This document shows, one piece after another, positions 1-64,000 of a DNA stretch of 64,000 nucleotides (position 1 is the stretch's first letter; every line of letters begins with the position of its first letter). The position numbers and the translations under genes were made by a program. The notes under the pieces are model-generated. The model did not search any database, was not told where the DNA came from, and worked only from the letters and a program-made list of their open reading frames with translations. Source of the stretch: Acidimicrobiales bacterium (GTDB lineage Bacteria > Actinomycetota > Acidimicrobiia > Acidimicrobiales > DATDAH01); contig JAEUJM010000018.1 in assembly GCA_016794585.1 (NCBI GenBank), forward strand, positions 124,001 to 188,000, in the 5' to 3' direction.

Positions 1-246
1 GTTGGTGACGTTGACGATCACCTCGGTGCCGGGTGCGACGTCGATGCTCGCGGGATCGACCGCGAACTCGGTGAGGGTGACGTCGACGGTCACCGTGTCG
101 CCGCCCGCTGCGGCGGTGCCACCACCGCCGTCGGCGGCCACGACGGCGATGAGGCCCACCGCCAGGGCGAGGGCGGCCACGACGGTCAGCACCGCGATGG
201 CGGCGGCGTTGGATCGAGGGGGTGGACGGTCGTTCGTGGATGTCAT
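1..246 (-). CDS. Cupredoxin-domain membrane-anchored protein (N-terminal part, runs off the window)
   Basis: Only the first 82 residues lie in the window; the rest is beyond the left edge. After a short polar N-terminus there is one hydrophobic segment (about residues 13-38) that acts as a signal anchor, a Gly-rich linker, and then a beta-rich stretch with the motif TEFAVDPASIDVAPGTEV, which is how cupredoxin-like domains of the copper nitrite reductase / multicopper oxidase group begin. The copper ligands would be further downstream and cannot be checked. The ATG at 246 is preceded by a clear GAGGAG ribosome binding site. The product is expected outside the cytoplasmic membrane. Whether it is a full NirK-like enzyme or a single-domain electron carrier cannot be told. 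Confidence 0.7.
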   Translation of the reverse strand, partial: MTSTNDRPPPRSNAAAIAVLTVVAALALAVGLIAVVAADGGGGTAAAGGDTVTVDVTLTEFAVDPASIDVAPGTEVIVNVTN

Positions 247-269
247 TGGGATCTCCTCATTCACCAAGT

Positions 270-286
270 CCTATAGTCAGAGACTA
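270..286 (-). promoter_or_regulatory. Candidate promoter/operator of the cupredoxin gene
   Basis: On the minus strand the sequence TAGTCTCTGACTA (274-286) is a perfect 5-bp inverted repeat around TCT, and it runs into TATAGG (270-275), a plausible -10 about 24-29 nt before the start at 246. An inverted repeat in this position looks like a repressor site; the regulator is unknown. Confidence 0.4.
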
Positions 287-372
287 AAGAACCTTCGGAC
301 GGGCACCTAGGGCCGTTGGTCCCAACGAAATCCGGCATCGCCGCCCCCCGGCGTTGCGACAGACTTCCCGGT

Positions 373-891
373 GTGGAGCGTACCGACCCCGATCTCACCG
401 GCGACGAGCTGACGCTGCTGTCGCAGTTCCTCGACTACTACCGCGCCACGATCGTGGAGAAGGTCCGGGGTCTCGATCGTGCCCAGCTGGCGGTCACGTT
501 GGCACCCTCCGACCTCACCTTGGCCGGACTGGTGAAGCACCTTGCGCTCGTGGAGTACGGATGGTTCCAGGAGGATCTGCTCGGGCGCGGCCTGCCGGAG
601 CCCTTCGCCAGCGCACCGTGGGACGAGGACCGGGACTGGGAGTTCCACACCGCGGTCGACGACGACCCGGCCGATCTCCTCGCCCTCTACGAGGACGCGT
701 GCGAGCGGAGCCGGGCGGCCGTCGCAGAGGTGGGTGACCTCGAGGCGCGGTCGGTGCGCGCCAGCCGGCGGCGACCGGGCGAGCACTACTCCCTGCGCTG
801 GATCATGCTCCACATGATCGAGGAGACGGCCCGCCATGCCGGCCACGCGGACTTCCTGCGCCAGGCCGCCGACGGCACCGTCGGCGACTGA
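373..891 (+). CDS. DinB/DUF664 family protein
   Basis: A 172-residue helical protein of the DinB/DUF664 fold, whose members are four-helix bundles that are often metal-dependent thiol (mycothiol) transferases. The start GTG at 373 gives the family-typical N-terminus MERTDPDLTGDE, and the usual three-histidine pattern is visible: a His in DLTLAGLVKHLALVEYGWF and a HMIEETARHAGHADFLRQ block near the C-terminus. An in-frame ATG upstream at 316 would add an unrelated Arg-rich leader and is less likely. A CAGACT hexamer (360-365) lies 7 nt before the GTG. The substrate cannot be inferred. Confidence 0.88.
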   Translation: MERTDPDLTGDELTLLSQFLDYYRATIVEKVRGLDRAQLAVTLAPSDLTLAGLVKHLALVEYGWFQEDLLGRGLPEPFASAPWDEDRDWEFHTAVDDDPADLLALYEDACERSRAAVAEVGDLEARSVRASRRRPGEHYSLRWIMLHMIEETARHAGHADFLRQAADGTVGD

Positions 892-921
892 CGTCGCCGC
901 TCGCGGCCGGGGCCCGATCCG

Positions 922-1386
922 TCAGGAATCCGGGTCGAGGGACGGATCACCCAGGAGGTAGCGGGGGCCGGCGCCGAAGGCTCGGGCGCGGTCGTCGGGG
1001 TTGTAGAGCGCACAGCGGTCGAGGGAGAGGCACCCGCAGCCGATGCAGGAGTCGAGGTCGTCGCGCAGGCCTTCGAGCAGGCGGATGCGCTCGTCGAGCA
1101 TCGGCCGCCACGACGCGGAGAGCCGGGCCCACTCCTCGCCCATCGGGCTGGCGTTCTCGGGTAGCTCGGCCAGGGCCGCGCCGATCTCCTCGAGGCGCAG
1201 GCCCACCCGCTGGGCCACGCCGATGAAAGCGAGGCGTCGCAGCACGTCCCGGTGGTAGCGGCGCTGGCCCCCTTCGGTGCGCTCCGCGGTGATGAGGCCT
1301 TTGTCCTCGTAGAAGCGCAGCGCCGAGACGGCGAGGCCGCTGCGCTCGGCCACGGCGCCGATGGTCAACTCCTCGGTGGCACCCAC
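922..1386 (-). CDS. soxR: Redox-sensing MerR-family regulator SoxR
   Basis: This 154-residue protein has an N-terminal MerR helix-turn-helix (ELTIGAVAERSGLAVSALRF, residues 5-24), a dimerisation helix, and the C-terminal cysteine cluster CIGCGCLSLDRC, giving Cys114, Cys117, Cys119 and Cys125 in the CX2CXCX5C spacing that binds the [2Fe-2S] cluster of SoxR. The family activates or de-represses genes when the cluster is oxidised by redox-cycling compounds; actinobacterial SoxR usually responds to endogenous redox-active metabolites. The GTG at 1386 is chosen because the MerR domain begins right after it and a SoxR-box-like site covers the -10 just upstream. A longer open frame reaching 1782 runs into the coding region of the next gene and is not used. 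Its other targets are not visible in this window. Confidence 0.95.
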   Translation of the reverse strand: MGATEELTIGAVAERSGLAVSALRFYEDKGLITAERTEGGQRRYHRDVLRRLAFIGVAQRVGLRLEEIGAALAELPENASPMGEEWARLSASWRPMLDERIRLLEGLRDDLDSCIGCGCLSLDRCALYNPDDRARAFGAGPRYLLGDPSLDPDS

Positions 1387-1389
1387 GAA

Positions 1390-1407
1390 CCTCGATATTA
1401 CTTCAGG
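1390..1407 (-). promoter_or_regulatory. SoxR-box-like operator overlapping the soxR -10
   Basis: The 18-mer CCTCGATATTACTTCAGG (plus strand) matches the E. coli SoxR box CCTCAAGTTAACTTGAGG at 13 of 18 positions, including both outer CCT/AGG arms. On the minus strand it contains TAATAT (1395-1400), which sits 8 nt before the soxR GTG and is a good -10. The layout suggests a leaderless soxR message and autoregulation. Confidence 0.65.
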
Positions 1408-1442
1408 TCGCCGGGTACTGGGTGAGGTTGCCGCTACCCCGC

Positions 1443-2234
1443 CTAGCGGAGCGGGTGTCGCCGCTCCCGCCCCCGCCGGCGCCGGGGCCCGAAGGTCATC
1501 TCGATGCCGCCGACCAGGCCGCTGATCTGGTTGTAGATGCAGGCCGAGGCCACGGCGAGGAAGGTCGCGGTGGCCACGAGGATGCCGGCCGCGGTGACCG
1601 ACGCCCGGAACAGGGTGGTGCCGTCGACCGCGGCGTCGGTGAAGCCGATGTCCACGAGGAAGCCGGTCCAGCCGGTGACCCAGCCTTCGCGGTTGGCGAG
1701 GTGCCAGAGGATGACCCCGGCCAGGAGCAGCACCGCGAACAGGCAGACGAACGAGGCGAGGGCCACCTTCAGCACGGACCACAGCCGGAACCGGCGGACG
1801 ACGAGGTCGCCGACGTAGAAGCGGCGGCGCTCCACCCGTGCGGCCGTGTCGGCGGCAGTTGCGGTGGTGGTGGTCGTGGTGGTGGTCGTGGTCGCGGTCG
1901 TGGGCGTCGTCTCCTCGGCCAGCGGCTCCGCTGGGGTCGCGCCCTGGGTGGCACTGCGGTCCTCCCTCGCGTCCGGGCCGACCGGGCCGACCGGGTCGAC
2001 CGGGTCGTCGGGGTCGACGGCCGTGACGTCGATGAGGCGCGGGCGCCCGTCGTGGTGGCGGGTCGGGGGGAGCGGCCGATCGCGGTAGGCGGCCAGCAGT
2101 GCATCGGGCTCGCGGGGCACCCCGCGGCTCTGGCGGTGACGCGCGGGTGCCTCCTCCCGCAGGTCGAGCGTCGCCGAGAGCGGACGGAGCGGCGGACGGG
2201 GCGGTCGGTGCGGGGCCGGGGGTGGCTCAGCCAC
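1443..2234 (-). CDS. DUF3566 membrane protein
   Basis: The 263-residue product has a long disordered N-terminal half rich in Pro, Asp and a run of Thr, followed by two membrane helices (KVALASFVCLFAVLLLAGVI and AAGILVATATFLAVASACIY) and the ending QISGLVGGIEMTF that is characteristic of DUF3566. In actinobacteria DUF3566 genes usually lie next to gyrA; here the gene is instead coupled to a ParA-like ATPase. The GTG at 2234 overlaps the stop of that ATPase by 8 bp, so the two are probably translationally coupled. Function is unknown; a role linking an ATPase to the membrane is inference. The Thr-codon run (about 1860-1900) is a simple-sequence tract inside the coding region. Confidence 0.85.
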   Translation of the reverse strand: MAEPPPAPHRPPRPPLRPLSATLDLREEAPARHRQSRGVPREPDALLAAYRDRPLPPTRHHDGRPRLIDVTAVDPDDPVDPVGPVGPDAREDRSATQGATPAEPLAEETTPTTATTTTTTTTTTATAADTAARVERRRFYVGDLVVRRFRLWSVLKVALASFVCLFAVLLLAGVILWHLANREGWVTGWTGFLVDIGFTDAAVDGTTLFRASVTAAGILVATATFLAVASACIYNQISGLVGGIEMTFGPRRRRGRERRHPLR

Positions 2235-3162
2235 TGCCGACCCCCGCTCCGTGCTGGTCCGCCCCGGCCGCGGCACACGCGGTGCGCGCCGTGCCTTCGG
2301 GGAGCGCGGATCGGGCGGCCAGGCGCGCCAAGACGTCGTCGGTGAGGTCCCAGTAGTCCTGGGCCAGCCCGGCGGCGTCCTCGTCGAACGAGTCGGCCCC
2401 GGGGACCCGTCCGAGGTCGTCCCGGGCGTCCCGGGCCGCCCGCAGGTACTCGCCGGCCACGAGGCCGTGGCGGCGCAGGTCCCGGGCGGCGCGTGGCCGG
2501 TACCGGATGAAGGTGTCGAGCACCGGCGCGGCCCCGTCGAGCTCCCACTCGACGTCGGCCCGTACCTCGCGGTGCAGCCTCGGCTGCGCCGGGTCCATCG
2601 CGAAGAGGACGACCCCGAGGGGCTCGAGGGCCGGGTTGAGCCCGCGGCTGCGGGTCACGTGGTAGCGGTCGGACACCAGCTCGAGGCCGTCGAGGCTGCC
2701 GGTGTCCACGCCGACGGGCATGACCATGGAGCGGGCCACGCAGAAGGCGATGTCGATGGCGACGCGGTGGGCCGGCGGGGTGTCGATGACGACGAGGTCG
2801 TACTCGGCGCCGAGGGCCTCCAGCGGGGCGACGACGTCGGCCACCTGGCGTTCGCGGTTGGCGATCCGGCAGTACAGGGCCTGGGTGAAGTCACCCGCGG
2901 CGACCACGTCGAGGCCGGTGCGGACGTCGGCGATCGGGGTGAGCCGCTCGCCCTCCACGACGGCGCGGCACAGTGCCCGGCCATCGTCGGTCTCGCCCGT
3001 CTGGCGGTAGCCGAGGTCCTGGTCGAGCGAGCCGAGCGGGTCGAGGTCGACGAGCAGGGTCCGCCGTCCGGTGGCTGCCGCGTTGGCGGCGAGGGCCGAG
3101 GCGATCGACGACTTGCCGACGCCGCCCTTGCCGTTGCAGATGACGAGGCACTGCTCGAGCAT
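2227..3162 (-). CDS. ParA/MinD-type ATPase (orphan)
   Basis: A 311-residue deviant-Walker P-loop ATPase. The signature KGGVGKS is at residues 12-18, the Walker A' aspartate follows in LLVDLDPLGSLDQDLGY, and the Walker B strand is DLVVIDTPPAH. Such proteins dimerise on ATP and position cargo (chromosomes, plasmids, cell-envelope machinery). The ATG at 3162 is preceded by AAGGAG at good spacing; the longer frame to 3231 is not needed. No ParB gene or parS-like site was seen nearby; instead the next gene downstream encodes a DUF3566 membrane protein with which it overlaps by 8 bp. This suggests a MinD-like membrane-linked role rather than plasmid partitioning, but the cargo is unknown. Confidence 0.9.
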   Translation of the reverse strand: MLEQCLVICNGKGGVGKSSIASALAANAAATGRRTLLVDLDPLGSLDQDLGYRQTGETDDGRALCRAVVEGERLTPIADVRTGLDVVAAGDFTQALYCRIANRERQVADVVAPLEALGAEYDLVVIDTPPAHRVAIDIAFCVARSMVMPVGVDTGSLDGLELVSDRYHVTRSRGLNPALEPLGVVLFAMDPAQPRLHREVRADVEWELDGAAPVLDTFIRYRPRAARDLRRHGLVAGEYLRAARDARDDLGRVPGADSFDEDAAGLAQDYWDLTDDVLARLAARSALPEGTARTACAAAGADQHGAGVGSG

Positions 3163-3211
3163 CGCCTTGCTCCTTCGCCGTTTCGCCCACCCGTGATCCG
3201 GGCGCAGACGG

Positions 3212-3249
3212 AGCGTAGCATTTTCGACCACTCAACGTGGTGACTTGAG
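3212..3249 (-). promoter_or_regulatory. Candidate promoter/operator region of the ParA-DUF3566 operon
   Basis: On the minus strand TACGCT (3212-3217) is a plausible -10 about 50 nt before the ParA start. Just upstream are two overlapping inverted repeats: ACCAC-N5-GTGGT (3227-3241) and CTCAA-N9-TTGAG (3231-3249). They could be a regulator site. Confidence 0.35.
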
Positions 3250-3265
3250 CAGTTTCCGATCGACC

Positions 3266-4198
3266 TCAGAGCGTGGCGGCTCGAAGGGCGGGGAACACCC
3301 GGGACACCTTGCCCACGAGGTGGTCGCCGTAGCTGCCGTCGATGCCGGGGACCCGTGCGTCCCAGCTCGGATCGAGGAACAGCGGGGCGGAGATGCGGCC
3401 GGCGCCGGTCGGAGGGTGCACGCGGTGCGGAGTCGAGCGGTAGCGGCCGCCGCTGAGGGAGGCGAGCATGTCGCCGAGGTTGCACACCAGCGCACCGGGC
3501 TCGGGGGGAACCTCGACCCAACCCTCGGGCCCGTGCACCTCGAGGCCTCCGTTGCTGTCCTGGTGCAGCAGGGTGAGCAGGCCGTAGTCGGTGTGCTCGG
3601 CCACGCCCCAGGGCCCGGTCTCGGGCTCGTCGGCGTCGGGCCCGGGGTAGTGGAAGATGCGGAAGAGCACGACCGGGTCGGCGCAGATGGTCTCGTCGAA
3701 CCAGCGCTCGGGGTGCCCGAGGCCGACGGCCATCGCCCGCAGCACCGCCTGTGCGACCCGGGTGCCCTGGTCGAGGTGGGCGAGCACCGCCGACCGCAGC
3801 CCGGCGGGGCGGCGGGGGAACAGGTTGGCCCCGTGCAGCGGGGTGCCGGCGGCCACCCGGGGATCGTCGGGACCGAGCTCGGCCCCGAAGTACAGGCCCT
3901 CCTTGCGGTCGGGGACACCGTCGGTGAGCTCGTCGCCGACCCCGAACCACCCCCGCCAGGCACGCCCCCCGTGGACCATGGCGATCCGGGCCTTCTCCTC
4001 GCGGGGCAGGGCGAAGAAGGCCCGCGCCTCCCGGTCGAGCGTGGCGAGGTGGGCCGCCTCGATGCCATGACCCACGATGGTGAAGAAGCCGTGCTCGGCG
4101 CAGGCGGCGTCGATCTGGTGGGCCACCCGGCGGCGCTCACCCTCGCCGCCCTCCGGCGCCACCAGTGCCCCGATGTCGATGCGGGGGACTCCAGCCAT
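3266..4198 (-). CDS. 2-oxoglutarate/Fe(II)-dependent oxygenase, isopenicillin-N-synthase-like
   Basis: The 310-residue protein has the two-part architecture of the IPNS-like oxygenases: an N-terminal DIOX_N domain (PRIDIGALVAPE...HGFFTIVGHGI) and a C-terminal jelly roll. The iron ligands are visible as HTD in VAEHTDYGLLTLL and the distal His in YRSTPHRVHPP, and the 2-oxoglutarate-binding R-x-S is GRISAPLF. The enzyme should hydroxylate, desaturate or ring-close a small molecule in the cytoplasm; substrate unknown. The ATG at 4198 follows a CAGACT hexamer (4205-4210) by 6 nt on the minus strand. An upstream in-frame extension to 4366 overlaps the neighbouring GGDEF gene and is rejected. Confidence 0.9.
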   Translation of the reverse strand: MAGVPRIDIGALVAPEGGEGERRRVAHQIDAACAEHGFFTIVGHGIEAAHLATLDREARAFFALPREEKARIAMVHGGRAWRGWFGVGDELTDGVPDRKEGLYFGAELGPDDPRVAAGTPLHGANLFPRRPAGLRSAVLAHLDQGTRVAQAVLRAMAVGLGHPERWFDETICADPVVLFRIFHYPGPDADEPETGPWGVAEHTDYGLLTLLHQDSNGGLEVHGPEGWVEVPPEPGALVCNLGDMLASLSGGRYRSTPHRVHPPTGAGRISAPLFLDPSWDARVPGIDGSYGDHLVGKVSRVFPALRAATL

Positions 4199-4269
4199 CT
4201 CGTCAGTCTGCCCGTCCGTCCGGGCCGCTCCGTACCCGCTGGGCGAGCCACCCGACGGTGCCTCCGGCG

Positions 4270-5727
4270 TCAGTGGCCGTCGAGGTCCCGCCGCTTGTCC
4301 TCGAACATGGCGGCGTCGGCCAGACGCACGAGGGCGTCGACGTCGTCGGAGTCGTCGGGGAAGCACGACCAGCCGACCGACGCCGAGAGGACCACGTCTG
4401 CGTCGGTGTCGGCGAGCCGGACCGGGCCTCGGACCGCGTCCCGGATGCGCCGGGCCAGCTCGCGCCCCTCGGTGGCGTCGTCACGCCGGCGCAGGCCGGC
4501 GACGAGCAGCTCGTCCCCTCCCCAGCGGCCGAGCAGGTCGTCGTCGCGGATGTGGGCGCGGACGCGGTCGGCGGCGATGCGCAGGATCGCGTCGCCGGCG
4601 GCGTGCCCGAGCCGGTCGTTGACGGCCTTGAAGCCGTCGAGGTCGGCGAACGCGATCACCACCGAATCGCCGGTGCCGACGGCGGTCTCGAACAGCCGCG
4701 TGAGCCTCGTCGTCATCGCTCTGCGGTTGAGCGTCCCGGTCAGCGCGTCGAGGTCGGCGAGCCGGGTGAGCTCGGCCTGGTGCTCGACGCGGTCCGACAC
4801 GTCCCGCACGAACCCGGTGAACATGCGCGAGCCGCCGTCGTCGATCTCGGCGACCGACAGCTCGGCCCAGAAGTGGGAGCCGTCGCGTCGCCGGGCCTCG
4901 AGGATGCGCCGCCGGCCGATCACCTGGGCCTCCCCACCGGCGAGGTAGCGGTCGAGGAAGCCCCGGTGGGCTGCGGCGATGGCCGCCGGCATCACGACCT
5001 CGATCGACTCTCCGATGAGCTCGTGCGGAGGCCAGAGGAAGATGGCCTCGGTGGCGGCGTTCGCGCTCAGGACCCGACCGGTGACGTCGATGGTGACGAC
5101 CGCGTCGGCGCTGGCGTCCACGATGGCTTGGAGGCGGGTGGCGGCGGCGGACGCGCCTTCGTGGAGCCGGGCGTTGTCGAGCGCCATGGTGACCCGCTGG
5201 CACAGGTCGGTCGCGACGAGCACGTCGGCCTCGGTGAACGGGGGCCGACCGTGCTCGGCCGCGGCGGCGACGACGCCCAGCACGACGTCCCCCGATCGCA
5301 TCGGGCTCAGCACGAGCGAGCTCACACCGAAGCGGTCGAAGTACTCGGCGTGCTCGGGCCGCGGGTACGCGGAGCGCAGGAGCTCATCGGGCACGACCGG
5401 CACCACCAGTGCCTCGCCGGACGAGAGGACCGGGCCCAACAGCCCTCCCTCGAGCGGGTGGGGGACGGACTCGAAGATCGCGCGGATGAGCCTCGCACCC
5501 TCGTCGGTGCGGTGGTGGACGCCCTCGGGGACCAGCAGCCCGTCACGCACCAGGAACACGACGGCGGCGCACGCGAGGGTCTCGCTGATGGAGCGGGCGG
5601 TGGCCTGCACGATCTCGCGCTCGTCGAGGTGGGCCCGGGCGAGGCGGTCGCCGAGCGCGACGAGCGCGGCGAGTCGGCCGTCGGCGCTCGTCGCCGTTCC
5701 GCTCACACGATCGCTTGCACTCCCCAC
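4270..5727 (-). CDS. GAF-PAS-GGDEF sensor diguanylate cyclase
   Basis: A soluble protein of about 485 residues with a GAF domain (roughly 40-180), a PAS domain (roughly 195-310, with FVRDVSDRVEHQ closing it) and a C-terminal GGDEF domain. The active-site loop reads RWGGDELLV, so the last residue of GGDEF is Leu instead of Phe, while the inhibitory RxxD site (RDDD, five residues upstream) is intact. It should make cyclic di-GMP in response to a ligand or redox signal, but the Leu variant makes activity less certain. The GTG at 5727 is preferred because GGAAGGG precedes it; an ATG at 5793 would add 22 residues. Confidence 0.88.
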   Translation of the reverse strand: MGSASDRVSGTATSADGRLAALVALGDRLARAHLDEREIVQATARSISETLACAAVVFLVRDGLLVPEGVHHRTDEGARLIRAIFESVPHPLEGGLLGPVLSSGEALVVPVVPDELLRSAYPRPEHAEYFDRFGVSSLVLSPMRSGDVVLGVVAAAAEHGRPPFTEADVLVATDLCQRVTMALDNARLHEGASAAATRLQAIVDASADAVVTIDVTGRVLSANAATEAIFLWPPHELIGESIEVVMPAAIAAAHRGFLDRYLAGGEAQVIGRRRILEARRRDGSHFWAELSVAEIDDGGSRMFTGFVRDVSDRVEHQAELTRLADLDALTGTLNRRAMTTRLTRLFETAVGTGDSVVIAFADLDGFKAVNDRLGHAAGDAILRIAADRVRAHIRDDDLLGRWGGDELLVAGLRRRDDATEGRELARRIRDAVRGPVRLADTDADVVLSASVGWSCFPDDSDDVDALVRLADAAMFEDKRRDLDGH

Positions 5728-5889
5728 GACCTCGGTCCCTTCCCGACGAGAGGCCGCGCCACGCGACCCCGTCCCCATCGGCACCCTATGCACGTTCTGG
5801 AGATCGGCGAAGTTCAGATCGCTGTTTGCCGCAGATGCGCGGGGAGCGGGACTCGGAGGTGGGAGGGGGACGCCGCTGGCGCCGGGGCG

Positions 5890-5895
5890 TACCCT
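5890..5895 (+). promoter_or_regulatory. -10 element of the amidohydrolase gene
   Basis: TACCCT ends 7 nt before the GTG at 5903, with no Shine-Dalgarno sequence between, which implies a leaderless message. Confidence 0.5.
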
Positions 5896-5902
5896 TGGGT
5901 TC

Positions 5903-7108
5903 GTGGAGATCGACTACGAGGCCTTCGACGCGGACAACCACTACTACGAGGCGCTGGACGCCTTCACCCGCCACCTCGACCCCAAGTGGGGCCCGCGGGT
6001 GGTGCAGTGGTGCGAGATCGACGGGCGCAAGTACCACGTCGTCGGCGGCAAGGTCAGCCGTGCGGTCACCAACCCGACCTTCGACCCCGTCGCCCCCGCC
6101 GGCGCCCTGCACGACTACTTCCGGGGCAACCCCGACGGGAAGACGCCCATGGACTTCCTCCGCGAGCGCGGCCCGATCCTCCCCGAGTATCGGGACCGCG
6201 ACGCCCGCCTCGCGGTCATGGACGAGCACGGCCTCGAGGCCATCTGGCTCTTCCCGACGCTCGGCGTGCTCTACGAGGAGCCCCTCAAGCACGACCCCGC
6301 CGCGGTCATGAAGATGGCCCAGGCCTTCAACCGTTGGCTCGACGAGGACTGGGGCTTCCACTACCAGGAGCGCATCTTCGCCGCCCCCTACCTCTCGCTC
6401 GCCGTCGTCGATGAAGCCGTGGCCGAGCTGGAATGGGCGCTCGAGCGCGGCGCCCACGTCATCTGCATCAGGCCCGCCGCGGTCTACACCCCGACCGGGC
6501 CGCTCTCGCCCGCCGACCCGGTGTTCGACCCCTTCTGGGCGCGGGTCGACGAGGCCGGCATCCCCGTCGTGGTCCACGCAGGCGACAGCGGCAACAGCGC
6601 CAACGGCTACGCCGAGGAGGGCTTCAGCGCCTCGTTCAGCACCACGTCGACCGGCCAGTTCCGCCCCACCATCAAGTCCTTCAACATCGAGCGCGCCGCC
6701 TTCGAGTTCCTCATCACCATCGCCTTCGACAAGCTCTTCGACCGCTTCCCCAACGTGCGCATCGCCTCGGTGGAGAACGGTTCGGAGTTCCTGGGCGACC
6801 TGTTCAACAAGCTGCGTTCGACCGCGAAGAAGACCCCGGGCTACTTCCCGGAGGACCCGGTCGACACCTTCCGGCGCCACGTCTGGATCAACCCGTTCTG
6901 GGAGGACGACGTGCACGAGGTGGTCGAGCTCATGGGCGCCGACCGCGTGATCTTCGGCTCGGACTGGCCCCACATCGAGGGCATGCCCCGACCGCTGGAC
7001 TACGCCGTCGAGCTGAAGGCCTTCACCGACGACGAGCGCCGGCTGATCCTGCGCGACAACGCACGCGAGCTGAACACCCCGTCGATCAGCGGCCCGCGCC
7101 CGGGCTGA
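5903..7108 (+). CDS. Amidohydrolase-2 family metal-dependent hydrolase
   Basis: This 401-residue TIM-barrel protein belongs to the amidohydrolase-related (PF04909-type) group that includes ACMSD-like decarboxylases. Its start FDADNHYYEALDAF is the family variant of the first metal-binding motif, PVVVHAGDSG carries a barrel histidine, and FGSDWPHIEG near the end carries the catalytic Asp. Relatives in actinobacteria are abundant in steroid and aromatic catabolism regions, but the substrate cannot be read from sequence. The last 23 bp overlap the 3' end of the convergent GGDEF-EAL gene. Confidence 0.88.
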   Translation: MEIDYEAFDADNHYYEALDAFTRHLDPKWGPRVVQWCEIDGRKYHVVGGKVSRAVTNPTFDPVAPAGALHDYFRGNPDGKTPMDFLRERGPILPEYRDRDARLAVMDEHGLEAIWLFPTLGVLYEEPLKHDPAAVMKMAQAFNRWLDEDWGFHYQERIFAAPYLSLAVVDEAVAELEWALERGAHVICIRPAAVYTPTGPLSPADPVFDPFWARVDEAGIPVVVHAGDSGNSANGYAEEGFSASFSTTSTGQFRPTIKSFNIERAAFEFLITIAFDKLFDRFPNVRIASVENGSEFLGDLFNKLRSTAKKTPGYFPEDPVDTFRRHVWINPFWEDDVHEVVELMGADRVIFGSDWPHIEGMPRPLDYAVELKAFTDDERRLILRDNARELNTPSISGPRPG

Positions 7109-9773
7109 CCGGGGCGGTCCCGAGGCCCTCGACGAGCGCTCGGGCGGCCTCCTCGGTCAGGGGGCGGTCGAACAGGAACCCCTGACCGAGCGGACAGCGC
7201 TCCACGAGCAGCTGGTCGAGCTGGTGGGGCTCCTCGATGCCCTCGGCCACCGCGTCGAGGCCCATGGTGCGACAGAGGTCGAGGACGGCCCGGATGAGGC
7301 TGGGCACCTCCTCGTCCTCCGAGATGGTGGCCACGAACGACCGGTCGATCTTCAAGATGTCGACCGGGAACTCGCGCAGGTAGCTGAGCGAGGAGTAGCC
7401 CGTGCCGAAGTCGTCGACCGCGAGGCGCACGCCCAGGGCGCTCAGGCTCCGTAGGCGGGCCGCGGCGCGCTCGGGGTCGAGCATGAGGTAGCTCTCGGTG
7501 AGCTCCAGCACGAGGGTGGAAGGGTCCAGGCCGGTGTCGGCGAGCGCGTCCTCGACCACGGTCACGAAGCCGTCGCCGGCCAGCTGGCGGCTCGAGACGT
7601 TCACCGAGATCGTGAGCGTCCGGCCGTCGGGTCGGGCGGCCCGCCACGCCGCCGCGGTCCGACACGCGGTCGCGAGCACCCAGGCGCCGATGGGCACGAT
7701 GGTCCCGTTCTCCTCGGCCACGGGGATGAACCGGTCGGGGGCGATCAGGCCCAGCTCGGGGTGGTGCCAACGCAGGAGCGCCTCGAACCCGGTGAGCTCC
7801 CCCGACTCGAGCTCGACGATGGGCTGGTAGTGCAGGGCCATCTCGCCGCGATCGAGGGCGCGGTGCAGGTCGGCGTCGAGCCGCAGTCGTTCGACCGCGG
7901 CGGCGCGCATGTCGTCGTCGAACAGCACCCAACGCCGTTTGCCGGTCGCCTTGGCCTGGTACATCGCGACGTCGGCGTTGCGCAGCAGCACGTCGCCGCC
8001 GGCGTGACCGACGGCGATGCCGATGCTGGCGCCGACGGCCAAGGGCGTCCCCTGCACCTGGATCGGATCGGCCAGCGCGGCGAGCACGCGCCGGGCGACC
8101 AGCTCGGCGTCACGCCGGGCGTCCGCCCCCGGCTCCACGAGGACGCCGAACTCGTCGCCGCCGAGCCGTGCCACGGTGTCGCCGCCGCGCACGGCCTGCT
8201 CCAGGCGGCGGGCGATGTCGACGAGCACGGCGTCGCCGGTGTCGTGGCCGAGGCTGTCGTTGATGGTCTTGAAGCCGTCGAGGTCGATGTACAGGACGGC
8301 GACGTCCTCGGCGGTCCGCACCGTGCGGGAGACGGCATGGTCGACCCGGTCGCGGAAGAGCGCCCGGTTGGCGAGGCCGGTGAGGACGTCGTGGAAGGCC
8401 TGGTGGCTGAGCTCCTGCTCCATGAGCTTGCGCAGCGTGATGTCGTGCACGTTGACGACGACGCCGGCGACGTCGCGGTCGTCCACCAGGGAAACCACCC
8501 TCGCCTCCACCCAGCGCGGGCCGCCGTCCCGGTGGCGGACGCGCAGCTCGCCGGTCAGCACCTGGCGGGGGCGTGAGAGCGCGCGATCGAGCAGGGCCAG
8601 TGCGGTGGGCCGGTCGTCGGTCTCGACGAGGTCGAACACGCTGGCGCCCACGCCTGGCACCGACGACAGGCCGAGCAACCCGCTGAGCGCCGGAGCCTCC
8701 GCGGTGAGGGTGCCGTGGGCGTCGACGACGAGCACCGCGTCGGCGGAGTTCGCAGCAAGGGCCTGGTGGTAGTGGCCGCTGCGGCGCAGCGCCTGCTCGG
8801 CGGTGTCCTTCTGGCGGAGCAGGCGGATCGACCGGGCCAGCACGAGGGCGGCGAGCAGGACGATCGCCACGATGAAGGCGACCGCGGTGGCGGGGTCCTC
8901 GGCCAGGTCGGCGGCGGCGGCGGCGATGCCCGGCACCGCGACGCACACCACGCCGAGGGCGAGACGGTACGGCCGCTCCGCCCGGGGCTCGGCCCGCTCG
9001 TCGGTCATCGCCGCCATGTCGGGGTGCAGCGCAGCGCCGGCCATGAGGAACATCCCGGCGAGGAACACCTCGTCGAGCCAGACGGTGCCGCCGAACTCGT
9101 AGCTGCCGGTGGCCGCCAGCACGGAGTAGGCAGCGTCGCCGACGAGCCACGTGCACAGCGCGGCCACGAGCAGCACCACGGGCGTGCTGCGGAGGCGGGT
9201 GTCGAGGAGCAGTCGCACCAACAGGGCGAGCAGGATGACGTCCGAGACCGGGTACAGCGCGAACAGCACGGTCGCCCCGGTGCTCGCGCTGGGATCGATG
9301 GCCGGTTGGATGAGCAGGTCCCAGGCCATCACGAGGGCGGCCACGCCCACGGCGGCGGCGTCGAGGAGTGCATCGAGGTCGCCGCCCGGCTTGCGGGCCC
9401 GGATCACGAGCACGAGACCGATCGCCACCGCCCCGTACCCGGAGAAGTAGAGGGCGTCAGCCACCGACACGCTCGGGTCCGGGTGCCCGAACCAGCCGTA
9501 GGCGGCGTACACCACATCGGCCACCGCCCACGCGGTCAGGCCGGCGGCCAGCCAACGCCACGGGGCCGGTGTGGCCGGCCGGCGCCACCACAACCCGATC
9601 CACATGGCCACGGCGGCGAGCACGGAACCCACCAGGTACGCGCCCTGCACCACGCCCGCGCCACCGAAGGCGGGGACGGACAGCCACAGGAGGAGAGCTC
9701 CCACGGCACCGGCGGTCGCCGCTCGCCCGGCACGGCCGCTCCGTCGGGCCGCGTCGAGCGCGGCCGGGGTCAT
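7086..9773 (-). CDS. Membrane PAS-GGDEF-EAL cyclic-di-GMP enzyme
   Basis: An 895-residue protein with about nine membrane helices in the first 300 residues, a PAS domain (about 330-440), a GGDEF domain with canonical RLGGDEFGVL and an RxxD inhibitory site (RGGD) five residues before it, and an EAL domain with FEALLRW, NVSSRQL, ELTESY, DDFGTGYSS, KIDRSF and AEGIE. All hallmark residues for both synthesis and breakdown of cyclic di-GMP are present. The membrane part is a MASE-like sensor without a recognised name. The ATG at 9773 follows AGGGGAGGG closely; an upstream ATG at 9854 would reach into the ParDE operator and is less likely. Confidence 0.9.
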   Translation of the reverse strand: MTPAALDAARRSGRAGRAATAGAVGALLLWLSVPAFGGAGVVQGAYLVGSVLAAVAMWIGLWWRRPATPAPWRWLAAGLTAWAVADVVYAAYGWFGHPDPSVSVADALYFSGYGAVAIGLVLVIRARKPGGDLDALLDAAAVGVAALVMAWDLLIQPAIDPSASTGATVLFALYPVSDVILLALLVRLLLDTRLRSTPVVLLVAALCTWLVGDAAYSVLAATGSYEFGGTVWLDEVFLAGMFLMAGAALHPDMAAMTDERAEPRAERPYRLALGVVCVAVPGIAAAAADLAEDPATAVAFIVAIVLLAALVLARSIRLLRQKDTAEQALRRSGHYHQALAANSADAVLVVDAHGTLTAEAPALSGLLGLSSVPGVGASVFDLVETDDRPTALALLDRALSRPRQVLTGELRVRHRDGGPRWVEARVVSLVDDRDVAGVVVNVHDITLRKLMEQELSHQAFHDVLTGLANRALFRDRVDHAVSRTVRTAEDVAVLYIDLDGFKTINDSLGHDTGDAVLVDIARRLEQAVRGGDTVARLGGDEFGVLVEPGADARRDAELVARRVLAALADPIQVQGTPLAVGASIGIAVGHAGGDVLLRNADVAMYQAKATGKRRWVLFDDDMRAAAVERLRLDADLHRALDRGEMALHYQPIVELESGELTGFEALLRWHHPELGLIAPDRFIPVAEENGTIVPIGAWVLATACRTAAAWRAARPDGRTLTISVNVSSRQLAGDGFVTVVEDALADTGLDPSTLVLELTESYLMLDPERAAARLRSLSALGVRLAVDDFGTGYSSLSYLREFPVDILKIDRSFVATISEDEEVPSLIRAVLDLCRTMGLDAVAEGIEEPHQLDQLLVERCPLGQGFLFDRPLTEEAARALVEGLGTAPVSPGAGR

Positions 9774-9847
9774 CCCTCCCCTGTCGGCGGGTGGCTCGGG
9801 TTGTGAAGGGTCCTGGAGTGGACCGGTCTGCCCTTGCCGTCGCATTC

Positions 9848-9876
9848 TTGGCAAGCCTTGCCATCAGGCGTACGAT
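9848..9876 (+). promoter_or_regulatory. ParDE promoter with 15-bp palindromic operator
   Basis: TTGGCA (9848-9853) and TACGAT (9871-9876) form a sigma-70-type promoter with exactly 17 bp between them. The perfect palindrome TGGCAAGCCTTGCCA (9849-9863) covers the -35 and part of the spacer, as expected for autorepression by a ribbon-helix-helix antitoxin. The -10 ends 6 nt before the GTG of the antitoxin, so the mRNA is probably leaderless. Confidence 0.7.
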
Positions 9877-9882
9877 CTGGCC

Positions 9883-10116
9883 GTGCCCACGATGAATGTC
9901 TCGCTCCCCGAGGAGCTGCGCGCCTTCGTCGACACCCAGGTCAGCGACGGCAACTACGGCTCGACGAGCGAGTACGTCCGTGAGCTCATCCGGCGCGACC
10001 ACGAGCGCCGCCGGCTCCGGGCCGCGCTCCTCGCCGGCGCGAGCGCCCCGGTCGCGGCCACCGCGGACGCGGCGTACTTCTCGTCGCTCCGCACCCAGGC
10101 CCGCTCGCACGGCTGA
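9883..10116 (+). CDS. parD: Ribbon-helix-helix antitoxin, ParD family
   Basis: The 77-residue product begins PTMNVSLPEELRAFVDTQV and continues with YGSTSEYVRELIRRD, the classic ParD/CC2985-type ribbon-helix-helix DNA-binding domain, followed by a C-terminal toxin-binding tail. It should bind the ParE toxin and repress the operon through the palindrome upstream. The GTG at 9883 is preferred over the ATG at 9892 because the promoter's -10 lies 6 nt before it and MPTMNVSLPEE is the usual N-terminus. The toxin gene starts 8 bp after its stop. Confidence 0.92.
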   Translation: MPTMNVSLPEELRAFVDTQVSDGNYGSTSEYVRELIRRDHERRRLRAALLAGASAPVAATADAAYFSSLRTQARSHG

Positions 10117-10124
10117 GCACGCCA

Positions 10125-10460
10125 GTGGAGGCGACGCTCCGCGCCCTCGCCGCGGCCGACATCGAGGCTGCGGTGGCGTACTACCGAGACGAGGCGGGTG
10201 AGCAGGTCGCGCTCGACTTCGTGGACGCGCTCGAGTCGGCGATCTCGACGCTGCGCGATCAGCCTTTGATCGGATCGCTCCGGTTCGCCTACGAGCTCGA
10301 GATCCCCGACCTCCGTACTTGGGCGCTCGAGCAGTTCCCGTACCTCGTCTTCTACGTGCCTGGTGTTGAGCACGTCGATGTGTGGCGGGTCCTCCACGCG
10401 AAGCGAGACATCCCCTCGGTGCTGGTCGACGACGACGGGCTGGGAGTGACGCCGGGCTGA
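10125..10460 (+). CDS. parE: ParE/RelE-family toxin
   Basis: A 111-residue RelE/ParE-superfamily toxin. It shows the helix AAADIEAAVAYYRDEAGEQVALDFVDALESA, the strand IPDLRTWALEQFPYLVFY typical of ParE, and a C-terminal VDVWRVLHAKRDIP. ParE toxins poison DNA gyrase, RelE toxins cleave mRNA; pairing with a ParD-type antitoxin favours the ParE assignment. The GTG at 10125 is the first start after the antitoxin stop. The module is probably complete and functional as no frameshift is seen. Confidence 0.9.
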   Translation: MEATLRALAAADIEAAVAYYRDEAGEQVALDFVDALESAISTLRDQPLIGSLRFAYELEIPDLRTWALEQFPYLVFYVPGVEHVDVWRVLHAKRDIPSVLVDDDGLGVTPG

Positions 10461-10486
10461 CCGACTCCTCCGGCACCCACGCCCGG

Positions 10487-10492
10487 TAACGT
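10487..10492 (+). promoter_or_regulatory. -10 element of the nitronate-monooxygenase-like gene
   Basis: TAACGT ends 8 nt before the GTG at 10501 and no ribosome binding site separates them. Confidence 0.45.
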
Positions 10493-10500
10493 CCGGCGCG

Positions 10501-11475
10501 GTGTTCGACAACCGCGTGACCCGGCTGCTCGGGGTCGAGATCCCGATCGTGCAGGCGCCCATGGGGTGGATCGCCCGGGCCGACCTGGCCTCGGCGGTGT
10601 CCAACGCCGGCGCCATGGGCATCATCGAGACCTCGTCGGGCGAGCTCGACCAGATCCGGATCGAGATCGCCAAGATGCGCGACCTCACCGACAAACCCTT
10701 CGGCGTGAACATCGCCCAGGCCTTCGTGCGCGATCCCGCGATCGTCGACTTCGTGGCCGATCAGGGCGTGCGCTTCGTGACCACCTCGGCCGGCAGCCCG
10801 ACCCGCTACACCGCGCAGCTCAAGGAGGCCGGGCTCACGGTCTTCCACGTGGTGCCCACGCTCGCTGCGGCGCGCAAGGCCGTGGACGCCGGCGTCGACG
10901 GCCTCGTGGTGGAAGGCGGCGAAGGCGGGGGCTTCAAGGCACCCCAGCCGGCGTCGACGATGGTGCTGCTGCCGCTCGTGTGCCAGTCGCTCGACGTTCC
11001 GGTGATCGCCGCCGGGGGCTTCCTGGACGGGCCGACGATGGCCGCCGCCCTCGCCCTCGGCGCCGAAGGCATCCAGCTCGGGACGCGCATGGTCGCGACG
11101 GTGGAGTCGCCCATCCACGCGAACTGGAAGCAGGCCATCGTCGACGCCGCCGAGACCGACACGGTCTTTCTCAACCGCCACGCCAGCCCTGCCCTGCGGG
11201 CGCTGCGCACCGACTACTCGTCGGCGCTCGAGTTCGACACCACCACCAACGCCTTCGCCGCCTTCGGCGACCAGCCCGGCGTCTATTTCCGGGGCGAGCT
11301 CGACAAGGGCATCGCCCTGTCGGGAGAGGTCGCCGGTCGCATCGACGCCGTGCGCCCCGTGGCCGAGGTCATCCGGGAGTGCGCCGACGACTGCCTCACC
11401 GTGCTCGCCGACCTCGCCGCTCGCTATCCCGCCCCGCCCGACGCCGTCTCTGACGAGCCGGCCGGCAGCGGATGA
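10501..11475 (+). CDS. NAD(P)H-dependent flavin oxidoreductase, nitronate monooxygenase family
   Basis: A 324-residue FMN-binding TIM barrel of the 2-nitropropane dioxygenase / nitronate monooxygenase group. Motifs are IPIVQAPMGWIA at the N-terminus, VVEGGEGGGFKA, VPVIAAGGFLDG and LGAEGIQLGTRMVATVE, which together line the flavin phosphate site. Members oxidise nitronates or act as enoyl reductases and quinone reductases. In actinobacteria many copies sit beside steroid and fatty-acid catabolism genes, and this one precedes a P450, but the substrate is unknown. The GTG at 10501 starts the barrel directly. Confidence 0.9.
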   Translation: MFDNRVTRLLGVEIPIVQAPMGWIARADLASAVSNAGAMGIIETSSGELDQIRIEIAKMRDLTDKPFGVNIAQAFVRDPAIVDFVADQGVRFVTTSAGSPTRYTAQLKEAGLTVFHVVPTLAAARKAVDAGVDGLVVEGGEGGGFKAPQPASTMVLLPLVCQSLDVPVIAAGGFLDGPTMAAALALGAEGIQLGTRMVATVESPIHANWKQAIVDAAETDTVFLNRHASPALRALRTDYSSALEFDTTTNAFAAFGDQPGVYFRGELDKGIALSGEVAGRIDAVRPVAEVIRECADDCLTVLADLAARYPAPPDAVSDEPAGSG

Positions 11476-11562
11476 CACCCGTGTCGAACCGCGCGTGTGG
11501 GCCCCTGTCGCCCGTTCCCCCATCGTCCCGCCCTGCCTGACCAACCGCCGGAGGACCGACCC

Positions 11563-12801
11563 GTGACCGACCTCGCCGAGCCCACCGCCGTCGACCTCTT
11601 CGACCCCGACACCTTCGTCGACGGCCCACCCCACGAGTACCTGACCCACCTGCGGGCCACCCAGCCGGTGTTCCGCCAGGCCATGGCCGAGGGCGACGAC
11701 GCCTGGGTGGTGCTGCGCCACGCCGACCTCGTCCACGTCGCCCGTGAGCCGCTGGTGTTCTCGGCGTCGCTCGGTGGCGTGGTCATCGAGGACCTCGACC
11801 CCGAGGCCCTCGCCATGATGCGGCACATGCTGCTGGCCATGGACCCGCCGCCCCACGCGGACTACCGGGCGCCGCTCTCGCCGCACTTCGGCGCCCGGGT
11901 CATCGGACAGCTCGAAGGTCAGATCCGCGCCATCTGCAAGCGGATCATGGCCGAGGCCGCGGAGCGGGGGGACGTCGAGTTCGTGCACGACGTCTGCGGC
12001 GCCCTTCCTTCGCAGGTGGTGGGCGAAATCATGGGCCTGCCCGAGGAGGACTGGGCCCGCATCCAACGCTGGGCCGAGCGCCAGACCAGTGGTCAGGACC
12101 CCGAGCTCGCCGCGGTCGGCGAGGACGAGGACGAGAACGCCATGGTCGCGATGGCGATGTACTTCATCGAGTTCGGCGCCCGCCGGCGGACCGAGCCCAT
12201 CCGTGAGGACCTGACCTCGCTGATCCTCGCCACCGAGTTCGGGCGCGACGACCGGGCCCCCGAGCCGATGAACGACATCGACTTCGGCAGCTTCTGCGTG
12301 CAGCTCGTCACCGCCGGCAACGACACCACCAAGACGATGCTCTCGTCGGGGCTCGAGGCACTGCTCCAGCACCCCGACCAACTGGCCGCGTTGCGGGCCG
12401 ACCCGTCGCTCATCCCCGGCGCGGTCGAGGAGATCCTGCGGTGGGCCAACCCCCTCCACTACTTCCGTCGCACCGCCAGCGCCGACACCGAGCTCTCGGG
12501 CGTGCCCATCGCCGAGGGGGAGAAGGTGGCGATGTACTACACGTCGGCCAACCGGGACGAGGCCGTGTTCGCCGACGCCCAGGCCTTCGACATCCGCCGC
12601 AGCCCCAACCCGCACCTGTCGTTCGGGATCGGCGAGCACTTCTGCCTCGGCGCCCACCTGGCCCGGCTCGAGGGGCGGGTGTTCTTCGAGGAGCTGCTGG
12701 CTGCGTTTCCGGCCATCGAGCAGACGGGCGACGCCGTGCGCGTCCGCTCCAACCTCAACAACGCCCTCAAGCGCCTCCCCGTCCGCCTCACCCCCGCCTG
12801 A
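11563..12801 (+). CDS. Cytochrome P450 (class I bacterial)
   Basis: A 412-residue soluble P450. The I-helix oxygen-binding motif is VTAGNDTTKTM, the ExxR motif lies in EEILRW, and the haem-binding loop is FGIGEHFCLGAHLAR with thiolate Cys361. It would hydroxylate a hydrophobic substrate with electrons from a ferredoxin and reductase, neither of which is encoded in this window. It resembles CYP families of actinobacteria that act on terpenoids, steroids or fatty acids. GGAGG precedes the GTG at 11563. Its 3' end faces a convergent SDR gene across a strong hairpin. Confidence 0.95.
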   Translation: MTDLAEPTAVDLFDPDTFVDGPPHEYLTHLRATQPVFRQAMAEGDDAWVVLRHADLVHVAREPLVFSASLGGVVIEDLDPEALAMMRHMLLAMDPPPHADYRAPLSPHFGARVIGQLEGQIRAICKRIMAEAAERGDVEFVHDVCGALPSQVVGEIMGLPEEDWARIQRWAERQTSGQDPELAAVGEDEDENAMVAMAMYFIEFGARRRTEPIREDLTSLILATEFGRDDRAPEPMNDIDFGSFCVQLVTAGNDTTKTMLSSGLEALLQHPDQLAALRADPSLIPGAVEEILRWANPLHYFRRTASADTELSGVPIAEGEKVAMYYTSANRDEAVFADAQAFDIRRSPNPHLSFGIGEHFCLGAHLARLEGRVFFEELLAAFPAIEQTGDAVRVRSNLNNALKRLPVRLTPA

Positions 12802-12811
12802 TCACCGCGTT

Positions 12812-12854
12812 CTCGAGGCAAAGCCCCCCGGAATCCGGGGGCTACTGCCTCGAG
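12812..12854. terminator. Strong bidirectional hairpin between convergent genes
   Basis: Outer arms CTCGAGGCA (12812-12820) and TGCCTCGAG (12846-12854) pair perfectly. After a small internal loop, an inner stem built on CCCCCGGA/TCCGGGGG closes on the core CCGGAATCCGG. There is no U-tract on either side, as in the I-shaped terminators of actinobacteria. It separates the P450 and SDR gene ends. Confidence 0.8.
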
Positions 12855-12869
12855 TTCGGCTCGTCGTTG

Positions 12870-13640
12870 TCAGCGTGGGGCGAGGCCGCCGTCGACCACC
12901 AGGCACTGGCCGGTGACGAAGCTCCCGGCGTCGGAGGCCAGTAGCAGGGCCGGGCCCACGAGCTCGTCGGGTTGGGCGGCGCGCCGCAGCAGGGCGGCGT
13001 TGGCCATGCGCTCCTGGGCCTCGGGCGGGTTGGCCCGCACCATGTCGGTGTCGACCGTGCCGGGGGCGAGCGCGTTGACCCGGATGCCGTCGGGGGCGAG
13101 CTCGGCGGCCATCGAGCGGGTGTACTGCAGGAGCCCCGCCTTCGCGCTGGCGTACATCGACGTGTAGGTGGAGAAGAGGAAGGCGCCGACGGAGACGACG
13201 TTGATCACCGATCCGTGCTCGCTGGCGCGCAGGTGGGGGATGGCCGCCTGGACGAGCAGCACCGGTCCGCGCAGGTTCACGTCGAAGACCTTCTCCCACG
13301 CTTCGGGGGTGATGTCCTCGATCATCTGGGCGAGGGCGGTGGCGGCGTTGTTGACCACGATGTCGACGCCGCCGAACCGGTCGACGGTCGCGTCGACGAG
13401 GGCCCGCAGGTCGTCGGGCTCACCGAGGTGGGTGGGGACGCCCAACGCCCGCCCGCCCATGGCCTCCAGCGCCGCCTGGGTCTCCGCGCAGGCGTCGGCC
13501 TTGCGGCTCGCCACCACCACGTCGGCGCCGGCGGCGGCGAAGCCTTCGGCGATGGCGCGCCCGATACCCCGGGTGCCCCCGGTGACGATGGCCACCCGGC
13601 CGGAAAGGTCGAAGAGCTGGTCGAGTTGCGCCCGGTCCAT
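12870..13640 (-). CDS. Short-chain dehydrogenase/reductase
   Basis: The 256-residue protein is a classical SDR: the cofactor motif TGGTRGIG (about residues 20-27), NNAA (about 97), the catalytic Ser in VVSVGAF, and Tyr-x3-Lys in MYASAKAG. The residues after the second strand (ASRKAD) suggest NADP(H) preference. It ends with the oligomerisation-type tail TGQCLVVDGGLAPR. The reaction is oxidation or reduction of an alcohol/ketone, possibly 3-oxoacyl or steroid; the exact substrate is unknown. The ATG at 13640 follows TAGGAC by 6 nt. Confidence 0.93.
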   Translation of the reverse strand: MDRAQLDQLFDLSGRVAIVTGGTRGIGRAIAEGFAAAGADVVVASRKADACAETQAALEAMGGRALGVPTHLGEPDDLRALVDATVDRFGGVDIVVNNAATALAQMIEDITPEAWEKVFDVNLRGPVLLVQAAIPHLRASEHGSVINVVSVGAFLFSTYTSMYASAKAGLLQYTRSMAAELAPDGIRVNALAPGTVDTDMVRANPPEAQERMANAALLRRAAQPDELVGPALLLASDAGSFVTGQCLVVDGGLAPR

Positions 13641-13726
13641 GCCCTCGTCCTAGCAGGCCGCGGGGCGTCGATCGGACGGATCCGATCGCACCCCCGCTTG
13701 CCGTGACAGATCGGGCGCGCGCCCCC

Positions 13727-13732
13727 TAGCGT
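13727..13732 (+). promoter_or_regulatory. -10 element of the small membrane protein gene
   Basis: TAGCGT ends 8 nt before the ATG at 13741; the intervening GGGGG is too close to the start to decide between leaderless and led translation. Confidence 0.45.
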
Positions 13733-13740
13733 GGGGGCCG

Positions 13741-14223
13741 ATGGACGACGCCGCCACCCTCGACGCCAGCGAGCTCACCCCCGTCGGCGAGGACGCAGGG
13801 CGGTGCCCCATCGACCACGCCGCCATCGCCGCCGAGCGCGAGCGCCAGGAGACGCCGAGGTCGGCGGCCGACATGCGCATGCGGCGCCTGCTGCGCATCG
13901 ACCCCCACGCCCCCAAGATGAGCCTGATCCAGGCCAACCGGGCGTTCGAGCGCTCGGTGACGGTCTCCGCCCTCCGCTGCATCACCACCTACCTGCTGCT
14001 GCCCTTCGTGCTGCCGCTGATCGGCCTCTCCGGAGCGTTCGGGCCGTTCCTCAGCATCGCCTTGAGCGTCGTGTCGGTGGTCTTCATCACGATCTCGGCC
14101 CGCCGCTTCTTCGGCTCCGACCACCCGTGGCGGTGGGTCCACGCCGTCATCGGGGCGATCATCCTCGTCGTGCTCGCGGTGTCGGCTGTCTTCGACGTCT
14201 TGAACATCGTCAACGCCATCTGA
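13741..14223 (+). CDS. Uncharacterised membrane protein
   Basis: I do not recognise this 160-residue protein. The first 75 residues are polar and charged, with a CPIDHAAIAAERERQE segment. They are followed by three hydrophobic segments, roughly YLLLPFVLPLIGLSGAF, FLSIALSVVSVVFITIS and VHAVIGAIILVVLAVSAVF. An RRFFGSDHPWRW loop lies between the second and third helices. The gene is alone on its strand between an SDR and a luciferase-like gene. Codon use and the -10 upstream support a real gene. Confidence 0.7.
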   Translation: MDDAATLDASELTPVGEDAGRCPIDHAAIAAERERQETPRSAADMRMRRLLRIDPHAPKMSLIQANRAFERSVTVSALRCITTYLLLPFVLPLIGLSGAFGPFLSIALSVVSVVFITISARRFFGSDHPWRWVHAVIGAIILVVLAVSAVFDVLNIVNAI

Positions 14224-14247
14224 CGCACGGCGCCGGCGTCCGCCCGG

Positions 14248-15156
14248 CTACTGGCGGGCGATGACCTCGGCGCCGTAGCGCTCGAGGGCCTCGACGGCGG
14301 CGTCCATCGAGTCGTCGGGCACGCCGGTCGAGCACCACGTCACGCCGACGGCGGCGAGCTCGGCCAGCGCGGTGAGCTGGGCGTCGGCGGAGAAGTCGGG
14401 GCTGCCCGCGCCCGGGAGGCCCGTGGTGAACGACACGTCGATGGTGGCGGGGTCGCGTCCGTTCGCCTCGGTCTCCCGACGCAGGTGGTCGAGCATCGGG
14501 GCGAGGTCGTCGAGGGTCTGGAGCGGGGTGGTGCGGGCGGTGCGGGCCAGCGCCGCCGGCGCCGGGAAGGGGTTCCAGCCGTCGGCCGACCGGGCCACCC
14601 GCCGCCGGGTCAGGGCGCTGTTGCCCCCGATCCAGATCGGGACGTGGGCCGGCTTCGGGTTGGCGCTCACGCCGCCGGCGGTGAAGCCGCTGCCCTCGTA
14701 GGCGAAGGCGTCGGTGGTCCACACGCCCTTCAGCACCTCGAGGGCCTCGTCGAAGAGTTCGTTGCGGCGCTCGAAGTCCACGCCGAGGGCGCGGTACTCG
14801 CTGCGCAGGTAGCCGGTGGCCACCGAGAGGGTGAAGCGACCGCCGCTCAGGGCGTCGATGGTGGCGGCCGCCTTCGCCACCAGGAACGGGTTGCGGTAGG
14901 GCAGCACCACGATGTTGGGGATCAGTCGGAGGGTGCTCGTCACCCCCGCCACGAAGGACAGGGCCGCGAAGGGGTCGAGGGCGTCGTGGCCGCCGGCGTT
15001 GAGCCACTTGTCCGACGGGGCGGGGTGGTCGGTGAAGGCGATGCCCGAGAAGCCCGCCGCCTCGGCGGCCCGTGCGAAGCGGGTCAGGCCCTCCCCGGCC
15101 ACGAAGGCGGGGTTGTGAGGGTGGCGGATCAGGGGGTAGGTGACCCAGTGGTGCAT
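14248..15156 (-). CDS. Luciferase-like (LLM class) F420/flavin-dependent oxidoreductase
   Basis: A 302-residue bacterial-luciferase-fold protein. It has the typical FSGIAFTDHPAPSDKW, a strand with LRLIPNIVVLPYRNPFLVAKAAATID, LSGGRFTLSVATGYLRSEY and a VPIWIGGNS motif before the substrate loop. Actinobacterial members generally use F420H2. The substrate is unknown. The gene is downstream of, and probably co-transcribed with, the DUF1295 gene: its ATG at 15156 is 4 nt after that stop. An alternative ATG at 15174 would overlap by 14 bp and is preceded by GGAGG, though too closely. Confidence 0.88.
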   Translation of the reverse strand: MHHWVTYPLIRHPHNPAFVAGEGLTRFARAAEAAGFSGIAFTDHPAPSDKWLNAGGHDALDPFAALSFVAGVTSTLRLIPNIVVLPYRNPFLVAKAAATIDALSGGRFTLSVATGYLRSEYRALGVDFERRNELFDEALEVLKGVWTTDAFAYEGSGFTAGGVSANPKPAHVPIWIGGNSALTRRRVARSADGWNPFPAPAALARTARTTPLQTLDDLAPMLDHLRRETEANGRDPATIDVSFTTGLPGAGSPDFSADAQLTALAELAAVGVTWCSTGVPDDSMDAAVEALERYGAEVIARQ

Positions 15157-15160
15157 CGGG

Positions 15161-15973
15161 TCAGCTTGCCCCATCGCCTCCGCTGGGCGCGGCGGGCTTC
15201 GGTGGCCCGGGGAAGAAGCTGTTGGTGCGCCGGACGTAGTCCTCGTAGCCCGGTCGGCGCTTCCCGATGGTCCGCTCGAGCATGGGCACGCCCGACACCC
15301 GCATCAGGAACACCGACATGACGAGCGGACCGACGACGGCGAGCGCGCCGACACCGGTCGCCGCGGCCACCAGCCAGATGCCCCACCAGACGCAGAAGTC
15401 GCCGAAGTAGTTGGGGTGGCGCGTGTAGCGCCACAGCCCCCGGTCCATCACCTGGCCGGCGTTGGCGGGGTCCGCCTTGAAGCGGGCGAGCTGCCAGTCG
15501 CCGGTGGCCTCGAAGAAGAGCCCGACGGCCCACACCACGACGCCGGCGACGCCGAGGACGCCGATGGACTCGGGTGAGTCCGGCACCGAGGCGACCTGCA
15601 CCGGCAGGCTCACCACCCACATGATCACGCCCTGCAACGCGAACACGGTGACGAGGCTCTTCAGTGCGAAGCTGCTGCCGGCCTTGCGGCGCATGGCCTG
15701 ATAGCGGAAGTCCTCGCCCTTGCCGGCGTTGCGCCAGAGCAGGTAGCCGGCGAGGCGGAGGCCCCAGACCGAGACCATCGCGGCCAGGAGCAGACGGCGG
15801 GTCTCGACCCCGTCGCCGACGAGATAGGAGACCCAGGCCACGACCACGAAGCCGAGACCCCACACGATGTCCACGATGCTGGCGTTGCGGAGGGGCAGCG
15901 ACACCAGCCAGGTGCCCACCATCAGCGCGGCGATGGCGCCGGCACTGGCGGCGAAGACGCTCACGTAGTCCAC
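15161..15973 (-). CDS. DUF1295 / steroid 5-alpha-reductase C-terminal-like membrane protein
   Basis: The 270-residue protein has about six or seven membrane helices and the DUF1295 signature: SIVDIVWGLGFVVVAW near the N-terminus and the block RYTRHPNYFGDFCVWWG, then RRPGYEDYVRRTNSFFP at the end. This family is related to steroid 5-alpha reductases and isoprenylcysteine methyltransferases, which use NADPH or SAM on membrane-embedded substrates. The activity of DUF1295 proteins is not settled. The start GTG at 15973 is fixed by a TACGGT hexamer 6 nt upstream; a frame extension to 16045 lacks support. Confidence 0.88.
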   Translation of the reverse strand: MDYVSVFAASAGAIAALMVGTWLVSLPLRNASIVDIVWGLGFVVVAWVSYLVGDGVETRRLLLAAMVSVWGLRLAGYLLWRNAGKGEDFRYQAMRRKAGSSFALKSLVTVFALQGVIMWVVSLPVQVASVPDSPESIGVLGVAGVVVWAVGLFFEATGDWQLARFKADPANAGQVMDRGLWRYTRHPNYFGDFCVWWGIWLVAAATGVGALAVVGPLVMSVFLMRVSGVPMLERTIGKRRPGYEDYVRRTNSFFPGPPKPAAPSGGDGAS

Positions 15974-15979
15974 ACCGGC

Positions 15980-15985
15980 ACCGTA
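15980..15985 (-). promoter_or_regulatory. -10 element of the DUF1295-luciferase-like operon
   Basis: On the minus strand TACGGT ends 6 nt before the GTG at 15973, consistent with a leaderless transcript covering both genes. Confidence 0.5.
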
Positions 15986-16114
15986 GGCGGGCACGGCGCC
16001 GGGGTCGTGGTCGTCGGGACGGTAACTTTCCCGGGGCGGCGGCACCGGTCAGCGGCCCGCAGCGAGGGCGCGCCGCGAACCCCGGTCGGGGCGCCGACGA
16101 AGGAGACGAGCCTC

Positions 16115-17800
16115 ATGGACCCACTCGGCACGCACACCCACTACGACGTGCTGGTGATCGGCAGCGGCTTCGGCGGCAGCGTCACCGCCCTCCGCCTCAC
16201 CGAGAAGGGCTACAAGGTCGGCGTGCTCGAGTGCGGCAAGCGCCTCGGCAAGGGCGACTTCCCGAAGACCAACTGGAACCTGCGCAAGTTCCTCTGGATG
16301 CCCAAGCTCGGTCTCCGGGGCATCCAGCGCATCTCGATGCTCCGCGACGTCATGGTGCTGTCCGGCGCCGGCGTGGGCGGCGGGTCGCTGGTCTACGCCA
16401 ACACGCTCTACGAGCCGCTCCCGCCCTTCTACACCGATCGCCAGTGGGGCCACATCACCGACTGGAGAGACGAGCTCGCTCCCCACTACGACCAGGCCAA
16501 GCGCATGCTCGGGGTCAACGAGGTGCCGTTCGACACGCCCGCCGACGAGGTCATGCACGAGCTGGCCGAGCGCTTCGACGTGGCCGACACCTATCACCGC
16601 ACCCCGGTGGGCGTGTTCTTCGGTGAGCCGGGGGAGACCGTTCCCGACCCGTACTTCGGCGGCGAGGGCCCCGAGCGCACCGGGTGCAACCACTGCGGCG
16701 GCTGCATGGTCGGCTGCCGCTTCGGCGCGAAGAACAGCCTCGACCGCAACTACCTGTATCTGGCCGAGAAGAACGGCGCCGAGGTCCACCCCGACCGTCT
16801 CGCCGTCGACGTCACCCCGAAGCCCGGCGGCGGCTACCGGGTGCGCACCGTCCGCCCCGGTGCCTGGGCCCGCAAGCGCCAGAAGACCTTCACCGCGGAC
16901 CAGGTCGTGTTCTCCGCCGGCGTGCTCGGCACCCTCAAGCTGCTCCTCAAGCTCAAGGAGCAGGGCAGCCTGCCCCGCCTCTCGGACCGCCTCGGCGACG
17001 TGGTGCGCACCAACTCCGAGGCCATCCTCGTGGCGGTCGCCAACGACACCGAGGTCGACTACTCGCAGGGCGTGGCCATCACCTCGTCCATCCACGTCGA
17101 CGACCAGACCCACATCGAGCCGGTCCGCTACTCGCCGGGCAGCAACGCCATGGGCACCCTCACCACGATCCTGGTCGACGGCGGAGGCCGGGTGCCGCGC
17201 CAGGTGCGCTTCGCCTACCAGGTGCTGCGCCACCCGGGGGCGTTCCTGCGCTCGATGTCGGTCCGGCGGTGGTCCGAGCGGGGCGTGATCCTGCTCGTGA
17301 TGCAGACCCTGGACAACAGCCTCCGGGTCTTCCGCAAGGGCAACGTGCTGTGGACCGCCCAGGGCCACGGCGAGCCGAACCCCACCTACATCCCGGTGGC
17401 CAACGAGGCCGCCCGGGCGACCGCCGAGATCATCGGCGGCGAGCCGAGGGGCGCCTGGAACGAGGCGTTGCTCGACGTGCCCACCACCGCGCACATCCTC
17501 GGCGGCGCCTGCATCGGCGACTCCGCCGAGACCGGCGTGATCGACCCGTACCACCGCATCTACGGCCACCCCGGCCTGCACGTGGCCGACGCGTCGGCCA
17601 TCAGCGCCAACCTCGGGGTGAACCCGTCGCTGACCATCACGGCCATGACCGAGCGGGCCATGGCCCGCTGGCCCAACAAGGGCGAGGCCGACCCCCGCCC
17701 GCCCCTGGGCGAGGACTACGAGGCGGTGGCGCCCGTCGCCCCGGCGAGTCCCGCCGTCCCCGTCGGGGCACCGGCGGCGCTGACCATCATCAGCCGCTGA
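16115..17800 (+). CDS. ChoD-like GMC-family FAD oxidoreductase
   Basis: The 561-residue protein starts with the Rossmann motif YDVLVIGSGFGGS (residues 10-22), has VLSGAGVGGGSLVYANTLY in the FAD domain, and contains a cysteine cluster CNHCGGCMVGCRFGAKNSLD, followed by NYLYLAEKNGAEV. That cluster and the NPSLTITAMTERAMARW ending are shared with mycobacterial ChoD, annotated as cholesterol oxidase although its true substrate is debated. It likely oxidises a sterol or other bulky alcohol, or a fatty alcohol. The cysteines could bind an iron-sulphur cluster; this is inference. AAGGAGA precedes the ATG at 16115. Confidence 0.88.
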   Translation: MDPLGTHTHYDVLVIGSGFGGSVTALRLTEKGYKVGVLECGKRLGKGDFPKTNWNLRKFLWMPKLGLRGIQRISMLRDVMVLSGAGVGGGSLVYANTLYEPLPPFYTDRQWGHITDWRDELAPHYDQAKRMLGVNEVPFDTPADEVMHELAERFDVADTYHRTPVGVFFGEPGETVPDPYFGGEGPERTGCNHCGGCMVGCRFGAKNSLDRNYLYLAEKNGAEVHPDRLAVDVTPKPGGGYRVRTVRPGAWARKRQKTFTADQVVFSAGVLGTLKLLLKLKEQGSLPRLSDRLGDVVRTNSEAILVAVANDTEVDYSQGVAITSSIHVDDQTHIEPVRYSPGSNAMGTLTTILVDGGGRVPRQVRFAYQVLRHPGAFLRSMSVRRWSERGVILLVMQTLDNSLRVFRKGNVLWTAQGHGEPNPTYIPVANEAARATAEIIGGEPRGAWNEALLDVPTTAHILGGACIGDSAETGVIDPYHRIYGHPGLHVADASAISANLGVNPSLTITAMTERAMARWPNKGEADPRPPLGEDYEAVAPVAPASPAVPVGAPAALTIISR

Positions 17801-17803
17801 CCG

Positions 17804-17833
17804 GCGGCGGCGCCCCGCTCAGGGCACCGCCGC
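17804..17833. terminator. Hairpin between convergent choD-like and repeat-protein genes
   Basis: A 7-bp GC stem (17804-17810 with 17827-17833), one internal mismatch and a 4-bp stem (GCCC/GGGC) close a 6-nt loop. It has no U-tract and lies between the two stops. Confidence 0.55.
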
Positions 17834-17852
17834 GGCCGGCGAGGTGGGAGTC

Positions 17853-18935
17853 TCAGCGAACGAAGGACACGCCGTCGAGCGAGATGAAGCACGAGGCGTC
17901 CTCGAGGCCGCCGACTGCGCTGACGGAGACGAAACCCGTCGGGTCGATGACCAGGCGCCCGGGCTTGGCGTCGCAGAGGTCGACGCGCACGTGGACGGTG
18001 TGCGAAGGCCGCAGCTCCACGGGGAGGAACGTGACCTGCGAGGCCTCGCCGTCCTGGACGCCGCCGACGAAGCGGACGACGCCACCGACGAGCGCGGCCT
18101 TTGCCTTGCGGGTGCCGTAGGCGGCTCCGGTCCAGGTGCCCGCCAACGTCAGCTTGGTCGGCGCGTTCAGGCGGAACGAGGCGCCTTCGAGCGAGGTGAA
18201 GCACTGCGCGTCGCTGAAGTCCGCGGACGAGAAGACCTTCACCACGCCGTTCGGCCGGATGTAGAGCCGGCCGGGCACGCCGGCGCACAGGTCGACGGCC
18301 ACGTACACGTCCGCGCGAGGGCGCATGCCCACCGGCAGGACGAACAGCCGGCCCCTCGAGCCGTCCTGCACCGCCCCCCGGAACCGCACGGTGCCGTTGC
18401 TCACGCTCACCTTCGGCGCCCGGGTCGAATACTGGGTGGTGGTCCAGGTGTTGGCGAGGGTGACCGGTGAAGCCGGGCCCAGCGTGAACGACGCGCCGTC
18501 GAGGCTGGTGAAGCACTGGGCGTCGGCGAACGTGGCGCCGAAGCCGGCGTAGATGAACGCGTCGCCGTTCGGTTCGACGACGAGGCGACCGGCCCGCCCG
18601 CCGCAGACGGTCACCGGCAGGTAGACGTCGGCGGCCGGTCGCAGGCCCTCGGGCAGGGTGAAGGCGTAGGACGCGCTGCCGCTGGACAGCCCACCGCTGA
18701 GCACCACGGCTCCGTCGACGAGCGCGGCCAAGGGGGTGGCGGTGCCGTCCGGTGCACCGATCCACCCGTTCTGCAGGGGGAGGTTGGTGCCCCCTTCGCC
18801 GGGCGCCGCCTCCTGGCGGGCCCGCTCGGGGGCGGCGCCGGCCGGCGTGGCGACGGCCACGGTGAGGAGGCTCGCCAGCGCGAGCACGAGCGCGCCAGCG
18901 CGTCGCGCGAGGGAACGGGGTGCAGGACCGCCCAT
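17853..18935 (-). CDS. Secreted protein with three ~100-residue CFTSLDG repeats (paralog A)
   Basis: The 360-residue product has a Sec signal peptide (Arg-rich start, hydrophobic core ALVLALASLLTVAVA, AxA before about residue 35). It consists of three tandem repeats beginning near residues 54, 159 and 263. Each repeat reads roughly NGW..YGTR.AK, G.V.F.GAV..G, LP.GMRP, VYV..DLC, GRL.I.PNG.V and DAQCFTSLDGASF. The two Cys per repeat could form a disulphide. I know of no named domain for it; similar repeats occur in other actinobacterial exoproteins. It is followed, on the same strand upstream, by a paralog. Role unknown; a beta-rich extracellular adhesin or binding protein is inference. Confidence 0.8.
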   Translation of the reverse strand: MGGPAPRSLARRAGALVLALASLLTVAVATPAGAAPERARQEAAPGEGGTNLPLQNGWIGAPDGTATPLAALVDGAVVLSGGLSSGSASYAFTLPEGLRPAADVYLPVTVCGGRAGRLVVEPNGDAFIYAGFGATFADAQCFTSLDGASFTLGPASPVTLANTWTTTQYSTRAPKVSVSNGTVRFRGAVQDGSRGRLFVLPVGMRPRADVYVAVDLCAGVPGRLYIRPNGVVKVFSSADFSDAQCFTSLEGASFRLNAPTKLTLAGTWTGAAYGTRKAKAALVGGVVRFVGGVQDGEASQVTFLPVELRPSHTVHVRVDLCDAKPGRLVIDPTGFVSVSAVGGLEDASCFISLDGVSFVR

Positions 18936-19050
18936 CAGAGGTGTCTCTTCCTGTCGTCGGATCGTCGGCGAGCCTCCCGCCGACCGAGGGCGTGAGGCTA
19001 GACGGGGCCTCGGCGCGACTCAACGCGCCCCGGCCCCGGCGATCGAGGCG

Positions 19051-20121
19051 TCAGGGGGTGAAGCTGACGCCGTCGAGTGACGTGAAGCACTGGGCGTCGG
19101 TGAAGGTCACCGGGGAGGCCGTGCGCACCTCGCCGTTGGGGTCGATGATGAGGCGGCCCGGGGCCGCACCGCACAGGTTGGTGACGACGTACACCGTCGA
19201 GCTCGGGCGCAGGCCCTCGGGCAGGACGGTCACGAGTGAATCGCTGCCGCCGTTGAGCCCGCCGACGAGGTGCACGGTCGGGCCCGAGACGGCCGCCTTC
19301 GCGGCGCGCGTGCCGAAGGCCGCGCTGCTCCAGCCGTTCAGCGTGGCGAGAGGGTTGGGCGCCGACAGGCGGAACGTCGCACCCTCGAGCGAGGCGAAGC
19401 ACGACGCCGCGGCGAAGTCGGTCGCGGACTGGACCTTGACCTTGCCCGTGGGCAGGACGAGCAGGCGACCCACGGCGCCGTTGCACAGGTCGATGGCGAC
19501 GTAGGTGGGGCGGTTGGGGCGCATCCCGACGGGGAGCTGGAAGGCGGTGGCCCGCGTGCCGAGGGAGATCGCGCCGCTGAGGCGCACCGTGCCGCTCAGG
19601 ACCCGCGCCTTCGCGGGGCGGGTCCCGTACTCCCCGTTGACCCAGCCGTTGCGCAGCGTCAGCCTCGTCGCAGCGCCGAGGGTGAACGAGCGGCCGTCGA
19701 GGGAGGTGAAGCACTGGGCGTCGCCGAAGTCGTCGGCGGAGACGAACACCTGGCCGAGGTTGTTGACGATGAGACGTCCGCGCACCCCGCCGCAGAGGTC
19801 GGCCGGCAGGTACACCGTGGTGGTCGGGCGCATGCCCACGGGCAGGGTGGTGATCTGTCCGGAGGTCCCGCTCATCACCGCACCGCGGAACACGACCGCG
19901 CCGTCGACCACGCCGGCCGCCGGCGGCGCGGTGCCGTACACGGTCGTCGTCCAGTCGTTGACCAGCGTCAGGGGGCTGAGCGGGTCGAGCTCGGGCGGCC
20001 CCGCCTGGTTCGTGCGGGCGCCGGCGGGGCCGGCGCCGATCACCGTGGCGCCGAGGGCGACCAGCAACACCACGCTGGAAACGATTCGACGGATGGAACT
20101 CGGGGTGCGGCTGCCGCCCAT
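19051..20121 (-). CDS. Secreted protein with three ~100-residue CFTSLDG repeats (paralog B)
   Basis: This 356-residue paralog starts MGGSRTPSS like its neighbour (MGGPAPRSL), which fixes the ATG at 20121 rather than the longer frame to 20172. It has a signal peptide (RRIVSSVVLLVALGATVIG... AGA) and three repeats of about 100 residues, with conserved LPVGMRPTTTVYLPADLC, GRLIVNN and DAQCFTSLDGRSF in the first. The two Cys positions per repeat are kept, except that AASC replaces AQC in the second. Only 115 bp separate it from paralog A, so the pair arose by tandem duplication and is probably co-expressed. The cell-surface function is unknown. Confidence 0.8.
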   Translation of the reverse strand: MGGSRTPSSIRRIVSSVVLLVALGATVIGAGPAGARTNQAGPPELDPLSPLTLVNDWTTTVYGTAPPAAGVVDGAVVFRGAVMSGTSGQITTLPVGMRPTTTVYLPADLCGGVRGRLIVNNLGQVFVSADDFGDAQCFTSLDGRSFTLGAATRLTLRNGWVNGEYGTRPAKARVLSGTVRLSGAISLGTRATAFQLPVGMRPNRPTYVAIDLCNGAVGRLLVLPTGKVKVQSATDFAAASCFASLEGATFRLSAPNPLATLNGWSSAAFGTRAAKAAVSGPTVHLVGGLNGGSDSLVTVLPEGLRPSSTVYVVTNLCGAAPGRLIIDPNGEVRTASPVTFTDAQCFTSLDGVSFTP

Positions 20122-20223
20122 GTTGCGTACCTCGCTCTCGACCCCGCTCCATCGCGAAGCGTGGGTGGGCAAACGCTACGCGTGGTGGAGCGTCGTGTGC
20201 AACGGCGGTGCGGGCGCCGCTCC

Positions 20224-20886
20224 TCAGTCGGCGAGCGCGTGTCGGCCGTGGAGGCCCCAGGCGAGGAGGGCGCCGCCCGCGAGGGCGACACCCACGCCGG
20301 CCAGGACGGCGAGGACCCCGTCGGCGGCCAGGGAGGGCGCCCCGGGGCTGACCAGGAAGGGGCGCGAGTCGGCCCGACCGCGGTCGAGGCGGCGGTTCGG
20401 CGCCCGCCAGCCGCAGGTCACGGTGGTCTCTCCGGGCGTCGCGGAGAACCCGCCGACCGAGCGCAGGCCCCCGATGTCGGAGGCCACACCCTGGAGACGG
20501 CCGAGGACCTCCTGCTCGGTCCCGTCCGAGCGCACCACGGTGCACTCGGTCGACTGCACCTCGCGGTCGAGGCGGGTGCTGTTCCCGGTGTCCGGCGTGT
20601 CGAGGAAGATCGTGAAGTCCTCGCCGGTGGCCTCGTCGACGACGAACCGCACCGGGTCGGTGGGCCCGACCCCCTCGAGGCGTCCCTCGCCCACGGCGTC
20701 GTCGAAGGCGTCGGAGCGGAACTCGATCGACGCCCGGATGCCCCCGACGGCCAGGGCGACGCCGCCGATCAGCATCAGAGCTCCGATGACGATGCGGACC
20801 CATCCCCGTCGGTGCCGGCTGACCGGTTGGCCCGTGTGGTCGCGCGCCACGCCGACCGGCGTGACATCGGGGTTGGTCCAGGTCAC
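20224..20886 (-). CDS. Uncharacterised two-helix membrane protein
   Basis: A 220-residue protein I do not recognise. It has a hydrophobic segment near residues 30-49 (IVIGALMLIGGVALAVGG) and another near the C-terminus (GVLAVLAGVGVALAGGALLA), enclosing an extracytoplasmic domain of about 140 residues. That domain contains FTIFLDTPDTGNSTRLDREV and two Cys (STECTVV, TVTCGW) that may pair. The gene starts 19 nt after the end of the 525-residue gene upstream, so both are likely in one operon that ends before the repeat-protein pair. The start GTG is at 20886. Confidence 0.65.
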   Translation of the reverse strand: MTWTNPDVTPVGVARDHTGQPVSRHRRGWVRIVIGALMLIGGVALAVGGIRASIEFRSDAFDDAVGEGRLEGVGPTDPVRFVVDEATGEDFTIFLDTPDTGNSTRLDREVQSTECTVVRSDGTEQEVLGRLQGVASDIGGLRSVGGFSATPGETTVTCGWRAPNRRLDRGRADSRPFLVSPGAPSLAADGVLAVLAGVGVALAGGALLAWGLHGRHALAD

Positions 20887-20905
20887 GGCGGACCGGCGTC
20901 TTCCC

Positions 20906-22483
20906 TCAACCGACGACCGGCCAGCAATAGCGGTAGGGGGGCGGGGGCTCCCACTCGCCCACCGTGGAGACCCGCTCGGCCAGGTTCAGGATCTTGGCGC
21001 CGGCGCGGAGCACGGGGTTGTCCGGCAGCTCGTCGGGGACCACGGGTGGGCGCAGCTCGTTGCCCCGCTCGAGGTGGGCCAGCAGCACCTCGTGCTGGTA
21101 CCGGGCCCAGCGCTCGCGTCCGGCGGCGTACTCGGGTCGGTCCCGGTAGGCGATGACGATCCGTCGGGCGCCCTGGAGGCGACGCCGCTCCTTGCCGTCG
21201 GCGCACGGTTGGGCCGACCCGATGTTGGACGTCCCCATGTGGATCCGACCCACGAGGGGGAAGGGGCGGTCGATGGTGACCTGGGCCGAGGTGCAGTCGA
21301 ACGAGCGCACGCCGACGACCTCGAGGTAGGCCCGGAGCAGCTCCTGGGGGGTCGATGGCAGATAGGGGAACGGCGACGGGGTCGGCGGCGGGTGCTGCAC
21401 CCGTGGGTGGACCGCGTTGGCGATGGCGGTCCAGTTCAGGACCTCGATGTGGGTGCCGGCGAGGCTCTCGGGGCCCAGGGGGAGCGGCGCCTCGGTCCGC
21501 ATCTGGGAGACCACGGGGTCGGGGTCGGCGCCGGCGTGGAACACGAGCACGCCCTCCACGATGGGGACGATCGGGTAGCTGTCGCCGGTCTCCCCCGAGC
21601 TGCTCCCGTCGAGCGCGTACCACCGGTCCCTCGGCTCGGCGAACGTGCACAGGCGGGCGATCCCCAGGGTGGCCTCGGGCAGGATCCCGGCGCGTCCGAG
21701 GTACGCGGTGCCGAGGTCCTCGTCGAGGACGGAGGCCTCCCCCTTGCGCCGGGCCACCCAGGGCAGCCCGCCCGGGAACCAGGCGGCGCCGACGGGGGCG
21801 TCGACGGGCGCGTCGGGGAGGGCCGAGTGGACGATGTCCCACTCCACGACCCGCCCGGACTCCGAGTGGGAGGTGACGGCCGGGCTGATGCGGTCGGGCA
21901 CCCGGTAGACGCCGTAGACGAGATCGGGGCGGGCGCCGAGGCCGCTGCTGCGCAGGTAGGAGATGACCTCGGCGACCTGGGTGTGCCCTCGCGTGGCGAT
22001 GCGGCTCGTGAACACGGGCCAACGGTCGGGGGCGAGGTAGGGGGCACGGGCGGCGTCTCGCTGGGAGCGCTCCTGGGCGCCGATCTGGCCGGCGAGGCCC
22101 CGGTCCTTCTCGTGCTTCGGCGGGCTGGTGTAGGCGTTCTTCAGCTCCTTGCCGAACTGCCCGGCGGTCATCTTGAGCATGCCGCCGATGCCGCCGCTCT
22201 GGAGGGTGGCCATCTGGTCGGCCGCGGAGGGCCCGTAGAGGAAGTCGCCGGCCGGCCCGTCGAGCACCCGGTGGGCGTCGGCGGCGGCCGTGCCCTGCTG
22301 CTGGGCCAGGGTCGCCTGGGCCATCTGCGCGTCGTACGCGGCGCGCTGCTCCGGGGTCAACGACGCCAGCGCCGCCTCCATCTCCTCCTCGGTGGGAGGC
22401 TGGTTGAACGACGCCAGCCCCTGCTTGATGGCGTCGGGGCTCATGGCCTCCTTCGCCTGGCGCAGCGTGTCACGGAGACCCAT
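20906..22483 (-). CDS. Uncharacterised 525-residue protein
   Basis: The product has no signal peptide or clear membrane helix and I cannot assign a family. The first 100 residues are helical, Gln/Ala-rich (LASLTPEQRAAYDAQMAQAT), resembling a coiled-coil lead; the rest is a mixed alpha/beta domain with ATRGHTQVAEVISYLRSSG, a GLPWVARRKG loop and PPYRYCWPVVG at the C-terminus. The ATG at 22483 is chosen because CACTGT lies 6 nt upstream and MGLRDTLRQAKEAM is a natural beginning. The neighbour downstream is a small membrane protein in the same operon, so a membrane-associated complex is possible, but this is inference only. Confidence 0.7.
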   Translation of the reverse strand: MGLRDTLRQAKEAMSPDAIKQGLASFNQPPTEEEMEAALASLTPEQRAAYDAQMAQATLAQQQGTAAADAHRVLDGPAGDFLYGPSAADQMATLQSGGIGGMLKMTAGQFGKELKNAYTSPPKHEKDRGLAGQIGAQERSQRDAARAPYLAPDRWPVFTSRIATRGHTQVAEVISYLRSSGLGARPDLVYGVYRVPDRISPAVTSHSESGRVVEWDIVHSALPDAPVDAPVGAAWFPGGLPWVARRKGEASVLDEDLGTAYLGRAGILPEATLGIARLCTFAEPRDRWYALDGSSSGETGDSYPIVPIVEGVLVFHAGADPDPVVSQMRTEAPLPLGPESLAGTHIEVLNWTAIANAVHPRVQHPPPTPSPFPYLPSTPQELLRAYLEVVGVRSFDCTSAQVTIDRPFPLVGRIHMGTSNIGSAQPCADGKERRRLQGARRIVIAYRDRPEYAAGRERWARYQHEVLLAHLERGNELRPPVVPDELPDNPVLRAGAKILNLAERVSTVGEWEPPPPYRYCWPVVG

Positions 22484-22578
22484 GGCGTAACAGTGAAGCA
22501 CCGGCAGCCCGGCCCTGCTCGGGGACCGTCCGGTGGTGCCGCCTCGGGCCGAGTCACCCGCCCGCGGCTGCCCGCCCG

Positions 22579-23157
22579 CTACTCAGGGGCGAGGACGGCG
22601 GCGAGCTCGGACGCGTGGCGGTCGAACGACGCCTCCCGGTCGGGCGCCGCGACCAGGACCCCTTCGATGAGCCACGCGATGAGCTGGCCCCGCAGGATGC
22701 GGGCCATCGCCGCCTTGTCACCCTCGAGCTCGGGCAGCAGGTCGGCGAGCCAGGCCTCGAAGCCGGCGTCCATGGCTGCGAGCAGCTGGCGGACGACGAC
22801 CTGGGCGGCCGGCTCGGCGCGCAGGCTCTCGCCGAGGATCAGTCGGACGAGCGCCTCCTCGTCGAGGGTGGCGCGCCACAGCCACTGGAGCACCGCCTCG
22901 AGGCGTTCCCGCGGTGGGAGGGTGAGATCGACCGGTGGCACGTCCTCGGCCAGGCGGTCGAGGTAGCGCCGGTCCTCGATCACCGCGTGGACCAGCGCGG
23001 CCTTGGACGGGAAGTAATGGTAGAGGGTGGCGACGTTCAGGCCGCAGGCGTCGGCGAGGTGGCGCATCGAGGTGTCGGGTGCGCCCCGTTCGCTCATCAG
23101 GCCGAGCGCGGTGGCGAGGATGTGGCCCCGCTGGTCCGCGACCGTGGTGGCGGTCAC
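22579..23157 (-). CDS. TetR-family transcriptional repressor
   Basis: The 192-residue protein has the TetR helix-turn-helix (MRHLADACGLNVATLYHYFPSKAALVHAV, residues about 31-59) and a variable helical C-terminal ligand domain. Its GTG overlaps the stop of the upstream P450 gene as GTGA, so it is translated from the same mRNA. The likely target is the 14-bp inverted repeat in that operon's promoter at 24411-24424, giving autoregulation with the P450 substrate as inducer. The ligand is unknown. Confidence 0.93.
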   Translation of the reverse strand: MTATTVADQRGHILATALGLMSERGAPDTSMRHLADACGLNVATLYHYFPSKAALVHAVIEDRRYLDRLAEDVPPVDLTLPPRERLEAVLQWLWRATLDEEALVRLILGESLRAEPAAQVVVRQLLAAMDAGFEAWLADLLPELEGDKAAMARILRGQLIAWLIEGVLVAAPDREASFDRHASELAAVLAPE

Positions 23158-24395
23158 GCCGGGGTGAAGATGGCGGGGAGGCTGTTGATGGCGAGGACGA
23201 GCGCGGAGTCACCACGCTCGGGGGTGACGCCGTCGGGCACGCGGATGTCGGGGAGGCGGGAGAACAGCTCCTCGAACACCACCCGGATCTCGGCCTTCGC
23301 GAGGTTGGCCCCCATGCAGTAGTGCGTGCCGATGCCGAAGCCGAGGTGCGGGTTGGGGCTCCGGTCGATCCGGAAGGTGTCGGGATCGTCGAAGACCCGC
23401 TCGTCGCGGTTGGCCGACTGGTACAGCATGAGCACCTTCTGGCCTTCGAGGATGGTCTCGCCGTGGAGCTCGTGGTCCTCGGTGGCCGTGCGGCAGAAGC
23501 TGAGCACCGGGCTCACGTAGCGGACGATCTCGTCCACCGCGGTCTCCATCAGCGACGGGTCGGCGATGAGGCGGTCGCGCTCGCCGGGGAACCGGCTGAA
23601 GGCGATGAGGCCGCCGGACAGGGCGTTGCGGGTGGTCTCGTTGCCGGCCACGATCAACAGCACGAGGAACATGAGCAGCTCGTAGTCGTCGAGCGTCAGC
23701 TGCTCCTGCTCGATCTTCGCGGTGGCGGCCGAGGGATCGAGCTTCAACAGCTCGCCGGCGTCGAAGGTGGCCGTGAGGGTGCTGATGAGGTCGTCCTTGG
23801 GCACTTGGCGGCGCTCGTTGATGAGCTCCTGGCACATGGTGGTGTACTCCCCGAAGGCCTCCGCGGCGGCGTGCAGCTGCGGGGCGTCGGGGTCGGTGTG
23901 GCCGTCGCCGTCCATCATGGCGTCGGACCAGGCGTACAGGCGCTCCCGGACCTCGGGGTCGAGGCCCATCATCTCGGCGATCACGATGAGGGGCACGTGG
24001 ATGGCGAACTCGGGGACGAAGTCCACCTCGCCACGGCCGGCGATCTCACCGACGATCTCGCGGCTCACCTCGCGGATGTGGTCGGCCAGGTCGGCGACCT
24101 TCTTCGGGGTGAAGCCCTTGGAGACGATGCGGCGCTGCTGGGTGTGCTCGGGGTCGTCCATCGAGATGATCGACATCGGCGCGGCGACCGCCGGGCGCAC
24201 GCCGCCGGCGGCGGAGTAGCGGGCGTTGTTGCGCGACACGATCGACACGTCCTCGTGGCGGCTCACCACCCACAGCTCGTTCTTGGCGTCCCAGTGCACC
24301 CGGCTGTGGTCGCGCATCCACCGGTAGGCGTCCCACGGGTCGTCGTAGAAGCGCGGGTCGTTGACGTCGATGAGCGGCGTGTCCACAGCGGTCAT
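23154..24395 (-). CDS. Cytochrome P450 (TetR-linked)
   Basis: A 413-residue class I P450. It contains LIVAGNETTRNAL (I helix), the ExxR helix in VDEIVRYVSPVL, and the haem loop FGIGTHYCMGANLAK with Cys360. The N-terminus TPLIDVNDPRFYDDPWDAYRWM resembles CYP125/CYP142-like or related actinobacterial P450s, though a subfamily cannot be fixed by eye. The ATG at 24395 is fixed by GATACT 6 nt upstream; the frame to 24431 would run through the operator. It shares its message with a TetR regulator, which hints at substrate-inducible expression. No ferredoxin is adjacent. Confidence 0.95.
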   Translation of the reverse strand: MTAVDTPLIDVNDPRFYDDPWDAYRWMRDHSRVHWDAKNELWVVSRHEDVSIVSRNNARYSAAGGVRPAVAAPMSIISMDDPEHTQQRRIVSKGFTPKKVADLADHIREVSREIVGEIAGRGEVDFVPEFAIHVPLIVIAEMMGLDPEVRERLYAWSDAMMDGDGHTDPDAPQLHAAAEAFGEYTTMCQELINERRQVPKDDLISTLTATFDAGELLKLDPSAATAKIEQEQLTLDDYELLMFLVLLIVAGNETTRNALSGGLIAFSRFPGERDRLIADPSLMETAVDEIVRYVSPVLSFCRTATEDHELHGETILEGQKVLMLYQSANRDERVFDDPDTFRIDRSPNPHLGFGIGTHYCMGANLAKAEIRVVFEELFSRLPDIRVPDGVTPERGDSALVLAINSLPAIFTPA

Positions 24396-24401
24396 GGCGC
24401 C

Positions 24402-24424
24402 AGTATCAATCAAACGTTCGTTTG
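24402..24424 (-). promoter_or_regulatory. P450-tetR promoter with TetR operator
   Basis: On the minus strand GATACT (24402-24407) is a -10 ending 6 nt before the P450 ATG. The 14-bp inverted repeat CAAACGTTCGTTTG (24411-24424) fills the -10/-35 spacer, an ideal place for repression by the TetR protein encoded in the operon. Confidence 0.7.
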
Positions 24425-24471
24425 GGAGCAAGGGCCGCGTCGAACGATGCCGCGCGCCCGCCCCCCTCCAC

Positions 24472-26478
24472 TCAGTCCGGGGTGGGGTCGAGCCGGGTGG
24501 CGGTGCCCGGGGTGAAGTTCGTGGTCCAGACCGCCTCGTCGGTGGCGGCCACGCCGTTCGGGGTGGCCCCGACCTCGATGGTGGCGAGCACCCGATCGGT
24601 GGCGATGTCGATCTGGCTGATGGTGCCGTCGGCCTGGTTGACCGCCCAGACGAAGGTGTCCGTGGCGGCCACGCCGTTCACCTGGTTGCCGACCTCGACC
24701 GTGGCCAGCACCTCGTCGGTCGCGGGGTCGATGCGGGTGACGGAGTCGTTGGCGAAGCCGCCCACCCACACCGCGCCGTCGGTGGCACCGATGCCGTTGG
24801 GCTGCACGTCGACGCCGAGATCGATGGTCGCCGCCACCCTGCGGCTGGACCGGTCGATGCGGGTGACCGTGCCTGCCCCGGGGCTGGTCACCCATACCGC
24901 GTCCTCCGTGAGCGCGATGCCGTTGAGGGGGGACCCCACCTCGACGATGCCGGCGACTCGGTCGGTGGCCGGGTCGATCCGCGACACGGTTCCGTCGTCG
25001 AAGCCGGCCACCCACACCTCGTCCTCGTCGGCGGCGATGCCGGCGGGGAACGACCGCAGGTCGACCGTGGCGACCACCTCCTCGGTGGCGGGGTCGATGC
25101 GGCTCACGCTGCTGCCCTCGCTGTTGGCGACCCACACCGCGTCCTCGGTCGCGGCGATGCCGAAGGGGCTGGCGCCGACGGGGATGGTGGCGACGACGTC
25201 GTCGGTGGCCGGGTCGATGCGGCTGACGGTGGCGTCCTCGCTGTCGACCACCCACACCGCGTCGTCGGTCATGGCCACCTGCTCGGGGCCGGCACCGACC
25301 CCGACGGTGGCCACCACCACCGGCGGGTCGGTGGCCGTCCCGGTCGCCGTGGTGGTGTCGGTCGCGGTGGTGGAGGTGGTGCCTCCCGAGCCGTCGTCAC
25401 GGGTCAGCACGACGATGCCGACCGCGGCGACCACCACCACCAGGGCGAGCCCGAAGACCGCGGCGGCGCCGATGATGAGCGCCTTGACCAGCGGCGAGGT
25501 GGTGGACGGGCTCGGCGGCGGGGCACCGACGGGAGGGACCGTGCGGGGCGGGGCGCCGGGAGGAGCGGGTGGTGGCGGAGGCGGGGCCGGCGCCTCGGGG
25601 GGTGGCGCCGGCGGGGGGACGAGGGGCTCGTCGGAACCCGGCGTGAGACGCAGGGCGGTGACCGGGTGGCGATGGGTGGCCTGCACGGACTGGAGCGCCC
25701 GGCCGAACGCGGCCGCGCCGGCCGGCCTGGCCGCCGGGTCCTTGGCCAGCCCCTGCTGGACGACGTCGGCGAGCTCGCCGGGCACGTTGGTGAGGCGGGG
25801 CGCGTCGAGGTGCACGATGCGGGCGAGCACGTCGCCGACCGAGCCGGTGGGGTCGAACGGAGGCTCGGCCGCGAGCAGGGTGTGGAGGGTCGACGCGAGG
25901 GCGTAGACGTCGGACTGCTCGCCCGGCTCGTGGCCGCCGAGCACCTCGGGGGCCACGTGGGCGATGGTCAGCGACACGGCGCCGCCCACGGTGCGGGCGG
26001 AGCCCTCGACGGCGGCGATGCCGAAGTCACCGAGCTTGGTCTCGCCGAAGGGGCCGACGAGCAGGTTCTCGGGCTTGAGGTCGCGGTGCAGCGTGCCCGC
26101 GGCGTGCGCGGCACCGAGCGCCCCCGACACCTCCACCCCGGCGCGCACGGCGTGCGGCCACGCCAGCGGCCCCTGGTCGAGCCGATCACCGAGCGACCCC
26201 GCCTCGAGGTACTCCATCACCAGGTAGGGCCGGCCGTCCGCGGTGATGCCGGAGTCGTGCAGGGCCACCACGTTCGGGTGCCACGACAGGCTGCCCATGG
26301 CGAGGCACTCGCGCTCGAAGCGGCGGCGGGCGTCCTCGTCGAGGGCTTCCACGTCGAGCACCTTGAGGGCGACGACGCGCCCGAAGCGCACCTGCCAGGC
26401 GCGGTACACCGTGCCGAACCCGCCACGGGCGAGCCGCTCCAGGTCCGTGTAGCCCTCGATCTCCGGCAGTCCGGCCAC
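24472..26478 (-). CDS. Membrane Ser/Thr protein kinase with seven-repeat extracellular propeller
   Basis: The 668-residue protein has a Hanks-type kinase domain (about 10-255) with GGFGTVYRA, the VAIK-type lysine in VALKVL, HRDLKPENLL and DFG in LGDFGIAA. A Pro-rich linker and one membrane helix (about 330-352, IIGAAAVFGLALVVVVAAVG) follow. The outer part is Thr-rich and then has seven repeats of about 40 residues of the type VVATIPVG..P.GIAAT.DAVWV....G.VSRIDPAT, which should form a seven-bladed beta-propeller. This is the PknD-like architecture in which the propeller senses an external signal. GGGAGG precedes the GTG at 26478; the frame can also start at 26493. Confidence 0.93.
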   Translation of the reverse strand: MAGLPEIEGYTDLERLARGGFGTVYRAWQVRFGRVVALKVLDVEALDEDARRRFERECLAMGSLSWHPNVVALHDSGITADGRPYLVMEYLEAGSLGDRLDQGPLAWPHAVRAGVEVSGALGAAHAAGTLHRDLKPENLLVGPFGETKLGDFGIAAVEGSARTVGGAVSLTIAHVAPEVLGGHEPGEQSDVYALASTLHTLLAAEPPFDPTGSVGDVLARIVHLDAPRLTNVPGELADVVQQGLAKDPAARPAGAAAFGRALQSVQATHRHPVTALRLTPGSDEPLVPPPAPPPEAPAPPPPPPAPPGAPPRTVPPVGAPPPSPSTTSPLVKALIIGAAAVFGLALVVVVAAVGIVVLTRDDGSGGTTSTTATDTTTATGTATDPPVVVATVGVGAGPEQVAMTDDAVWVVDSEDATVSRIDPATDDVVATIPVGASPFGIAATEDAVWVANSEGSSVSRIDPATEEVVATVDLRSFPAGIAADEDEVWVAGFDDGTVSRIDPATDRVAGIVEVGSPLNGIALTEDAVWVTSPGAGTVTRIDRSSRRVAATIDLGVDVQPNGIGATDGAVWVGGFANDSVTRIDPATDEVLATVEVGNQVNGVAATDTFVWAVNQADGTISQIDIATDRVLATIEVGATPNGVAATDEAVWTTNFTPGTATRLDPTPD

Positions 26479-26571
26479 CAACGCCTCCCGCACCCCGCCG
26501 ACTCGGTTCTCGCCGGCCGCCCGACCCTACTTCCGTGCAGCGGCCGAATGACCGGCACCGGACGTGACCGG

Positions 26572-26577
26572 TACCGT
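26572..26577 (+). promoter_or_regulatory. Candidate -10 of the SGNH-SLH protein gene
   Basis: TACCGT ends 9 nt before the ATG at 26587; there is no evident ribosome binding site. Confidence 0.35.
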
Positions 26578-26586
26578 GGTGCGGTC

Positions 26587-28140
26587 ATGCGCGCCGGGTG
26601 GAAGACGTCGACGACCCTCGTGCTGGCGGTCGCGCTCGCCGCCGGCGCCGTCGCCGGTCCGGCCGGCGCGCAGGGCGCGCCCGACGCCTCCGCCCCGCCC
26701 GAGGCGGCGGTGGCCGAGTCGGACCCGCCGGCGCCCGACGGTCCGCCCCTCGAGCTCACCGCGCCCGAAGGATGGCTGCCCCGCCCGCTGCCGACCCCCC
26801 AGGTGCCCAGCGTGGCCTTCGTGGGCGACTCGATCGGCCGCGACGCCGGGTACTACGTGCGCCGCCAGGTCCAGCGCACCCACCCGGTCGCCTACTACCA
26901 CTCGGTGGCGGCCGGCTACATCGGGTACCACCTGCCCCGGCTGCGCCCGGTGGTCGAGGCCCCCGGTGGGCCCGACATCCTCCTCGTGGAATTGGGCACG
27001 GGCGACGCCTTCTGGGACCACAGCCCGGCCAAGTTCGAAAGGGACGTGCGTCGGTTCCTCGACACCGTGCTCAACCTCGCGCCCGACGGCACGCCCCTCG
27101 CTCCGCCCGACGTCACGTGCGTGCGCTGGTTCGACCAGAAGCCGACGGCCAACATCGCGTACCCCTACGTGAACGAGCACCGGACGGCGTTCAACCGGAT
27201 CCTCGGTCGGGTGCTGGCCGAGCACCGCTACGCGAGCCGCAACGTCGCGCTGGTGCCCTACGCAGCCTGGTACTGGCTGTCGGGCGACCGCGGGTTCTTC
27301 CTGGCCGACCGCCTCCACCACACCGAGGCGGGCCGGCGGGAGCTGGGCCTGCTCGCCGGTCAGGCGGCCGAGGGTTGCGACCCCTCCTTCACGTCGGGGC
27401 CGTTCTGGGACGTGCCCGACCGATCGCGGTCGGCCGAGGCCGTCGCGTGGGCCGGCACCAACGGCATCGCCGATCCCTACCGCAACGGCACCTACCGGGC
27501 GCAGCTGGGCAGCTTCGGGGTGCCGCTCGACCGGAGCCAGTTCGCCCAGATGCTGTGGCGGCTCGCGGGGTCGCCCACCGACCGGCCCCGGTCGACCTGG
27601 AGCGACGTGCCCACCGGCCTGCGCCGGCCCGTGGGCTGGGTGCAGGCCGAGGGCATCATGCGGGGCTACCCCGACGGGACCTTCCGCGGCGGCGACCTCG
27701 TCACCCGCGAGGCGTTGGCCGTGTACCTGTGGCGGGCCATGCAGCGCCCGACGGAGGGGGTCGTCCCCCGCTCGTGGCCCGACGTGGCGCCGGCGTACGC
27801 CGCCGCGGTCGACTGGGCCGTGACCAACGGGATCCTCGCTCCGTACGGGAACGGCAGTTTCGGTTCGGGCGTCCCGGTGATGCGGGCGCTGGCGGCCCGG
27901 ACGCTGCACGCGCTGGCCCTGTACATCGCCTCCCTGCTCGCCGAGGCGACCGCACCCACCACCACCACTACCACGACCCCGGTGCCCGGCGCAGTGGGCC
28001 CGGCCCCGGGCGCCGCTCCGCCCACCACCGTGCCCCCGTCCACTCCGGCGCCGCCCACGACCGCGGTGCCTCCCACGACGCTGCCGCCCGCCACCACGGT
28101 GCCGTCGTCCACGCCCCCGGCGCCGCCCCCTGTCGGCTGA
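26587..28140 (+). CDS. Secreted SGNH-like protein with three SLH domains
   Basis: The 517-residue product has a signal peptide (cleavage likely after AGAQG near residue 30), an SGNH/GDSL-like domain (about 70-270) with VAFVGDSIGRDAGYY as block I and DRLHHTEAGRRELG as the catalytic Asp-x2-His block. Three SLH-type repeats follow (FWDVPDRSRSAEAVAWAGTN, WSDVPTGLRRPVGWVQAEG, WPDVAPAYAAAVDWAVTN), then a Thr/Pro-rich tail. SLH domains bind secondary cell-wall polymers, so the enzyme is probably displayed on the wall, where SGNH domains act as esterases or O-acetyl transferases. The next gene also carries an SGNH domain. Confidence 0.85.
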   Translation: MRAGWKTSTTLVLAVALAAGAVAGPAGAQGAPDASAPPEAAVAESDPPAPDGPPLELTAPEGWLPRPLPTPQVPSVAFVGDSIGRDAGYYVRRQVQRTHPVAYYHSVAAGYIGYHLPRLRPVVEAPGGPDILLVELGTGDAFWDHSPAKFERDVRRFLDTVLNLAPDGTPLAPPDVTCVRWFDQKPTANIAYPYVNEHRTAFNRILGRVLAEHRYASRNVALVPYAAWYWLSGDRGFFLADRLHHTEAGRRELGLLAGQAAEGCDPSFTSGPFWDVPDRSRSAEAVAWAGTNGIADPYRNGTYRAQLGSFGVPLDRSQFAQMLWRLAGSPTDRPRSTWSDVPTGLRRPVGWVQAEGIMRGYPDGTFRGGDLVTREALAVYLWRAMQRPTEGVVPRSWPDVAPAYAAAVDWAVTNGILAPYGNGSFGSGVPVMRALAARTLHALALYIASLLAEATAPTTTTTTTPVPGAVGPAPGAAPPTTVPPSTPAPPTTAVPPTTLPPATTVPSSTPPAPPPVG

Positions 28141-28151
28141 GCTGACCGCCA

Positions 28152-28175
28152 CCCGTGCTGCCGCGGCGGCACGGG
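28152..28175. terminator. Hairpin after the SGNH-SLH gene
   Basis: CCCGTGCTGCCGC and GCGGCGGCACGGG are complementary apart from one G-U pair, giving a 24-bp palindrome 12 nt after the stop. It lies only 20 bp before the next start, so it may attenuate read-through. Confidence 0.5.
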
Positions 28176-28195
28176 CCGATCGGCGCGCCGATCCG

Positions 28196-30232
28196 GTGAC
28201 CGACCCCTCGTACCGTCCCGAGATCGACGGGCTGCGTGCGCTCGCGGTCCTCGCGGTCGTGGCGTACCACGCCGACCTGCCCGGCTTCTCGGGCGGCTTC
28301 GCCGGGGTCGACGTGTTCTTCGTCCTCTCCGGCTTCCTCATCACCGGGTTGCTGGCCCGCGAGGTGGAGGGCCGCGGCCGACTGTCGGTCAGCGGCTTCT
28401 ACGGGCGCCGGTTCCGTCGGCTCCTGCCGGTGGCGGCGCTGGTCACCGTGGCCACGGTCGCGGTCGGGTGGTTCGTGGTGTCGCCCCTCCGGCACCGCGA
28501 CCTCGCCGCTGATGCCCTCGCCACGTCTTCGTACACCATCAACCTGCGCCTCGCCGCCCAGCAGCTCGACTACCTGCGGGCCCACCTGGCGCCATCGCCC
28601 TTCCAGCAGTTCTGGTCGCTGGCCGTCGAGGAGCAGTTCTACCTCTTCTGGCCGCTCGTGCTGTGGCTGGTCTTCCGGGGCGCTCGACCCAGGCGCCGGG
28701 CCGCGCTGGCGGTCGCCGGCCTCGCGGGTGCGTCGTTCCTGCTGGCCCAGCGCTGGGTCGTCACCGCCCCCTCCTGGGCGTTCTTCTCGCTCCCCACCCG
28801 GGCCTGGCAGCTCTGCGCCGGCGCGTTGGTGGCGCTGGCCTGGCGCCCGCTCAGCGCCCGCCTGTCGCACCGGGTGCGCGCCGCGGCGGCGGTCGCCGGG
28901 CTCGTGGCCATCGCCGCCACGGTGGTTCGCGCCGGCGGGTCGACGCCGTGGCCCGGCGCGTGGGCCGTCGTGCCGACGCTCGCCACCGTCCTCGTGCTGC
29001 TGGCACCCCCGGCGGCCGACGGCGGCGTCAGCGCCCTGCTCGCGGCTCGCCCGCTGCGGGCCGTGGGCGTGCGGTCCTACTCCTGGTACCTCTGGCACTG
29101 GCCGGCGATGGTGTTCGTCGCCATCGCCCTCGATCGGGAGGTCGGGGGGCCGCCGGCGGTCGCGGCGGCGGGGGTGGCCTTCGTGCTGGCGGCGGCCACC
29201 TACCGCTGGGTGGAGCAACCGGTCCGGCGAGACCCTCGACTCGTGGCCGCGCCCCGTCTGAGCCTGGCCCTCGGGCTGGGCGTGACCGGCGTGCTGATCG
29301 CGGTGTTCGTCGGCCTGGTGGCGGCGCAGGGCGAGATCGTCGGGCCGGGGCAGGCCGCCGCCGACGTCGCTCGGCGGTCGGTCGATGCCCAGGCCCTCGA
29401 CCGCGCCGCGCTCGTGGACGAGGTGCCCGCCAACCTGACTCCCGGGCTCGCCGGCGCCGACCAGGACTTCCCGCCCGTGTACGAGGACGGCTGCCACCTC
29501 ACCGCTCTGGAGACCACGCCCCGGCGCTGCCGGTACGGGGACCCCGAGGGCGATCGCACGGTCGTGGTGCTGGGCGACTCGCACGCCGCGCAGTGGGTGC
29601 CGGCGCTCGACGCCCTCGGTCGGCGCGAGGGGGTGACGGTGGTGCCCCTCACCAAGGCGGGTTGCCCGGCGGCGGCCGTCACCGTCCACGACGGCGCGCT
29701 CGGTCGCGCCTTCCGCGAGTGCGACGAGTGGCGGGCCGCAGCTCTCGACCTCGCGGCCGACCTCGCCCCCGACCTCGTGCTGGTGACCAACACCTCGCGC
29801 TACGCGGTCGACGCCCAGGGGCGAGCGCCGGCCGCCGACGAGTGGCGTGACGGTTTCTCGGCGACCCTGGACACGCTCGCGGCCGCGGCACCGACGGTGG
29901 TGCTGGGCGACACGCCGTACCCCGAGGGCTGGGTGCCGGACTGCCTCGCCGAGCACCTCGACCGCGCCACCGACTGCGTCCGCGCCCGAGCGGACCTCGA
30001 CGACGGCGGCTTCGGCGCCGTGGCCCGATCGGCGGCCGACGATGCCGGCGCCGTCTACGCGCCGACCACCGATCTCGCCTGTGGCGCCACGTGGTGCCCG
30101 GTGATCGTCGGCAACCAGCTCGTGTACCGCGACGACAGCCACCTCACCACCGGGTACGTCCGCCGCCTGGCCGACCCGCTCGCGGCCGTGCTGGCCGCGG
30201 CAGTGCCCGACGGGAGCCCATTCGGCTCGTGA
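28196..30232 (+). CDS. Acyltransferase 3 / SGNH fusion (OafA/OatA-type)
   Basis: A 678-residue membrane protein. The N-terminal part starts with YRPEIDGLRALAVLAVVAYH, the acyltransferase-3 hallmark whose His is catalytic, and continues as about ten membrane helices to residue 385. After a linker comes an extracytoplasmic SGNH domain with VVLGDSHAAQWV and DDSHLTTGYVRRLADP. This fusion O-acetylates cell-wall or surface glycans: the membrane part passes acetyl groups outward and the SGNH domain transfers them. Its neighbour upstream also has an SGNH domain and SLH anchors, so the two may act on the same polymer. GTG at 28196 starts the conserved domain directly. Confidence 0.92.
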   Translation: MTDPSYRPEIDGLRALAVLAVVAYHADLPGFSGGFAGVDVFFVLSGFLITGLLAREVEGRGRLSVSGFYGRRFRRLLPVAALVTVATVAVGWFVVSPLRHRDLAADALATSSYTINLRLAAQQLDYLRAHLAPSPFQQFWSLAVEEQFYLFWPLVLWLVFRGARPRRRAALAVAGLAGASFLLAQRWVVTAPSWAFFSLPTRAWQLCAGALVALAWRPLSARLSHRVRAAAAVAGLVAIAATVVRAGGSTPWPGAWAVVPTLATVLVLLAPPAADGGVSALLAARPLRAVGVRSYSWYLWHWPAMVFVAIALDREVGGPPAVAAAGVAFVLAAATYRWVEQPVRRDPRLVAAPRLSLALGLGVTGVLIAVFVGLVAAQGEIVGPGQAAADVARRSVDAQALDRAALVDEVPANLTPGLAGADQDFPPVYEDGCHLTALETTPRRCRYGDPEGDRTVVVLGDSHAAQWVPALDALGRREGVTVVPLTKAGCPAAAVTVHDGALGRAFRECDEWRAAALDLAADLAPDLVLVTNTSRYAVDAQGRAPAADEWRDGFSATLDTLAAAAPTVVLGDTPYPEGWVPDCLAEHLDRATDCVRARADLDDGGFGAVARSAADDAGAVYAPTTDLACGATWCPVIVGNQLVYRDDSHLTTGYVRRLADPLAAVLAAAVPDGSPFGS

Positions 30233-30253
30233 GCGCCGGCCGACCGGCTCGGG

Positions 30254-31588
30254 CTACTCGAGCCCGAGCTCGGCGCCCAGGCGGTTGCGCCGGACCTTGC
30301 CCATCGAGTTGCGGGGGAGGGCGTCGACGACGACGACGGTCTTGGGCCGCTTGAAGGGCGCCACCCGCTCGCCCAGCCACGCGTCGACCTCGGCGGGGCT
30401 GAGCTCGCCCACCACCGCGGCGCACACCCGCTGGCCCCAGCGTTCGTCGGGCACGCCGAACACGGCGGCCTCGTGCACCTGCGGATGCTCGAGCAGGGCG
30501 CGCTCGACCTCGAGCGGGTAGACGTTCACGCCGCCGGTGATCACGAGGTCGCTGCGCCGCCCCTCGAGGTACAGGTAGCCCTCGTCGTCGAGGCGACCGA
30601 GGTCGCCGACCGTGCAGGCGTCACCGCGCCACGCCGCCGCGGTCTTCGCTGGGTCGTTCCAGTAGACGAAGCGGGCGTGGCGTGGGGAGTCGCACCAGAT
30701 GGTGCCGTCGTCATCGACGGAGAGGCGGCGCCCTGCCCGCGCCCGCCCGACGGTGCCCGGATGCGATCGCCAGTCGTCGGAGGAGCACACCGTGAACTGC
30801 GCCTCGGTGGAGCCGTAGAACTCCCACAGCGAGCCCTCGGGGAAGGCCTCGAGGGCCCGCTCCTTCAAGCGGGTGGGGCAGGGGGCGCCGGCGTGCGCCA
30901 CGAGGCGGAACGACGACAGGTCGGGGAGCGGCGGGGCGTCGGGGGCGAAGAGGCGCTGGAGGTGGGCCGGCACCAGGAACGCCGAGGTCGGGCGGTGGGC
31001 GGTGACCGCCGCACGGAAACCCTCGGCGGTGAAGTGGCCCGGGAGCACGACGGTCCCTCCGGCCAGGAGGGTGCCGGCGGCGAAGCGAAGGGGCGCCGAG
31101 TGGTGCAGCGGCGACGCCACCAGGTGCACGTCGTCGGCGCGGAAGCCCCACTGGTCGCGCTCCTCGGCCAGCAGCGCGGCGGCGTCCTGGTCGTCGAGCA
31201 CACCGGACCACACCCCCTTCGGCTGGCCTGTGGTGCCCGAGGTGTAGATCATCGGGCGCCCGAGCGGCGCCGGCGCCATTGCCACCTCGGGGTGGGAGGC
31301 GCCGTCGGCCACGAGCGCGTCGAGCTCGCCGTCTCGTAGGACGAGCGAGGGTCGGGCGTCGGCCAGCAACGCGTCCTGCTCGGCCGGGAGCAGGTGGGTG
31401 TTGATCAGCACGGGGATGATGCCGGTGCGCAGGGCCCCGAGCGCGACGGCCACGTAGGCGGGGCTGCCGTCGGCGGCGAGGGCGACGCGGTCGCCCGGCG
31501 CGAGGCCACTGGCGGCGAGCGCCGCCGCGGTGTGGTGCTGGTCGCGCTCGCTCTCGGCGGCCGTCACGACGGCGGTCCCACGGGTCAC
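30254..31588 (-). CDS. AMP-forming acyl-CoA synthetase / ligase
   Basis: The 444-residue enzyme has the ANL signature MIYTSGTTGQPKGV, YGSTEAQFTV, a TVGDLGRLDDEGYLYLEGR block and the C-terminal lysine motif PRNSMGKVRRNRL. It lacks about 50 residues of the usual N-terminus, starting in the region TAAALAASGLAPGDRVAL, so it is short for the family but has all catalytic motifs. It activates a carboxylic acid to acyl-AMP and acyl-CoA; the substrate could be malonate, a short chain or a catabolic intermediate. The GTG at 31588 is fixed by TAGGCT 8 nt upstream; the very long frame to 31963 overlaps the divergent gene. Confidence 0.9.
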   Translation of the reverse strand: MTRGTAVVTAAESERDQHHTAAALAASGLAPGDRVALAADGSPAYVAVALGALRTGIIPVLINTHLLPAEQDALLADARPSLVLRDGELDALVADGASHPEVAMAPAPLGRPMIYTSGTTGQPKGVWSGVLDDQDAAALLAEERDQWGFRADDVHLVASPLHHSAPLRFAAGTLLAGGTVVLPGHFTAEGFRAAVTAHRPTSAFLVPAHLQRLFAPDAPPLPDLSSFRLVAHAGAPCPTRLKERALEAFPEGSLWEFYGSTEAQFTVCSSDDWRSHPGTVGRARAGRRLSVDDDGTIWCDSPRHARFVYWNDPAKTAAAWRGDACTVGDLGRLDDEGYLYLEGRRSDLVITGGVNVYPLEVERALLEHPQVHEAAVFGVPDERWGQRVCAAVVGELSPAEVDAWLGERVAPFKRPKTVVVVDALPRNSMGKVRRNRLGAELGLE

Positions 31589-31596
31589 GGCGGGTG

Positions 31597-31606
31597 AGCC
31601 TAGGAT
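31597..31606. promoter_or_regulatory. Face-to-face overlapping -10 elements of divergent genes
   Basis: TAGGCT on the minus strand (31597-31602) and TAGGAT on the plus strand (31601-31606) share two base pairs inside CCTAGG. The first lies 8 nt before the ligase start; the second about 34 nt before the SurE-like lipoprotein start. RNA polymerase can occupy only one at a time. Confidence 0.55.
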
Positions 31607-31640
31607 TCGCCCCTCTACAGGACGAGCCCAGGGGGGCGAC

Positions 31641-32495
31641 ATGCGCGGACGGATCGGGTGGACGTTGGCGGCGACGGTGTGCGTGGCCGCGCTGGCCGTG
31701 GGGTGCAGCAGCAGCGACGACGGCGGCTCGGACGACGCCGCCTCGGACACCACCGAGGCCGCGGCCGAGACCACGACGACGGCGGCGCCGGCCGAGACGC
31801 TCGACATCCTCGTGTCCAACGACGACGGCTTCGACGCCGAGGGCATCGATGCGGTGGTCGAGGCGCTGATCGCCCTGCCCGACACCAACGTGACCGTGGT
31901 GGCGCCGGCCGAGAACCAGAGCGGCAGCGGGGGGAACACCACGCCAGGCGAGCTGACCGCCACCGAGGAGGAGACCCTCAGCGGCTACCCGGTCACCGCT
32001 GTGCAGGGCTTCCCCGCCGACGCCGTCAACTACGGGCTCGAGAACGTGGTGGAGGAGCCGCCGGACGTGGTCATCACCGGCCTGAACGAGGGCCAGAACA
32101 TGGGCCCGATCATCGACGCCTCCGGGACCGTCGGTGCGGCTCGGGCGGCGGCGGCACAGGGCATCCCCGCCCTCGCCACGAGCCAGGGCATCGACTCCGA
32201 GCCGTTCGACTACGAGACCGGGGTCACGTTCATGCTCGAGTGGGTCGAGGAGAACCGCGACGCCCTCGTGGCCGGTGACGCCGCCGTCGAGGTGACCAAC
32301 CTGAACGTCCCTTCGTGCGCCACCGGTGAGGCCCGGGGCGTCGTCGAGGTTCCGCCGGCCGCCGACATGGGGGACCGCGACTACAACGCCGCCGACTGCA
32401 CCTCCACCGAGGAAGCGCCGGCCGACGACGTCGGCGCCTTCAACGTGGGCCTGGCCAGCATCGGGGTCATCCCGCTCGAGCCGGCCGCCGGCTAA
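31641..32495 (+). CDS. SurE-like phosphatase, predicted lipoprotein
   Basis: A 284-residue protein with a lipoprotein signal peptide (AALAVGC lipobox, Cys near residue 22), a Ser/Asp/Thr-rich linker, and a SurE fold. The SurE metal and active-site motifs are all visible: ILVSNDDGFDAEGI, APAENQSGSGG, VVITGLNEGQNMG and SGTVGAARAAAAQGIPALA. SurE proteins are normally cytoplasmic nucleoside-5'-phosphatases; here the lipobox puts the domain outside the membrane, which points to nucleotide or phosphate scavenging (inference). A G-rich Shine-Dalgarno sequence precedes the ATG. The sulfatase gene follows 36 bp downstream on the same strand. Confidence 0.9.
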   Translation: MRGRIGWTLAATVCVAALAVGCSSSDDGGSDDAASDTTEAAAETTTTAAPAETLDILVSNDDGFDAEGIDAVVEALIALPDTNVTVVAPAENQSGSGGNTTPGELTATEEETLSGYPVTAVQGFPADAVNYGLENVVEEPPDVVITGLNEGQNMGPIIDASGTVGAARAAAAQGIPALATSQGIDSEPFDYETGVTFMLEWVEENRDALVAGDAAVEVTNLNVPSCATGEARGVVEVPPAADMGDRDYNAADCTSTEEAPADDVGAFNVGLASIGVIPLEPAAG

Positions 32496-32531
32496 CGGCG
32501 GCGCCGGTCGGCTCGGGAGCGGCACCGCACC

Positions 32532-34802
32532 GTGGGAGAGCGCAGCGAGTTCCAGGGGGTCATCGGCCGCACCCGGGCCGAGTCGACCCCCTGGTGGCCC
32601 CCGGAGCCCCGGCCACCCGAGGGCGCGCCCAACGTCCTCGTCGTCGTCCTCGACGACGTCGGCTTCGCCCAGCTCGGCTGCTACGGCTCGGACATCGCCA
32701 CCCCCACCCTCGACGGCCTCGCCGCCGGCGGGCTCCAGTACACGAACTTCCACACCACCGCCCTGTGCTCGCCCACCCGGGCGTGCGTGCTGACCGGGCG
32801 GAACCACCACGCCGCGGGCGTGGGTCGGGTCGTCGATCTCGCCACCGGCTTCCCCGGCTACGACGCGGTCATCCCCAAGAGCTGCGGGATGCTCCCCGAG
32901 GTGCTCACCCCCCACGGCTACGCCGCCTACGCCGTGGGCAAGTGGCACCTCACCCCCGAGCACGAGCACCACGTCGGGGCGACGCGGGCGCGGTGGCCCC
33001 TGGGCCGGGGCTTCGAGCGGTGGTACGGCTACTTCGACGGCGAGACCAGCCAGTTCGGGCCCACCCTGGTGTCCGACAACCACGCCGTCCCGCCGCCGGG
33101 CGATCACGAGGACGGCTACCACCTCACCGAGGATCTCGTCGACCACGGCCTGGCCTTCCTCGGCGACCTCCGGGCCGTCCAGCCCGACAAGCCGTGGCTG
33201 CTCTACCTCTGCCCCGGTGCCTGCCACTCACCGCACCAGGCGCCCGCCGAGTGGATCGAGCGCTACCGCGGTCACTTCGACCAGGGGTGGGACGCCTGGC
33301 GCGAGGAGACCTTCGCCCGCCAGATCGCCACGGGTGTCCTCCCCGAGGGCACCGACCTGTCGCCCCGCCCGCCGTGGGTGCCGTCCTGGGACGACCTGCC
33401 CGAGGACCAGCAGCGGGTGTCGGCTCGCTACATGGAGTGTTTCGCCGCCTACCTCTCGCACTTCGACCACCACCTCGGGCGCCTGCTCGACCGCCTGCGA
33501 GAGACCGGCGAGCTCGACAACACGCTGGTGATGGTGCTGTCCGACAACGGAGCCAGCTCGGAGGGCGGCCCCAACGGCTCGGTGAACGACGCCCGCAACT
33601 GGAACGTGGCCGAGATGAGCGTCGCCGAGGCGGTCGAGCGCATCGACGAGATCGGCGGCCCGACGATCCACAACAACTACCCCTGGGGCTGGACCGTCGC
33701 CGGCAACACGCCGTTCAAGCGGTGGAAGCGCGAGACCCACGAGGGCGGGGTCTGCGACCCCCTGATCGTGCACTGGCCCGCGGGCATGGCGGCCCGGGGC
33801 GAGCGCCGGCGCCAGTACAGCCACGCCGTCGACCTGCTGCCCACCATCCTCGAGGCCATCGGCGTCGAGATGCCGGCGGTCATCGACGGCGTCGAGCAGC
33901 AGCCCGTGGCGGGGACGAGCCTGGCCTACAGCTTCGACGACCCCGACGCCGCCGACCGCCACACGGTCCAGTACTTCGAGATGCTCGGCAGCCGGGCGCT
34001 CTACCAGGACGGCTGGAAGGCCGTCACCTACCACCCCATCGCCGACACCAGCATCCACATCGACGACGACCCGTGGGAGCTGTACCACGTGGCCGTCGAC
34101 CCGTCGGAGTGCCACGACCTCGCCGCCGAGGAGCCCGAACGCCTCCAGGCCCTCATCGACCGGTGGTGGGTCGAGGCCGAGGCGAACCAGGTCCTGCCCG
34201 TCGACACCGACCTCCTCACCGCCATCCTCGGCCTCGAGCGCCCGGGTGTCCCCGACCGCGAGCACTACGAGTTCCGCCCGGGTGGGGCGCCCGTCCCCGA
34301 GACGTGCACCGTCAACGTCCGCAACCGCTCCCACACTGTCACCGCCGAGCTGTCCGGCACGCTCGGCGACGCCGAGGGGATCCTGCTCGTGCAGGGCTCG
34401 GTGCTCGGCGGCTGGGTGCTCTTCGTGGCCGACGGGCGACTGCACTACGTGCACAACTACGTCGGCCTCGAGCAACAGCGGGCGGTTTCGACGCCCCTCG
34501 ACCCGGCCGCCCGGACGCTGGCCCTGCACTTCGAGCGTACCGACGAGCACCGCGGCGTCGCCCACCTGCTGGCCGACGGGGTCGAGGTCGGCGCCGGGGA
34601 AATCCCGAAGTTCACCCCCGTGCGCTTCGCCATCACCGGCGACGGCCTGCACTGCGGCGAGCACTGGGGTGTCCCCGTGTGCGCCGACTACCGCATGCCC
34701 TTCCGCTTCACCGGCCCCCTGCACCGCGTGCTGGTGGACGTGAGCGGTGAGCCCTTCACCGACCCCGAGTCCGACGCCCGCGACGCCCTGCGCAAGCAGT
34801 AG
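32532..34802 (+). CDS. Type I arylsulfatase
   Basis: The 756-residue enzyme has the sulfatase signature CSPTRACVLTGR with Cys79 as the residue converted to formylglycine, metal-site residues in VVVLDDVGFAQLGCYG and MVLSDNGASSEGG, and YAVGKWHLTP. There is no signal peptide, so it is either cytoplasmic or exported by another route. After the sulfatase domain a beta-rich C-terminal domain of about 180 residues (from about 575, PGGAPVPETCTVNVRNRSHTV) is present, as in long actinobacterial and proteobacterial arylsulfatases. A formylglycine-generating enzyme is not encoded here. The luciferase-like gene follows after 24 bp and may be co-transcribed or have its own promoter. Confidence 0.93.
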   Translation: MGERSEFQGVIGRTRAESTPWWPPEPRPPEGAPNVLVVVLDDVGFAQLGCYGSDIATPTLDGLAAGGLQYTNFHTTALCSPTRACVLTGRNHHAAGVGRVVDLATGFPGYDAVIPKSCGMLPEVLTPHGYAAYAVGKWHLTPEHEHHVGATRARWPLGRGFERWYGYFDGETSQFGPTLVSDNHAVPPPGDHEDGYHLTEDLVDHGLAFLGDLRAVQPDKPWLLYLCPGACHSPHQAPAEWIERYRGHFDQGWDAWREETFARQIATGVLPEGTDLSPRPPWVPSWDDLPEDQQRVSARYMECFAAYLSHFDHHLGRLLDRLRETGELDNTLVMVLSDNGASSEGGPNGSVNDARNWNVAEMSVAEAVERIDEIGGPTIHNNYPWGWTVAGNTPFKRWKRETHEGGVCDPLIVHWPAGMAARGERRRQYSHAVDLLPTILEAIGVEMPAVIDGVEQQPVAGTSLAYSFDDPDAADRHTVQYFEMLGSRALYQDGWKAVTYHPIADTSIHIDDDPWELYHVAVDPSECHDLAAEEPERLQALIDRWWVEAEANQVLPVDTDLLTAILGLERPGVPDREHYEFRPGGAPVPETCTVNVRNRSHTVTAELSGTLGDAEGILLVQGSVLGGWVLFVADGRLHYVHNYVGLEQQRAVSTPLDPAARTLALHFERTDEHRGVAHLLADGVEVGAGEIPKFTPVRFAITGDGLHCGEHWGVPVCADYRMPFRFTGPLHRVLVDVSGEPFTDPESDARDALRKQ

Positions 34803-34814
34803 GAGGGGGCCAGG

Positions 34815-34820
34815 TAGGTT
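34815..34820 (+). promoter_or_regulatory. -10 element of the luciferase-like gene
   Basis: TAGGTT ends 6 nt before the ATG at 34827, in the short gap after the sulfatase stop; this gene can therefore be transcribed on its own. Confidence 0.5.
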
Positions 34821-34826
34821 CCGGCG

Positions 34827-35720
34827 ATGGACATCGGGATCGCACTGCCCACCATGGCGCCGGGGTACGGGCCGACCACCACGGTCGACTGGGCTCGGGG
34901 CATCGACGCCGGCCCGTTCTCGAGCGTGAGCACGGGCGAGCGCATCTCGTTCGACAACCAGGACTGGACGGTCGCCCTCGCCGCCGCGGCGGCGGTGACC
35001 GAGCGGGTGCGGGTGATCGCCAACGTCGTGGTCCTGCCGCTGCACCCCGCCGCCGAGGTCGCCAAGCAGGCGGTCGCGCTCGACCAGGTCTCCAACGGTC
35101 GCTTCACCCTCGGCGTCGGCGTCGGCGGCCGCGAGCACGACTACCGCAGCCTCGGGGCGCCCTTCTCCCGCCGCCACGCCCACCTCGACGAGCAGGTGGC
35201 CGAGCTTCGGCGTCTGTGGGCGGGCGAGCCGCCCTTCGACGGCGCCGATCCCATCGGCCCGCCGCCCGTGCAGGCGGGCGGGCCGCCGCTGCTGGCCGGT
35301 TCGCTCGGCCCGAAGAGCATGGCCCGGGCCGCCCGGTGGGCCGACGGGGTCACGGGCTTCAGCGTCGCCGGCGTGGCCGACGAGATGGCGGGCACGTTCG
35401 CCCTCGCCGACCGGGCCTGGGCCGACGCGGGGCGCGACACCGGCCCTCGCAAGGTCAACGGCTGCTTCTACCTGCTGGGCGAGGACGACGAGGCTGCCCG
35501 TGACGAGCTGCGGCGGTTCGCGGCCCGCTACCTCGCCGTGTTCGGGCCGGAGTTCGCCGACGCCATGGCCGCCGAGACCCGCGTCTGGAACGAGGCGGCG
35601 CTCCACCAGTTGCTGGACGGGGCCGAGGCGGCGGGGTGCGACGAGCTCATCCTGGTGCCCGGCACGGTCGACACCGACTGCCTCGAGCGCACTGCGGCGG
35701 CGCTCGCCTCCCGCGCCTGA
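34827..35720 (+). CDS. Luciferase-like (LLM class) oxidoreductase
   Basis: A 297-residue TIM-barrel protein beginning MDIGIALPTMAPGY, with VRVIANVVVLPLHPAAEVAK, LDQVSNGRFTLGVGVGGREHDY and PPLLAGSLGPKSMARAARWADG. These are standard motifs of the F420/FMN-dependent LLM family. The C-terminal part has ILVPGTVDTDCLERTAAAL. Substrate unknown. It follows an arylsulfatase, so it may act on a desulfated product, but this is only context. The gene ends 10 bp before a 54-bp palindrome. Confidence 0.88.
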   Translation: MDIGIALPTMAPGYGPTTTVDWARGIDAGPFSSVSTGERISFDNQDWTVALAAAAAVTERVRVIANVVVLPLHPAAEVAKQAVALDQVSNGRFTLGVGVGGREHDYRSLGAPFSRRHAHLDEQVAELRRLWAGEPPFDGADPIGPPPVQAGGPPLLAGSLGPKSMARAARWADGVTGFSVAGVADEMAGTFALADRAWADAGRDTGPRKVNGCFYLLGEDDEAARDELRRFAARYLAVFGPEFADAMAAETRVWNEAALHQLLDGAEAAGCDELILVPGTVDTDCLERTAAALASRA

Positions 35721-35730
35721 GCCAGTCCCC

Positions 35731-35784
35731 CCGTTCTGCCAGCACCAGCCTGTTCTGCAGAACAGGCTGGTGATGGCAGAACGG
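35731..35784. terminator. 54-bp near-perfect palindrome between convergent genes
   Basis: The halves CCGTTCTGCCAGCACCAGCC... and its mirror pair at 26 of 27 positions, meeting at TTCTGCAGAA with practically no loop. The sequence GTTCTGC occurs twice in each arm. There is no U-tract. It starts 10 bp after one stop and ends 2 bp before the other, so it acts as a terminator for both directions. Confidence 0.75.
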
Positions 35785-35786
35785 CG

Positions 35787-36497
35787 TCATTCGTCGAGGG
35801 GCTCGGTCGGGGGCTTGAGGATGCCGCCGAAGAAGGCGTCGAGGTAGGGCGTCGGGTCCGCCGACCAGTCGAGGGCGCGCACCTGGGCGAGGGTGCGGCG
35901 GCCGCCGAAGGCCCGGAACAGCTCGAACGAGTAGCCGGCGAGGTGGACCTCGGCCTCCGAGCCGATCGGCACCCCGCCGAGGGTGAGGACCCGGTTGGCG
36001 GCGGTGATCTGGAGGGTGGGGAGACCCTGCGCCTTGATGAGGCGGTCGAGGCTCTTGGCCAGGAAGCCGAAGCCCACGACGATGCTGTCCGAGTCGCGGG
36101 CGCCGGGCTGCGCCAGCGCCCCCCGCAGGTCGTGCTCGTGGGTGGTGACGTCGAACACCATCTGCGACGCCGGCGCCGGCGGCACCGCCGGGATGACGGC
36201 CTCGAGCTGGGGGCCGACGTCGTCCCAGTGGTCGAGGATCTCGCCGAGCGGGGTGTCGGCGTAGCGGGCCACCTGAACGTCGGTCCACGGATCGGTGCCG
36301 GCCCCGTCGACGTTGCCCCCGAGCACGTCGTCGCACACCCCGCACATGTGGGAGGCGAGCTGGCGGACGGTCCACTGCGGGCAGGCGGGCACGGGCTGCT
36401 CGGCCACGGCGTCGGGCCCGGCGGCGCGCAGCAGCTCGGTGCTGCGGGCGCGGGTCCCGGCGTAGGCGGCGGCGATGGCATCGGGCTCGGCGAGCAT
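35787..36497 (-). CDS. Maleylpyruvate-isomerase-family mycothiol-dependent enzyme
   Basis: The 236-residue protein belongs to the MDMPI/DinB-like fold. The N-terminal helical bundle contains PACPQWTVRQLASHMCGVCDDVL with a metal-ligand His, and VFDVTTHEHDLRGALAQPG supplies the downstream HEHD ligands. The C-terminal part is an SCP2-like domain (ITAANRVLTLGG... FELFRAFGGRRTLAQVRAL). In actinobacteria such proteins use mycothiol for isomerisation or detoxification. Of two adjacent ATG codons, the second (36497) is preferred because TAGCCT lies 6 nt upstream (36504-36509). Confidence 0.88.
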   Translation of the reverse strand: MLAEPDAIAAAYAGTRARSTELLRAAGPDAVAEQPVPACPQWTVRQLASHMCGVCDDVLGGNVDGAGTDPWTDVQVARYADTPLGEILDHWDDVGPQLEAVIPAVPPAPASQMVFDVTTHEHDLRGALAQPGARDSDSIVVGFGFLAKSLDRLIKAQGLPTLQITAANRVLTLGGVPIGSEAEVHLAGYSFELFRAFGGRRTLAQVRALDWSADPTPYLDAFFGGILKPPTEPLDE

Positions 36498-36602
36498 CAT
36501 CGGAGGCTATTCGTGCCCCGCCCGCCTCGGGATGACGAAGGTGGTCGACCGGTCAGCCGGCTCGACCGACCGACCGAGCAATCGTTCGAGCGCCGGCCCG
36601 GC

Positions 36603-38819
36603 TCACGCGAAGCGAACGGGCGCCGGCACCGTGACCTCGGCACGACGGTCGGCGTCCGTGAGGTAGGCGTCGACGGCGGCGACCTCGGCGTCGGACAGGG
36701 GACGCCGGAACACCGCGGCGCCGAAGAACTCGAACCCGCCGTAGGAGTGCAGGGAGGCGTCGAGATCGCCGCCGACGGTGAAGGCCTCCGCGGTGATCGT
36801 CCGAGCGGCATCGGGCGTGGCCGTCTCCGCGGTCCCGGGGATCCCGGCGCTGAAGGAGCGCACCGTGCCCGCGACCCGGTCGAGCACGCCGATGGCCGTG
36901 GTCGCGTCGCCGTCGGGCTCGGCCGGCGAACGGGCGGCGGTCGTCTCCGCCTCGTCGCTCACGACGAAGGCCGGGCCGCAGCAGAGGAAGCCCGTGACCA
37001 GCATGCTCCACCCCGGGAGGTCGTGGTTCAGCGTGCCCGGGCGCTGCGAGGCGAGGAAGGCGCCCGAGATGCCCGAGCGGGTCCATCGGAACCCGAGGAC
37101 GACGGTGAGCCCGTCCGGTCCGGGGGCGAAGGCGTCCGTGGGCTCGGAGGTGAGCCGGGCGCCGTTGCCGAGCAGGATCGACGGTCGGTCGACCAGGGCG
37201 ATGGGCGCGGAGCCCGTCTGCCAGTTGTGGATGGTCCACGTCGCGCCGGTGGCATCGGTGAACGAGCCGTCCTTTGCGGGACCGCCGGTGTCATCGGGCA
37301 TGCACCAGCAGTGCTGCGTCCCCGGGATGGGCCCGGAGCGCGACCAGGTGAGCGGCAGGTCGATCGTCGAAGGGTCGAGGTCGAACGCACGGCCGGCCGG
37401 GGTGGTGAGCGCCATCCGCCGGATCCGGCCCCAGCCCCAGGCCAGACGACCGCCCACCTGGTCGTCACCGGAGGACATGGCGACCTCACGGGTCGAGTCG
37501 TGGATGGTGACGAGGCCCGGCTGCGTCACCGACCCGGCCGGCTGCCACGCGGGGTCGTCGAAGGCGAGCAGCAGGTCCTCGGTGGCCCGCCCGCCATCCT
37601 GCTCGTAGAACTCGATGCGGTGGCCACCGGCCCCGTCGTCGGCCACGAACCGGACGCCGCGCCGACCGGCGCCGACGCCCACGCTCGGCGGCGGTCCGGT
37701 CTCGCTGTGCCAGGCGACCCCGTCGCTGGACCACCAGACCGTCGGGGCGCCGGTCTCCCGGTGATAGGACACGGCCAGCGACGCATCGTTCCCGGTGCCT
37801 CCCTGGTGGAACACGACGTTGTCCGGCGAGGGGCTCGTCTGGAGCTCGGGGGTGAGGTCGGCGTCGAGGCGGAACTCGAAGTCGCCGGTCGGGAGGCGAT
37901 CGTTGTCCGGCGTGTCGAGGATCATGTCGTCCCAGCCCGGGTGGAAGAGGAACGGTCGCCGGTCGGCCTCCAGGCCCAGCACCACCGGGGGCCCGACCTT
38001 GCCCGCAGCCAGGGAGAGCGGGTGGTCGCCGCCGGAGAGGTCGGGAACGACGCCGCCGGTGCCGTCCCAGGCCGCGGTGTCCCACCACCCGTCCGCGGTC
38101 GCGAGGAGGGCGGCCCCGGCGAAGGTCTGCTCCCACGCCGCCGGGGTGCCTGCTGCTCGCCAGAGGAACTTCGCCGCGGCGGCGCGCGAGGCGGGGGCCG
38201 TGCTCCGGAAGCGACCGTCGCTGGTGAGGTGTACGAGCCCGGCGGCGTGGGCCCAGGCCACGGCCGTGTGGCGCGCGCTGCCGGCGCGAACGTCGGTGAC
38301 CGGGAGCGTCGTCGCCGACGACGGCACGTCGCCGCCCGAGAGCGCGCGGAACGCCCAGGTGACCAACGACGAACGGGTCGCCCCGTCGCGGGGCCGGAAG
38401 GTGCGCCCAGGTCCTCCGTGCACGATGCCGATCGAGGTCGCCCAGTCGAGTGGGCGACGTAGGAGTGAGGACGCCGGGACGTCGTCGAAGGCCTCGCCCG
38501 GACCGAAGGGGGCGGGCCGTCCCGACAGCACCCAGAGCGCTCTGAGCAGGGTGCCCCGTTGGACGCGCTCGGTCGGAGCGAAGGCCCCTCCGGCACGGCC
38601 CGGCGCGGCTCCGATCACGCGGTGACAGGTGGCCCAGTCGATGGCCGCCGCCATTGGGGTGTCGGCGCCCACGTCCGGGTATCCGGAGGGCGGGGGGTCG
38701 TCGCAGGACACGGTCTCGGGACGGAGAGCGGCGGAGGCGTCCTCCATCGATGGATACCACAGCGCGCACGAGAGCACGATGAAGAGGACGGCCGTGGGGG
38801 ACAGGCGGCACGGCCGCAT
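36603..38819 (-). CDS. Secreted SLH-domain protein with LamG-like C-terminus
   Basis: A 738-residue exoprotein. A signal peptide (SPTAVLFIVLSCALWYPS, cleavage near SAALR) is followed by three SLH domains (YPDVGADTPMAAAIDWATCH, FDDVPASSLLRRPLDWATS, VTDVRAGSARHTAVAWAHAA). The remaining 500 residues are beta-rich and include two probable concanavalin/LamG-like domains; the last ends in GAAVFRRPLSDAEVAAVDAYL, a LamG-like hallmark. It is probably wall-bound through SLH and binds sugars or a surface ligand. GGAAG precedes the ATG at 38819; ATGs at 38843 and 38873 are possible alternatives. It is the second SLH protein of the window. Confidence 0.8.
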   Translation of the reverse strand: MRPCRLSPTAVLFIVLSCALWYPSMEDASAALRPETVSCDDPPPSGYPDVGADTPMAAAIDWATCHRVIGAAPGRAGGAFAPTERVQRGTLLRALWVLSGRPAPFGPGEAFDDVPASSLLRRPLDWATSIGIVHGGPGRTFRPRDGATRSSLVTWAFRALSGGDVPSSATTLPVTDVRAGSARHTAVAWAHAAGLVHLTSDGRFRSTAPASRAAAAKFLWRAAGTPAAWEQTFAGAALLATADGWWDTAAWDGTGGVVPDLSGGDHPLSLAAGKVGPPVVLGLEADRRPFLFHPGWDDMILDTPDNDRLPTGDFEFRLDADLTPELQTSPSPDNVVFHQGGTGNDASLAVSYHRETGAPTVWWSSDGVAWHSETGPPPSVGVGAGRRGVRFVADDGAGGHRIEFYEQDGGRATEDLLLAFDDPAWQPAGSVTQPGLVTIHDSTREVAMSSGDDQVGGRLAWGWGRIRRMALTTPAGRAFDLDPSTIDLPLTWSRSGPIPGTQHCWCMPDDTGGPAKDGSFTDATGATWTIHNWQTGSAPIALVDRPSILLGNGARLTSEPTDAFAPGPDGLTVVLGFRWTRSGISGAFLASQRPGTLNHDLPGWSMLVTGFLCCGPAFVVSDEAETTAARSPAEPDGDATTAIGVLDRVAGTVRSFSAGIPGTAETATPDAARTITAEAFTVGGDLDASLHSYGGFEFFGAAVFRRPLSDAEVAAVDAYLTDADRRAEVTVPAPVRFA

Positions 38820-38911
38820 CGGGAAGCTTCCGGTTCCACCCATGCCTGCGTCGGCTCGCCTTCCCGCCCTCATTGGACCTTGAGCGCGACGGTAGCTTGG
38901 CCTTGTTTGGG

Positions 38912-38933
38912 AGTATCTAGACAGTTGTGTCTA
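38912..38933 (-). promoter_or_regulatory. Candidate promoter/operator of the SLH-LamG gene
   Basis: On the minus strand GATACT (38912-38917) is a plausible -10. Directly upstream lies the perfect inverted repeat TAGACA-GTTG-TGTCTA (38918-38933), in the -10/-35 spacer, as a repressor or activator site would be. Confidence 0.45.
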
Positions 38934-39067
38934 CTACGAAAGATGGGAATGAGAGCACGTGTTGCCGGGATCTTTTCGATCCCTGACGGTCAGCGCTGGG
39001 GCACGGCCCGCAGTGGCGTCCGGGTCCGGGCGGCCCAGGACGGCCCGGCCGGTGTTTCAATGGCGCC

Positions 39068-40288
39068 GTGAGCGCACCCACCCTGCCCGGCGCCGGCACC
39101 CGGCCGGCGTTCGACCTGCTCGACCCCGAGTTCTACCGGTCCGATCCCCACGACGCCTACATGTGGATGCGGGCCAACGAGCCGGTGTACCGGGACGCCG
39201 CCAACGGGCTGTGGGGGATCACCCTCCACGCCGACCTGCTCGACGTGGAGCGGCGCTCGGACGTCTTCCTGAGCGGTCCCGCCTATCGCGCCCTGCCCTC
39301 GCCCGACGAGACGAACATGATCGCCCAGGACGATCCCCGCCACCAGCAGCAGCGCCGCCTCGTCTCCCGCGAGTTCACGCCCGCGGCGGTGCGCACCCGC
39401 GCCGACGAGATCCGCGGCCTCGTCACGAGCCTCCTGGACGAGGCTCTCGGCGGGGACGGGGAGACGGGCGCCGGCGAGATCGAGGTGATCGACCAGCTCG
39501 CCGCCCAGCTGCCGGCCCGCCTGACCTCACGGCTGCTCGGGTTCCCCGAGGAGCAGTGGCGCGACCTGAAGAGCTGGTCCGAGCGCCTGATGCGCCTCGA
39601 CTCGATGGAGAAGGACCCCGACGTCGCCATGGGGGTCATCACCGCCTGCTTCGAGTTCAACACCCAGCTCGACGACCTGCTGGCCGAGCGCACCGGGTGT
39701 CCCATGGACGACCTGCTGTCCACCTGGGCCAACGCCGAGATCGACGGCGAGCCCCTCGACCGGATCTCGGTGTTCCACGAGACGGGCCTGTTCATCTCGG
39801 GCGGGTCCGAGACCACCCGCACCGTGATCGCCCACGGCCTGCGGGTGCTGTGCGACCACCCCGACCAGTGGGAGCTGCTGGCCGAGCGGCCCGACCTGGT
39901 GCCCACGGCCGTGGAGGAGCTGATCCGCTGGGTCACGCCGCTCAACAACTTCTTCCGCACCGCGGCGGTCGACACCGAGGTGGGTGGCCAGGCCATCGCC
40001 GCCGGCGACCGGGTGATCCTCCTCTACCCGTCGGCCAACCGGGACGAGGCCGTGTTCGACGAGCCCTTCCGCTTCGACGTGACCCGCAACCCCAACCACC
40101 ACGTGGCCTTCGGCTACGGGACCCACTTCTGCCTCGGCGCCAACCTGGCCCGCCAGACCCTGCGCATCCTCTTCGAGGAGCTCCCGCAGCGCATCACCGA
40201 CCTCCGGGTGGTCACCGAGCCCGACGTCGAGCCAAACCTCTTCGCCCGCGCGGTGCGCAGCTTCACCCTCGGCTACCAGCGGCGCTGA
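39068..40288 (+). CDS. Cytochrome P450
   Basis: This 406-residue class I P450 has FISGGSETTRTVIAHG in the I helix, the ExxR motif in EELIRWVTP, and the haem loop FGYGTHFCLGANLARQ with Cys355. It is about as close to the P450 at 23154-24395 as to the other two by motif wording, with a shared YMWMRANEP/YRWMRDHS-type start. No redox partner lies nearby. The GTG at 39068 begins after an A/T-richer 250-bp gap that also holds the divergent SLH gene's promoter. Confidence 0.95.
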   Translation: MSAPTLPGAGTRPAFDLLDPEFYRSDPHDAYMWMRANEPVYRDAANGLWGITLHADLLDVERRSDVFLSGPAYRALPSPDETNMIAQDDPRHQQQRRLVSREFTPAAVRTRADEIRGLVTSLLDEALGGDGETGAGEIEVIDQLAAQLPARLTSRLLGFPEEQWRDLKSWSERLMRLDSMEKDPDVAMGVITACFEFNTQLDDLLAERTGCPMDDLLSTWANAEIDGEPLDRISVFHETGLFISGGSETTRTVIAHGLRVLCDHPDQWELLAERPDLVPTAVEELIRWVTPLNNFFRTAAVDTEVGGQAIAAGDRVILLYPSANRDEAVFDEPFRFDVTRNPNHHVAFGYGTHFCLGANLARQTLRILFEELPQRITDLRVVTEPDVEPNLFARAVRSFTLGYQRR

Positions 40289-40395
40289 CCCGCCGGCGGG
40301 ACCGGCAGCGGCCGAGGTCGGCTGGCGAGGGGGCGGTCGTGGCGTCGCCGGCGGAGACCGGCCCGGCGAACCGACGGGTCGTTGTCCGCGGTGCG

Positions 40396-42030
40396 TCAGT
40401 AGGCGCCGGGCGGGCTGGACCCGGTCCGTGGTGCGCCTGTGCGGGTGAAGCGGACGGCGGCGCTCCACGGGCCGCCCAGGGAGCGGATGTCGGGTTGGCT
40501 CGGTGCGTCGGACCAGACCGCCGGCGGGATGGCGGCGAGGGTGGCGCCGGACACCGCGCCGCCGCGGAGGCGGAAGTCGCGCGGCGCCCGCCCGGGACGG
40601 ATGAGGCGGGGCTCCACGTCGTTGATCAGGTTGTCCCGCCGCAGCTGCGCCTCGTTGCACGTCTGGTTGGCGTCGGTGCACGCCGTCGACCCCTCGACGC
40701 CCAGTGGGTGATCGACGGGCCCGTTCCAGATGACGTTGCCGGCGATGCGGAGGTCGTCGTCGCCGAACGCCGGATCGGGCACGTTCGTCCCCGCCGGCGG
40801 GTCGACCGGGCCGCGCAGGTCGAACTGCTGCCACTGGCTCCGGAACGGCGCGCGGTTCTCGACGAGGTTGTTCAGGACGTAGACGTGGCGGTTCGGGATC
40901 ACCTGGCCGGCATCGCCGCTGGACGGTCCCCAGCCGCCGGCGGCGTTGAGCGCCGAGCAGGTGGTGGTGTCGCCGTCGCAGCTGCGCCCCCCGTGGACCA
41001 CCTCGATCACGTGGGAGCGGGCCCCCACCCGGAACATGGTGTTGTGGGCCAGGAGGATGTCGAAGCCGCCGTTCACCCCCCGCCCGGCGCCGTCGGTGTC
41101 GTGGACGATGTTGTTGACCACCTCGATGCCGTAGGCCTCGTAGTGGAGCCAGGGCGAGGTCATGAACTCGAAGCCGGTGCCCTGACCGGCCGAGAACCCG
41201 CCGGTGCCGCAGTGGTGGAAGCGGTTGCCGGCGATGACGAGGTGGGCCGAGCCGCCCTTGGCGTACATGCACCAGTCCTCGCCGTGGTGGATGTTCGAGC
41301 GCAGCACGTGCCCGTGCTGGACGGCGACGAAGTCGACCGGGTTCTCGTACGACCCCGAGATGTTGCTGTCCTCCACCTCGATGTGCTGCGACTGGTTGAC
41401 CTTCAGCGCCTCGTGCATGTTGGCGCCCGCCTCGATGCGCACCCGCAGGAAGCGGACGTGGTCGCCCCGCTCGAGGTGCACGGCGCTGTCGCTCGCCGCC
41501 GGGTGCCCGCCGCCGGCCCGGAAGCGGAGGCCGTCGAAGGTGAGGTGGGCGACGTCGTACATGTTGAGGCCGCCGTCGATGGTGACGGTCCCCGGACCGT
41601 CGGCGGCCTCGATGGTGATGGGGGCGTCGGCGGTGCCGTGGTTGCCCTCGAGCCAGCCGTTGCGGATCGAGCCGAAGGGCACCACGCCCGGCGTGATGCG
41701 GATGCGCACGCCGGCGGGCGCCAAGCGGCCGGGCACCCGGGACCACGCGGCCCCGAGGGTGCGCAGGGCGTGGACCCGATCCGCTCCACTGTTGGCGTTG
41801 CGCCCCCGCACCGGGTCGACCCAGAGCACCGCAGGCGGCGCGCCCTCGACCGAGGGCGGGTCGGCCGCAGACGGGGCGGCCAGCGGTGTGGGGAGCGGTG
41901 TGGGGAGCGCCGACGCCGGGCTCAGGCCGATGGCGGCGACGAGCACGACGAGCGCGCTCGCCCCGATCGCCGCGGGGGCGAGCGCGGAGCGACGAAGGGT
42001 GCGGCGGGGTCGAGCGGCGGGCCGGGCCAT
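40396..42030 (-). CDS. Secreted parallel beta-helix (pectate-lyase-like) protein
   Basis: The 544-residue product has a signal peptide (ALVVLVAAIGLSPASA), a Pro-rich linker and a right-handed beta-helix domain. WVDPVRGRNANSGADRVHALRTLGAAW is the DUF1565-like entry, and repeated turns such as LNMYDVAHLTFDGLRFRAGG, SQHIEVEDSNISGSYENPVD and AHLVIAGNRFHHCGTGG follow. Its conserved Asn/His-rich turns fit carbohydrate-binding or lyase members of the family, but no catalytic set can be assigned. Several Cys pairs (SCDGDTTTCS, ACTDANQTCN) suggest disulphides and export. The gene is convergent with the P450 and divergent from the CoA-transferase. Confidence 0.85.
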   Translation of the reverse strand: MARPAARPRRTLRRSALAPAAIGASALVVLVAAIGLSPASALPTPLPTPLAAPSAADPPSVEGAPPAVLWVDPVRGRNANSGADRVHALRTLGAAWSRVPGRLAPAGVRIRITPGVVPFGSIRNGWLEGNHGTADAPITIEAADGPGTVTIDGGLNMYDVAHLTFDGLRFRAGGGHPAASDSAVHLERGDHVRFLRVRIEAGANMHEALKVNQSQHIEVEDSNISGSYENPVDFVAVQHGHVLRSNIHHGEDWCMYAKGGSAHLVIAGNRFHHCGTGGFSAGQGTGFEFMTSPWLHYEAYGIEVVNNIVHDTDGAGRGVNGGFDILLAHNTMFRVGARSHVIEVVHGGRSCDGDTTTCSALNAAGGWGPSSGDAGQVIPNRHVYVLNNLVENRAPFRSQWQQFDLRGPVDPPAGTNVPDPAFGDDDLRIAGNVIWNGPVDHPLGVEGSTACTDANQTCNEAQLRRDNLINDVEPRLIRPGRAPRDFRLRGGAVSGATLAAIPPAVWSDAPSQPDIRSLGGPWSAAVRFTRTGAPRTGSSPPGAY

Positions 42031-42098
42031 CCCGGGAGGATCGGCAGCGAGGCGGGCCACCCTTACCCCGCCGTCGCGCCCCGGCCCGACCTCGTCCG

Positions 42099-42147
42099 AA
42101 GGTGGAGGCGACAGCGTCCGGAATCCGGACGCGCTCGCCTCCACCTT
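42099..42147. repeat. 49-bp near-perfect palindrome between divergent genes
   Basis: Outer arms AAGGTGGAGGCGA and TCGCCTCCACCTT (13 bp, 42099-42111 with 42135-42147), a 2x2 internal mismatch, and inner arms GCGTCCGGA / TCCGGACGC (42114-42122 with 42124-42132) around one A. The inner core CCGGAATCCGG is also the centre of the hairpin at 12812-12854. It lies upstream of both flanking genes, where no terminator is needed, so it may be a regulator site or attenuator. Confidence 0.8.
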
Positions 42148-42208
42148 GCCGTGGCCTGGCCGTGACGGGAACGGACCTCCGGCCCTGTGCCGGGTGCCAC
42201 CCGTCGGC

Positions 42209-42214
42209 CACACT
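42209..42214 (+). promoter_or_regulatory. Candidate -10 of the CoA-transferase gene
   Basis: CACACT ends 6 nt before the ATG at 42221. It differs from the TANNNT pattern in its first base. Confidence 0.3.
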
Positions 42215-42220
42215 GCGGGC

Positions 42221-43519
42221 ATGGCCTTCACCCTGCACTCGCCCGAGGAGGGCGCCGCCCTCATCCGCGACACCGACCGCCTCGGCGTGCCCCTCGGCCC
42301 CGGCCAACCCGTGGGCCTGCTCCACGCCCTGGGCAAGCGCGAGCGCTTCGACGACCTCGTCGTCTTCGGTGCCCTGCTCGTCGATCTCTACGAGCTCTTC
42401 ACCCGGCCCGGCGTCCACCTGCTCAGCGGCTTCTACGGGCCGGCCGAGCGGTTCCTGCTCGACTCGGGCGCCGACATCCAGTTCGTGCCTTCGGACTTCC
42501 GCCGCTTCACTCCCATCCTCGAGCGCATCGCCCCCCGGGTCGTCGCCACCGCGGTGTCCGCGCCGGACGAGGACGGGTGGATGAGCCTCTCCGTGCACGC
42601 CGGCGCGTCGATCGCAGAGCTCAACCGGGCCATCGCCGACCCCGAGCGGGTGGTCATCGCCGAGGTCGTGGCCGATGCCCCTCGCACCTTCGGGCTCATG
42701 CCCGAGCACCCCCACCGCCTCCACTACGACGACGCCGACCTGGTCATCGAAGGCGACCGTCCGCTGTTCGTCCTGCCCGACGCCGTGCCCACCGAGGTCG
42801 ACGAGGAGATCGCCCGCCACGTGCGACCGTTCATCACCGACGGCTGCACCCTCCAGACCGGCATCGGCGGCATCCCCTCGACCATCGCCCGGCTCCTCGC
42901 CAACGACAACGGCGGCGACTACGGCGTGCACTCCGAGATGTTCACCACGGGCCTCATGGAGCTCCACAAGGCGGGCAAGGTGACGAACGCCCACAAGGGT
43001 CAGTTCGAGGGCATGTCCATCTCGACCTTCGCCGCCGGCACCACCGACCTCTACGAGTGGCTCGACGGGAACGAGGACGTGCGCTTCCTGCCCGTCGACG
43101 TGGTGAACTCGCCCGAGGTGATCGCCCGCAACCGCAAGGTGGTCACCATCAACGGGGCCCTCATGGTGGACCTTTGGGGTCAGGCCGTCGCCGACACGCT
43201 GGGCAGCCGCCAGTTCTCCGGCATCGGCGGCCACGAGGACTTCGTGTCGGTCGCCGGCCTCGAGCTGGAGGATCGCAGCCTGATCTGCCTTCCGTCGCGG
43301 GCCCAGGTCAACGGCCAGCCCGTCTCGCGCATCCTCGCGGCCCTGCCCGAGGGCACCGTGGTCACCACCCCGCGCCACCAGCTCGACATCGTGGTCACCG
43401 AGTACGGCGCCGCCTCGCTGCGAGGGCGGACCGTGCGCGAGCGCGCCCTCGCGCTCGTCGACGTCGCCCACCCGGACGACCGCGACGAGCTGCGCGCCCA
43501 CGCCATGACCCTCGGTTGA
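42221..43519 (+). CDS. Acetyl-CoA hydrolase / 4-hydroxybutyrate CoA-transferase family protein
   Basis: The 432-residue enzyme has both halves of the CoA-transferase family I fold. Recognisable blocks are GCTLQTGIGGIPSTIARLL, GVHSEMFTTGLMELHKAGKVTNAHKG (catalytic Glu in HSEM) and VTEYGAASLRGRTVRERALAL at the C-terminus. It moves CoA between acyl groups, or hydrolyses acetyl-CoA, in fatty-acid or hydroxyacid catabolism. The ABC transporter genes following at 43561 have their own promoter. Confidence 0.9.
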   Translation: MAFTLHSPEEGAALIRDTDRLGVPLGPGQPVGLLHALGKRERFDDLVVFGALLVDLYELFTRPGVHLLSGFYGPAERFLLDSGADIQFVPSDFRRFTPILERIAPRVVATAVSAPDEDGWMSLSVHAGASIAELNRAIADPERVVIAEVVADAPRTFGLMPEHPHRLHYDDADLVIEGDRPLFVLPDAVPTEVDEEIARHVRPFITDGCTLQTGIGGIPSTIARLLANDNGGDYGVHSEMFTTGLMELHKAGKVTNAHKGQFEGMSISTFAAGTTDLYEWLDGNEDVRFLPVDVVNSPEVIARNRKVVTINGALMVDLWGQAVADTLGSRQFSGIGGHEDFVSVAGLELEDRSLICLPSRAQVNGQPVSRILAALPEGTVVTTPRHQLDIVVTEYGAASLRGRTVRERALALVDVAHPDDRDELRAHAMTLG

Positions 43520-43548
43520 TCCCGGCAGCGAGCGACCGCCCGGCGACG

Positions 43549-43554
43549 TAGGTT
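43549..43554 (+). promoter_or_regulatory. -10 element of the ABC exporter operon
   Basis: TAGGTT ends 6 nt before the ATG at 43561, the same hexamer and spacing as at 34815. Confidence 0.5.
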
Positions 43555-43560
43555 CGCGCC

Positions 43561-44484
43561 ATGGCCGTCATCGAGACCGAGGCCCTGACGAAGCGCTTCG
43601 GCGCGCTCGTGGCCGTGGCCGACCTCGACCTGACCGTCGAGCAGGGCGAGGTGTTCGGCTTCCTCGGGCCGAACGGCGCCGGCAAGACGACCACCACCCG
43701 GCTGCTGCTCGACGCGCTGCGACCCACGTCGGGCTCGGTGCGGGTGCTGGGCGGCACCGGACGCGATCCGGCCGTGCGGGACCGCATCGGCGTCCTGCCC
43801 GCCGACCTCCACTTCGATCCCCGCCTCACCGGCCACGAGCTGTTCGCCTACCTCGGTCGGCTGCGGGGCGCCGACGGCGGCGCGGGTGCCGAGGTCGCGG
43901 CCTTGTGCGAGCGGTTCTCCCTGGATCCCGGCCGGCGCATCGACGAGCTGAGCACCGGCAACCGCCGCAAGGTCGGCATCGTCGCCGCCTTCGCCCACCG
44001 CCCCGAGCTGCTGATCCTCGACGAGCCCACGAGCGGCCTCGACCCGCTGATGCAGGAGGCCTTCCACGACCTGGTGCGGGAGCGCCATGCGGACGGCGCC
44101 ACCGTGTTCCTCAGCTCGCACCTGCTCCCCGAGGTCCAGGAGATGGCCGACCGGGTCGGGCTCATCCGTGAGGGGCGCCTGCTCGACGTCGACACCGTCG
44201 CCGACCTCCTGCACCAGCGCCTCCAGCACCTCGAGCTCGAGCTCCCCGAGCCGGTGGGGCCCGACGCGTTCGACGGCGTGCCCGGGGTGGCCGGCGTCGA
44301 GGTCAACGGCACCGTGGTGGCGCTCGAGGTCGAGGGCGCGGTGCACCCGGTGCTCGCCCGGGCGGCCGAGCTCCGCGCCGAGCGCATCACCAGCCACCAA
44401 CCCGACCTCGAGGACGTGTTCCTCGCCCGCTACCGGCACGCCGCGGAAGAAGACGGGGCTCGGGGCGACGAGGCGGCGCCGTGA
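43561..44484 (+). CDS. ABC transporter ATP-binding protein
   Basis: A 307-residue ATPase: Walker A GPNGAGKTTTT, Q/pro loop region IGVLPADLHFDPRL, signature LSTGNRRKVGIVAAF, Walker B LLILDEPTSGLDP and switch H in LSSHLLPE. The C-terminal 80 residues form the regulatory extension typical of drug/antibiotic exporters (DrrA-like). It pairs with the permease whose GTG overlaps its stop (GTGA). The likely job is export of a hydrophobic compound or lipid. Confidence 0.93.
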   Translation: MAVIETEALTKRFGALVAVADLDLTVEQGEVFGFLGPNGAGKTTTTRLLLDALRPTSGSVRVLGGTGRDPAVRDRIGVLPADLHFDPRLTGHELFAYLGRLRGADGGAGAEVAALCERFSLDPGRRIDELSTGNRRKVGIVAAFAHRPELLILDEPTSGLDPLMQEAFHDLVRERHADGATVFLSSHLLPEVQEMADRVGLIREGRLLDVDTVADLLHQRLQHLELELPEPVGPDAFDGVPGVAGVEVNGTVVALEVEGAVHPVLARAAELRAERITSHQPDLEDVFLARYRHAAEEDGARGDEAAP

Positions 44485-45299
44485 GCGTCTCCCGTGCGCT
44501 CGCCGTCGGTGGGCGGCTGCTCGCCGATCGCCGCCGGGCGCTGCTGTGGTGGTGCGTCGCCTTCGTGGCCTTCATCGAGGTGAACGTCGTCTTCTACCCG
44601 AGCGTGAAGGACCAGTCCGAGTTCGACCAGATGATGGAGGAGCTGCCCGACAGCCTGCGGGTGCTCACCGGGGTCACCGGCGACCTGTCCATCACCAGCC
44701 CCGTCGGCTACCTCCAGAGCCAGCTGTTCGCGATGTTCTTCGCCCTGCTCCTCCTCATCTTCGGTGTCGGCCTCGCCGCCAACGCCATCGCCGGCGCCGA
44801 GCGCGAGGGTCGGCTGGAGTATCTGCTCGCGCAGCCCGTCACCCGGCTGGAGGTCGCGCTCGGTCGGTGGTTCGCCATCGTCGTGCTGATGACGGTGCTG
44901 ATGCTGGCTGGGCTCGCCTCCCTCGCCATCACCAATCCGATCGTCGGGCTCGACGAGGGCATCCCCTTCGTCAACCTGTTGGCGGCGTGCATCCAGAGCC
45001 TGCTGCTCGCCCTCGTCTTCACCGCAGCCGGCTTCGCGGTGGGTGCGGCCACGGGCCAGAAGGGCGAGTCGCTGGCGGTGGCCAGCGCCCTGGCCACGGT
45101 GGCGTTCCTCGTCAACGGGTTCGGCGACCTCGTGTCCGCAGTGGAGAAGGTGCGCTTCCTCTCGCCCTGGCACTGGTTCGCCGGGAGCGACCCCCTGGTC
45201 AACGGGTTCACCCTCGAGGGGACCGTGCCGGCGCTCGTCCTGATCGTGGTGCTCGTCGCCGTCGGCCTCTGGCGCTTCGACCGTCGCGACCTGCGCTGA
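44481..45299 (+). CDS. ABC-2 type permease
   Basis: The 272-residue membrane protein has six hydrophobic segments, starting with ALLWWCVAFVAFIEVNVVFY and ending in LVLIVVLVAVGLW, plus the ABC-2 motif ANAIAGAEREGRLEYLLAQPVTRLE. Overlap GTGA with the ATPase gene shows they form one exporter. It ends 7 bp before the stop of the convergent gene. Confidence 0.92.
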   Translation: MSVSRALAVGGRLLADRRRALLWWCVAFVAFIEVNVVFYPSVKDQSEFDQMMEELPDSLRVLTGVTGDLSITSPVGYLQSQLFAMFFALLLLIFGVGLAANAIAGAEREGRLEYLLAQPVTRLEVALGRWFAIVVLMTVLMLAGLASLAITNPIVGLDEGIPFVNLLAACIQSLLLALVFTAAGFAVGAATGQKGESLAVASALATVAFLVNGFGDLVSAVEKVRFLSPWHWFAGSDPLVNGFTLEGTVPALVLIVVLVAVGLWRFDRRDLR

Positions 45300-45306
45300 C
45301 CCGGGC

Positions 45307-46404
45307 TCAGCGGGCGTCGGACGCCGGCTGGGAGCGCTGGCGGTCGAGGGGACGGGCATCGGCCCACTCGATGTAGCCGCGGGTGCGGTCGAGCGCGTAC
45401 GAGCCCTGTCCGTCCGGCTCGGTGAGCTCGCCGGTGATCTCGTAGCCGGCGACGTACCCGGCCCCGAGGCCGTACACCCAAGGGGTGTCCACGGTGGCTT
45501 CGAAGCGGCCGATGGGGCGGCCGCCGTCGCTGATGGTCCAGCGCACCCCGTCGGGGACGACCATGCGCCGACCGTCCGGGGTGGCGAGGGGCTCGGCCGC
45601 CGGCGTAATGGTCAGCGCCGCCTCGTACCGGCGGCTGCCGGGACGGTCGGTCGAGCGCACGGCGGCGAACGCGCCGAGGTCGAGGCGGCGCAGGCGGTTG
45701 CGACCGAGCAGCAGCTGGCTGGTGTCGTCCAGGTTGGCGATCTGGTAGGTGAACTGGTCGATCGGGACCTTGAGGCGGGCCAGCCACGGTGAGTCGGCCA
45801 GGTTGTAGATGGAGCCCGAGCCGCCGTACTCGTAGGTGCACATGCCCGCCACCGGGGTTCGCTCGCCGGCGGTCGCCACCCAGCCCTCGTAGCGACAAAG
45901 GAGGCTGTAGTGGTCGTAGAACCGGCTGCGCACGAACCAGGTGACCGTCGGCGTGGCGGTGACGGCGAGCTCGGCGGTGAACCCCGTCCCCGGGTAGTCG
46001 GCCTCGACGCGGAAGTCCGGGTACGTGCCCGACAGCGTGAGGTGGTCGCCGAAGCGGATGAGGGACCCGTCGGGCGCGAGCTCGCAGTCGTCGCGCACGG
46101 AGTACGCCTCGAAGTGGCCCATGGTGGCGGTCGCCGACACGAACGTGGCGGTGTTGCGGGGCGAGCCCTGCATGAGGTGGTCGTTGTCGAACACGGCGGC
46201 GCCCGGGGTGCCGACGATGCTCATGACGTCGAAGTACGCGTACGGCTCGGGCAGGTCGGGGATCATGACGCCGTAGTGGGCCCAACCACGGGTGCTCGAG
46301 CCAACGTTCGGGTGCAGGAGGTCGGGGCGGTCGAAGGCGAGGCGGTTCGCCGCGGTCGAGCGGTCGCCGATCCGTGACAGCCGCGCTCCCCAGCCCCCGC
46401 TCAT
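45307..46404 (-). CDS. DUF6670-type / CrtC-AttH-like beta-barrel protein
   Basis: The 365-residue product lacks a signal peptide. It contains DRPDLLHPNVGSSTRGWAHYG, YAYFDVMSIVGTPGAAVFDND and a second half rich in beta strands ending in GYIEWADAR. The phrase set matches a family of uncharacterised actinobacterial and proteobacterial proteins I know as DUF6670, with a lipocalin-like two-domain fold similar to CrtC/AttH hydratases. No catalytic residue can be named, and the DUF number is from memory. TACGAT 7 nt before the ATG at 46404 sets the start. Confidence 0.6.
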   Translation of the reverse strand: MSGGWGARLSRIGDRSTAANRLAFDRPDLLHPNVGSSTRGWAHYGVMIPDLPEPYAYFDVMSIVGTPGAAVFDNDHLMQGSPRNTATFVSATATMGHFEAYSVRDDCELAPDGSLIRFGDHLTLSGTYPDFRVEADYPGTGFTAELAVTATPTVTWFVRSRFYDHYSLLCRYEGWVATAGERTPVAGMCTYEYGGSGSIYNLADSPWLARLKVPIDQFTYQIANLDDTSQLLLGRNRLRRLDLGAFAAVRSTDRPGSRRYEAALTITPAAEPLATPDGRRMVVPDGVRWTISDGGRPIGRFEATVDTPWVYGLGAGYVAGYEITGELTEPDGQGSYALDRTRGYIEWADARPLDRQRSQPASDAR

Positions 46405-46411
46405 CGCCCCG

Positions 46412-46417
46412 ATCGTA
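46412..46417 (-). promoter_or_regulatory. -10 element of the DUF6670-like gene
   Basis: On the minus strand TACGAT ends 7 nt before the start at 46404. Confidence 0.5.
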
Positions 46418-46499
46418 GGCGCGCCCTCGGTGTGGGCCCTTCCGCCTCCGTGTCCGATTCCCGCCAGTATTCCGACCGGGGTCGTGCGACGATGCTCCC

Positions 46500-48110
46500 G
46501 TGATCGAGGACTTCGAGCGCTGCTACCGGGCCGTGCAGAGCCGCGACGCCCGCTTCGACGGGTGGTTCTTCACCGCCGTGCGCACGACGCGGATCTACTG
46601 CCGGCCCAGCTGCCCGGCGCTCACGCCCAAGCCCGGGAACGTCACGTTCCACCCGACCGCGGCGGCGGCGCAGGCCGCCGGCTACCGGGCCTGCCTGCGC
46701 TGCCGGCCCGACGCGTCGCCGGGCTCGCCCGAGTGGAACCTGCGGGCCGACCTCGTGGGCCGGGCCATGCGCCTCATCGCCGACGGGGTGGTCGACCGCG
46801 AGGGGGTGCAGGGCCTCGCCCGGCGCCTCCACTACAGCGAGCGCCACCTGCACCGGCAGCTCGTGGCCGAGGTCGGCGCCGGGCCGCTCGCCCTCGCCCG
46901 GGCCCAGCGGGCCAACGCCGCCCGGCTGCTCATCGAGACCACCGACCTGCCGCTGTCGCAGGTGGCCTTCGCCGCTGGCTTCGCCAGCATCCGCCAGTTC
47001 AACGACACCATCCGTGAGGTCTTCGCCAAGACCCCCAGCGAGCTGCGCGCCCGCCGGCAGGGCCACGACGAGGTGACCCCGGGCTCGCTGACCGTCCGCC
47101 TCCCGTTCCGGGCGCCCCTGGACGGCGCCGGCCTCCTCGCCTTCCTCGCGATGCGCACGGTCCCCGGCGTCGAGGAGGTCACCGCCGACGGCACCTACCA
47201 CCGCACGCTCCGGCTGCCCCGCGGCGCCGGGGTGGTGTCGGTGCGCCTGCCCGTCGAGCCCGACGACCGCCACGTGGTGGCGACGTTGCGCCTCGACGAC
47301 CTGCGCGACCTCTCGGCGGCGGTCGAGCGGACGCGCCGCCTCCTCGACCTCGATGCCGACCCGGTCACCGTCGACGGGCACTTGGGCGCCGACCCGCTGC
47401 TCGCCCCGCTCGTGGCGGCGGCGCCCGGCCGGCGGGTCCCCGGGACGGTGGACGGCGCCGAGCTGGCGGTGCGGGCCGTGCTCGGCCAACAGGTGTCGGT
47501 GGCCGGGGCCCGCACCATGGCCGGTCGGCTCGTCGCCGCCGCGGGCACGCCCCTCGGCGAGCCCGTCGGCGGTCTCACCCACCTGTTCCCCGCACCGGAC
47601 CAGATCGTCGGCGGCCTCGACGCCCTCGGGATGCCGGCCGCCCGCAAGCGCGCCCTCGCCGGTCTCGCCGAGGCGCTCGCCGGCGACGACTTCGTGCTCG
47701 ACCCCGGCGCCGACCGGCCCGCCACCGAGGCCCAGCTGCTCGCGCTGCCGGGCATCGGCCCGTGGACGGCCTCCTACATCGCCATGCGGGCGCTCGCCGA
47801 TCCCGACGCGTTCCTGCCGAGCGACCTCGGCGTCCGTCACGCCCTCACCGCCCTCGGGGAGGCGGCGGACCCGGCGGCCGCCACCGCCCTGGCCGAGCGG
47901 TGGCGCCCCTGGCGGGCCTACGCCCTCCAGCACCTCTGGGCCAGCCTCGGCGCCGCCCCTGCCGCCGCCGGGAATGGGTCCACCCCCACCGTCACACCCG
48001 CGCCGTCTGCCGAGCGCCACGGGTCGCCCCGCCCACCCGGCAGCTCCCGACCGGCTCGATCGTCGGGTCCCGCACCCGCCCGCTCCACCCGTCCCCGAAA
48101 GGACCGCTGA
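46500..48110 (+). CDS. Ada-AlkA fusion: methyl-sensing regulator and 3-methyladenine DNA glycosylase
   Basis: A 536-residue fusion. Residues 30-70 are the Ada zinc domain with Cys34, Cys38, Cys65 and Cys68 (CX3C...CX2C); Cys38 is the expected methyl-phosphotriester acceptor. An AraC-type HTH pair follows (LARRLHYSERHLHRQL and LSQVAFAAGFASIRQFNDTIREVF). Then comes an AlkA_N domain (about 195-310) and the HhH-GPD glycosylase with LPGIGPWTASYIAMRAL and the catalytic Asp in FLPSDLGVRHAL. A low-complexity Ser/Pro tail ends the protein. It senses and repairs alkylation damage and, with the Ogt gene overlapping by TGATG, forms an adaptive-response operon. The start is the GTG at 46500. Confidence 0.95.
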   Translation: MIEDFERCYRAVQSRDARFDGWFFTAVRTTRIYCRPSCPALTPKPGNVTFHPTAAAAQAAGYRACLRCRPDASPGSPEWNLRADLVGRAMRLIADGVVDREGVQGLARRLHYSERHLHRQLVAEVGAGPLALARAQRANAARLLIETTDLPLSQVAFAAGFASIRQFNDTIREVFAKTPSELRARRQGHDEVTPGSLTVRLPFRAPLDGAGLLAFLAMRTVPGVEEVTADGTYHRTLRLPRGAGVVSVRLPVEPDDRHVVATLRLDDLRDLSAAVERTRRLLDLDADPVTVDGHLGADPLLAPLVAAAPGRRVPGTVDGAELAVRAVLGQQVSVAGARTMAGRLVAAAGTPLGEPVGGLTHLFPAPDQIVGGLDALGMPAARKRALAGLAEALAGDDFVLDPGADRPATEAQLLALPGIGPWTASYIAMRALADPDAFLPSDLGVRHALTALGEAADPAAATALAERWRPWRAYALQHLWASLGAAPAAAGNGSTPTVTPAPSAERHGSPRPPGSSRPARSSGPAPARSTRPRKDR

Positions 48111-48619
48111 TGTCGATCACCACGATGCAGACCGCCACCGTCCCCACCCCCGCCGGCCCCTTCACCGTCGTCGCCGACGGCGTGACCGTCCACGGCTCGG
48201 GCTGGACCGAGGACCCGGCCGAGCTCGTCGCCCTCATGGCGCCCGCCCTGCGCCCGGACGCGCTCGACGCGGTGGCCGACCTCGGCCCCGTCACCGATGC
48301 CGTGGCGGCCTACGTGGACGGCGACCTCGGCGCCATCGACGCCGTGGCCGTGCACCAGCGGTCGGGACCGTTCCTCGTCGAGGCCTGGGAGGTGCTGCGC
48401 ACGGTCCCCGCCGGCGCTCCCGTCACCTACGCCGAGCTGGCGGCCAAGGCGGGTCGTCCCGATGCCGTCCGGGCAGCGGCCAGTGCCTGCGCTCGCAACG
48501 CCGCCGCCCTGTTCGTCCCCTGCCACCGGGTCATCCGCACCGGCGGCGGCCTCGGCGGCTTCCGCTACGGCCTGGAGGTCAAGCGCTGGCTCCTCGACCA
48601 CGAGGCCGCCGGCGCCTGA
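48110..48619 (+). CDS. ogt: Methylated-DNA-[protein]-cysteine S-methyltransferase
   Basis: The 169-residue protein ends in the MGMT active-site block FVPCHRVIRTGGGLGGFRYG with acceptor Cys138. The wing helix VTYAELAAKAGRPDAVRAAASACARN is also typical. It removes O6-methyl from guanine in a suicide reaction. The ATG overlaps the stop of the Ada-AlkA gene by one base, and AAAGGA precedes it. A hairpin 14 bp downstream closes the operon. Confidence 0.94.
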   Translation: MSITTMQTATVPTPAGPFTVVADGVTVHGSGWTEDPAELVALMAPALRPDALDAVADLGPVTDAVAAYVDGDLGAIDAVAVHQRSGPFLVEAWEVLRTVPAGAPVTYAELAAKAGRPDAVRAAASACARNAAALFVPCHRVIRTGGGLGGFRYGLEVKRWLLDHEAAGA

Positions 48620-48632
48620 TCGCCCGACTGCT

Positions 48633-48654
48633 CCGGGTCTCCCGATGGACCCGG
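48633..48654 (+). terminator. Hairpin after ogt
   Basis: CCGGGTC and GACCCGG form a 7-bp stem over an 8-nt loop, 14 bp after the ogt stop. No U-tract is present. Confidence 0.45.
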
Positions 48655-48904
48655 ACAGGAGGTGGTGTCCTCGAAGAGAGCCCTCTCACGTGACACCTGT
48701 GGCGATCCGAGTCGTCATGGGACCACAGGAGACCAAGGGGGCGGCCGCTTCGGACGCCAGTGACGCGGCGAGGCGCGCGCCGGTTCGTGCCGCCTATGAG
48801 CGCGAATGGTGGTGGCGTCGTGAAAGCCGCAGCCTGACCGCCTGACGCTCTCGATGAGCCGGATGGCGGCCCGGCGGGCCGATCGGCAGTCCTGAACGGT
48901 TGGC

Positions 48905-48910
48905 TAGTGT
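48905..48910 (+). promoter_or_regulatory. -10 element of the methyltransferase gene
   Basis: TAGTGT ends 7 nt before the GTG at 48918. It shows that the 5' part before the frameshift belongs to the gene. Confidence 0.45.
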
Positions 48911-48917
48911 GGGCTTC

Positions 48918-49801
48918 GTGGGCACACGCTTACCGCGTAAGGCGCGGGAGTACATCAGAGGTCGGCTTCGGCCTACGATCACCCATTTTGCACGGCTCGA
49001 GGTCGACCGCTCGCTCCGGTACTCGCCGCTCTTGCCGGCGAAGTCCATTCCGCTCGAAGGCTCAGATGGTGAGGTGGCCATTGGGCGCGTCGACCGGCCG
49101 CCGCCAGGGGAGTTCCCCATCCCCCCCCCCGCGAGTTGTGGGAGCACGAGGATTACGAGACGACTGGTGCTGGACACGCGTCCTCAATCCGCGCTGTCAT
49201 GCGCGACCTCGGCTACCCGGCGCCATCGTGGGGCTCGGTGCTGGAACTCGGGTGTGGATCCGGTCGCGTCACTCGACACTTCTCCGATGTCGCTGGTGCG
49301 ACGCAGGGTGAGTTCTGGGGCGTCGACATCAACGAGAGTTCGATCATCTGGTGCCAGCAGCACCTGACGCCTCCCTTCAAGTTCGCACCGTGCTCGACGC
49401 TGCCACACCTGCCATTCGAGGATGGGCAGTTCGGATTCGTTTACGCGACGTCTGTCTTCTCCCACATCTCTGAGATGGCTACGTCGTGGCTGCTCGAGCT
49501 CCGGCGAACCCTTCGCCCCGGGGGGCATCTGTTCATCACGATCATGGATCAGTCCTACATCCGGCGGGTCCAGGAGTCGAGCCTCGACCACTGGACTACG
49601 CAACTGGTCCGCGATCGCGCGGATGACCTCCAACAGCTCGGGATCACCGCATCGATGCTGTCTATCGGGCGTGCATCGAAGGACGCGATGGTCTACTACG
49701 ACCGGAGCTATGTCCTCGAGACCTGGGGGCAGTTCCTCGAGATCGTGGACGTACGTGAGGACGCGTTCGACTTTCAGACAGCGATCGTGCTTCGCAAGTA
49801 G
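48918..49801 (+). pseudogene. SAM-dependent methyltransferase, frameshifted at a poly-C tract
   Basis: Two adjoining frames make one protein. The first (48918 to about 49121) reads VGTRLPRKAREYIRGRL ... GEFPIPPP; the second (to 49801) continues RELWEHEDYETTGAGHASS and carries the class I methyltransferase motif SVLELGCGSGRVTRHF, the acidic VDINESS, and LPFEDGQFGFVYATSVFSHI. IPPP followed by an LW/Y segment is common in this methyltransferase group. The join falls exactly in a run of ten C (49121-49130); 8 or 11 C would restore one frame of about 294 residues. It may be phase-variable, a real knock-out, or a sequencing error. The region is clearly less G+C-rich than its surroundings, suggesting transfer. 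Function may be glycan or small-molecule methylation. Confidence 0.75.
49121..49130 (+). repeat. Homopolymer of ten C causing the frameshift
   Basis: A (C)10 run within the methyltransferase coding region. Runs this long are prone to slippage in replication and to errors in sequencing. Confidence 0.95.
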
Positions 49802-49894
49802 CGGTCTTCCTTTTGCTCGACCTCTCTCTGGAGATCTCTCGTGTGTTCGTGACGCATCGGGGCGCCGTGGGACTGGCCGGTGGTGGGTCCGGGT

Positions 49895-50731
49895 TCAGAC
49901 CGTCGTCGATCGACCTTCGGTGTGGTCGGCGTCGACCTCGGCGCCGACGAGGACCGAGCCGGCGCCGAGCCAGAGCCACAGCAGCACGACCACGACGCTG
50001 GCCAGCGAGCCGTAGGTTCGGCCGTAGCGGGCGAAGTTGGCGGTGTAGACCGAGAACCCGACCGAGCTGACCAGCCAGCAGAGCGCGCCGATCGCCGGCC
50101 CCGGCGTGAGGTGCAGGCGGCCGTGGCCGCCGCCCACGATCCGGTACAGCGCCGACAGGGCGCCGGCCATCAGGAAGTAGAGCGCCGGCCAGCGCACGGC
50201 GTCGGCCAGCCAGCGCCCGGCGTCGCCGAGGTCGGACGCGCCCAGCCAGGGGGGCACCACCACCGTGACGAGACCGACGACCACTAGGAGCACGATGGCG
50301 CCGACGGTCAGGGCGAGCGACAGGCCCCGCTGCTCGACGAAGCGGCGGGGGTGGCGGCCGTGGGCGATGTCGATGCCCCGCACCAGGCTGTTCATCCCGG
50401 TCGACGCCGTCCAGAGCGCCACCAGGGTGCCGAGGACGACGGCTGCGGTGCGGCTCGTCCCCCCGCCGGCGGCGATGGCGCGGACCTGGGAGAGCACGAG
50501 CGAGCGCACCTCCTCGGGGACGGCGCCGGCGCGCTCGGCGACCTGCTGCTCGATCTCGGCGGGGTCGGCGAACACGCCGTAGAGGGTGATGGCCACGATC
50601 ACCGTGGGGACGAGGGCGAGGAATGCGTAGAAGGCCACGCCGGCCGCCACCAGGGGCAGGAAGTGGTCGTCCGCCCGCCGCGTGGGGCGCCGGGCGGCCG
50701 CCCCCCCACGGGCCGGTGGACGTGGGGGCAC
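49895..50731 (-). CDS. YihY/BrkB-family membrane protein
   Basis: The 278-residue protein starts with an Arg/Pro-rich segment and has six membrane helices. The YihY hallmark DDHFLPLVAAGVAFYAFLALVPTV is followed by ALWTASTGMNSLVRGIDIAHG and LWLGAGSVLVGAEVDAD. These proteins were once annotated RNase BN; their present role is thought to be membrane/envelope-related and is unknown. The GTG at 50731 follows AAGGG. Confidence 0.9.
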   Translation of the reverse strand: MPPRPPARGGAAARRPTRRADDHFLPLVAAGVAFYAFLALVPTVIVAITLYGVFADPAEIEQQVAERAGAVPEEVRSLVLSQVRAIAAGGGTSRTAAVVLGTLVALWTASTGMNSLVRGIDIAHGRHPRRFVEQRGLSLALTVGAIVLLVVVGLVTVVVPPWLGASDLGDAGRWLADAVRWPALYFLMAGALSALYRIVGGGHGRLHLTPGPAIGALCWLVSSVGFSVYTANFARYGRTYGSLASVVVVLLWLWLGAGSVLVGAEVDADHTEGRSTTV

Positions 50732-50757
50732 CGGCCCTTGCTACCGCATGGCCCCGC

Positions 50758-52734
50758 TCAGGGGGCGATGCGGAACACGTCCGCGGCGATCTCGCCGTTC
50801 TCGAGGTCCGTGTTGCGGGTGATCAGCCGGCTGAGGCTGACCCGGAAGTCCACCCCGTAGCGCTCCCGGATGGTGCGCAGGCCCGTGTCGTTCTCGTAGT
50901 AGAAGCGGTCGCCGTCGCGCAGCGCGGTGAACTGCTTCTTCCACATCGCCGCCTGGAGCGCGCCGAACTCGCTGCCGCGGAGGTGGGGCTCGGCGACCAT
51001 GCCCACGAAGGCGTCCACCTCGTCCACCGAGCCGTAGATGGCCCGCAGCCGGGCGGCGAGGGTGGTGCGCCGGATCGCCCGGGTGGGCAGCCCGGTCGCC
51101 GGCACCGTCTCGACGATGTCGAGGATGTCGGGGTCGTCGATCGGGTTGGCGGCGTCGATCTCGGGATCGGCCGGGAACTGGTCGGTGGCCTCACCGGTGA
51201 GCTGGGTGAACGACGTGATGCGGGGCAGCCCGTAGGCGGCGCGCAGGTCGTTGTAGGACGGGATGCCGTGGTCCCGGGCCCGGGCGATGTCGATGGCGGC
51301 CAGGTCGACGACGCCCGAGAAGCACTGGGTGAGGTCGGACTGGTCGTTGCACTGGGTGGCCGGGTCGGTGACGCCGGGGCCGGGAACCTGGAACATCACG
51401 CTGCGCAGCTGGTTGTCGAACTGCTCGTCGTTGGCGTACTGCACCTCGGCGCCGAGGCTGGCGAGTACGCCCTCCACGCCGACGAGCTCCAGCAGGTCCG
51501 GGTTGCCGAACGCGACGTTCAGGGGGATGGCCAGCTCGAGGGCGTCGCCCACGGGCTCGACGGCGACGCCCTGGGCCTCCAGGGAGTCGACCTCGTCGGG
51601 CGTCAGCTCGTCGGCGCCGACCTCGGCCTCGAACTCGCCGTGGATCATGCTGTGGGCGCGGTAGCCCACCGTGGCGAACTCGTTCGAGACGGTGGCGTCC
51701 ACCCGCTGGTCGTAGCCCCGGTAGCGGGGGAGGTTGATGCCGAGGGCGGGGAGGAACTCCCGGTAGGTGATGTACTGCTGCTCGGCCATCACGATGCGCC
51801 GGGCGATGTCGAAGCGGCGCTGCGCGCTCAGGCTGGTGGGCAGCCGATCCACGATCCGGTTGTGCTCGCGGGCGAACAGCGTGTGGATGGCGGTGAGGCC
51901 GATGTTCTCGTTGGCCCGCACGTCGCCGGCCACGGCGGCCTCGTCGGTCGTGCCGGTCAGGCGGCCCATCAGGTCCATCGTCGGCGCGATGGACGAGTCG
52001 CCCCGCTCGTCGCGCCGGGGCAGGTTCCCGTCGGCGTCGAGGAGCAGGTGGGGGCCGTTGTTGGCGAGGTTGCCGTCGACCGGGCCCTCGCGGAGCCACT
52101 CGAGGCGCTCGGTCGTGCCGCCGTAGACGTTCCACGCGTCGAGGTAGGAGCTGACCGTGTTGACCTGCTGGCGGGCGCCGGACCCCGACGCCGCGGCGTC
52201 GCGGGTGAACTCGATGGCGCCGAAGTCGTTGGTGAACTCCTCAAGGGGGTCGGCGGCGTCGAAGGCGAGGTTGGCGGACTCGGTGCCGCCCTGGGCGAGG
52301 CCGAGGGCGTGGTCGAGGAACTGGCCCCAGGCCCAGCCCCACTGGGTGACCCCACGGGCCGAGAAGAGGTTCTGGCCGGTGTCGTTGAAGATGCGGTTGC
52401 TGACGTAGCGCGGTGAGGCGCCGTCGGCCATGGCGGCCGCGCCGTCGGCGTAGGCGGCCGCGGCGACCCGCGAGTAGGCCTGGCCCGCGGCGCCCTGGTT
52501 CGGGCGGCGGGCGTTGTTCCCGGTGCCGTTCAACGACGGCACCACGAGCCGCGCCGTGGCGCCACCGCCGCCGCCCTGGCCGCCGGGGCGAGCGGCCTCG
52601 GTCGCGGCCTCGTCGGTTTGAGCGCTGGCGGTCGTGGCGCCGGTGACGATCGTCGCAGCGAGCGCGAAGGCCACGGCGGCCCGCGCCCGGTGGCGTCGGG
52701 TGCGCGGCGTTCGTCGAGGTGGGTTTCGGTGCAT
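50758..52734 (-). CDS. Secreted animal-type haem peroxidase
   Basis: The 658-residue product has a signal peptide (RAAVAFALAATIVTGATTASA) and a peroxidase-cyclooxygenase-superfamily domain. The distal-haem block is WAWGQFLDHALGL, where His is conserved though the usual following Asp is Ala; TLFAREHNRI supplies the conserved Arg-x3-His-Asn, and GYRAHSMIHGEF the proximal histidine region. Late motifs RARDHGIPSYNDLRAAYGL are typical peroxinectin-like. It probably uses hydrogen peroxide to oxidise halides or phenols outside the cell. AAGGGG precedes the ATG at 52734. It diverges from the sigma-factor pair, which could control it. Confidence 0.92.
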   Translation of the reverse strand: MHRNPPRRTPRTRRHRARAAVAFALAATIVTGATTASAQTDEAATEAARPGGQGGGGGATARLVVPSLNGTGNNARRPNQGAAGQAYSRVAAAAYADGAAAMADGASPRYVSNRIFNDTGQNLFSARGVTQWGWAWGQFLDHALGLAQGGTESANLAFDAADPLEEFTNDFGAIEFTRDAAASGSGARQQVNTVSSYLDAWNVYGGTTERLEWLREGPVDGNLANNGPHLLLDADGNLPRRDERGDSSIAPTMDLMGRLTGTTDEAAVAGDVRANENIGLTAIHTLFAREHNRIVDRLPTSLSAQRRFDIARRIVMAEQQYITYREFLPALGINLPRYRGYDQRVDATVSNEFATVGYRAHSMIHGEFEAEVGADELTPDEVDSLEAQGVAVEPVGDALELAIPLNVAFGNPDLLELVGVEGVLASLGAEVQYANDEQFDNQLRSVMFQVPGPGVTDPATQCNDQSDLTQCFSGVVDLAAIDIARARDHGIPSYNDLRAAYGLPRITSFTQLTGEATDQFPADPEIDAANPIDDPDILDIVETVPATGLPTRAIRRTTLAARLRAIYGSVDEVDAFVGMVAEPHLRGSEFGALQAAMWKKQFTALRDGDRFYYENDTGLRTIRERYGVDFRVSLSRLITRNTDLENGEIAADVFRIAP

Positions 52735-52868
52735 GGGATCCCCTTCCGGGAGGTTGCTCTCGGGTCGGCCCAGCGCCGGCGGGCGCCACGGGGATACGGC
52801 GACGAGCACTCAGGTTCCTCTCAGGTGGCCTCCGTACCGTCCGGCCGTCCCCCGGCGCTGTAGGAGCC

Positions 52869-54053
52869 ATGCACCTTCCGACCGATGTCGTTCCCCTGGC
52901 GGGCGAACCCGATGGCGGCGACCCCGTCGTGGCGCGCCTGCGTGCCCTCGGGACCGCGCCGGTGCCGCCAGCGGTCGCGGCCGCGCACCTCCGGGCCATG
53001 GGGGTCGAGGCGGAGGTGCCGACCGGCTCGGTGTCGGGAGCAGGGCGACGCCGTGGGAGGGCGGCCGTGGTCGGGATGGCGGCGGCCGGCCTGCTCCTCG
53101 GCTCGACCAGCCTGGCCGCGGCCGGGGTGCTGCCCGCACCGGCCCAGACCGCCATGTCCTCGACGCTGCGCCGCATCGGCATCGAGGTGTCCCAGGGTGG
53201 GGGTCGGCGCGCCGACGACGGAGAGGCCGGCGACGCGCAGGTGGCGCCGCCGGCGTCACCGCCCGGTTCGTCGATCGGCGCCCGCGCCGGTGACGGCGGC
53301 TCCCGGCGGCCCGCCCGACCGGGTGAGCAGGCCGAGCGAGGGGGTCGGACGGCACCGACGACCGCTGGCGGTCGAGCCGGGCGGGCGGACGACGCCGGGG
53401 CCGGTCGCCCCGCGGCGTCGGGGCCGGCCCCGAACTCGGCGGCGCCGCCCGGGGACGGTCCCGGGCAGGACGCTCCGCCCGCGACGACGGCGCCCGGCGG
53501 GACGACCGACGTCAACGGCCCGGCCGGCGCCGTAGGCCCGAGCGCCGGGACGGCCAGCGGCGGCCGACCGCCCCGCACGAGCGCCGGCGGTGGCACGGCC
53601 GCGCCGGCGGGCGCCGCCTCGGCACGAGCCCCTGGCCGGGCACCGGCGTCGGGCGCCGCCGGGGTGGCCTCCGTGCCGGGTGCCAACCCGCCAGGCCCCG
53701 CTGCGACGGCGTCCGGCGGCGGTGGCGGCGCCGCCCGGTCCGCGGCGGGCGCCTCGGTCGCGCCTGGTCGCCCGGCCGCGGCCGGCGCCGGCTCGATCCT
53801 GGGGTCCCCGGACGGGGTCCGGGCTGCCACGGTCCCCCGCACCGTCCTGGCCAGCTCCCTCGCCGCCGGCGCCGGCTCGGTCCTGGGGTCCCCGGACGGG
53901 GTCCGGGCTGCCACGGTCCCCCGGACCGTCCTGTCCCGCTCCCTCGCGGCCGGCGCCGGCGCGACCCGAACGCCGGGGACGACCACGGCCCCGGAGACCG
54001 CCCCCAGGCGAGGCGCGACCGGCCTCCTCGGATCCTCCTCGGAGCGCGGATGA
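52869..54053 (+). CDS. Single-pass membrane partner of the sigma factor (possible anti-sigma factor)
   Basis: A 394-residue protein. The N-terminal 55 residues (DPVVARLRALGTAPVPPAVAAAHLRAM) look like the cytoplasmic arm of DUF5667/RsdA-type anti-sigma proteins, one membrane helix follows (AAVVGMAAAGLLLGSTSLAAAG), and the outer 300 residues are low-complexity Ala/Gly/Pro/Arg, including two copies of an 84-bp repeat. Its stop overlaps the sigma factor start as ATGA, so the two are coupled. A cytoplasmic segment that binds the sigma factor is inference from context. There is no zinc-binding HX3CX2C motif. The order partner-then-sigma is unusual for ECF operons. Confidence 0.6.
   Translation: MHLPTDVVPLAGEPDGGDPVVARLRALGTAPVPPAVAAAHLRAMGVEAEVPTGSVSGAGRRRGRAAVVGMAAAGLLLGSTSLAAAGVLPAPAQTAMSSTLRRIGIEVSQGGGRRADDGEAGDAQVAPPASPPGSSIGARAGDGGSRRPARPGEQAERGGRTAPTTAGGRAGRADDAGAGRPAASGPAPNSAAPPGDGPGQDAPPATTAPGGTTDVNGPAGAVGPSAGTASGGRPPRTSAGGGTAAPAGAASARAPGRAPASGAAGVASVPGANPPGPAATASGGGGGAARSAAGASVAPGRPAAAGAGSILGSPDGVRAATVPRTVLASSLAAGAGSVLGSPDGVRAATVPRTVLSRSLAAGAGATRTPGTTTAPETAPRRGATGLLGSSSERG
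53781..53948 (+). repeat. 84-bp tandem repeat in the sigma-partner gene
   Basis: Two units of 84 bp (53781-53864 and 53865-53948), nearly identical, encode the 28-residue unit AGAGS(I/V)LGSPDGVRAATVP...; a third unit begins at 53949 and breaks off. The period is a multiple of three, so copy number can vary without losing the frame. Confidence 0.85.
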
Positions 54054-54733
54054 CGTCGGTCGTCACCGACTATCGCGACCCGGCCCGGGGCGCGCCGGCG
54101 TCGGGCGCGGAGGGGCACCCACCGTCGTCCGGGGCTGCCGCCGCCGGGGCGGAGGCGCACCCCCTGATCTCCGGGTCGACCCCCGTCGGCGCGGTGGCGC
54201 ACCGGTCGGCGTCCGGGGCCACCCGAGCCGGTGCAACTCTGGCCGCCGCCGAGGCTCCGCCCTTCGCCGCCGATGCCGCCACCGCGTACCGCGAGCTCGC
54301 CCCGGCGGTGCTCGGCTACCTGCGGGCCCGCCGTGCCCCTGATCCCGAGGACGTCCTCGGGGAGGTCTTCCTCCAGGTGAGCCGGGATCTCGACCGCTTC
54401 ACCGGCGACGCCACCGACCTTCGCCGCTGGGTGTTCACCATCGCCCGGAACCGCATGACCGACGCCTTCCGGCGCCGCGCCCGGCGTCCCCAGGTGGTCG
54501 ACCGGACCCCGCCGGTGGTCGCGGCGGCGCCGGCGCCCGAGCCGGTGGACGACGAGCTCATCGCCGCGCTCCAAGAGCTTGGCGACGACCAGCGCGAGGT
54601 CGTGGTCCTGCGCTTCCTGGCCGACCTCTCCCTCGAGGACGTCGCCGCCATCACGGGTCGCAACGTCAACGCGGTGAAGGCCATGCAGCACCGGGCGCTG
54701 GCCAACCTGCGCCAGGTCCTCGCCCCCAGGTAG
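54050..54733 (+). CDS. ECF-type RNA polymerase sigma factor
   Basis: A 227-residue sigma factor. After about 70 low-complexity residues comes region 2 (YRELAPAVLGYLRAR, EDVLGEVFLQVSRD, LRRWVFTIARNRMTDAFRRR) and region 4 (ALQELGDDQREVVVLRFLADLSLEDVAAITGRNVNAVKAMQHRALANLRQ). Region 3 is missing, as expected for ECF sigmas. The N-terminal extension is unusually long and of the same low-complexity type as the C-terminus of the overlapping partner. Targets are unknown; the divergent peroxidase is the nearest candidate. Confidence 0.9.
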   Translation: MTSVVTDYRDPARGAPASGAEGHPPSSGAAAAGAEAHPLISGSTPVGAVAHRSASGATRAGATLAAAEAPPFAADAATAYRELAPAVLGYLRARRAPDPEDVLGEVFLQVSRDLDRFTGDATDLRRWVFTIARNRMTDAFRRRARRPQVVDRTPPVVAAAPAPEPVDDELIAALQELGDDQREVVVLRFLADLSLEDVAAITGRNVNAVKAMQHRALANLRQVLAPR

Positions 54734-54779
54734 CACCCGGGCGTCGCAGGACCGCCCGGGGTGGCGATGCCCCCCCGGG

Positions 54780-54785
54780 TAGCGT
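54780..54785 (+). promoter_or_regulatory. -10 element of the fourth P450 gene
   Basis: TAGCGT ends 8 nt before the GTG at 54794 and sets that start. Confidence 0.5.
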
Positions 54786-54793
54786 CGGCGGCC

Positions 54794-56044
54794 GTGGGAA
54801 CCGCAGCGGGGGATGCGCCCGACGTCGATCTGACCGACCTCGACCTGTTCGCGGACGGCTTCCCGCACGAGGTGTTCACCGCGCTGCGCCGCGACCACCC
54901 CGTGTTCTGGCATCCGCCGACCGAGCACGCGCCCGGTGGCGAGGGCTTCTGGGTGGTCACCCGCCACGCCGACGTGCTCGCCGTGCTCCACGACCCGGCC
55001 ACCTTCTCCTCGGAGACCGGCCCCGGGCGCACCGGGGGTGGCACCACGCTCGACGACCTGCCGCCGGGCTTCGTCACCGGCGTGATGTTGAACATGTCGG
55101 ACCCGCCCACCCACACCCGCATCCGGGCGCTGGTGAACCGGGCCTTCACCCCGCGGGCGGTCGACGCCCTCGACCAGTGGCTCAGCGCCCGGACCGACGC
55201 CATCCTCGACGAGGTCGCCGACCGTGGCGAGTGCGACCTGCTCCTCGACGTCGCCGCCGAACTGCCCCTCCAGACCATCGCCACGCTGATGGGTGTCCCC
55301 CAGGAGGACCGCCACCAGCTCTTCGAGTGGACGACGACCATCCTCGACTACCGCGACCGGGATCTCACCGGGTCGAGCGACGAGCTGGCCACCGCCGGGC
55401 TCGGCCTGCGGGGCTACGGCGACGACCTCATCGCCGAGCGCCGGGCCCACCCCACCGACGACCTCTTCTCCCAGGTGGTCCACGCCGTCGCCGACGACGG
55501 CTCGGGCACCCTGTCCGAGGCCGAGCTCCAGGCCTTCTTCAGCCTGCTCTTCACCGCCGGCTCCGAGACCACCCGCAACTCGATCGCCGGCGGCGTGCTG
55601 GCCCTCATCGAGCACCCCGACGAGCAGGCGCGCCTGCGGGCGAACCCGGCCCTGCTGCCCACCGCGGTCGAGGAGGTGCTGCGCTGGACCAGCGCCACCG
55701 CCTACAACCGGCGCACCGCCACCCGTGACACCGAGCTGGCGGGCCACACCATCCGGGCGGGGGAGAAGACGACGCACTGGTACCCGTCGGCCAACCGGGA
55801 CGACGCCGCGTTCGCCGACCCGTTCCGCTTCGACGTCGGGCGCGACCCGAACCCCCACGTCGCCTTCGGCCACGGGCTGCATCACTGCCTCGGGGCGCCA
55901 CTGGCCCGCAAGGAGATCGCCGTCGTGCTCGGTGCGGTGCTCGCCCGCTTCGACGACCTCGCCCTCGCCGGCCCCGTCGAGTGGGGCCGCAGCAACAAGC
56001 ACACCAGCCTGCGCCACCTGCCGGTCTCCTTTCGGGCCCGCTGA
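54794..56044 (+). CDS. Cytochrome P450
   Basis: A 416-residue class I P450 with LLFTAGSETTRNSIAGG (I helix), EEVLRWTSATAYNRR (ExxR and following turn), and the haem loop FGHGLHHCLGAPLAR with Cys365. It is the fourth P450 of the window and resembles the other three in layout. A frame extension to 54761 (MAMPPRVASAA) overlaps the promoter and is not used. Redox partners are absent. A hairpin follows 27 bp after the stop. Confidence 0.95.
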   Translation: MGTAAGDAPDVDLTDLDLFADGFPHEVFTALRRDHPVFWHPPTEHAPGGEGFWVVTRHADVLAVLHDPATFSSETGPGRTGGGTTLDDLPPGFVTGVMLNMSDPPTHTRIRALVNRAFTPRAVDALDQWLSARTDAILDEVADRGECDLLLDVAAELPLQTIATLMGVPQEDRHQLFEWTTTILDYRDRDLTGSSDELATAGLGLRGYGDDLIAERRAHPTDDLFSQVVHAVADDGSGTLSEAELQAFFSLLFTAGSETTRNSIAGGVLALIEHPDEQARLRANPALLPTAVEEVLRWTSATAYNRRTATRDTELAGHTIRAGEKTTHWYPSANRDDAAFADPFRFDVGRDPNPHVAFGHGLHHCLGAPLARKEIAVVLGAVLARFDDLALAGPVEWGRSNKHTSLRHLPVSFRAR

Positions 56045-56071
56045 GGTGCCCGCCCCGGCCGGCCGCCTCCG

Positions 56072-56119
56072 CTCTGGGACCAGGCTGATGTACATGACGA
56101 CAGCACGCTGGTCCCGGAG
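56072..56119. terminator. Hairpin downstream of the fourth P450
   Basis: CTCTGGGACCAG and CTGGTCCCGGAG pair at 11 of 12 positions over a 24-nt loop that itself contains the palindrome ATGTACAT (56088-56095). The element lies between the P450 stop and the next start on the same strand. Confidence 0.65.
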
Positions 56120-56143
56120 CGCCGGGAGCGGGGGTGCCGTGTA

Positions 56144-57283
56144 GTGAGTCGGCGTCGGGCCGGGTCGGCCCTCGCCGTGCTGGTGGCCCTGCTGCTGGCG
56201 ACCGGCGCGACCGCGTGTGGCGACGGCGACCCGTCGGGCGACGCCGGCTCGGCGTCGAGCACCACCGCCCCCGTGTTCGAGCCCGACGACCCGTCGGCGG
56301 CGGAGGCGTCGGCCGCGGTGGCCGAGATCGTCGCCGGCGAAGGGGACGACGGGGAGCCGGGGTGCGCCGTCAGCGCCGTCGTCGACGGCGAGGTCGTGTT
56401 CGAGGGCGGGTACGGCACCGCCGACCTGGCCACCGGCGAGGCCATCGACGCGGCCACGACGTTCGACATCGCCTCGGTGTCGAAGCAGTTCACCGCCGCC
56501 GCCGTGTACCTACTGGCCGACCGGGGCGAGCTCTCCCTGGACGACGAGGTCCACGAGCACCTGCCCGAGCTCCCCGACTACGGCGCCGCCATCACGCTCG
56601 ACGACCTCGTGCACCACACCAGCGGGCTCACGGACTACACCGAGCTGCTCGCCGAGGACTTCGACGACACCGACGTGACCACGACGGCGCAGGCGCTGGA
56701 GGCCCTCGCCGGGGCCGACGAGCTGGCCTTCGAGCCGGGCGCCGCGTTCGAGTACTCGAACACCAACTACTTCCTCCTGGGGCAGGTGGTCGAACGGGTG
56801 GACGGGCGCACGCTCGCGGACTTCCTGGCCGACGAGGTGTTCGGCCCCCTCGGGATGGACCAGACCGTCGTGCGCGACGACGCCGACCTGGTGGTGGACG
56901 CCGCCGCCGAGGGCTACGCCGCCGACGGCGAGGGAGGCTTCGAGGCGAACACGACGAACTGGGAGCAGGCCGGCGACGGCGCGGTGTGGTCCAGCGTGCG
57001 GGACCTCCAGCGCTGGGCGGCGAACCTCGAGACCTTCGCCTTGGGCGGCCCGCCCTTGGAGGAGGGGCTGCTCACCCCCGGGCCGGTGCTCGACGAGGAG
57101 GGCTACGGCTACGGCGGCGGGCTGACCCTGGGCGACGGGCTGATCGAGCACTCGGGCGCCTGGGCCGGGTTCAGCTCGGACTTCCTCGTGGCGCCCGACT
57201 CGTCGACGTCGGTCGTCGTCCTCTGCAACCGAGACGACGCCGAGGTCTACGACCTGGCCCTCGAGGTGCTCGAGGCGACCTGA
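56144..57283 (+). CDS. Serine hydrolase lipoprotein, class C beta-lactamase family
   Basis: The 379-residue product has a lipoprotein signal (lipobox ending in ATAC|GD, Cys near residue 25). The beta-lactamase domain has Ser111-x-x-Lys114 in ASVSKQF, the Tyr-x-Asn in EYSNTNYF and HSGAWAG in place of KTG. Members are D,D-peptidases, esterases or beta-lactamases on the outer face of the membrane; resistance cannot be concluded. The start GTG at 56144 follows a hairpin. Confidence 0.92.
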   Translation: MSRRRAGSALAVLVALLLATGATACGDGDPSGDAGSASSTTAPVFEPDDPSAAEASAAVAEIVAGEGDDGEPGCAVSAVVDGEVVFEGGYGTADLATGEAIDAATTFDIASVSKQFTAAAVYLLADRGELSLDDEVHEHLPELPDYGAAITLDDLVHHTSGLTDYTELLAEDFDDTDVTTTAQALEALAGADELAFEPGAAFEYSNTNYFLLGQVVERVDGRTLADFLADEVFGPLGMDQTVVRDDADLVVDAAAEGYAADGEGGFEANTTNWEQAGDGAVWSSVRDLQRWAANLETFALGGPPLEEGLLTPGPVLDEEGYGYGGGLTLGDGLIEHSGAWAGFSSDFLVAPDSSTSVVVLCNRDDAEVYDLALEVLEAT

Positions 57284-57539
57284 CACCCGGCATGTCTCGA
57301 CGTCGTCGCATGCTGCGCGCGGGCGAGCGTGCCGTCGCGGGGCGAGGGTGTGCCTTCTCCCGAGGCCCGTGATCGAGTCGATCTGATCACGGGGGCCTCG
57401 CGGCCGGGCGACCTGCGCTCGGCGAGCGTGCCGTCGCGGCCGAGGGCGCCGCGGCCCCGACGCGGTCTGACACCCGGCGGTCACGCCAGCCACCCGGCAT
57501 CGCTAGTGTCGGCCGTTTCACCGACCCCAGGAGCGAACG
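57284..57539. other. Intergenic stretch with duplicated segments
   Basis: A 256-bp gap holds a perfect 19-bp direct repeat GGCGAGCGTGCCGTCGCGG (57322-57340 and 57421-57439, 99 bp apart) on either side of a hairpin. CACCCGGCAT occurs at 57284-57293 and 57491-57500. The layout suggests an old duplication around the hairpin. No gene is seen in it. The 3' end contains AGGAG before the next ATG. Confidence 0.7.
57361..57400 (+). terminator. Hairpin downstream of the serine hydrolase gene
   Basis: CGAGGCC-CGTGATC and GATCACG-GG-GGCCTCG pair with a two-base bulge over a 10-nt loop. It lacks a U-tract and is the strongest structure in the gap. Confidence 0.55.
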
Positions 57540-58016
57540 ATGGCGGACAGTCGACCGGAGGGACGTGCGCTCGGGCCGCTCGGCGCCGGCCGGGCCATGG
57601 CCGAGGGCGTGGTGCACCAGATCGTCAACGGCGTGGTGCGCGAGCTCGACGTCAACGCCATCGTCGGTCAGGTCGACATCGACGACCTGCTGACCCGCAT
57701 CGACATCGACGCGCTCCTCGAGCGCATCGACATGGACGCCCTGCTGGACCGGGTCGACGTCGACGGCATCATCAAGCGGGTCGACCTCCAGGCACTGATG
57801 GCGGACATCGGCCTCCAGGACATCGTCCGTCAGTCCACCGGCGTCCTCGCCAGCGACTCCGTGAAGCTCGTGCGGGTGCGCACCATGAACGGCGACGTGC
57901 TCCTGTCCCGCTTCATCGACCGCCTGCTGCATCGCACCCCCCGGTACCCCGAGCTGGCATCGGCCACGGCGCCCACGCCGGCGGTCGAGGTGGCGTCGGC
58001 CGAGGTGGCGTCATGA
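57540..58016 (+). CDS. DxDxLLxRI-repeat protein
   Basis: This 158-residue protein is unassigned. A central block of about 60 residues repeats the pattern (I/V)D(I/V/M)DxLLxR(I/V), seen as VDIDDLLTRI, IDIDALLERI, MDMDALLDRV-like and VDVDGIIKRV, roughly every 11 residues. Such short repeats make a solenoid or coiled ribbon. The C-terminus contains an Arg-rich segment (LLSRFIDRLLHRTPR) and a Pro/Ala tail. It overlaps the RDD membrane protein gene as ATGA, so the pair likely works together at the membrane. AGGAG precedes the ATG. Confidence 0.75.
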   Translation: MADSRPEGRALGPLGAGRAMAEGVVHQIVNGVVRELDVNAIVGQVDIDDLLTRIDIDALLERIDMDALLDRVDVDGIIKRVDLQALMADIGLQDIVRQSTGVLASDSVKLVRVRTMNGDVLLSRFIDRLLHRTPRYPELASATAPTPAVEVASAEVAS

Positions 58017-58483
58017 GCGTCGTCACCGTCGAGGAGATCTCGCCCCGCCACGGCCAGCCCGCCGGCATCGTGTCCCGGGGCGCCGCCGCCCTCGTGGACT
58101 TCGGTGTCGTGTGGGTCATCAGCGCGGCCATCTCCCTCAGCCTGAACCTGGTGCAGTCGGTGCTGGGCACGGACGCCAGCGGCGAGCTGGGTGCTGCCGG
58201 CGCATTGCTCGCCGGGGCGGCGCTCCTGTTCACCTACCTGTCGCTGTGCTGGATCGTCGGCGGCCGCACGATCGGGCAACTGCTGCTCGGGCTGCGGGTG
58301 CGCCGCGTGGGCGGCGGGCGCATCGGCTTCTTCCAGTCCATCGCCCGCGGCTGGATGGCCACCTACCTTCTGGCCCTGCTGTTCTGGTCGGTCGTGTCCC
58401 GGCGCAGCGCCGCGGTGTGGGACGTCGTCCTGCGCACCGAGGTCGTCTACGACTGGACGAAGGCCGAGCCGCACCCCAAGTAG
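58013..58483 (+). CDS. RDD-family membrane protein
   Basis: A 156-residue protein with the RDD signature: GIVSRGAAALVDFGVVWVISA with Arg and Asp in the first helix, then two more helices, and the RTIGQLLLGLRVRRVGGGRI and SIARGWMAT blocks. The family is thought to transport ions or small solutes, including osmoprotection in some cases. It is translationally coupled to the repeat protein. Confidence 0.88.
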   Translation: MSVVTVEEISPRHGQPAGIVSRGAAALVDFGVVWVISAAISLSLNLVQSVLGTDASGELGAAGALLAGAALLFTYLSLCWIVGGRTIGQLLLGLRVRRVGGGRIGFFQSIARGWMATYLLALLFWSVVSRRSAAVWDVVLRTEVVYDWTKAEPHPK

Positions 58484-58507
58484 GGGCGGCGGGGTAGGCA
58501 ACGACCC

Positions 58508-59434
58508 ATGAGGTGGCAACGAGGGCAGCGGAGCGGCGACCTGCGTGACGAGCGGGCGTCGACCCAGGGCCGTGGCGGCGGTGGCCTGGGCGGGCTGCCC
58601 ATCCCGTCGGGCAAGGGCGGCCTGGTCGTCCTCGCCATCGTCGTCGTGGTCAGCCTGTTGGGCGGCGGCAGCCTGCTCGGGGGCGGCGGCGGGGACGGAG
58701 GCTCGTCCGACACGGGCATCGACATCACCGACATCCTGGGTGGGCTCGGTGAGGCGCAGACCGCCCCCTCCGGCGCCGACGATGAGGTGCCCGGCGCACC
58801 GGACCCCGAGGCCGAGCTCGTCGACTTCGCCTCGTTCGTGCTCGACGACGTGAACGCCACCTGGGACGAGATCTTCCAGCAGTCGGGCCAGCAGTACCGC
58901 AACGCCGAGCTGGTCCTGTTCCGCGACGGCGTGGACACCGGCTGTGGCAACGCCACCTCGGCGGTCGGGCCCTTCTACTGCCCGCCCGACCAGACCGCCT
59001 ACCTCGACCTCGGCTTCTTCCGGGAGCTGAACGACCGCTTCGACGCTCCCGGCGACTTCGCCCAGGCCTACGTGATCGCCCACGAGATCGGTCACCACGT
59101 GCAGAACCGCCTCGGCATCAGCGACGACGTGAACCGCCAGCAGGCGGCCAACCCCGGCGAGGCCAACGACCTGTCCGTGCGCCTCGAGCTCCAGGCCGAC
59201 TGCTTCGCCGGCATCTGGGGTCACTCGGTCTACAACCGCGGCGTCCTCGAGGACGGCGACCTCCAGGAGGGCCTGGACGCCGCCGCGGCGGTCGGCGACG
59301 ACCGCATCCAGGCGTCCGCCGGCGTCGACGTGAACCCCGAGACGTGGACCCACGGCTCGTCCGAGGACCGCCAGGAGTGGTTCAACCGCGGCTTCGACAC
59401 CGGCGACGTCAACCAGTGCGACACCTTCTCCTGA
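58508..59434 (+). CDS. Neutral zinc metallopeptidase (YpfJ type)
   Basis: The 308-residue membrane-anchored protein has one helix near residues 38-52 (GGLVVLAIVVVVSLL), a Gly-rich linker, and the peptidase domain. It has HEIGHH with His192, Glu193 and His196, and RLELQADCFAGIWGH as the downstream metal ligand region. Cys residues in TGCGNATSAVGPFYCPP are conserved in the family. The function is unknown, though the domain faces outward. TAGGCA lies 7 nt before the ATG. Confidence 0.9.
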   Translation: MRWQRGQRSGDLRDERASTQGRGGGGLGGLPIPSGKGGLVVLAIVVVVSLLGGGSLLGGGGGDGGSSDTGIDITDILGGLGEAQTAPSGADDEVPGAPDPEAELVDFASFVLDDVNATWDEIFQQSGQQYRNAELVLFRDGVDTGCGNATSAVGPFYCPPDQTAYLDLGFFRELNDRFDAPGDFAQAYVIAHEIGHHVQNRLGISDDVNRQQAANPGEANDLSVRLELQADCFAGIWGHSVYNRGVLEDGDLQEGLDAAAAVGDDRIQASAGVDVNPETWTHGSSEDRQEWFNRGFDTGDVNQCDTFS

Positions 59435-59447
59435 CCGACGCGTCTGC

Positions 59448-60098
59448 TCACCAGGAGTCTGGTGACGGCCATCCGTCGGGCGGACGAAACGGATAGCCGT
59501 TGTCAGGGTTGTGGACTACGTCGGGGAGGGGTGAGTACTTCAGGTGTCCAGCCGTAACCCGCAGATAGACGTCCGCCACGTTGTTCAGGTGCTGAAGGCC
59601 CCGTCGAGGCGGAGCGGCTACGCAGGTCAGAAGGCCGTAGTCCTGCGCCGCCTCGATCGCGGGGATGAGATCGGTATCGCCACTGACGAGGAGGATGGCG
59701 TCGGGTCGGTCATCGGCTGAAGCCGCACGGACGATCTCGACGGCGAGGTTGACATCCGTTCGCTTCTCCTTCTGAAAGCCCACCAGCTCGCCACACTTGG
59801 TGCAAGGTCGCGTCTTAAGTTCGTACTTGCCGAGGAGGGTCCTGAAGTAGGGCGGCTGGCTGAACTGGAGTGCTTGAAGGTAGATGTCTTGCCGTCGCTG
59901 CGCAGCGTGCTCGGATACGAAGCTGGTGCAGTAGACGACCTGGGTCAGGTCGAACTCGATTCCTCCAGCCTTCTCGCCCGCCGTCCTCGCTAGTCGCTTG
60001 CACATCGCAGTGATGTCCAGCCATCGGTATCGGAGGAGGTTCGCTGCTTCCATGCCGTGATACAGATTCAGCCCGTCCACGAAGGCAGCGATCTCCAC
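59448..60098 (-). CDS. NYN-domain (PIN-like) nuclease-family protein
   Basis: The 216-residue protein has NYN/LabA-like hallmarks: AAFVDGLNLYHGM (Asp and Asn of the active site), EKRTDVNLAVEIV, and LLVSGDTDLIPAIEAAQDYG, which together give the acidic metal-binding set of PIN-like nucleases. An inserted CxxC (RPCTKCGELVGFQ) may hold zinc. NYN proteins generally cleave RNA. The gene is of clearly lower G+C than its neighbours, a likely recent acquisition. The GTG at 60098 is the only reasonable start; a candidate small RNA lies immediately upstream on the opposite strand. Confidence 0.85.
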   Translation of the reverse strand: MEIAAFVDGLNLYHGMEAANLLRYRWLDITAMCKRLARTAGEKAGGIEFDLTQVVYCTSFVSEHAAQRRQDIYLQALQFSQPPYFRTLLGKYELKTRPCTKCGELVGFQKEKRTDVNLAVEIVRAASADDRPDAILLVSGDTDLIPAIEAAQDYGLLTCVAAPPRRGLQHLNNVADVYLRVTAGHLKYSPLPDVVHNPDNGYPFRPPDGWPSPDSW

Positions 60099-60103
60099 CC
60101 GGC

Positions 60104-60132
60104 TTGTCCCTTCGATCGGTCGTCGGTACGAT
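60104..60132 (+). promoter_or_regulatory. Promoter of the candidate small RNA
   Basis: TTGTCC (60104-60109) and TACGAT (60127-60132) are separated by exactly 17 bp, a good sigma-70-type promoter pointing rightward, away from the NYN gene. Confidence 0.45.
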
Positions 60133-60138
60133 GGTACG

Positions 60139-60204
60139 AGCTTCCCTCACGTGTGAGCGTGGGGACCCAGATGGCCCCGCCTCGTGCGGGGCCATCCGCT
60201 TTTT
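60139..60204 (+). ncRNA. Candidate ~66-nt small RNA with two hairpins
   Basis: From the predicted start near 60139, the RNA would form a first stem CCTCACG/CGTGGGG (six Watson-Crick pairs and one G-U) over TGTGAG, then a second stem ATGGCCCCGC/GCGGGGCCAT with loop CTCGT, followed by CCGCTTTTT. No reading frame with a start occurs in it. It is not a known RNA family to me; it could pair with the adjacent NYN gene system or be independent. Confidence 0.4.
60171..60204 (+). terminator. Rho-independent terminator with U-tract
   Basis: A perfect 10-bp stem (60171-60180 with 60186-60195) over a 5-nt loop and a run of five T (60200-60204). It is the only classical intrinsic terminator seen in the window and it points rightward. 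It also lies 6 bp beyond the stop of the convergent M20 gene. Confidence 0.8.
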
Positions 60205-60209
60205 CACCG

Positions 60210-61652
<1,443 letters not shown>

Positions 61653-61742
61653 GGCACCAGCCTGCCCCATCCGTCCGAACGAGCCGTTCAACGCCGGCCG
61701 GTCACCAGCCGATAGGTACAACGACCTACGGGAGGCCGCCGC

Positions 61743-62063
61743 ATGCCCATGGAGGGCAGCTCCGAGGAGTACGAGAAGCTGACGCTCGCGTCGCTGAAGA
61801 AGGCCGCGTCCCCGGACTCCGACGCGACCTACCACAACAACCGCGCCGCCATCTTCGCCAGCCTGGCGTCGGCCGCCGCATCCTCGGAGATGGCCGAAGC
61901 CCTGAACCGCCTGGCGGGCACGGCGCCGGCGGACGCCCCGGCGACGCCTCCCGCCCGCACCTCGGCGGTCACGCCGGTCCCCTCGGCCGACGGTCAGGGC
62001 AACGGGCGGTCGGCCGGATCGGGTCCGCCGGGCAAGGAGCTCGTGCGCCGCGAGTCTGCGTGA
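61743..62063 (+). CDS. Small uncharacterised protein
   Basis: A 106-residue protein without membrane helices. The first 60 residues are helical (EEYEKLTLASLKKAASPDSD... AAIFASLASAAASSEMAEAL) and the rest is disordered Ala/Pro/Gly-rich. GGGAGG at proper distance before the ATG supports a real gene. No family known to me. Confidence 0.65.
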   Translation: MPMEGSSEEYEKLTLASLKKAASPDSDATYHNNRAAIFASLASAAASSEMAEALNRLAGTAPADAPATPPARTSAVTPVPSADGQGNGRSAGSGPPGKELVRRESA

Positions 62064-62089
62064 GGTCGCCGACGCGGTAGGAAGGGGCG

Positions 62090-62800
62090 ATGTCCCGGCG
62101 CACCCGCAACGTCCTGGGCGCCGTCGTGGTGCTCGGCCTGGTCGGTCTCCTGGTCGCCCGCCTCCTGGCCGAGCCGGCGCACCTGCTCCTCGCCGGTGAC
62201 TCCATCCTGCGCCAGACCGGCCCCAAGCTCGACGAGACCTTCGGCCGCGAGGTGGCGGTGGACAACGCCGCGCTCAACAACTCGGGCCTGCTCACGCCGG
62301 GTTTCGTCGACTGGACGAAGCGCCTGGAGGAGCAGCTCGCCCAGGACGACCCCGAGGCCGTCGTCTTCTTGTTCATCGGCAACTACACCGACACGGACTT
62401 CGCGACCGACGCCGACGGCAACCCGATCCTGAAGAACACCCCCGAGTTCTTCGAGGCGTGGGGCAAGGAGGCCGACCGGCTGATGCAGGTGCTCGAGGAC
62501 AACGGCTCGGACGCGGCGGTCTACTGGGTGCTCCCCCCGCCCCAGTACACCGAGGTCAACCAGATCACCACCGCCGGGCTCCGGGCCGAGTACGAGGCGC
62601 TGGCCGAGCGGTGGCCCCAGATCACGCTGATCGACGCCAACGACGCGCTCGCGGGGCCGAACGGTGAGTACCTGGCGTCGATCACCAACCGCCAGGGCGA
62701 GGTCGTCCCGCTGCGCGTGCCCGACACGGTCCACCTCACCGACGTGGGCGCCCGCCGCCTCGCCCGCCTCATCCACGAGGCCGTCGAACAGGACCTCTGA
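62090..62800 (+). CDS. SGNH/GDSL-like hydrolase, membrane-anchored
   Basis: The 236-residue product has an N-terminal membrane anchor (VLGAVVVLGLVGLLVARLL). The following SGNH-type domain has LLLAGDSILRQTGPKL as block I, FLFIGNYTD as the Gly/Asn blocks and PDTVHLTDVGARRLARLI as the terminal Asp/His block. It probably removes or moves acyl groups at the outer face. It is the third SGNH protein in the window. AAGGGG precedes the ATG. Confidence 0.8.
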   Translation: MSRRTRNVLGAVVVLGLVGLLVARLLAEPAHLLLAGDSILRQTGPKLDETFGREVAVDNAALNNSGLLTPGFVDWTKRLEEQLAQDDPEAVVFLFIGNYTDTDFATDADGNPILKNTPEFFEAWGKEADRLMQVLEDNGSDAAVYWVLPPPQYTEVNQITTAGLRAEYEALAERWPQITLIDANDALAGPNGEYLASITNRQGEVVPLRVPDTVHLTDVGARRLARLIHEAVEQDL

Positions 62801-62969
62801 GCGCCGACACGACGGCTGAGCACCGGTCGGTGCGGCGCCCGTCCCCGCGCGCCGGCCGCCCGAGCGCGGACGAGTACGGCCCGAGCCTGGCCGAAGGCGC
62901 CTCGCCGCACCCGGCGGCGGCGCCCCGTCCGCCCGACCACTGCCGGCGACCGGGTGCCACACTGGTCCC

Positions 62970-63683
62970 GTGGACGTGGCCATCCTGGTGCACGACGGGG
63001 TCAGCGCCGCCGAGGCCCTGGCGCCGGCGGAGGTGTTCGGCGCGGTGCCCGACGTCGCCGTGCACTTCGTGGCGCACCGCACCGGCCCCCACGCCACCCA
63101 GGGCCGCCCCGGCGTGCTCGTGGCCGACCGGTCGGTGGCCGACTGGCCCGACCCCGACACCCTCGTCGTCCCGGGTGGGCTGGGCGTGCGCCGGCTGGTG
63201 GAGGACGACGCCCTCCTCGCCTGGATCGCCGACGCCCATCGCACCACCCAGTGGACCGCCGGCGTCTCGACCGGCGTCCACCTCCTCGGTGCCGCCGGCG
63301 TGCTCGACGGTTGCGACGCCACCGGGCACTGGTTGCTGCTCGACGAGCTGAGCGGTGCCGGCGCGGTGGCGAGCGCCGAACGACTCGTCCGCCACGGCCG
63401 GGTGATCACCGCGTCCGGGGCGACCAGCGCGTTCGACCTCGCCCTGCTCGTGGTCGACCGCACCTTCGGCGCCGAGACGGCCGAGCGGGTGCGGGCGGGG
63501 CTGGCCGACGACCCCGACGGGAGCCGCCAGGGTCGCGTGCATCGCTGGCGAGGGCGGTCGACGCGCCATCGCATTGCGGGTCGCTACGTCATCGACGACG
63601 AGCAGGAGCGCGGGGCGGGCGATGGTCCCGGACGGCGGGGCCGCCGCCGGCGCCGTCAGTCGTCGCCGTCGTCCCCGGTCTGA
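62970..63683 (+). CDS. DJ-1/PfpI-superfamily protein lacking the nucleophilic Cys
   Basis: A 237-residue protein with a DJ-1/PfpI glutamine-amidotransferase-like fold: VDVAILVHDGVSAAEALAPAEVFG, DTLVVPGGLGVRRLVED and the elbow TAGVSTGVHLLGAAGVLDGCDATGHW. The elbow normally holds Cys (xCTG); here it is Ser100, so ordinary peptidase or amidase chemistry is unlikely. This resembles the amidase-1-like domain of AraC-type regulators (FTR1-like) with no HTH. The C-terminal tail is Arg/Ser-rich. The stop overlaps the convergent DUF2254 gene by 28 bp. CACACT lies 6 nt before the GTG. Confidence 0.85.
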   Translation: MDVAILVHDGVSAAEALAPAEVFGAVPDVAVHFVAHRTGPHATQGRPGVLVADRSVADWPDPDTLVVPGGLGVRRLVEDDALLAWIADAHRTTQWTAGVSTGVHLLGAAGVLDGCDATGHWLLLDELSGAGAVASAERLVRHGRVITASGATSAFDLALLVVDRTFGAETAERVRAGLADDPDGSRQGRVHRWRGRSTRHRIAGRYVIDDEQERGAGDGPGRRGRRRRRQSSPSSPV

Positions 63684-64000
63684 CCGAGCGCCTCGAGGGC
63701 CTCGTCGTAGCGTCGGCGCACGTCGGCGAGGTCGCCCCCGATCCGGAGGTTGCCCTCGGCGCTCTCCCAGACCATGTCGGCCTGTGACCGCAGGGCCCAA
63801 CGCTGCTCGTCGGTGCGCATCTGCGGGCCGAGGAGGGTGACCGACTCGAGGAGGCGGATGAGCACCGCGGTGTTGTCGTCCCCCGCTTGGCGGATCTTGT
63901 CGAAGGCGCTGTCGGTGACGTCGGTGAAGCTGAGGTAGCGGTCCACCACGCGGATGGTGCCGTCGGCGTCGCGGTGCGCCCGCTGGGGGAGCGGGTCCTC
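63656..64000 (-). CDS. DUF2254 membrane protein (C-terminal part, runs off the window)
   Basis: Only the last 114 codons are in the window. DADGTIRVVDRYLSFTDV and the helix SAFDKIRQAGDDNTAVLIRLLESV match the cytoplasmic C-terminus of DUF2254 proteins, whose N-terminal half has membrane helices that would lie beyond the right edge. It ends in an acidic tail. Function unknown. Confidence 0.75.
   Translation of the reverse strand, partial: EDPLPQRAHRDADGTIRVVDRYLSFTDVTDSAFDKIRQAGDDNTAVLIRLLESVTLLGPQMRTDEQRWALRSQADMVWESAEGNLRIGGDLADVRRRYDEALEALGQTGDDGDD

Follow-up and report, generated by a model that had tools for sequence, protein, structure and literature searches.

The window, the stretch of 64,000 nucleotides of Acidimicrobiales DNA analyzed here, contains two adjacent genes whose products consist, beyond their N-terminal regions, of a tandemly repeated unit of about 97 residues. 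Sequence homology identifies this unit as the module that phage minor tail and tail-fibre proteins carry at the C-terminus (PHROG 3285), and we consider it probable that each of the two proteins represents a phage-type receptor-binding tip recast as a single secreted chain. Both the tail-tip identity of the unit and a rule of three in its copy number are new here. The case is built on computed results: homology, units that come in threes, cysteines that occur in pairs, a compact packing in the models and fusions to proteases.

Two adjacent genes for three-unit proteins

An earlier note on this DNA had described two tandem exoproteins at 17853-20121, and two open reading frames are found at that place, both on the minus strand and 115 bases apart (Table 1). 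Their products P0001 and P0002 carry an N-terminal stretch of basic and hydrophobic residues that closes with A-x-A, read by inspection as a signal peptide (all signal peptides reported here were called by eye), and each holds three units of 96-99 aa joined by short linkers. The note had seen no other domains in either paralog, and none was found in Pfam and NCBIfam searches. The units of P0001 and P0002 are 42-58% identical in pairwise comparison, far above chance, and match the unit profile with E values of 1e-31 to 1e-45, being themselves among the sequences from which that profile was built. The genome also encodes a third three-unit paralog, on a different contig (G000:C46:77376-78443); the six copies of roughly 100 residues counted earlier thus hold for the window pair, but the genome as a whole has nine. 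The reading frames of all three paralogs are intact.

Table 1. Genes and unit-profile matches of the pair; window position is the position on contig C18 minus 124000
Feature	Product	Window position	Strand	Content
Gene 1	P0001, 360 aa	17853..18935	minus	signal peptide; modules at aa 52-150, 158-254, 262-358
Gene 1 module 1		18486..18782	minus	unit-profile match, G000:C18:142486-142782
Gene 1 module 2		18174..18464	minus	unit-profile match
Gene 1 module 3		17862..18152	minus	unit-profile match
Gene 2	P0002, 356 aa from ATG	19051..20121	minus	signal peptide; modules at aa 51-146, 154-250, 258-354
Gene 2 module 1		19684..19971	minus	unit-profile match
Gene 2 module 2		19372..19662	minus	unit-profile match
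Gene 2 module 3		19060..19350	minus	unit-profile match

All nine units of this genome share a W, an LP...RP motif, one C, GRL and the signature A-x-CF-x-SL-x-G-x-x-F. The longer motifs that had been called invariant, namely LP.GMRP, DLC, GRL.I and CFTSLDG, are conserved only, with variants such as LPVELRP, VTVC, CFASLEG and CFISLDG.

Relationship to a phage tail module

The minor tail protein family PHROG 3285 matches P0001 (E 9.9e-18) and P0002 (E 3.7e-22) in three stretches each, and it also matches five of their relatives with E values to 2e-28. In tblastn searches against phages, a single unit of the C46 paralog recovers tail-fibre and minor tail proteins, the best matches showing 35-39% identity, from phages of Geobacillus, Janthinobacterium, Streptomyces, Microbacterium, Paenibacillus and Bacillus; unlike the single module, the full-length protein gives no match. 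The homology to the module of PHROG 3285 (also 11445 and 3639) extends over about 97 residues and includes the LP.G.RP, GR(L/V) and SLDG motifs, as well as a C-terminal or near-C-terminal placement: in the phage proteins read, the module is C-terminal or, in EGole and Francob, located toward the C-terminus. The window proteins differ from these in being, by inspection, secreted from the cell, in a mature chain of three units only, in an added cysteine pair and in the lack of surrounding tail genes. Hence, they do not show the arrangement of a virion tail protein, in which the module lies at or near the C-terminus and the gene in a tail cluster.

No Pfam or NCBIfam family matches the window proteins above its curated cut-off, and a PDB sequence search returned no convincingly similar solved protein. 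The earlier statement that the repeat is not a named domain is thus correct for these two collections, with the proposed profile check returning no existing characterised Pfam family, but it does not extend to the phages, where the unit has homologs at the C-termini of minor tail and tail-fibre proteins. Because the module family lacks a Pfam or NCBIfam entry, annotations presumably list the proteins that belong to it as hypothetical.

Predicted structure

AlphaFold2 models P0001 (14-row alignment) with a mean pLDDT of 85.7 and a pTM of 0.81 and P0002 (10-row alignment) with 79.9 and 0.77, the five models of the first run having varied in pLDDT between 60 and 80. Disorder is confined to the first ~45 residues. 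A freely jointed chain of three domains is expected to yield a much lower pTM; with the confident values obtained here, the three units of each protein are predicted to pack as one compact body. In a Foldseek search of viral models, the first match is the minor tail protein of Microbacterium phage Truong (E 4.2e-14), whose gene itself carries three modules; its model aligns structurally with the complete three-domain body of the window protein, with TMq 0.75 and an rmsd of 3.0 over 357 columns that cover all three domains together.

Against the PDB, the high-probability Foldseek matches are mostly phage receptor-binding proteins (RBPs), including Listeria phage PSA gp15 and the heads of the lactophage p2 and TP901-1 RBPs, at weak E-values (best 1.2e-3, range to 0.1). 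The fold predicted for one unit, of the head-type beta class, thus best matches trimeric phage receptor-binding heads. According to a review, three p2 RBP chains form a compact homotrimer, their head barrels packed around a threefold axis; it has glycerol bound and binds saccharides with a Kd of 0.13-0.26 uM. The TP901-1 RBP is likewise trimeric, with glycerol at the interface between heads (PMC3893620). These phage proteins have no detectable sequence similarity to the window proteins and contribute one head per chain, with the chains trimerising, whereas the window proteins have three units in each chain.

Cellular relatives and the rule of three

Scanning genome contigs with the unit alignment recovers relatives in Sorangium cellulosum (two loci) and in MAGs assigned to Deltaproteobacteria, Rhodospirillales, Acidimicrobiales, Acidobacteriaceae and Alphaproteobacteria; unlike the repeat alignment, one whole protein used as query in the first contig scan found none. 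Further searches add the genome G702, which belongs to the class of Sorangium, and four proteins of G1527, a genome in the same family as the alphaproteobacterial MAG, and a plasmid search gave no match to the unit. The genome studied here is the sole positive among 395 sampled from its class and 40 from its order. Because the cellular distribution is this sparse, it suggests lateral transfer. In the Acidimicrobiales MAG, four adjacent three-unit paralogs (L008:3227-7727) lie beside a PAS-GGDEF-EAL gene, and the C22 locus of G1527 has three adjacent paralogs.

Seventeen of the 18 tandem cellular proteins, from nine genomes in several phyla, have three units and the remaining one has six; many of the 18 are paralogous or share ancestry and do not count as independent events, and we therefore withhold a p-value. 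Strongly diverged members, such as that of G702, also keep three units. The 19 phage proteins read carry either one module (12 proteins) or three (seven proteins), with none having two or four; the seven triplets all come from phages of the single host genus Microbacterium. In a tree of the units, the phage r1, r2 and r3 modules form three separate clades and the cellular units group largely by genome, and triplets therefore appear to have arisen independently in phages and in cells. The tree also shows recent duplication or conversion at the level of single units (L009 r1/r2 and L006 r5/r6). The cellular units thus look to be still undergoing exchange, yet their count stays a multiple of three.

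These data bear on the idea, also raised in the earlier note, that the repeats build a surface fibre or matrix adhesin, that is, a string of independent beads whose number is functionally free. Tandem repeats with short linkers, a relative with six copies and the homogenization of repeats within genomes would all be in keeping with such a fibre; we nevertheless hold it to be unlikely because only three or six copies occur in all 18 cellular proteins, and the units are predicted to pack confidently against one another in one compact body, as in the model of the phage triplet.

The Microbacterium phage triplets (Truong gp37, A3Wally gp101, Neferthena gp21 and others) are apparently phage-encoded single-chain trimer tips. 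They resemble the window proteins in having three tandem modules per chain and differ from them in that r1-r3 are long diverged and lack the cysteine pair, and in an extra N-terminal part. Their loci are L075:631-2733, L076:232-2691, L077:178-2664, L078:1213-2694, L079:199-2652, L080:1495-2961 and L063:2063-3523.

Single modules also occur in bacterial proteins. L054, L072 and L073 are short proteins in which an N-terminal hydrophobic stretch and a linker, maybe a coiled coil, precede one module; they are possibly secreted homotrimers that use the same module. Myxococcota tail-fibre-like proteins (L055:37-1794, L056 and L057) have one C-terminal module, and L055:37-1794 adjoins a large, seemingly baseplate-like ORF (L055:1788-3284) without a Pfam or PHROG family match.

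A cysteine pair in the cellular units

Of the 45 cellular units aligned, the pair is complete in 42 and missing altogether from three, no unit having just one of the two cysteines; by eye, eight of the 12 units of G1527 have both and four have neither, giving for the combined 57 modules 50 with the pair, seven without it and no single cysteines. Both cysteines together are present in no phage unit examined. In the bacterial protein L072, which has a single module, two cysteines lie close to the positions of the pair, offset in the alignment. A scan of viral contigs with the cysteine-type pattern found no relative, which fits the pair being a cellular feature. Its joint retention or loss, and its absence from the phage units examined, are as expected of a disulfide acquired along with secretion; the two cysteines are most likely bonded in this way, which would suit life outside the cell.

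Protease fusions and a proposed mode of action

The earlier note had proposed asking which enzymes carry the unit as an appended domain, and the answer is trypsin-like proteases: a Pfam Trypsin domain precedes the units in the two Sorangium proteins (three units each) and in that of the deltaproteobacterial MAG (six units), all with lipobox-like N-termini by inspection. Like the window proteins, these presumably secreted proteases (from S. cellulosum So ceGT47 and Deltaproteobacteria MAG DP_38) have cysteine-paired units in threes; they differ in the attached Trypsin domain, the window proteins having no enzyme domain. The fusions support a binding or targeting role for the units. A binding module, which the earlier note had offered as one reading, is the preferred one, and likely.

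We propose the following mode of action. Most phages examined have one module per tail-fibre or minor tail chain, and three such chains would, by analogy with the solved heads, assemble into a trimeric tip. In the window proteins, three modules placed head to tail in one chain would form a three-lobed head of trimer-like geometry that needs no phage parts, and the cysteine pair added to each module would provide a putative disulfide stabilizing the secreted head. This head would most likely bind a cell-surface or environmental polysaccharide multivalently, acting as a putative free adhesin or lectin, and in the myxobacterial relatives, a head behind a trypsin-like protease would target the protease to a surface. 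The likely role is thus that of an adhesin that binds glycans, or of a head that directs a partner to its target. The fuller scenario, in which a domesticated phage tip has become a free secreted lectin, marked by three fused modules, a fixed count, a disulfide and sparse spread among phyla, and put to use by predatory myxobacteria in directing their proteases to surfaces, is offered more tentatively. A literature search of incomplete coverage found no precedent for single-chain tail-tip trimers or for secreted domesticated tips.

Genomic neighborhood

Around the window pair lie genes for a luciferase-like monooxygenase, a DUF1295 protein, a GMC oxidoreductase, a TetR protein and a P450, together with some that have no Pfam match; a PHROG search of three window neighbors gave no match. 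The region is uniform in G+C content, and a promoter and terminator scan found neither. Upstream of the pair, at 20224-22501, two further genes on the minus strand encode a 220-aa protein that may have membrane segments and a 531-aa protein, both without a Pfam or PHROG match. Near the C46 paralog are a radical SAM/SPASM gene (L086:6609-8123) and an ISL3-type transposase gene (L086:12446-13108). The neighbors of the cellular relatives have no function common to them.

A module of the phage host-recognition type could also serve defence: a secreted free head might cover, or compete for, the cell-wall glycan used by phages with the same tip. The proteins are free and present in several copies per genome, with paralogs side by side in the window and likewise in L008 and G1527, as such an anti-phage decoy might be; however, no defence genes occur among the neighbors examined and the myxobacterial protease fusions fit poorly with a pure decoy, which leaves this explanation improbable. 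Least credible of all, in spite of the homology to tail proteins, is a prophage or tailocin remnant that has lost its tail genes, since no phage structural genes were found among the neighbors examined of the window pair or the C46 paralog, which are of non-phage type, the N-termini are signal-peptide-like and the frames intact in three paralogs, the phage modules lack the cysteine pair and similar triplet proteins occur in unrelated phyla.

Implications

If the reading as a secreted single-chain tip is correct, these proteins would show clearly that cells can take over the tip with which phages recognise their hosts and secrete it as a binding protein. It would also imply a structural rule for the family—either a homotrimer with one module per chain or one chain with three modules. 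The cellular members would then be natural monomeric, disulfide-stabilized binders, and their fusions to proteases suggest a use in targeting by predatory bacteria.
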